DNA of 20,163 bases from a virus, in the IMG/VR virus record IMGVR_UViG_3300021962_000836, positions 1-20,163 of that record; one strand, written 5' to 3'. This document shows positions 1 to 20,163 of this stretch, piece after piece (positions within the stretch are counted from its first letter, which is position 1; each line of letters starts with the position of its first letter). Below the pieces are notes generated by a model. That model did no database searches. It saw only the letters and a list, made by a program, of their open reading frames with translations, and had not been told where the DNA came from. The translations under genes and the position numbers were made by a program.

Positions 1-150
1 CTAGACATCACCGAAGAAAGCGATGGAGGAAGATTGTTCCACCCAACCAACATCACAAGTTGCCGAGCAGGTGATCTCCAAAAAGCTGGACAGCTTGTCG
101 AAGCATTAAGAAGAGCCGTGAAAGGAGGGAGCGATGAGCCACAAGGGTGA
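1..150 (+). CDS. C-terminal end of an unknown phage protein (partial)
   Basis: An open frame enters from the left edge and ends at TGA 148-150, giving the last 49 residues of a protein. The visible part contains GGRLFHPTNITSCR followed by a helix-forming charged tail ending in SDEPQG. I do not recognise the family. It sits just upstream of small replication-region genes and a helicase loader, all on the plus strand, so a replication or nucleotide-metabolism role is possible, but that is inference from position only. The stop overlaps the start of the next gene (ATG at 134) by 17 bases, which suggests translational coupling. Start and full length lie outside the window. Confidence 0.6.
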   Translation, partial: LDITEESDGGRLFHPTNITSCRAGDLQKAGQLVEALRRAVKGGSDEPQG

Positions 151-331
151 TTGGTCAAGAGTAAATGACCTAAAAGCATATCAAGATAATTATGAACTCA
201 TTTTCAAACGTCCCAAAGATAGACCCGAACAAGTTCAAGTTTGTCCCCAGCAGAGTAGCCGACCCGATCAACAAGGAGAAGATCGGCAAGAAGGTGATGC
301 TGCTGCCAGAGACACACAGACGCATACATAA
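134..331 (+). CDS. Small phage protein of the MSHKGDWSR type
   Basis: This 65-residue frame starts at ATG 134 behind a strong SD, AGGAGGG at 123-129. Its first 25 residues (MSHKGDWSRVNDLKAYQDNYELIF) look like a short conserved phage protein with no known function, recalled from experience rather than checked. The rest is rich in Gln, Arg and Asp and looks like the out-of-frame reading of the next gene, which begins at 192 and overlaps by 140 bases. Either the two genes really overlap, or the N-terminal part is joined to the 192 frame by a +1 shift. The start is well supported; the long C-terminal tail is doubtful. Confidence 0.5.
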   Translation: MSHKGDWSRVNDLKAYQDNYELIFKRPKDRPEQVQVCPQQSSRPDQQGEDRQEGDAAARDTQTHT

Positions 332-548
332 GCTGGCTTGCTCTAAGGGTATCTCATTCAGCTCTGCCCTAGAGCTTATGCTTGACACAGAAGAAGCTAA
401 GACACTAGCACCCTCCCAGGTGAACGATTGGATTAAGAATGTCCAAGCACCGAAGGAGCAGGGCTATGCTTCCTACCATATATTTACCAAACCACAAACA
501 AGGAGACAAGCGAATGGCAACACTAAGAAGATTCCCCGCAAGACTTAA
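192..548 (+). CDS. Hypothetical 118-residue protein, possible ribbon-helix-helix-like core
   Basis: The middle of this protein, KKVMLLPETHRRIHKLA followed by ISFSSALELML, reads like a strand-helix-helix DNA-binding fold (a short strand, a helix after a Thr/His turn, and a second helix after a Ser-rich turn). That is inference from pattern, with no domain search. The start at ATG 192 has no clear SD and lies inside the 134 gene, so translation is probably coupled to it. The C-terminus overlaps the helicase-loader gene at 514 by 35 bases, and the last 25 or so residues are basic and look unstructured. Its location directly before a DnaC-like loader suggests a replication accessory role. Confidence 0.6.
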   Translation: MNSFSNVPKIDPNKFKFVPSRVADPINKEKIGKKVMLLPETHRRIHKLACSKGISFSSALELMLDTEEAKTLAPSQVNDWIKNVQAPKEQGYASYHIFTKPQTRRQANGNTKKIPRKT

Positions 549-1074
549 AGACACAAAGCCAGAGGATTGCGTTGGCGATGGCTGGCTTGCTCATTTCGAA
601 GAAGCACGGAAGCTAATGAAAGATGGGGGCATAGCGGTGTTTGTAGGCGATTGTGGGACAGGCAAGACCAGAATGAGCTACGAACTAGCCAAGCTCCAGA
701 AAGAGCGCACACAGTATGTTTTTGGCGTAAATAAGATCATGCCAGCGACCTACACCACGGCAGACAAGATGCTGGAGGAGCTTAGATCATCTTTCAGCAG
801 CGACAATGACGCTACAAGTGAACGGAATGTTATGGAGGCCTTCTCTGGTGCTTCATTGCTGGTGATTGATGAGCTAGATTCCTGCGTCAAAAGCGAGTAT
901 GGACAGCGAAAGCTAAAGCGAATCATAGATGAACGCTACATGGCAAAGTTACCAACGATCATCATAACCAATCACCCGAAGAACAGGCTCAAGGAGTTGC
1001 TACCTAAGCCTGTGATCTCCAGAATAAATGAGGCTGGTAAAGGTTTTCTCTTTGACTGGAAGAGTTTTAGGTGA
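514..1074 (+). CDS. DnaC-like AAA+ helicase loader
   Basis: This 186-residue ATPase probably loads a replicative helicase onto phage DNA. It has Walker A GDCGTGKT (residues 45-52), Walker B LLVIDELD (115-122), a sensor-I type strand TIIITN (148-153) and a VISR arginine (170) where DnaC/IstB proteins carry the arginine finger. The N-terminal 40 residues are short and lack a zinc-binding cluster, as in phage loaders of this size. I chose ATG 514 because AGGAG lies at 501-505, nine bases upstream. The same frame is open back to 439, but those extra 25 residues are basic and overlap the previous gene. It is the last plus-strand gene before a convergent gap. Confidence 0.85.
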   Translation: MATLRRFPARLKDTKPEDCVGDGWLAHFEEARKLMKDGGIAVFVGDCGTGKTRMSYELAKLQKERTQYVFGVNKIMPATYTTADKMLEELRSSFSSDNDATSERNVMEAFSGASLLVIDELDSCVKSEYGQRKLKRIIDERYMAKLPTIIITNHPKNRLKELLPKPVISRINEAGKGFLFDWKSFR

Positions 1075-1344
1075 AAGCGGGTCGATTTAGATTCTTAAAA
1101 CATTTACATAATGTCGGCTTAAATATACATAAACCTGCTTTTATGTAGCACAAATGAGACATTAAACGGGTTGATTTAAACTTATCAAAAGGATAAAATC
1201 TGACAAAAGGTTGATAATTGTATTCAACCTGTGACGTTTTGTAACGGGTTGGTTGCGTTTTATGCAATTATCTCGCGGTTTAATACGTCACTCTTAACGA
1301 CATATCCGCTTAATCTGTTCTAAAACGTCATATTTGGCGACATA
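1075..1344. other. Convergent intergenic region between replication genes and the late block
   Basis: This gap lies between the plus-strand replication genes and the minus-strand late genes and has no credible gene. It is AT-rich. A GCGGGT/ACGGGTT-type motif recurs at 1077-1089, 1166-1178 and 1244-1256. A weak hairpin has six-base arms GGTTGA (1209-1214) and TCAACC (1224-1229). An inverted pair, TGACGTTTT (1232-1240) and AAAACGTCA (1322-1330), spans its right side. None forms a classic GC-rich terminator with a T tract. It may hold a bidirectional transcription end or an origin-like site, but this is inference. Confidence 0.4.
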
Positions 1345-1346
1345 TC
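1285..1346. repeat. Pair of imperfect 22-base direct repeats, 40 bases apart
   Basis: The units at 1285-1306 and 1325-1346 both begin ACGTCA and end CGACATATC, and they match at 17 of 22 positions by eye. Start-to-start distance is 40 bases, close to four helical turns, which would place bound proteins on the same face of the DNA. The second unit overlaps the stop codon of the winged-helix-like gene. Their function is unknown; they could be protein-binding sites or part of an origin or termination region. Confidence 0.4.
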
Positions 1347-1623
1347 AGACGAAGCGGAATATCTTAGACTGGCGACCATTAACCGCAGCTTTACGCACCG
1401 TAACCACGCCATCCGCTAGTAGTTGGTTCATACGGCGATTTAACGCACTCTCGCCTAGCTTTTGACCCTTACTAGCTAGTTGATCGCCTATCTGAGCCAA
1501 TGTAAATTCATCGGGCTGGATTGGTTGCGATGCGTTGAATTGCTCCTCGATTAGTCGATCTAATGCGCTTAGATGATTCCTTGTGGACTGATCCAAGTTT
1601 CCCCTTCTTTCGTTACGTGCCAT
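1345..1623 (-). CDS. Small winged-helix-like DNA-binding protein
   Basis: The 92-residue product has a C-terminal pattern typical of a winged helix: a helix around FTLAQIGDQLASKG, a recognition-type helix ALNRRMNQLLADG, then a strand-turn-strand VVTVRKAAVNGRQSKIFRFV. This suggests DNA binding, but the family is not identified. It begins at ATG 1623 with AGGAGA nine bases upstream, one of the better ribosome sites in the minus-strand block. Its first 55 bases overlap the metallophosphoesterase gene in another frame, so the two are probably coupled. As the last gene of the late block, it could act as a late regulator or a small accessory protein. Confidence 0.65.
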   Translation of the reverse strand: MARNERRGNLDQSTRNHLSALDRLIEEQFNASQPIQPDEFTLAQIGDQLASKGQKLGESALNRRMNQLLADGVVTVRKAAVNGRQSKIFRFV

Positions 1624-2300
1624 AGTTTTGTGTCTCCTGTTTTAGTGTTAATAATTCCGTATGCAAAACCTTGTCGCCAGCCTAGTTTAGCTGTATGTCT
1701 GTCGGCATATTCCATCTGGTTAATATCACCAATGCAGCCGATTGAATGAGCCTCGCCGCCTTCGATATGTCTAGCGGTATATTGGTTCGGAGCGTGGACG
1801 TGTCCGTGGACGCATTGCCCATACCGCTCAAAATGCATCTTAGCTGGATTAACCCCGCTGTGGAAGCCGTGGATTAGCTTAACCTTGCTATCTGGTAGAG
1901 TTAGATACGCTCCGACTCGGTAAGGAATCCAAGTGATTTTAAGCTGTTTAAACTTGCGTATAGATGAATCAACTAAACCTTGACAATGATCGCGCATAAC
2001 GCCATTGGACTTGCTACTAGCCCATTCCCAGATTCGTGCATCGTGGTTTCCTAAAGTAAGTAGGTTCGGGCGGTATGTCTCCAGGTATCTAATCCCAGCT
2101 TGGTAATCTTCTGATATGCTGCGAGTTTGATCGTTTAAACTTGCTCCTCCTCTAAGTGGTGCGAAATCCCATACGTCCCCTAAATCAACCCGAATATGTG
2201 GCTTCCATGTATCACAAAACCCCATCAATTTAGACAATGACTCTTTGTGAATAAGCTCGCCGTGACTATCTGCGGCTATGATAAATCTTTTAAAGCTCAT
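1569..2300 (-). CDS. Calcineurin-like metallophosphoesterase
   Basis: The 243-residue protein carries the full metallophosphoesterase signature: D-x-H (Asp11, His13), GD in DLGDVWDF (Asp42), GNHD (residues 84-87), an IHGFH histidine region (144-147) and GHVH (166-169). These residues bind two metal ions and hydrolyse phosphomono- or diesters. The substrate cannot be read from the sequence; phage members include nucleotide and DNA-end phosphatases and phosphodiesterases. It starts at ATG 2300, one base after the stop of the zincin-like gene, and overlaps the winged-helix-like gene at its 3' end. It lies just after the lysis cassette, an odd place for a nucleic-acid enzyme. Confidence 0.88.
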   Translation of the reverse strand: MSFKRFIIAADSHGELIHKESLSKLMGFCDTWKPHIRVDLGDVWDFAPLRGGASLNDQTRSISEDYQAGIRYLETYRPNLLTLGNHDARIWEWASSKSNGVMRDHCQGLVDSSIRKFKQLKITWIPYRVGAYLTLPDSKVKLIHGFHSGVNPAKMHFERYGQCVHGHVHAPNQYTARHIEGGEAHSIGCIGDINQMEYADRHTAKLGWRQGFAYGIINTKTGDTKLWHVTKEGETWISPQGII

Positions 2301-2301
2301 A

Positions 2302-2589
2302 TTATTTTAATTTTAATGATTCGTAAGCTGGCCAAAAGACCTCATCGACACATCGAACGATTGGTTCTTGATCGTATTTTTCGCCCCAACCCACTCCAGA
2401 TATGAGTAAAGAGGCTTCCAACATTTCATGCCGTAAAGTGATAAGGATTTCTCTGTCCTTCTTAATCGTATTTGAAATCCAGATAGTTCTGCTTTCATGT
2501 TCGTATTGCCCATATGCTTCTTCTAGCTTGCCAACTTTAATCTTAACACGTTGCCCCGCTATCTTGATGCTCGTAGGTAGTTTCATCAT
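2302..2589 (-). CDS. Zincin-like small protein with an HExxE motif
   Basis: This 95-residue protein has a LRHEMLEA helix (His54, Glu55, Glu58) followed by a C-terminal helix PIVRCVDEVF, the arrangement of small phage proteins related to ImmA/SprT-type zinc peptidases. Classical members have HExxH; here the second histidine position is Glu58, so metal binding may be altered or activity lost. I place the start at ATG 2589 (or the adjacent ATG 2586), directly after the amidase stop at 2591-2593. A longer frame to 2637 would overlap the amidase and starts with a low-complexity stretch. It lies between amidase and phosphoesterase in a coupled run. Peptidase activity is inference. Confidence 0.6.
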   Translation of the reverse strand: MMKLPTSIKIAGQRVKIKVGKLEEAYGQYEHESRTIWISNTIKKDREILITLRHEMLEASLLISGVGWGEKYDQEPIVRCVDEVFWPAYESLKLK

Positions 2590-2590
2590 A

Positions 2591-3151
2591 TTATACGTTG
2601 ATACATTGTTTGATTGCTTTTGCGTATGCTTCTGCAATTCCCTTTACGTTGATTCTGGAACAATCCAAAACCGATGACCCGAAGAATGGTTCAAGTATCA
2701 AAGCAGGGCAATGGGTAAGCTCCAGGAACTTGCCGCCACGATCCTTCTTGGTGATCGCCTTTACCCCACGCGATTTAATGGTTGGAAACTCCTTTGAGAA
2801 CTCCGAATCAAACTTCTTAGCAATCCTTCCACCAATCAAAGATGTATGCCAGTAAAGCCATTCATGCCCAGTAGCTTCTGGTGATGCCGAGTTGAAATGC
2901 AGCTCGATAGCTAGAGATGCCTTAGCTTCCTTTACCTGCCTAGCTATATCAGCCATCGCTGACCCGTAGCCATTGCCCTTATAATCATTTAGGATAACCG
3001 ATTTAATCCCATTTAAATCCAGCACATCCCGAAGTTCACTTGCGACCTTTAAATTAAAGTCGCGCTCATTGATCTTCAGCGTAGGACTATAAGCCCCGCC
3101 ATCATAACGCCCGTTGATCTTGCGGCTGTGTCCTATGCAGATTGCAATCAT
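2591..3151 (-). CDS. N-acetylmuramoyl-L-alanine amidase (endolysin)
   Basis: The 186-residue enzyme should cut the amide bond between N-acetylmuramic acid and L-alanine in peptidoglycan, giving host lysis. It follows the Amidase_3 pattern: CIGHSRK with zinc ligand His8, INER with zinc ligand Glu29, ELHFNSA with zinc ligand His85, and ILEPFFG with catalytic Glu154. There is no cell-wall binding domain or signal peptide, so it should need a holin to reach the wall. I chose ATG 3151 because GGAG lies just upstream and the ATG overlaps the stop of the 33-residue peptide as ATGA. A TTG three codons earlier is less likely. The length fits a single-domain endolysin. Confidence 0.88.
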   Translation of the reverse strand: MIAICIGHSRKINGRYDGGAYSPTLKINERDFNLKVASELRDVLDLNGIKSVILNDYKGNGYGSAMADIARQVKEAKASLAIELHFNSASPEATGHEWLYWHTSLIGGRIAKKFDSEFSKEFPTIKSRGVKAITKKDRGGKFLELTHCPALILEPFFGSSVLDCSRINVKGIAEAYAKAIKQCINV

Positions 3152-3249
3152 AATCTCCAATAAACGTAAGTTAATAGAGCTAATACCAACAAAGCTAGAA
3201 TTTCTGGCATCACGGTATCGGTTTCGTCATCGTTAGGTTCAAGGTTCAT
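3148..3249 (-). CDS. 33-residue single-pass membrane peptide in the lysis cassette
   Basis: This tiny gene encodes an acidic N-terminus (MNLEPNDDETDTV) followed by one hydrophobic segment (about residues 15-32, PEILALLVLALLTYVYWRL). The ATG at 3249 overlaps the stop of the lipoprotein gene as ATGA, and its stop overlaps the amidase ATG as ATGA, so it is stitched between them by translational coupling on both sides. That arrangement, more than the composition, argues it is real. By topology it could be an accessory holin, antiholin or pinholin-like peptide, but no family is recognised. Confidence 0.6.
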   Translation of the reverse strand: MNLEPNDDETDTVMPEILALLVLALLTYVYWRL

Positions 3250-3473
3250 TTCAGTATGGCTGCGTCTCGATACGATGCGTCTGAATGGAACTTTTGTCCA
3301 CGCCCTTCTAATTGCCCTTCCTCAAACTGGTATATCTGCCCCAGCTTCAGGTGGATTGTCGGGGGGTCGTAAAGCGATGACTGCGCGTAGCTTTCTTTGT
3401 CTCCTAGCCTCAAGACGCTTGACCCGCAGTTTGGCAGCAGGACTACCATCATCAATGCAATCGTATATTTCAT
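3246..3473 (-). CDS. Probable outer-membrane lipoprotein, o-spanin-like (Rz1 type)
   Basis: The 75-residue product starts MKYTIALMMVVLLPNC, a lysine then a hydrophobic stretch ending in a cysteine followed by Gly-Ser-Ser, as in a lipoprotein signal peptide, although Pro-Asn before the Cys is a poor lipobox. The mature part has DPPT and a C-terminal region around IYQFEEGQLEGRGQKFHSD that resembles a conserved but uncharacterised protein seen in phage lysis regions (recollection only). Its first 152 bases lie inside the preceding i-spanin-like gene in another frame, the hallmark of Rz/Rz1 pairs. The role, fusing inner and outer membranes at the end of lysis, is inferred and implies a Gram-negative host. 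Confidence 0.58.
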   Translation of the reverse strand: MKYTIALMMVVLLPNCGSSVLRLGDKESYAQSSLYDPPTIHLKLGQIYQFEEGQLEGRGQKFHSDASYRDAAILK

Positions 3474-3564
3474 CTTCTAATGTGTCTAGTTCTCGTTCCG
3501 CACCCGTCTGCACCCAGAGGATGTAGGCTTGTAATGCGAGGGTTATGGTTTGTATTAAGCTCAA
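3322..3564 (-). CDS. Probable i-spanin-like protein (Rz type)
   Basis: The 80-residue product has a hydrophobic N-terminus (LIQTITLALQAYILWVQ) followed by a highly charged region with coiled-coil-like spacing (ERELDTLEDEIYDCIDD, then KLRVKRLEARRQRKLRAVIA) and a proline-rich end. This is the layout of an inner-membrane spanin. The frame opens with TTG at 3564, which shares bases with the stop of the upstream holin gene (TTGA), so coupling is likely; no ATG is available upstream of the conserved part. Its 3' half overlaps the lipoprotein gene. Another reading is a small conserved phage protein of unknown function, so the spanin call rests on context and topology. Confidence 0.55.
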   Translation of the reverse strand: MSLIQTITLALQAYILWVQTGAERELDTLEDEIYDCIDDGSPAAKLRVKRLEARRQRKLRAVIALRPPDNPPEAGADIPV

Positions 3565-3722
3565 TCCTTTTTAAAGGTATTGATTAGCCCGATTGCAGCG
3601 AGTCCAGCAGCAATGATGGCACTAGATTGCTCTGGGCTAACTGTGATGCCAAAAGCTGTTGCGATAGCAATAAGACCACGCCAGGTGGATTCTTGTTTTA
3701 GATATTCAATGATGATTTTCAT
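3561..3722 (-). CDS. Holin-like protein, 53 residues
   Basis: The product begins MKIIIEYLKQESTWRG and has two short hydrophobic segments, LIAIATAFGITV (about 17-28) and AIIAAGLAAIGLINTF (about 35-50), with a lysine-rich tail. I recognise the QESTWRG plus hairpin layout from small phage holins; this is recall, not a search. Holins form the membrane lesions that let the endolysin reach the wall. The ATG at 3722 lacks an SD and follows an AT-rich leader; a sigma70-like promoter lies at 3759-3786. The stop TGA at 3561-3563 overlaps the TTG of the spanin-like gene. It opens the tightly packed lysis cassette. Confidence 0.72.
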   Translation of the reverse strand: MKIIIEYLKQESTWRGLIAIATAFGITVSPEQSSAIIAAGLAAIGLINTFKKD

Positions 3723-3758
3723 TTGATTATTTGATTATACGTTTAATAGGCAAAGGCG

Positions 3759-3786
3759 AATCTAACCTTTCCTAAAGGGTTGTCAA
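3759..3786 (-). promoter_or_regulatory. Candidate sigma70-type promoter for the lysis cassette
   Basis: On the minus strand TTGACA (plus-strand 3781-3786) is a perfect -35 element. It is followed after 16 bases by TAGATT (3759-3764), a four-of-six match to the -10 consensus. It lies in the 88-base gap between the two holin-like genes and would produce a transcript beginning some 30 bases before the 53-residue holin gene. A short imperfect hairpin (AACCTTT/AAAGGGTT, 3764-3782) lies within the spacer. The evidence is the sequence match and position only. Confidence 0.4.
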
Positions 3787-3810
3787 GACTATTCCCAAGG
3801 AAATAATTGT

Positions 3811-3993
3811 TTATCTTCTCTTTCTTGCAAAATTAAACAAGGTTATCAAGCCAACCAAGATACCAATTACCCCGCCAGTAATCCTAACCCCATACTCAAA
3901 CTGCTCCTGAAACGTGCTAATCACGCCTAATAATGACGCGACAGTTCCGATTGCCCCGTTGACCAGATTATACAGATGAGAATGTTCGTTCAT
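3811..3993 (-). CDS. Second small membrane protein, holin or antiholin candidate
   Basis: The 60-residue protein has a hydrophilic N-terminus MNEHSHLYNLV, a hydrophobic segment NGAIGTVASLLGVIST (about 12-27), a polar turn FQEQFEYGVR, a second hydrophobic segment ITGGVIGILVGLITLF (about 38-53), and a basic tail NFARKRR. Two membrane segments with a short loop and a basic C-terminus fit a class II holin. It lies just upstream of the other holin-like gene and the amidase, separated by a gap with its own candidate promoter. Two holin-like genes often mean a holin-antiholin pair, but which does what cannot be read here. No SD is visible before ATG 3993. Confidence 0.6.
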   Translation of the reverse strand: MNEHSHLYNLVNGAIGTVASLLGVISTFQEQFEYGVRITGGVIGILVGLITLFNFARKRR

Positions 3994-4016
3994 AACATTA
4001 AGGAATAAGATAAAAA

Positions 4017-4322
4017 TTAAAAGGTCGATGCGTTAGGGTTAATGATAGCTTGTGGGGCTAGGTCTATCCGTGCGTCCAATCCACCAAGTGATACTACAAG
4101 TTGCTCAAATTCTGGGAAGTCCACAGGTGTCAGTCCTTTTCGTAAGTTAGTTGCCATTATTTCATCATCGAAAGGAAGGAATACTTTGCCAGCGTGTGTT
4201 CCTGTGTAAATAGGATAACTCCCAGTAGTCCAGTAATAAGGCAATCCACGGGATTCTTGGGCGTTGCGGATTCCGTCAATGACTGCTTGGGCGGTTTGTA
4301 TGTCTGTAATAAATCCGATCAT
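4017..4322 (-). CDS. Hypothetical 101-residue protein downstream of the tail-associated gene
   Basis: This soluble-looking protein has an N-terminal segment MIGFITDIQTAQAVIDGI, an aromatic middle (LPYYWTTGSYPIYTG) and a LVVSLGGLDARIDL stretch near the end. I do not recognise a family. It starts at ATG 4322, one base after the stop of the 272-residue gene, so the two are very likely translated together, and a role with that protein (assembly helper, small structural protein) is the simplest guess. It has no signal peptide, membrane segment or cysteine. The next gene downstream starts the membrane and lysis group. Confidence 0.6.
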   Translation of the reverse strand: MIGFITDIQTAQAVIDGIRNAQESRGLPYYWTTGSYPIYTGTHAGKVFLPFDDEIMATNLRKGLTPVDFPEFEQLVVSLGGLDARIDLAPQAIINPNASTF

Positions 4323-4323
4323 A

Positions 4324-5142
4324 TTAAGGAAGAGTTAAACCCGTGCAACCTTCAAATAGGTTTTTGAGATTAAGTGAATATGTTTCGTTTTGAGCATCCG
4401 TTAAAGATGTTCCCCAACCGTAAAGGGTGAGCCGTGATGTTGATATAATAACGGGATTAAAAGTTGTTCCACTATCACCTGCTAAATTATATCCCATAGT
4501 AATAACTTCTCCTGTTGGGAATGTTCCAGCAGGGACTGCTACTGATTCTAAAGCTGTATATCCTGATGTGATTCGGCGTGATGTAAGCAACCTTGTTGCA
4601 TCAACACTTGTGCTGATAATACCTGTTGGAACTGCTGCTGGGGTAGTAGAGTTTGCACAATAACTTCTTTGTATTGATGTTGCTGAGTTTTTGCGGATTG
4701 CAGTAAATCTTGAGTTTCCTAATCCCCAATAAGCACCGCCATCAACCGATGCAATTTGAGAAATACCAATAACCGAACTAAAATTTGTTTTAGAGAGTCC
4801 AAGTGTTCCAAAATTACCTGCTCTAAAATAACCCGTAGAACCATTCCCTTGAACGTATCCAGTTCCGTGGGTAACCCCACCAACAAACGTGCCACTAATT
4901 AAGCTAATCATGTCGATAGCGTTGGCAGCAGCTACTCCCCAGATAGGGAAATAAAGGCGTTTTAGACTGGTGTAGTAACTACTTGTTTTTGCAGCTACAT
5001 AAAAATCATCAATCGCATTACGTTGTGTGCTTGTAACAGTTGCACCCGCTGCTTCTACTGCTGCAATATATGCGTTAGCATCAGCATCACCACGGGTTAC
5101 AACCATTGTTTTTCCAAGTGAATATGATAAAGAATAGTTCAT
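4324..5142 (-). CDS. Virion structural protein, candidate tail-associated or receptor-binding protein
   Basis: The 272-residue product has an alpha-helical start (DADANAYIAAVEAAGATVTS, about residues 18-37, then a helix with AIDDFYVAA) followed by a long Gly, Ser and Thr-rich beta-type region, with repeated small-residue turns such as GNGSTGYF, GAYWGLGNSRF and GYNLAGDSG. That layout matches phage structural proteins with a short helical head and a LamG-like or other beta-sandwich C-terminus; the assignment is by appearance only. ATG 5142 has GGAG six bases upstream and overlaps the upstream stop as TAATG. A TTG four codons earlier is also open but is inside the adaptor gene. It may contact the host surface. 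Confidence 0.58.
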   Translation of the reverse strand: MNYSLSYSLGKTMVVTRGDADANAYIAAVEAAGATVTSTQRNAIDDFYVAAKTSSYYTSLKRLYFPIWGVAAANAIDMISLISGTFVGGVTHGTGYVQGNGSTGYFRAGNFGTLGLSKTNFSSVIGISQIASVDGGAYWGLGNSRFTAIRKNSATSIQRSYCANSTTPAAVPTGIISTSVDATRLLTSRRITSGYTALESVAVPAGTFPTGEVITMGYNLAGDSGTTFNPVIISTSRLTLYGWGTSLTDAQNETYSLNLKNLFEGCTGLTLP

Positions 5143-5768
5143 TAGTAGCTCCAACGTGATTGCATATTTGCGTTTGTCTGAATACGGGTGGATACTAATG
5201 CACTAGAACGCATTTCGTCAATACGGATCAACTCATCTGTCAGCTTATCCATAGCCTCGGCATCAGCAATTTGTGATTTTTCCATCTGCCCCTCAGACCT
5301 AAGCCAATCAGAATATGTTCCGTGCGCCAGGTATTCAAACCACTCGTCAGGAATCGAAGAAGTTGTTCCACCTGTTCCGTCACCATAAACGGCGGTTGTT
5401 TGCTTCTTGTAAGTGGCATATGCCGAAGCACTATTCAAGTCACCATCAACAATCTTTGCCCCTGTGAAGTCAACGTAGAAATCAAAGTTCTGTGCGCTGT
5501 CAGCAATATATGGAGCAGACCTGTGGATAATAACAAACGTATCCACGGAATCAAGCCCAGCCTGCGTCCAAGGCACATAGCCATTAACCACATCTCTTTC
5601 CTCACCAACAACTAAGAATCTAGGCCAGAAGTTACTAGCACGGTAAGCTCTCTTAGCACGGCTATTTATCATTGCCTTAATCCTAGGAAGCTCAAGGTTT
5701 GCAAACTCAACTCCACAAAGTGATTTGATTAAAGGCAGAAGATCGGTTGTATAGTCCTTAGTTTGCAT
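5142..5768 (-). CDS. Probable head-tail adaptor (head completion) protein
   Basis: The 208-residue protein begins with a helical section (LLPLIKSLCGVEF, then INSRAKRAYRASNFWPRFL) and ends in a helix-rich region where EWFEYLAHGTYSDWLRSEGQ leads into acidic helices. The LAxGTYxDWLRxEGQ pattern is typical of podovirus and siphovirus adaptor proteins that sit below the portal, which is why I favour this role. No catalytic motif is present. It starts at ATG 5768 without an SD, 13 bases after the small gene upstream, and its stop overlaps the start of the 272-residue structural protein as TAATG. Alternatives are another connector or neck protein. Confidence 0.6.
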   Translation of the reverse strand: MQTKDYTTDLLPLIKSLCGVEFANLELPRIKAMINSRAKRAYRASNFWPRFLVVGEERDVVNGYVPWTQAGLDSVDTFVIIHRSAPYIADSAQNFDFYVDFTGAKIVDGDLNSASAYATYKKQTTAVYGDGTGGTTSSIPDEWFEYLAHGTYSDWLRSEGQMEKSQIADAEAMDKLTDELIRIDEMRSSALVSTRIQTNANMQSRWSY

Positions 5769-5781
5769 ATTGTGTTAATGG

Positions 5782-6096
5782 TTAAATCTCACGCATTGTG
5801 GAGATTTTGTTACTAGCCATAGTCGGCTCAAGTCTTTGGAAATCTTTAATAAAGCCTCTGTCATCCCAACATTCAACTCCATGTTTTTGTGCTATTTGAA
5901 GATACTCCCGTTGTGGAATCTCGGCTAGGTGGGTCATCTTAGCACCCTTACGCCTACCTCTATCACGGTAATCTTTGGCAATTCGTGCAGCTTCAATTTC
6001 ACGCTGCTTGGTGATGTCTTTCTTCAGTTGCTCACCCGTAATAATCTCACGGATAAGAGCGTGTGTCATTGCTTCTTCGCTAGGTTGAAGGATCAT
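5782..6096 (-). CDS. Hypothetical 104-residue charged protein
   Basis: The product is strongly charged, with helices around ITGEQLKKDITKQREIEAARIAKDYRDRGRRKG and a C-terminal HGVECWDDRGFIKDFQRLE. No family is recognised. I place the start at ATG 6096 (MILQPSEEAM). The same frame is open to a possible TTG-type start at 6174, but that extension reads through the hairpin at 6120-6142 and into the upstream gene. It lies between the decoration-like gene and the adaptor gene, so a small structural or assembly role is plausible. No SD is seen. Confidence 0.55.
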   Translation of the reverse strand: MILQPSEEAMTHALIREIITGEQLKKDITKQREIEAARIAKDYRDRGRRKGAKMTHLAEIPQREYLQIAQKHGVECWDDRGFIKDFQRLEPTMASNKISTMREI

Positions 6097-6119
6097 GGTT
6101 TGTAGAAAAAGTATAGGCA

Positions 6120-6142
6120 GCGAGAGGGATAGAACCTCTCGC
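6120..6142. terminator. Hairpin downstream of the capsid and decoration genes
   Basis: GCGAGAGG (6120-6127) and CCTCTCGC (6135-6142) form a perfect eight-base stem with a seven-base loop. On the minus-strand transcript the first U run comes about nine bases after the stem, so it is a weak intrinsic terminator at best. On the other strand a run of six T begins at 6151. It could act as an attenuator that lowers expression of downstream genes, or as a 3' end that protects the abundant capsid transcript. Confidence 0.5.
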
Positions 6143-6154
6143 CACCCAAGTTTT

Positions 6155-6604
6155 TTAGAAGTCGCCAGGAGCAATCACGCCCACAACAACAACCACTTTA
6201 CCAGCGGTCAAGCTGGCAACAGTGCCGTTCCACTCAGCCAAGATAGGCGTTGCGGAAGAAGCGATGCCAACTGGTTTCCAGCCAGCGAGGTAGGTGCTGT
6301 TACCAGCAACCTGAACGCAAGCATCACCAGTGTTGCAAGCAGGAGTGCCAGCATCGGCATCCCATGCGTCAATGAACTCATCGGGATCGGCGGCAGTCGT
6401 GCCAACGTCCAGAGTGATGTCAGAAGCACCGACAAGAGGAATTTCCTCATAAGCATAGGCAAATGCAACCGCACCGCCAGCAGGGATAACCCCGATGACT
6501 TTTTGGTTTGCACTCGTAGCGTTAGCTTGGATTCCCGTGTATTCAGCAACATACACATACGTGCGAAGGGCTGATTCGTTATTAACAAGTTGATAAGCAC
6601 TCAT
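6155..6604 (-). CDS. Probable capsid decoration or stabilisation protein
   Basis: The 149-residue product is rich in Ala, Val, Gly and Thr, low in charge, and reads as a beta-rich domain with strands such as KVIGVIPAGGAVAFAYAYEEI and LTAGKVVVVVGVIAPGDF. It contains two cysteines close together (ACNTGDAC). Its position directly after the major capsid gene and its length fit a head decoration protein, as found after many capsid genes; no specific family is recognised. It starts at ATG 6604 after a very AT-rich leader without an SD. Its stop lies next to the hairpin at 6120-6142. Confidence 0.6.
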   Translation of the reverse strand: MSAYQLVNNESALRTYVYVAEYTGIQANATSANQKVIGVIPAGGAVAFAYAYEEIPLVGASDITLDVGTTAADPDEFIDAWDADAGTPACNTGDACVQVAGNSTYLAGWKPVGIASSATPILAEWNGTVASLTAGKVVVVVGVIAPGDF

Positions 6605-6633
6605 AGTATTATTTTTTATTTATTATTGGTTAA

Positions 6634-7620
6634 TTAGTATGCGATTTTACCGTGTGCTTGTGGGGATTTGCAAACAAGCGTAAGTGCAGTTTTAACGAAT
6701 CCACGCTCACCTGCTCCTTGGTTCTCAAGAGAAACAGACTCAAGTGGGAGCAACGTGCCAATACCAAGATACTTAGGATCAAGGACGTAGCCGATGTTGG
6801 TGGTAGCGGTTGGCATACAGGCTGGGTTGCCGTTCACCAGTTTGATAACACCGAAGTCGGTATCGAAGAGCGATACGCTAAGGGTGATCTTACGGGAAGT
6901 TGCATCCTCGTTCACATTGTATGCGGTAGCGGTGGTCGTTCCTTCAGCACGGGTGAAGTTGGCGATCACTTTACGAAGAGCCACGTTAGCGACCATCGTA
7001 AGGTTGCCCATCTCACCAGTTTCCGAGAAGATGCTTCCAAGAAGATCGTTCAGGGTAGCTTCGGTAAGGGTAGCGGATTTGATCGAACCAGCAGGGGTGC
7101 GATAACCAGCAGGCACATCAGATGGGCCAGCAGAGTCGATCCAGTCACCAAGACCACGAAGTTTGTATGGGTTCACACCATCTTCAGCTTGACGGTCATT
7201 GGCAGAAGCAATAGCGAACTCGATGTCGCGTTTGATTTCGCGCAATGCTTTAGCTTTAGCTTGGGCAACGTCAGCAGGGCCAACGCTTGCAACTGCGTTT
7301 TGCAGGTCGGAAACGAGGTAGTCCTTGCGGAAAATTTGGGTGTAGTTACCAAGGCGAGCGCGGTTAGCAAACTTGTTGCTGAAAGCACTAACATCGGAAG
7401 TCTCGTTGATACCATTGGCGGATGGTGCGTCAAGACCGTCAACAACCCATTCGTGAAGAACACCACTTGCTTTTGCTTTACCGCAAAGGGAAGTAATAGG
7501 GGTTTGTTCTGGCTCAAGCATGGTCAACATCGAAGAAAGATCTTCGCGGTTGCCTTTGTTTGATCCAACGGAGGAACTTGTGCTAGGCACGGTTGGTTGA
7601 TAAGTAGTTGAAATAGGCAT
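6634..7620 (-). CDS. Major capsid protein, SU10/DUF5309-like
   Basis: The 328-residue protein forms the icosahedral shell. The N-terminal third has the layout I associate with the SU10-type capsid family: NREDLSSMLTMLEPEQTPITSLCGK, then a HEWVVDGLDAPSANGINE segment, then an RARLGNYTQIFRKDYLVSDLQ region. The middle contains IKRDIEFAIASANDRQ and a GLGDWID segment, and the C-terminus is beta-rich, ending near LVCKSPQAHGKIAY. Length matches the family. It follows the scaffold gene and precedes the decoration-like gene, the normal order. ATG 7620 has no SD. An N-terminal delta domain to be cleaved is not evident, since the protein begins with a short Ser/Thr-rich stretch. Confidence 0.85.
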   Translation of the reverse strand: MPISTTYQPTVPSTSSSVGSNKGNREDLSSMLTMLEPEQTPITSLCGKAKASGVLHEWVVDGLDAPSANGINETSDVSAFSNKFANRARLGNYTQIFRKDYLVSDLQNAVASVGPADVAQAKAKALREIKRDIEFAIASANDRQAEDGVNPYKLRGLGDWIDSAGPSDVPAGYRTPAGSIKSATLTEATLNDLLGSIFSETGEMGNLTMVANVALRKVIANFTRAEGTTTATAYNVNEDATSRKITLSVSLFDTDFGVIKLVNGNPACMPTATTNIGYVLDPKYLGIGTLLPLESVSLENQGAGERGFVKTALTLVCKSPQAHGKIAY

Positions 7621-7646
7621 AATTTTAGGTGTTTAGAATTTTAACT

Positions 7647-8675
7647 TCATTTATATTTTTGAGCAGCAATCCAATCTTCAACAGAACCACTTTGCTCGAA
7701 CCGTTTCATCGCTTCAGCATATTTGCTTGTTTGTCCCTGCCCTTGCCGTGATGCTCCAGCTCCAACAGGGGAAGCGGGTGGTTTCACCTTCAACTTCTGT
7801 CCTGCGCCTTGCATTACTTTTTTTGCAGTTCCAAACTTCGACCTTGCGGCGTGAGCTAGGATGTATTCTATTTGAACCCCAAGTTCGGGTTGGCTTTCTT
7901 TAAGCTGCTTTACCAATGGGTCGTTCACAAGTTGACTGTATGCCTTGCCAATTTCCGATTCCTCGTCATTGATCTCTGGCACTTCGGCTTTCGCTGCTTC
8001 CTGCCATTGCTGGTTAGCTACTTTATAGCTTTCCAACTTCTGCAAGTGGGCTGCTTGGGCGGGTAGATATTTAGCTATCGCGTCCCTAGCATTGCGATTT
8101 GCCAGCTTAATTTGTTTCTTGGTGAACTGTTGATCGCCAACTTCGATGATGTCATCTAGGCTGTAATCTTCATATTCTTCAAGCAACCTATCCGTAGTCT
8201 CTAAAGTCCCTTCAAAGGATTCAAACTTTGCTGATATTTCTTCAACGGTGTTAAGTTCTCCAAATGGATTCTGTTCTTTCGGGATAGCTTTTACCTGCGG
8301 CTTTGATCCGTTCTGCTCTAGCTGGGCTTGCAATGCTTTCTTCTGTGCGGTCAGTTCCCCGATACGCTCAAGAAGGCGGCTCTTGCCTTTCTTTGCTAGT
8401 GCTTGGATCTGCTCAGGTTCAAGGTTAAGCAGGTCGATTTCGTCAGTTGTTTCAGCTTCTTCCTCATCTTCGGTCACTTCTTCGGCTTCTTCCATCTCAC
8501 TAGCTTCTTCAAGCTCTTGCTCTGGCTCTTCCTCAGAAACTTCTTCCGTTTCAGTATCGGCTTCTACTTCTTGTGTGTTACCCTCAATAAGCTGCCTAAT
8601 TAGGGCATCTGAACTAAGGTTGTCTGATACACTGGAATTATCCTCCCCAGCGGTGGAGTCTTGGTTTGCTTTCAT
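7647..8675 (-). CDS. Capsid scaffolding protein
   Basis: The 342-residue protein shows the usual scaffold make-up: an extremely acidic N-terminal part (about residues 36-82, mostly Glu), a coiled-coil segment (SRLLERIGELTAQKKALQAQ), helical middle sections, and a basic, Gly/Pro-containing C-terminus (KLKVKPPASPVGAGASRQGQ) ending in a short helix AQKYK that would contact the coat protein. Scaffolds guide shell assembly and leave before or during packaging. It lies directly before the major capsid gene and directly after a candidate promoter with repeats. ATG 8675 is preceded by an A-rich leader without an SD. No protease is recognisable within it. Confidence 0.85.
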   Translation of the reverse strand: MKANQDSTAGEDNSSVSDNLSSDALIRQLIEGNTQEVEADTETEEVSEEEPEQELEEASEMEEAEEVTEDEEEAETTDEIDLLNLEPEQIQALAKKGKSRLLERIGELTAQKKALQAQLEQNGSKPQVKAIPKEQNPFGELNTVEEISAKFESFEGTLETTDRLLEEYEDYSLDDIIEVGDQQFTKKQIKLANRNARDAIAKYLPAQAAHLQKLESYKVANQQWQEAAKAEVPEINDEESEIGKAYSQLVNDPLVKQLKESQPELGVQIEYILAHAARSKFGTAKKVMQGAGQKLKVKPPASPVGAGASRQGQGQTSKYAEAMKRFEQSGSVEDWIAAQKYK

Positions 8676-8717
8676 GTTTTTTTACACCAGTTTGCGCCTT
8701 GGCGATGGCGATGCAGA

Positions 8718-8747
8718 AACATAAGCAGATTACTAATGATTAGTCAA
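8718..8747 (-). promoter_or_regulatory. Candidate promoter for the scaffold and capsid genes
   Basis: On the minus strand TTGACT (plus-strand 8742-8747) is followed after 18 bases by TATGTT (8718-8723). These match five of six -35 and four of six -10 consensus bases. A start near 8711 would leave a leader of roughly 36 bases before the scaffold ATG. The spacer contains one copy of CTAATGATTAG and a second copy lies just upstream, which suggests control by a bound protein. It lies immediately downstream of a strong terminator. Confidence 0.5.
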
Positions 8748-8774
8748 TAGCTAATGATTAGCGAAACACTAATG
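8733..8774. repeat. CTAATGATTAG repeats with an 18-base period
   Basis: Two exact copies of CTAATGATTAG lie at 8733-8743 and 8751-8761, and a third, partial copy (CTAATG) starts at 8769, so all three start 18 bases apart. Each full copy is an inverted repeat, CTAAT and ATTAG around a central base, as expected for a dimer-binding operator. The first copy lies between the -35 and -10 elements of the candidate promoter and the second just upstream of -35. The likely reading is a tandem operator for a phage or host regulator; the protein is unknown. Confidence 0.6.
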
Positions 8775-8809
8775 TAAAACAAGCGTTTAAATCAACTACG
8801 CATAAACGA

Positions 8810-8845
8810 CAAAACGCTAGAAGATTTTACCCCTCTAGCGTTTTG
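8810..8845. terminator. Bidirectional-type intrinsic terminator between portal block and scaffold
   Basis: CAAAACGCTAGA (8810-8821) and TCTAGCGTTTTG (8834-8845) are a perfect 12-base inverted repeat with a 12-base loop. The outer arms are A-rich on the left and T-rich on the right, so either strand gives a hairpin ending in a U run. The core of the stem holds CGCTAGA. It lies 51 bases after the stop of the 69-residue gene and upstream of the scaffold promoter, so it should end the terminase-portal transcript. Confidence 0.75.
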
Positions 8846-8895
8846 CACAAACCACAAACAGAAAAGACACTAACTATTTGCAAGGAAAAGATACA

Positions 8896-9105
8896 TCATT
8901 GCCGCTTCGAGTCAAGCATACCCAGCAATTCATCTGCGGTTGCAATAGAACCAGCGATCTTCATTACGTCATCAGATGTTGCTGCTTGCCGTAAATCACC
9001 GAAAAAACGTTCACGCTCATCACGGATATACTGAAGAATTACTTTGTATTCATCGCGGTCACTCAATGCGAGAACCGATTGTTCTAGGGTAGGGCGTGGA
9101 ATCAT
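8896..9105 (-). CDS. Small conserved-looking phage protein before scaffold
   Basis: The 69-residue protein is mostly helical (LEQSVLALSDRDEYKVILQYIRDERERFFGDL, then DDVMKIAGSIATADELLGML). I recall similar short proteins near portal and scaffold genes of podovirus-like phages, without known function. It has no cysteine, signal or membrane segment. It starts at ATG 9105 after an AT-rich leader without an SD, 28 bases after the previous gene, and it is the last gene before the terminator at 8810-8845. A structural or assembly cofactor role is inference from position. Confidence 0.6.
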   Translation of the reverse strand: MIPRPTLEQSVLALSDRDEYKVILQYIRDERERFFGDLRQAATSDDVMKIAGSIATADELLGMLDSKRQ

Positions 9106-9133
9106 TAGTCTTTTAGTAAGGTTTGTTTATTTG

Positions 9134-9376
9134 TTATCGCATGGATTTGCTTCCTTTGCAACGCCATTTTTTTCTTGATAAGTTGTTCGGGCTATTCGGG
9201 TCATCTTTCCAATCACCCTTGATTTTGGCACTACGAGCGCAGTACGAATCGCCTTTGGAAGTGCCTGGTCTAATACGGTCTTTACCATCGCTGGCTAATC
9301 CTGCCAAACCATAACGGATAGTCTTAGTCCGTCCAGTCTCAGGGTTCTTTACGACCTTCTTAAAACGCTTTTCCAT
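9134..9376 (-). CDS. Small basic protein, DUF6321-like
   Basis: The 80-residue protein is rich in Lys, Arg and Gly. It begins MEKRFKKVVKNPETGRTKTIRYG and contains DRIRPGTSKGDSYCARSA and a DPNSPNNLSRKKW...C segment with two cysteines about 26 residues apart. This pattern matches, from memory, a conserved domain of unknown function (DUF6321) found in marine and cyanobacterial phages. The basic composition suggests nucleic-acid contact, and the two cysteines might pair or hold metal, but neither is shown. It starts three bases after the stop of the 46-residue gene, so they form a small operon segment after the portal. Confidence 0.65.
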   Translation of the reverse strand: MEKRFKKVVKNPETGRTKTIRYGLAGLASDGKDRIRPGTSKGDSYCARSAKIKGDWKDDPNSPNNLSRKKWRCKGSKSMR

Positions 9377-9379
9377 AGG

Positions 9380-9520
9380 TTACTTCCGCTTGATCTTGCG
9401 TTCTTGCTTCAGCATTTCCTTGCTAGGCTTCTTACCAGAACCAGCAGCCGCTCTGATGTTGTCATACAATCCACGCTGCGAATACGAGCCGTCTTTTCGT
9501 TTAATCATTTCTTTTTTCAT
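9380..9520 (-). CDS. 46-residue basic protein after portal
   Basis: A short frame from ATG 9520 to TAA 9380-9382 encodes a very basic peptide (MKKEMIKRKDGSYSQRGLYD, then a GSGKKPSKEMLKQERKIKRK tail). Similar GSYSxRGLxDNI and GSGKKP peptides are familiar from phage structural regions but have no assigned function. It fits exactly between the portal stop at 9525-9527 and the next ATG at 9376, leaving only four and three bases of gap, which supports it as a real gene. Binding to DNA or to the portal surface is possible by charge. Confidence 0.65.
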   Translation of the reverse strand: MKKEMIKRKDGSYSQRGLYDNIRAAAGSGKKPSKEMLKQERKIKRK

Positions 9521-9524
9521 AAGA

Positions 9525-11585
9525 TTAACCTTCCATGTTTTGAGTTGATACACCGCTCACGTTAGCCTCGCTAGTTCCAAGCCTGCCTGTTACTGCGTTC
9601 TGTGCTTGCATCTGCATCATCTGATACTGCTGTGCGTATTTCTGAAGACGAGCTGCGAAAGCCTCGTCACCTTGTAAGCGTTGTGCTACGTCTGGTTGTT
9701 GCGTGTAGGCTTGGACAAGTTGCATTGCAAAGGCAGCACCATTCGGTCTAGCTGGCATTTCGATACCTGCGTATATTTTCGACAAGTCATCCGATACATC
9801 TTTAAGCATCTTGTCTTGCGCTTCCTCGGCAGGTTGCAACACGTAGTCAGCGATGAACGGATTGATCTGTGCTGCCAATAGCTCAAGCAGTTTATCCACG
9901 TTGATACGCCCGTTGCGGTCAATCTGCATTAAGGTAGCGATGTTCTTCATCTGCGTCTCTACCGTCTCAGGGTCAGTCTCGCGGGTGTCAAACGATACGA
10001 TAATGGAGAAGTTGTCATCGGCATCACCTTTAGCCATCACCTGTGGGTCAGGGCTGCCTGTAACTTGGAAGAATACTTCATCTGGCCCCATGCGTTGAAA
10101 CAGTTTGAAGGCGAGTGAAAGAATATCCTTAACATGGTCAAGGAACTTGTTCACAACAAACTGCTGGCGAAGTGCCGAAAGCGGGTTCTCAAGATCAAGC
10201 CCAACTGCTTTGTCGGCTTGGGAAATCATTTGTGCTTCGATACGCTCACTGCCAGGATCGAACGGTGGAATAGGCCCGTAAGCGATTTCACCTAAACGGC
10301 GATAAGGTAAGCGTCTGCCAGGCCCCCACTCTTTAGGCGGTTGCCCTGCTGGGTGGAACAATGGTGGCAAGGTAGCCATGCTTGTTCTGTCGATACGGCT
10401 ATCACGCTCAGTTTTAATCTGCCATTGTGGGCCACGTAGAATGTCAGCAAACGAAGTAGTTTCATACATCCGTTTCTGGTTGTCATTTAGGCGGGTAATG
10501 ATAAACGGATAGTCATCGTAGCCATTAAGTAGTTCGTGCTTTGCATAGCCATCGGTATCTGGATGAAACACGGTGCAGTAAATCCCTTCGCTGCCATCTT
10601 CCTCGTCAATCAAACGCTGGTAAGCATAGACAACCATAATCAAGTCTTGGTCATCACCTAAGTCACGGCGTTGCGAGCGTTCACTTGCCGTCTGGTTATC
10701 AAGCGAATCACTTCCTTTAAGTCTTTCAATGGCTTCGTCAACCCACTCGGCATCCCAACCTTCTGTGGCAACTTTCTTTTCAAGCTCTTGTGGGGTGTAG
10801 AACGTGCGCCAGAATACGTATGGAGCGCGTTGTGGGTCTGTAACGTAGGACGGGAAGATAACCTCACCATCAGGCTCACAGCTTTGAACAATAGGACAAT
10901 CAACGCTCATCCTCGGAATACTTACTTCCGTTATGCCCATCATGCGTAGTTCTGATACCGCTTTCTTAACACGCTTCTTGCTCATGTCAGGATAGGCATT
11001 TGCAACAAATTCTTCTGCCTCTGCAATGTTGTCACCAAGTAGAATCTCTACAAGTTCTGGCATTGCTGCCTCAATCTCTTGCAGGGTAACTACTTGTTTA
11101 AACGTGCGTTTCTCACGCTTCCAACCAACGTATGAAACCATAATGCCCTTCTCAAGAAGGTGGTTAGCACCCAGTTCCATTTGCTTCTTGAAATCTGGGA
11201 TATAGCTTTTACGCATCCACTTCAAGAACATCGAAACAACCGAAGCCTTAGACATCGAAGTATGGTTCGTTGGGAACGCTTTGATGTGGCTACGGTCAAG
11301 TGCTTGGGTAAGCAACGCAACATAGGTATCAATTCTTTCACCAATCGTATTAACCTCCATATCGGAAGCACCATCCCAAGGGAAAGCATTAGCCCCTTTC
11401 TTCCGCATATCGCTGGTCTTGCCAGGCCACATATTACGGCGATCATTGTAGGCTCGTTCACACGATTCGATATATTCCTCTTGATCCAATACAGCTTTAT
11501 CATAAGCATCTTGGAGTCCTCCGATATTCGGTTCGTTCTGAACGTAGATCATCGCTACGTCTTGGTCTGATAATTGATCGCTCAT
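9525..11585 (-). CDS. Portal protein
   Basis: The 686-residue protein would form the ring at one vertex through which DNA enters and leaves. It follows the podovirus-type portal pattern: an N-terminal helix with SCERAYNDRRNMWPGK and AFPWDGASDMEVNTIGERID, a LLEKGIMVSYVGWKREKR clip-proximal segment (about 140-160), a beta-rich wing with VDCPIVQSCEPDGEVIFPSYVTDP, a central TDRxSRID-like helix (KTERDSRIDRTSMATLPPLF), then stem and crown helices and a Gln/Met-rich tail (YAQQYQMMQMQAQ). Length fits P22-like portals rather than shorter siphovirus ones. Its ATG overlaps the stop of the 92-residue gene as ATGA. No fused protease or ADP-ribosyltransferase domain is visible. Confidence 0.88.
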   Translation of the reverse strand: MSDQLSDQDVAMIYVQNEPNIGGLQDAYDKAVLDQEEYIESCERAYNDRRNMWPGKTSDMRKKGANAFPWDGASDMEVNTIGERIDTYVALLTQALDRSHIKAFPTNHTSMSKASVVSMFLKWMRKSYIPDFKKQMELGANHLLEKGIMVSYVGWKREKRTFKQVVTLQEIEAAMPELVEILLGDNIAEAEEFVANAYPDMSKKRVKKAVSELRMMGITEVSIPRMSVDCPIVQSCEPDGEVIFPSYVTDPQRAPYVFWRTFYTPQELEKKVATEGWDAEWVDEAIERLKGSDSLDNQTASERSQRRDLGDDQDLIMVVYAYQRLIDEEDGSEGIYCTVFHPDTDGYAKHELLNGYDDYPFIITRLNDNQKRMYETTSFADILRGPQWQIKTERDSRIDRTSMATLPPLFHPAGQPPKEWGPGRRLPYRRLGEIAYGPIPPFDPGSERIEAQMISQADKAVGLDLENPLSALRQQFVVNKFLDHVKDILSLAFKLFQRMGPDEVFFQVTGSPDPQVMAKGDADDNFSIIVSFDTRETDPETVETQMKNIATLMQIDRNGRINVDKLLELLAAQINPFIADYVLQPAEEAQDKMLKDVSDDLSKIYAGIEMPARPNGAAFAMQLVQAYTQQPDVAQRLQGDEAFAARLQKYAQQYQMMQMQAQNAVTGRLGTSEANVSGVSTQNMEG

Positions 11586-11860
11586 GCAAGGAACTTGTAA
11601 TGGTTTTCTTCCACTCCGTCAATCTTTGTCGCTTTCATCCATTTGCCAACTAATCCATCTCGCATACTAGCCTTGGGAACTTGGATGTTACACTTCATTG
11701 TGTCACGAGTCATTCCCCTTAGCCACATTGGATTAGGGCATACGCCAATGGCATATACTTCAAAAACTTCTGGTTCAGCCTTAACTTCTACTACTGGTTC
11801 AGATTCAACACTTTTAACTGCTTTAACTGCTCTTTCTTTTCGTGGTTTCTTTGTATTCAT
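11582..11860 (-). CDS. Small protein between large terminase and portal
   Basis: The 92-residue product has a basic, Lys/Arg/Val/Glu-rich, low-complexity N-terminus (MNTKKPRKERAVKAVKSVES), then a compact region with VFEVYAIGVCPNPMWLRG and VPKASMRDGLVGKWMKA. No family is recognised. I use ATG 11860 rather than the longer frame to 11905, because the extension overlaps the terminase. It starts four bases after the terminase stop and ends overlapping the portal ATG (ATGA), so it is locked between the two packaging genes. A small packaging or assembly helper is plausible; this is inference. Confidence 0.62.
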   Translation of the reverse strand: MNTKKPRKERAVKAVKSVESEPVVEVKAEPEVFEVYAIGVCPNPMWLRGMTRDTMKCNIQVPKASMRDGLVGKWMKATKIDGVEENHYKFLA

Positions 11861-11864
11861 AATC

Positions 11865-13865
11865 TTAATAGCCTCCCGATCCTTGGCGGGTAATCTGCAA
11901 TGCACTAGCCTCTACATGGTCAATATCATAGATTGCCGCATAACGCAAGCAATCCAATGGGTCTTTCCATGCTTCCTTCAAACCTTGCTCACCCGTGTAT
12001 TCTGATAATGCGCTAATGATGTTTCCACATTCCTCGCTCACGTAGAACTTAGGGCGGTTCAAGCTGTCCATCGGCTTGCTTGTATCCCAACTCATCTTGC
12101 TAATTAACGCTTGTAAGCCGTCCTCAATGTCCAAGCCAGGAGCAGGTATGCAAATAATGTCGTTCTCGGCTAAGTCCTCAATGATACTGCTGCTACCATC
12201 TTGTGCCTGATACTTTGCAGCTCCAAGTCGCGGGTCAATAATGCGGGTATAGATTTCTTCCTCATCCTCAAGGTCAGCAATTAGGTTCACGTAATCACGC
12301 ATCCCGTAGCCCATTCCCTTTGCTCCCTCTCCAGGCATCCACCTTCCGTTCTTCCATTCTGCCCAATCGCCAATGGTTGTGTCTGGCCATTCCCGATAAA
12401 CGTAATACGTTCCGCTGCCATCCACGGCAATCCACGCCATAAACCAGTTCTTGCTGCCTGCTGGGTCGATAATCTGATACCTCGTAATTCCCGTTTTGGG
12501 TATCATGTCTTGCGGTATGACGTTCACCTCTTTGTTGAACTTGGGGAACTTTGTCGCCTGAGACTTCACAGGAACACCGTATGCACGAATCAGTATCTTC
12601 TCGCGGCTTTCGTTTTTAAGGTCGCTGGCAAGGCGTTCGTAGCCTGAGAATGGGTTGTCCTTGGTATGGAAGTAATGGATCGAAGCGTTACGTTTATGAC
12701 TTATCTGGATGTGGGGCAGAATCTCCCCATTCAGTAACTCTGCTTCCTTGGTGGCTATGGTTTTTGCTTTGTCTAGGTAGTCCTTAATAACCTCCGTCCA
12801 GCCATCAATAGGCGTGAAGGTCACAAGCATCTTACTGTTTCGAGTAGCAAGCCTGAATCGCATCGTGTTAATCAGGTCATCTCCAAGCAGGTATTCGTCA
12901 AGCCACGCACCCACGTTGTGCCATTGTGCGCTCTTAGACCCAAGTTCAGCACCCTCGATAAAGGTAGGGTTGTTCTGATACTGAGAATAGGTTTTAAATA
13001 GAATCTGGCTTTTGTTCGGCAAGATCAAACTGTTGTCGGTAAAGCCGTTCTTCAGCGTATAACTAATGTAGGCGTTGCTACTGGTTTGTTTTACCCGATA
13101 CTCAGGTGGAAGCCAGTTATACACGGCACTTTGCTGCTGTCTGATGCTAACCTCGGCACTCTGAGCAAAGCACATGATGATACTGCCAGGATTTTCGATA
13201 GCAGCTTTTACCACGCTGTAAGAACCAAATGCAGTTTTGCCACTGTTGTGCGACAATACACCACCTATGAAATAACTATTGTAAATAGGAACATGAAAGT
13301 CCCATACCTCTTGTAACTCTTGTTCCCTTACATATTTAACAGTAATCAAAGAATCATCTGGTGAAGTTAAGCAAGCCCCTTCTATTGCGATTGTTCTAGC
13401 ATCAATCCAACCATGTGGTTTATTAAAGAACTTGTGATATTTTGTGCAGGTAATATAGCTATCATCAGAGAACCAAAATGACAACATCGGTTCTAAACCT
13501 TTTATAAAAGGCTTTTTAGCCAACGCTACAACTGGTTTTTGTGTGAAACTATCCCAAGCCCATACGTGGAAATCGCCCTGAATATCTTTTACTTTCCTAT
13601 GCTTACCTAAAAGCGGGTCAAATATCTCTTGGTGTCCAGCGAGACAGCGATTTCCACCAAGCACTAGAATTTCATTCACATTATCTAGCTGCTCCCACGC
13701 TTTAAACCAATGCTCTAGCTTAAAGCCGTATCTGAAAGGGTCTTTGTCAGCGTTACGTATAGCTTCCTCCCGTGCAGAGTAAAGCTCGACAAGCTCCTTT
13801 GCATCCATCTCGGCAATCTCGTCATCCGTAGGGATTCCAAGTATTTCGTGGGGTGTCCAGTTCAT
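11865..13865 (-). CDS. terL: Terminase large subunit precursor with an in-frame mini-intein
   Basis: The 666-residue precursor encodes the ATPase and nuclease that packages DNA into the prohead. The ATPase half has a split Walker A, GGNR (70-73) and SGKT (208-211), Walker B AWLDE (320-324) and a motif III-like VTFTP (348-352). The nuclease half has three acidic sites: IIDPAG (Asp467), RIIDPRLG (Asp544) and DPLDCLRY (Asp638). Residues 74-207 are a mini-intein; the spliced protein would have 532 residues, a normal terminase size. ATG 13865 is preceded by GAGG and overlaps the small terminase stop as ATGA. Without splicing the enzyme has no intact ATP-binding loop. Confidence 0.92.
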   Translation of the reverse strand: MNWTPHEILGIPTDDEIAEMDAKELVELYSAREEAIRNADKDPFRYGFKLEHWFKAWEQLDNVNEILVLGGNRCLAGHQEIFDPLLGKHRKVKDIQGDFHVWAWDSFTQKPVVALAKKPFIKGLEPMLSFWFSDDSYITCTKYHKFFNKPHGWIDARTIAIEGACLTSPDDSLITVKYVREQELQEVWDFHVPIYNSYFIGGVLSHNSGKTAFGSYSVVKAAIENPGSIIMCFAQSAEVSIRQQQSAVYNWLPPEYRVKQTSSNAYISYTLKNGFTDNSLILPNKSQILFKTYSQYQNNPTFIEGAELGSKSAQWHNVGAWLDEYLLGDDLINTMRFRLATRNSKMLVTFTPIDGWTEVIKDYLDKAKTIATKEAELLNGEILPHIQISHKRNASIHYFHTKDNPFSGYERLASDLKNESREKILIRAYGVPVKSQATKFPKFNKEVNVIPQDMIPKTGITRYQIIDPAGSKNWFMAWIAVDGSGTYYVYREWPDTTIGDWAEWKNGRWMPGEGAKGMGYGMRDYVNLIADLEDEEEIYTRIIDPRLGAAKYQAQDGSSSIIEDLAENDIICIPAPGLDIEDGLQALISKMSWDTSKPMDSLNRPKFYVSEECGNIISALSEYTGEQGLKEAWKDPLDCLRYAAIYDIDHVEASALQITRQGSGGY
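13245..13646 (-). other. Mini-intein inside the terminase Walker A loop
   Basis: These 134 codons read as an intein. The first residue is Cys74 in block A, CLAGHQEIFDP. A block B candidate is ITCTKYHKFF, with Thr141 and His144 spaced as TxxH. Block F is VWDFHVPIYNSYFIGG and block G is GGVLSHN, with penultimate His206, terminal Asn207 and +1 Ser208. There is no room for a homing endonuclease, as expected for a mini-intein. Removal joins GGNR to SGKT, restoring a standard Walker A. Base use is more AT-rich inside (64 GC of 180 in lines 13321-13500) than in the flanks (58 of 120 in lines 12841 and 13741), which fits later acquisition. Confidence 0.9.
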
Positions 13866-14410
13866 ACTACAACCTCAGCTTCGATAACCTTGTTAGCGCG
13901 TCTTTGCTTCGATGCCTCAATAAGAACCAAAGCATCCTCAATAGACAAGCCTTCTTTTTTGTTCGCCCCAGCATCTGATATTCCAGCAAGTGAGGATGAT
14001 TTATCCTGCATAATACCAATGGTCGTAGCCAGCTTCTCAGGGGAAACTAAGGCCAGTTGCTCAGGATCATCGTGTAATTGTTCAGCTTTCTTGAACAAAA
14101 GGTCAGTGTATTCCATAGCAGCCATCGCGTAACGGGTCGAGAACTGCTTGCGTTTCTGCTCTAGAGTGGAGTTATGATCCCACTCAAGCCGTCTGATTGT
14201 CTCGTTGGATAGGCTTGTAATACGGCGTATCTCGGTAATGTTCGCCCCTTGTGCCAGCAACCATAGGGCTTTAGCAGCTACATCTGGCTTTGTGTTCTCG
14301 GCACAATTCGCAGGCAAGTCTTTAGCTCGCTGCCTAATAGCGTCCATGAACTTAACCATTGAATCTTTGTTATCAATGGTAGAAAGGTCTGTGTCTTTTT
14401 CTTCTTCCAT
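13862..14410 (-). CDS. terS: Terminase small subunit
   Basis: The 182-residue protein would recognise the phage DNA packaging site and hand it to the large subunit. It contains a helix-turn-helix region (AAKALWLLAQGANITEIRRI, then SNETIRRLEWDHN) followed by long helices suited to ring formation (KRKQFSTRYAMAAMEYTDLLFKKAEQL) and a C-terminal region likely to contact the large subunit. It lies directly before the large terminase, whose ATG overlaps this stop. I chose ATG 14410. A TTG-initiated frame reaches 14446, 12 codons longer, but lacks any SD. Length and order fit phage small terminases. Confidence 0.8.
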   Translation of the reverse strand: MEEEKDTDLSTIDNKDSMVKFMDAIRQRAKDLPANCAENTKPDVAAKALWLLAQGANITEIRRITSLSNETIRRLEWDHNSTLEQKRKQFSTRYAMAAMEYTDLLFKKAEQLHDDPEQLALVSPEKLATTIGIMQDKSSSLAGISDAGANKKEGLSIEDALVLIEASKQRRANKVIEAEVVV

Positions 14411-14452
14411 AAAGCTGGAATGTATCGCTATTGCCGCACTTGGCAAGCTAAA

Positions 14453-17410
14453 TTAACGCTGCTGTGCTGCTTGCTTCTCTTGCTCTAGCTCTTTAGCCAT
14501 CTCTGCATACATTAAGCCTACATCCCTAGAGAATTGCGGGTCATCTTTGGCTTGCTCGATAATGGCTTGGATGCCAGGTCTTGTCATTGTGATACCACGC
14601 ATCATTTTATTCATGTTTTCAGCGTATTTAGCATCACCAATGTTTTTGGACATATAGCGAAGCATCGGGCGTAAGTTATTTGAACCGTAAGCCAATGCTA
14701 ATGTTTTATTGTTTAAATAACCAAATGGATTTGATACATACCACTTAGCCCCTTGTGGCGACCATAAGCTATGGAGTCCCATTGTTTCTGCTTCCATCTT
14801 AGTTAATGGTGAATTAGCCTCACCTAATTTAGATACAGCAATAAACTCATCCATTGTGTCGCGTCCAACAACTTTATCCATGTTCTTCAGCCATTGTGGG
14901 GCATTGCGTCCATCCTTCCTATCATAACCCAGAAGTTCTTTGTTAATCTTCTTCCAGCTAAGTGTTTTAAGACCAGCTTGACCTCCACTCAATAATTCTT
15001 CCTCTGCTCCACCAGCGAAATCTTTGCCGAGTTTAGAGAACATATCAGCACCTAGCTTCTTCTTGCCAGAAGGAGTTAGCATACTCATTATTGCATCAAG
15101 ATCATCTGGGGTGGCTTTGTATAGTGCAGTATGAGCTAATACGTCACCATCTATGTTATCAAATTGACCATTTTTAGCCAACTTAATAACTTCATTATCA
15201 AAGAACTTTTCTTGTTGTTTTTGAATGATAGCTTTCTTCTCTATCTGTTTCAGTAACTCCTTGCGCTCATTAAGTGGGATAAGTTCAAGTAATCTATTTG
15301 CTTCGTCAGCATCCATGTTTACCTTATCGACCTTAACTTTCTTCAGAACATCGTTTAACTCAGCGATTTGTGAGTTGATACGTTTAGCAACGATTGGATT
15401 CTCCCAAAGTGTTTCAACCATTTCAGGTGTATGCTTGGAGTTTATGCCGTTAAATACACCATCTGGGGCAATGCCAATTTGCTCTCTGTAAACATTCTTT
15501 AATTGCTCACGAAGCATATCTGCACCCGCATCATCGCCAGTAACTTTCAATGCACCTATAAGGTCTTTAGCCGCTTGTGTACTGGACAATGCAGTTTCAA
15601 CCATCACCTCTGGGGATTTAGTTTTTGCCCCAAATTTTTCAGCTAAAATAGCTCCAGGTGAACTTCTACGGAAAGCAAGGCTTGTCTCATCGAAAACCTT
15701 CATTGTATTAGCCCAATCTGCTGTAAGATTGTATTTAGCGAGTGTGTTTTCAAATATGTTACCCACTTCAGCAGCAACGCCAGAAGCCACTTGCTGTGAT
15801 GTTGTGGATGAATTAGTTTTACTTGTTGCACCAGAAATACCCTTTCTAATGTTATCAATATCCCGCATTGTGAGATTATCAGGGAATGATTTTTGGTATT
15901 CTTTTAGTAGTGACTCAACCTCTGGGCTTCTTAGCCCCCTGTTTATTGGGTCACTAAGTTTTCTCTGTATTTGCCCAAGAACTTCCGCTTTAGGAACTGA
16001 AACACTAGCTACATTAGGGCTGGAATAGAAAGCATCAAACGTAGCCTTGTTTATTTCGTCACCTTTAGCAGCAGCATCATCAACAAGTTTGGAGATAGTG
16101 TTACCTAACTCTACTTTATTGGTAGATACAGGTCTAAGATAGTCAACTCGCTGGCTAATGATTTTATCATTTGCCTTACGGATACTCTCATCTTTTCTTG
16201 CGATATGTCCTGCTAATTTTTCTGCTTTAGTTTTAACCCTAGTAAAGTCAACTGGTGGCAGGTCTTTCCCTTCTTTCAAGATAACATCTTGGATTTCTCC
16301 AAGTGTATTACGAACACCTTGCATTTTTGTGGATACATCCATGCCTTTGAACTTACCCGCAAGCCCCCTCTGGATAGCTATGCCAGCTTCGCCACTCATC
16401 TCTGCACCAACTGGAGTAATATTATCAATATCTTTCAGTTTAGAGTATCGTGGCGATTTCTTAAGTAGGGACTCAGCCTCCATTAAATCTTTTGCAACGA
16501 TATTCTCAATGGTCGAACCACTTCTCCTAGCTAATGGCTGGATTATTTTACCTGCACCATAACCAGTAAGAAATCCCAACGCTGCTTCTTTGCTACGATC
16601 AATCGCTATCTCTTTAGGCTTAACATCCATGAATAGGACAGCCCTAAGTGCAGCATCTTGAATCGACCCACCAACAGCATATCCAGCAGCTCCAGCCGCA
16701 GCAACGGCAGCAGGGGCAGCAGGCCCACCAGCAACACCAGCTGGGGCAAAAGCAATACCAGTCATGGTTGGTATTGTTTCACTAGCAACGAAAGCACCCA
16801 CATCCTTCATGTTTATCCCCTTTGGTAATGCAAGAATGTTTTTGCCTTCTTTGTTTTTAACTAGAAAGTTTTGTCTCCCGTCAATATTAAGTGTCTCAAG
16901 TAAATCGTAGCCCTTACCTGCTCGCTGAAAGTATTCTTTTCTAGAATCATCATTTCTCAATCCAGCTAAGATAGTTGTATCTAAGGCACTAACTCCCGTT
17001 TCTACATCAACATCCTCATAGCCAAGTTTAGATAGTTCTTTTTTTAGCTTCTCTGGATTTTGCTTATAGACCTTTTCATCAAATGAATTATCTGAAGAAC
17101 CGTAACTACCCATACCGCTTGGGTCAAAATCTGGAGTGTATTGTTTAACTGTTTTTACGTAATCCTTAATTGTTTCCCCAGAAGCCATTCCATCTAGCAC
17201 AGATTGTTTTTGTGCGACTGCTTCATTAAGATATTGCTGCTGCAATAATGCTTCTTGTTCCCTTAAACCACGCAAATAACCTTTTGCCTTATCAGCGTTT
17301 CCAACATCACCACTGCTTTGGTATTCTTTACCCTTAGTAAGTAGTTGGCGTTTCTTCTCGTTTATGGAGTTTAGCCGCTCCATAAATTGATCTTTTAGTT
17401 CGTTAGGCAT
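14453..17410 (-). CDS. Large probable internal virion (DNA ejection) protein, 985 residues
   Basis: This long protein is mostly helical, with a coiled N-terminal part, an Ala/Gly-rich hydrophobic stretch at about residues 215-250 (including PAAPAAVAAAGAAGYAVGGS) that could insert in a membrane, and long charged helices after it (for example LLELIPLNERKELLKQIEKK). I find no lytic transglycosylase or nuclease motif. Size, a hydrophobic patch in a soluble helical protein and its place among similar genes suggest a protein carried in the head and released with the DNA, as in T7 gp15/gp16 or P22 gp16/gp20; that is inference. ATG 17410 lies three bases after the previous stop codon, with no SD. Confidence 0.6.
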   Translation of the reverse strand: MPNELKDQFMERLNSINEKKRQLLTKGKEYQSSGDVGNADKAKGYLRGLREQEALLQQQYLNEAVAQKQSVLDGMASGETIKDYVKTVKQYTPDFDPSGMGSYGSSDNSFDEKVYKQNPEKLKKELSKLGYEDVDVETGVSALDTTILAGLRNDDSRKEYFQRAGKGYDLLETLNIDGRQNFLVKNKEGKNILALPKGINMKDVGAFVASETIPTMTGIAFAPAGVAGGPAAPAAVAAAGAAGYAVGGSIQDAALRAVLFMDVKPKEIAIDRSKEAALGFLTGYGAGKIIQPLARRSGSTIENIVAKDLMEAESLLKKSPRYSKLKDIDNITPVGAEMSGEAGIAIQRGLAGKFKGMDVSTKMQGVRNTLGEIQDVILKEGKDLPPVDFTRVKTKAEKLAGHIARKDESIRKANDKIISQRVDYLRPVSTNKVELGNTISKLVDDAAAKGDEINKATFDAFYSSPNVASVSVPKAEVLGQIQRKLSDPINRGLRSPEVESLLKEYQKSFPDNLTMRDIDNIRKGISGATSKTNSSTTSQQVASGVAAEVGNIFENTLAKYNLTADWANTMKVFDETSLAFRRSSPGAILAEKFGAKTKSPEVMVETALSSTQAAKDLIGALKVTGDDAGADMLREQLKNVYREQIGIAPDGVFNGINSKHTPEMVETLWENPIVAKRINSQIAELNDVLKKVKVDKVNMDADEANRLLELIPLNERKELLKQIEKKAIIQKQQEKFFDNEVIKLAKNGQFDNIDGDVLAHTALYKATPDDLDAIMSMLTPSGKKKLGADMFSKLGKDFAGGAEEELLSGGQAGLKTLSWKKINKELLGYDRKDGRNAPQWLKNMDKVVGRDTMDEFIAVSKLGEANSPLTKMEAETMGLHSLWSPQGAKWYVSNPFGYLNNKTLALAYGSNNLRPMLRYMSKNIGDAKYAENMNKMMRGITMTRPGIQAIIEQAKDDPQFSRDVGLMYAEMAKELEQEKQAAQQR

Positions 17411-17412
17411 GA

Positions 17413-19020
17413 TTATTGGTTTAAGAAATTATCAATATCTTCATCCAGTGGTGTTAACTTGAATAATTCTGTCTTAGTAGTTGATTCCTTCTCTCCAAAT
17501 TCAAGTTTAGTTTTTTCAACCTTGGCTTTAAGTGCAGGATTATCTTTAAGCATTTGTTGAACAGCAGTCCCTTCACCGTATGCTTTATCAAGAATATCAA
17601 GTGCTTTAATGTTTGCCTCAACTGGACGCATAGGATCACCTAATGCTCCAAGGTAGAAAGCTAGTTCTTTTTCGGAATCCAGCCCTTTAGCCCCCATTTC
17701 AGATGCTTGTCTAATTACGTTAATTACGTTAGGTGACATTCCGTTAATTACATCTCTGTAAACTTGATTTTCTGAACCCATCGCCCTGCCTAGATTTTGT
17801 CCAGATGGAGTATTAGCCATGTATTCCAGAATACCGCTTTCTCCGCCAGCGACAGCACCTTTACCTTTGTATAGTTTGGAATAAGCCCCAACCATTTCTC
17901 CAATATATGAAGAAAATAATTTTTTACTTTCATCTTGTAACTTTTGCTTTTCTTGAAGGTCTTTGGTTTCAGCACTTGCTTTGGCTAGATTCTGCATTTT
18001 AATTTGTGCATCTAAAGCCTTGTTTTGATATTCTACTTCTGGAGTGCTATTGGGTAACCTAGTAACCCCAACTTGCCCACCCTCTGCGGTAAATACATCA
18101 CCTTTAGGAACTGGAGCATTAGGAACTAAGCTTTGTGCTTGCTGAATTTGCTGTGCCGCTTGTTGTCTTGGTGGCAACACGCCTGGATTGCCGTCAACAT
18201 CAACACCTTGCGTGGCTTGGTCGAAATTACCGTAGTTAGGAGCAACACCACCGAGTTGTGGGGTGTTTGCAACCATCGCTTGAATTTCCTCATCGGTCAT
18301 TTCAGCAGCGTTTTTACCACTTGGGAAAGAACCCCCTTGTGTTTGCGGAAGTGCGTTTTGAATTTGACCACCTGCGCCTGGAATACGGATGCTGCCACCG
18401 CTAGATGGAGCTTGTTGAATTTGACCATCAGGGCCAACCATAACATTGCCAAACATAGGGACTTCATTAGCGGTGGCACTTTCAACCTCATACATACCAT
18501 TCCCAAGTGGTATGTATTTAACTTTTGCTCCACTAGAAATTTGTTGCTGAAGTTGATCGGCGGTCATTATGTTTCTTGCCGTTCCTTTTGATCTAAGGTC
18601 TAATTCTCTTTGTTTTAATCCAAGTTCGGATGCAAGTTGTCTTTCACGAAAATCAAAATCACGGGCATCTTGTTTAATTCCTAAGCCCATGACCCCAATT
18701 CTAAGAGAATCTTGAATACCTTCAGCAATAGCCAAACGATCACGCTGTGAAAGATCTGGGTTATTAAGTTCATTTAAGGCATTAGTAGCTATTCCAGAAA
18801 ACTCTGGGATAAGATTAGCAATAGATTTAGCGGTCTGCTGTGCTTTCTTAATTGTTTTTTCATCTTCCCCGTATTGCTTAATAACTCCACCAACCTGCTG
18901 CCCTAAGTTAGCCAAGGCATTTCCAGTTGTAGCCCCAGCACGTTCGTATGCGCTAAAGTCCACATTCATTAACTGTGGGTTAATGGTTTCTCCTAGTTGT
19001 CGTCCTGATCCGTATGCCAT
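17413..19020 (-). CDS. Probable internal virion protein, 535 residues
   Basis: The N-terminal 150 residues are helical and charged, starting MAYGSGRQLGETINPQLMNV and reading as repeated helices (EDEKTIKKAQQTAKSIANLI, RDFDFRERQLASELGLKQRE). The middle (about 200-310) is rich in Gln, Gly, Pro and Asn, a flexible linker, and the C-terminal half is helical again (QNKALDAQIKMQNLAKASAE, MLKDNPALKAKVEKTKLEFG). No enzymatic motif is seen. It lies between two other probable ejection proteins and runs straight into the 985-residue gene with two bases between. Function is inferred from neighbours and composition; a tail or head structural role cannot be excluded. Confidence 0.55.
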   Translation of the reverse strand: MAYGSGRQLGETINPQLMNVDFSAYERAGATTGNALANLGQQVGGVIKQYGEDEKTIKKAQQTAKSIANLIPEFSGIATNALNELNNPDLSQRDRLAIAEGIQDSLRIGVMGLGIKQDARDFDFRERQLASELGLKQRELDLRSKGTARNIMTADQLQQQISSGAKVKYIPLGNGMYEVESATANEVPMFGNVMVGPDGQIQQAPSSGGSIRIPGAGGQIQNALPQTQGGSFPSGKNAAEMTDEEIQAMVANTPQLGGVAPNYGNFDQATQGVDVDGNPGVLPPRQQAAQQIQQAQSLVPNAPVPKGDVFTAEGGQVGVTRLPNSTPEVEYQNKALDAQIKMQNLAKASAETKDLQEKQKLQDESKKLFSSYIGEMVGAYSKLYKGKGAVAGGESGILEYMANTPSGQNLGRAMGSENQVYRDVINGMSPNVINVIRQASEMGAKGLDSEKELAFYLGALGDPMRPVEANIKALDILDKAYGEGTAVQQMLKDNPALKAKVEKTKLEFGEKESTTKTELFKLTPLDEDIDNFLNQ

Positions 19021-19021
19021 A

Positions 19022-20110
19022 TTATTTTACTTTCGTGTAATCAACAGCTTTGAACCCACCAAGTGTTTTTACGGCCGAAGGTGTTTTCTTTTCAACATCC
19101 TGAGCCATTACACCCATTTGGGTTGTATCATCACCTTTGTATTTGTAAGTATAAACAGGCAAGCCTTCATTTGTTTTGCCAACTTTTTTAATATCTGTTT
19201 TAAGGCGTTTGTCTGAAAACATAAGTGGAATAGCAGCAGCCGCAGCAGAACCAAACATTCCCATAAGTCCAGATGTCCTAGACGCACTAGCAGCAGCATT
19301 TGCTGCGGCGGCTTGTTGTTGCATAGCACGTTGTTGCATACCGATATTAACACCTACATCTGGGTTAATCATTTGTGGAACTGCACTACCAATAGCACCA
19401 AGACCTAATTGAAGTTGGTTCTGACCTGCTTGATAAGAAAGTGGTGCATTGCCAAGGGCTTGCAAACCAGGTGCTGTGTAAAAGCTCTGAGCCATATTAA
19501 ACGCCCCTGTGCGAGCTGCGTCTGCTTCAGCGCGTTTGCGAGCAAGAACATTTTCCCTTCCCATAACCTCTGATGCAAAAGCTGCATTACCACCAAGTCG
19601 CCCAGATGCCTGTGCTGCTTCACGAGCAGTTTGCTGATACATCCGTTGTTCTTGAGGAGTAACTCCTTGTGCTGATGCCCTAGCTCTTTCTGCTTCTATT
19701 TGTGCGGCCTCAACTTGGGCTTGTGCTTCTGGCGAAAGTGCTTGTGCAAACTGACGGAAAGCAGGGGCTTGACCTGTCATCGAAGCAAGCTCGGCTGCTC
19801 TAGCCTCTGCAAGCCCTGCACCAGCCTCTTGTTGTGCTGTTCTACCAAGTGCATACAATCCTTGTTGACCTTGCGAACCTTGTAAAAATCCTTGAACATC
19901 AGCCAAATTTCGTCCAAGAAACTCTGGGCGATATTGTGTTTCCAATGAAAGAACATTAGGTAATGCCTTTCCATAGCCAGAAACATATTTTTGAATATCT
20001 CCTGCAATATCCATTCCAGGTGCTTTTGCAGATTTAGCCCCTCCATCTAATAATTTACTGCCTACTATTCCTAGTGGTGCGTATTTCTTTATGCTATCAA
20101 ATAATCCCAT
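19022..20110 (-). CDS. Internal virion-type protein with C-terminal S74 chaperone-like domain
   Basis: The 362-residue protein starts MGLFDSIKKYAPLGIVGSKL, then has a Gln/Ala/Arg-rich helical region of repeated short helices (AGLAEARAAELASM, AQVEAAQIEAERARA), and an Ala-rich stretch (QQAAAANAAASAS, then GLMGMFGSAAAAAIPLMF) before a C-terminal domain from about residue 298: FSDKRLKTDIKKVG, then TYKYKG and MGVMAQDVEKKTPSAV. This is the peptidase S74 intramolecular chaperone pattern, with Ser299-Asp300 where self-cleavage occurs in tail-spike members. It is about 65 residues, shorter than typical. The upstream part resembles DNA ejection proteins rather than a fibre. ATG 20110 has an A-rich leader without an SD. 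Confidence 0.65.
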   Translation of the reverse strand: MGLFDSIKKYAPLGIVGSKLLDGGAKSAKAPGMDIAGDIQKYVSGYGKALPNVLSLETQYRPEFLGRNLADVQGFLQGSQGQQGLYALGRTAQQEAGAGLAEARAAELASMTGQAPAFRQFAQALSPEAQAQVEAAQIEAERARASAQGVTPQEQRMYQQTAREAAQASGRLGGNAAFASEVMGRENVLARKRAEADAARTGAFNMAQSFYTAPGLQALGNAPLSYQAGQNQLQLGLGAIGSAVPQMINPDVGVNIGMQQRAMQQQAAAANAAASASRTSGLMGMFGSAAAAAIPLMFSDKRLKTDIKKVGKTNEGLPVYTYKYKGDDTTQMGVMAQDVEKKTPSAVKTLGGFKAVDYTKVK

Positions 20111-20163
20111 ATTTTTATTTTTAAAAGTTTTCTGTTAAGTATGGTTAATTGGATTCATTCATA
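20111..20163 (-). promoter_or_regulatory. AT-rich leader of the right-end gene
   Basis: These 53 bases lie upstream of ATG 20110 and are mostly A and T, with no SD and no clear promoter. Reading the minus strand, one frame has a stop at 20145-20147 and another at 20155-20157, so the previous gene may end here, but too little is visible to call it. Confidence 0.3.

Follow-up and report, generated by a model that had tools for sequence, protein, structure and literature searches.

A mini-intein in the Walker A loop of a phage terminase, and sister inteins with an antisense HNH gene

The large terminase (TerL) gene of the virus contig IMGVR_UViG_3300021962_000836 raises the question of why the ATP-binding loop of a packaging ATPase should be interrupted by an extra coding segment, and how such a segment persists and spreads. 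The stretch analysed, hereafter the window, comprises positions 1 to 20,163 of that record (20,163 bases). Its minus strand carries a late-gene block of a TerS-like protein (13862-14446), TerL, a portal-like protein of 686 amino acids, a scaffold-like protein and an SU10-type major capsid protein. The capsid protein at 6634-7620 matches PF17236 with an E-value of 1e-54, and a protein at 19022-20110 ends in a Peptidase_S74 chaperone domain (E 2.6e-11). The TerL open reading frame (ORF; 11865-13865, minus strand) has 666 codons, with residues 74-207 forming the insert. On one side lies an N-extein of residues 1-73 (13647-13865, minus strand) that ends in LGGNR and is 99-100% identical to the N-exteins of the empty and HNH-bearing alleles described below. 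On the other lies a C-extein of 459 residues (11868-13244, minus strand) that starts with SGKT, its Ser being the +1 residue, and appears to be a Terminase_6N-type ATPase plus nuclease; its Pfam match to PF03237 has an E-value of 1.5e-4 and 21.9 bits against a cut-off of 22. The insert parts the two halves of the Walker A motif, GGNR (13647-13658) and SGKT (13233-13244).

Judging from its sequence and a structural model, the element at 13245-13646 (minus strand) is almost certainly a class 1-type mini-intein, presumably cis-splicing, in the Walker A loop of TerL. Its 134 residues run from Cys1 to His133-Asn134 between the R and S of GGNR^SGKT, and Ser +1 completes the splice-junction residues. 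Block A (CLAGHQEIFDPLL, 13608-13646) includes C1, L2, A3, Q6, E7, I8, D10 and P11, all invariant among 13 mini-inteins, and block B (13434-13445) is TKYH, a TxxH pattern spanning T68-K-Y-H71 in which His71 is invariant. In block F (VWDFHVPIYNSYFIGG, 13260-13307), W115, D116, F117, V119 and P120 are invariant; the block, also delimited as VWDFHVPIYNSYF, contains VWDF with Asp116 present and has Asn at the usual His position, as do most siblings, while L037 has His. Block G (GGVLSHN, 13245-13265) closes the element with invariant S132, H133 and N134. Across the 13 mini-inteins no variation is seen in Cys1, the His of block B, the Asp of block F or the closing His-Asn pair, and Cys1 is also present in all aligned HNH-bearing forms. 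Comparison of the mini alignment with that of the HNH-bearing inteins places a short linker at about residues 92-102 (approximately 13341-13373, minus strand), the site of the antisense HNH in sister inteins; in the window it holds no insert. A sequence-only reading of this DNA had placed a mini-intein with these ends and blocks A, B, F and G at residues 74-207, and its coordinates proved correct to the base, with the Asn of block F as the one departure from the usual pattern. Its statement that removal restores GGNRSGKT also stands, since the shortened protein has 532 residues and an intact GxxxxGKT motif, and the same sequence runs uninterrupted in empty alleles.

The HINT fold anticipated by that reading was recovered in an AlphaFold model of moderate confidence (mean pLDDT 68, with the last 17 residues below 50). 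When this model was compared with the PDB by Foldseek, the 30 best matches were inteins or intein-like domains, led by the Ssp DnaB mini-intein (6frh, E 1.6e-4). A search against intein families was divided in its outcome: the window copy scored 17.8 bits for Pfam Intein_splicing, below the gathering score of 35.8, a threshold that marks a detection limit and not a biological requirement, and its sibling L005, about 61% identical to it, cleared the threshold at 42.0 bits. The window copy is 100% identical to the intein of an independent 48-kb contig (L002) and only 43-64% identical to every other mini type. Since empty GGNR|SGKT alleles exist and the identical insert recurs in the L002 contig, chance resemblance can be discounted. 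Among cultured phages, the relatives of the mini-intein were weak, partial matches to ribonucleotide reductase inteins of Caulobacter phages. No endonuclease domain was found within the 134 residues, and an in-frame LAGLIDADG or HNH segment between blocks B and F is absent.

The state of the same site in related terminases was established from IMG/VR, where a scan with the C-extein retained 80 of 281 relatives and a scan with the intein yielded 18 loci. Alleles were typed by the sequence excised between GGNR and the +1 residue at each locus. The site was empty in 51 cases and held a mini-intein of 134-136 amino acids in 21, an intein of 295 amino acids in 14, and single inserts of 311 and 211 amino acids, with some contigs counted twice; the empty state accounts for 51 of the 74 placed TerL loci. 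Two of the empty alleles, L023 and L025, have uninterrupted GGNR|SGKT codons and 99% C-extein identity to the window, which provides the vacant site that the sequence-only reading had sought in related terminases. The intein is also AT-rich, with a GC content of 37.8% compared with 45.3-50.7% across all 402-nt segments of the C-extein, and together with the empty alleles this bears out the proposal that it arrived after the host gene. Alleles of different state may sit on the same terminase. The empty L023 and L024, which holds a 295-residue intein, have identical extein proteins and C-extein DNA that is 99.9% identical, and an identical mature TerL is predicted from L006 (mini), L074 (295 residues) and L075 (empty). 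Between the window and L022, another carrier of the 295-residue form, the C-extein protein is 99.3% identical. A single metagenome, 3300020044, holds all three states (L006/L016, L029/L081 and L115/L132).

Some of these loci show features of their own. The empty allele L081 has a 3-base deletion exactly at the site (about 3990-4015), giving GGN-SGKT for GGNRSGKT, which is possibly a repair scar after cleavage or else an assembly error. In some empty alleles among L044-L050 and L057, SSKT or ASKT replaces SGKT in the P-loop; inteins too are found beside SSKT (L016, L037). In L048 the empty terL is closely followed downstream by a free-standing HNH-type ORF (5335-6084) that belongs to a different kind, and L044/L045 have a sigma-70 region 4-like ORF between the small and large terminase genes (3280-3783).

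The larger inteins differ from the minis in their middle. The extra 160 residues of the 295-residue form are rich in Ser, Cys, Arg and Leu, a composition atypical of a protein domain. Reading the 295- and 311-residue inteins in six frames reveals an antisense ORF of 174-182 codons containing EVVHHKNGVKDDNRIENLEL. In four diverse copies it matches Pfam HNH_3 at an E-value of about 1e-11, its matches to PHROG HNH families have E-values as low as 4.6e-30, and in some copies an HTH-like region precedes the HNH. The HNH motif is conserved among antisense ORFs that are 52-95% identical. No in-frame endonuclease was detected in the four sister inteins scanned, the sense frame matching intein families only. 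In the AlphaFold model of the 295-residue sense product, the splicing parts (residues 1-90 and about 261-288) have a pLDDT mostly of 71-86 while the middle (92-258) is mostly under 50, and Foldseek matches this form to inteins. L017 and L019 follow the same plan with inteins of 303 amino acids, in exteins without a match to those of the window. Very likely, therefore, these sister inteins are autonomous two-strand elements, with the splicing domain encoded by the sense strand and an HNH homing endonuclease by the antisense strand; because the sense frame stays open through the HNH, the precursor can still be read and spliced. One locus, L031 (3368-4000, on the same contig as L143), holds the 211-residue insert, in which most of the N-terminal splicing half is deleted and block B is missing. 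Its antisense HNH ORF is still open; the allele may be dead, may be a parasite reduced to the HNH, or may result from chimeric assembly.

The antisense HNH is a gene under purifying selection. Over 446 pairs of 295-residue inteins, its dN/dS is 0.16, whereas the value is 1.9 when that DNA is read in sense and 0.12 for the splicing parts, which range over 0.05-0.12 among the length classes. Two other length classes gave values of 0.18 and 0.20 for the antisense HNH against 1.5 in sense. The open sense frame is itself under selection. Synonymous recoding of the HNH predicts 5-11 sense-frame stops on average, and none was observed in 21 of 21 representatives, which, like those counted for the promoter below, share ancestry and are not independent events, so that their significance is overstated to some extent. 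In the same phase, homologues of the HNH on genome contigs, most of them free-standing, show 4.2 stops per 100 codons as opposed to none in 38 of 38 intein copies, and the other phases show no such difference. The antisense phase is constant in all copies and is not the easiest one to keep open, which argues for a single origin of the two-strand plan.

A promoter is enriched ahead of the antisense gene. TTGACA occurs in the 75 nt before its ATG in 14 of these related 21 representatives, compared with 0.71 expected when the intein is recoded synonymously, and the -35/-10 scores sum to 192, the expectation being 159.3 +/- 3.1. The promoter is not evident in L017, L149 and L150. In several copies the -10 element ends 6-10 nt upstream of the antisense ATG, a distance so short that leaderless or nearly leaderless messages would result. 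In Pseudoalteromonas phage PHS3 the HNH promoter reads TTGACA-N17-GATAAT, and an AAGGGG motif lies upstream of the ATG. An autorepression operator like that of I-TevI was sought in the family and set aside, as the best match to the element's own target was mostly like recoded controls in 17 representatives; five of the 17 came out low in this coarse test, a weak lead. On the antisense strand of L022, about 90-122 nt from the 3' end of the intein, the HNH promoter spacer is CTTGGTGGTAATAG, which reads LGGNR and resembles the terL target CTTGGTGGGAATCG at 12 of 15 positions. This may be an autorepression operator in that copy; it is not family-wide.

The two-strand plan extends well beyond the relatives of the window. 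A scan of IMG/VR with the HNH as query gave 199 relatives, and 523 HNH relatives were reported for the full set, of which 80 were retained per scan. Both intein ends could be placed for 77 of the 80 best, all of them antisense in TerL inteins with the insertion pattern GGN[RQ]^C...HN^S-x-K-S/T; the other three were partly located. A second, broader HNH scan added 35 of 35 that are likewise antisense in TerL inteins. The viral contigs that follow the plan number more than 110, and it also occurs in two cultured phages. On bacterial and archaeal genome contigs, the HNH family is free-standing in 58 of 68 cases, and one Phycisphaeraceae contig (L182) carries the intein form. An actinomycete metagenome-assembled genome (L203, 2236-3891, minus strand) has an antisense HNH ORF in an intein-like insert of a non-terminase protein, which implies that the plan may not be confined to TerL. 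Of the cultured phages, Pectobacterium phage Ymer (L179) has its intein-containing terminase at 2050-4362 (minus strand), a 771-residue ORF annotated as hypothetical, and its antisense HNH at 3390-4115 (plus strand) is absent from the annotation. In PHS3 (L181), the TerL ORF lies at 1544-3667 (minus strand) and the HNH at 2800-3516 (plus strand), of 239 codons, is annotated. Here the annotated terminase start is misplaced behind the antisense HNH, the true ORF, intein included, beginning about 950 bases earlier.

Where the mini-inteins stand in relation to these elements bears on the earlier statement that the window copy has lost any endonuclease. The copy indeed has none, but its sister inteins carry one in antisense, and the placing of the root decides between loss of the HNH by the minis and its absence from the start. 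In a tree of the splicing parts, 15 distinct minis form one group (support 100/99) apart from 27 HNH-bearing inteins, with a midpoint root only and with long branches meeting where the minis adjoin L017/L019. Under such a root the minis may derive from loss of the HNH or may have lacked it originally. No remnant of TTGACA was found at the corresponding place in the minis examined, apart from TTGAC in L035.

The HNH-free mini clade, including the allele of the window, still moves between phages. On the extein tree the three site states require 23 changes, compared with 22.6 when labels are shuffled, and the minis alone require at least nine; this scatter indicates movement without an endonuclease of their own. 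Between L003 and L004 the proportion of synonymous differences (pS) is 0.15 in the intein, 0.75 in the C-extein and 0.82 in the N-extein, and for L005/L006, L007/L014 and L010/L014 the synonymous divergence of the intein is likewise far below that of the flanking exteins. Synonymous differences between L003 and L004 are already found in the codons touching the insertion site, so that no shared co-conversion tract is visible. Ordinary phage recombination may be a sufficient cause of mini transfer. On balance, mobilisation in trans by the HNH of co-infecting phages seems the likelier course. Supply of the HNH from the same genome was also considered and rejected, since neither the rest of the 20-kb window nor the 48-kb sister contig yielded a relative of the sister-intein HNH family.

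Several other explanations of the locus can be set against this evidence. That the insert is no intein at all and stays in the mature protein is scarcely credible, even though the window copy falls under the Pfam Intein_splicing cut-off: the splicing residues, apart from the block F His, are present and conserved among 13 minis, the top fold matches are all inteins, and an essential ATPase would not be expected to package DNA with 134 extra residues kept in its P-loop. The model for such a retained insertion would be the ShiLan domain of a phage methylase, where an HNH lies "hidden" out of frame (Arsenault et al. 2025, PMC11855218). It is nearly as improbable that the antisense HNH ORF is not a gene and arose only incidentally from an in-frame linker or degenerate endonuclease. 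Chance can produce long antisense ORFs where genes are GC-rich, and the ORF of phage Ymer is unannotated; however, the HNH_3 matches in four divergent copies, the conserved motif, the contrast in dN/dS between strands and the promoter enrichment all speak for a gene, and the annotators of PHS3 called the ORF independently.

The remaining alternatives concern what keeps the mini-intein in place. An immobile relic, whose endonuclease has decayed and which is inherited only vertically until it is lost, would fit the lack of an endonuclease in the insert and the 48-kb sister contig as well as the distance of the window copy from other mini types. The repeated changes of mini state on the extein tree, and the four pairs in which inteins are much closer than their exteins, make this reading unlikely. 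Less likely still is the proposal of the sequence-only reading that the element is a timing switch, retained so that splicing sets the moment of DNA packaging. A precursor with the insert still in its ATP-binding loop should be inactive, and inteins in ATPases have been proposed to splice conditionally (PMC5050341). Yet alleles with an identical TerL protein lack the intein altogether (L075) or hold a mini (L006) or an HNH intein (L074), most placed loci are empty, and presence is as scattered as shuffled labels. This is the distribution of a mobile element and not of a retained regulator, and the switch is therefore unsupported.

The preferred explanation is thus a mobile mini-intein with two-strand autonomous sisters, in which the window allele is the non-autonomous form, and as a whole it is held with reasonably good confidence. 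At the DNA level, the mini-intein is inserted between the R and S codons of Walker A. After translation, as its anatomy and fold suggest, self-excision would join GGNR to SGKT and release the 532-residue packaging ATPase, and very likely packaging needs this splicing. In the autonomous members, the sense strand encodes a single uninterrupted precursor, with the splicing domain made up of its N- and C-terminal portions, and the antisense strand of the middle encodes the HNH homing endonuclease behind a sigma70-like promoter inside the C-terminal coding region of the intein. The HNH presumably cuts empty terL in co-infected cells, followed by repair from the intein-bearing genome, and a promoter of this type would allow HNH activity ahead of late terminase synthesis. 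The window allele was probably moved by an HNH in trans or by ordinary recombination. A broader proposition, namely a widespread two-strand intein class with a sigma70-like and sometimes leaderless antisense promoter that arose once, spread through very different terminases and gave rise to or accompanied the trans-mobilised minis, is somewhat favoured.

The closest parallels are the TerL inteins of mycobacteriophages. TerL1-a and TerL1-b lie in the P-loop, and two TerL inteins put to the test were able both to splice and to cut empty alleles (Kelley et al. 2016, PMC5050341). They share with the present family the Walker A loop of a phage TerL, sporadic occurrence and mobility. However, the tested mycobacteriophage inteins have an in-frame LAGLIDADG endonuclease and TerL1-a sits between Lys and Thr (PMC5050341), whereas the present insertion point is R^S within the GGNRSGKT of a Terminase_6N-type TerL, and the endonuclease is missing (window) or an antisense HNH (sisters). 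The Ssp DnaB, Npu DnaB and gp41-1 mini-inteins, the closest PDB folds, share the HINT fold, Cys1, TxxH and HN^S, but occupy other host proteins and sites at about 20% identity. As with the ShiLan domain, an HNH gene is overprinted on an open host-gene frame with suspected homing, and a leaderless start has been proposed for ShiLan also. ShiLan lies on the same strand as its host, a non-essential gene, has no splicing domain and is thought to be retained in the protein (PMC11855218). In the sister inteins, by contrast, the HNH is antisense, within an intein and in an essential packaging ATPase, and the window copy is without it.

I-TevI of T4 and other intron-encoded homing endonucleases have promoters of their own (reviewed in PMC2988022), and they share with the two-strand inteins an endonuclease that is nested in a splicing element and transcribed independently of the host gene. 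I-TevI belongs to a group I intron and is expressed from late or middle phage promoters within the host-gene transcription unit (PMC2988022), in contrast to an intein with a sigma70-like promoter on the opposite strand. Collaborative homing, in which an intron and a separate homing endonuclease gene are adjacent in the same genome (discussed in PMC10448857), likewise involves a splicing element mobilised by an endonuclease encoded elsewhere; here, the endonuclease would come from a co-infecting phage. A full-text literature search, with partial coverage of subscription papers, turned up no account of an intein with an endonuclease encoded on its antisense strand. From the sequences, the window copy alone would be another Walker A TerL intein, and the novelty appears to lie in the antisense-HNH family, unmatched in the literature searched.

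One practical consequence is that annotation pipelines miss one of the two genes, as with the truncated terminase of PHS3 and the missing HNH of Ymer. About 170 codons are doubly constrained, as they must encode a working HNH on one strand without closing the reading frame of the opposite strand. With empty, mini and HNH alleles found on identical terminases in a single sampled community, both the homing cycle and trans-mobilisation become directly testable in a cultured phage. Inteins in the textbook form owe their mobility to an endonuclease fused in frame, which as a result is made only together with the host protein. Placing the endonuclease on the antisense strand under its own promoter would uncouple the time of DNA cutting from the late synthesis of the packaging motor.
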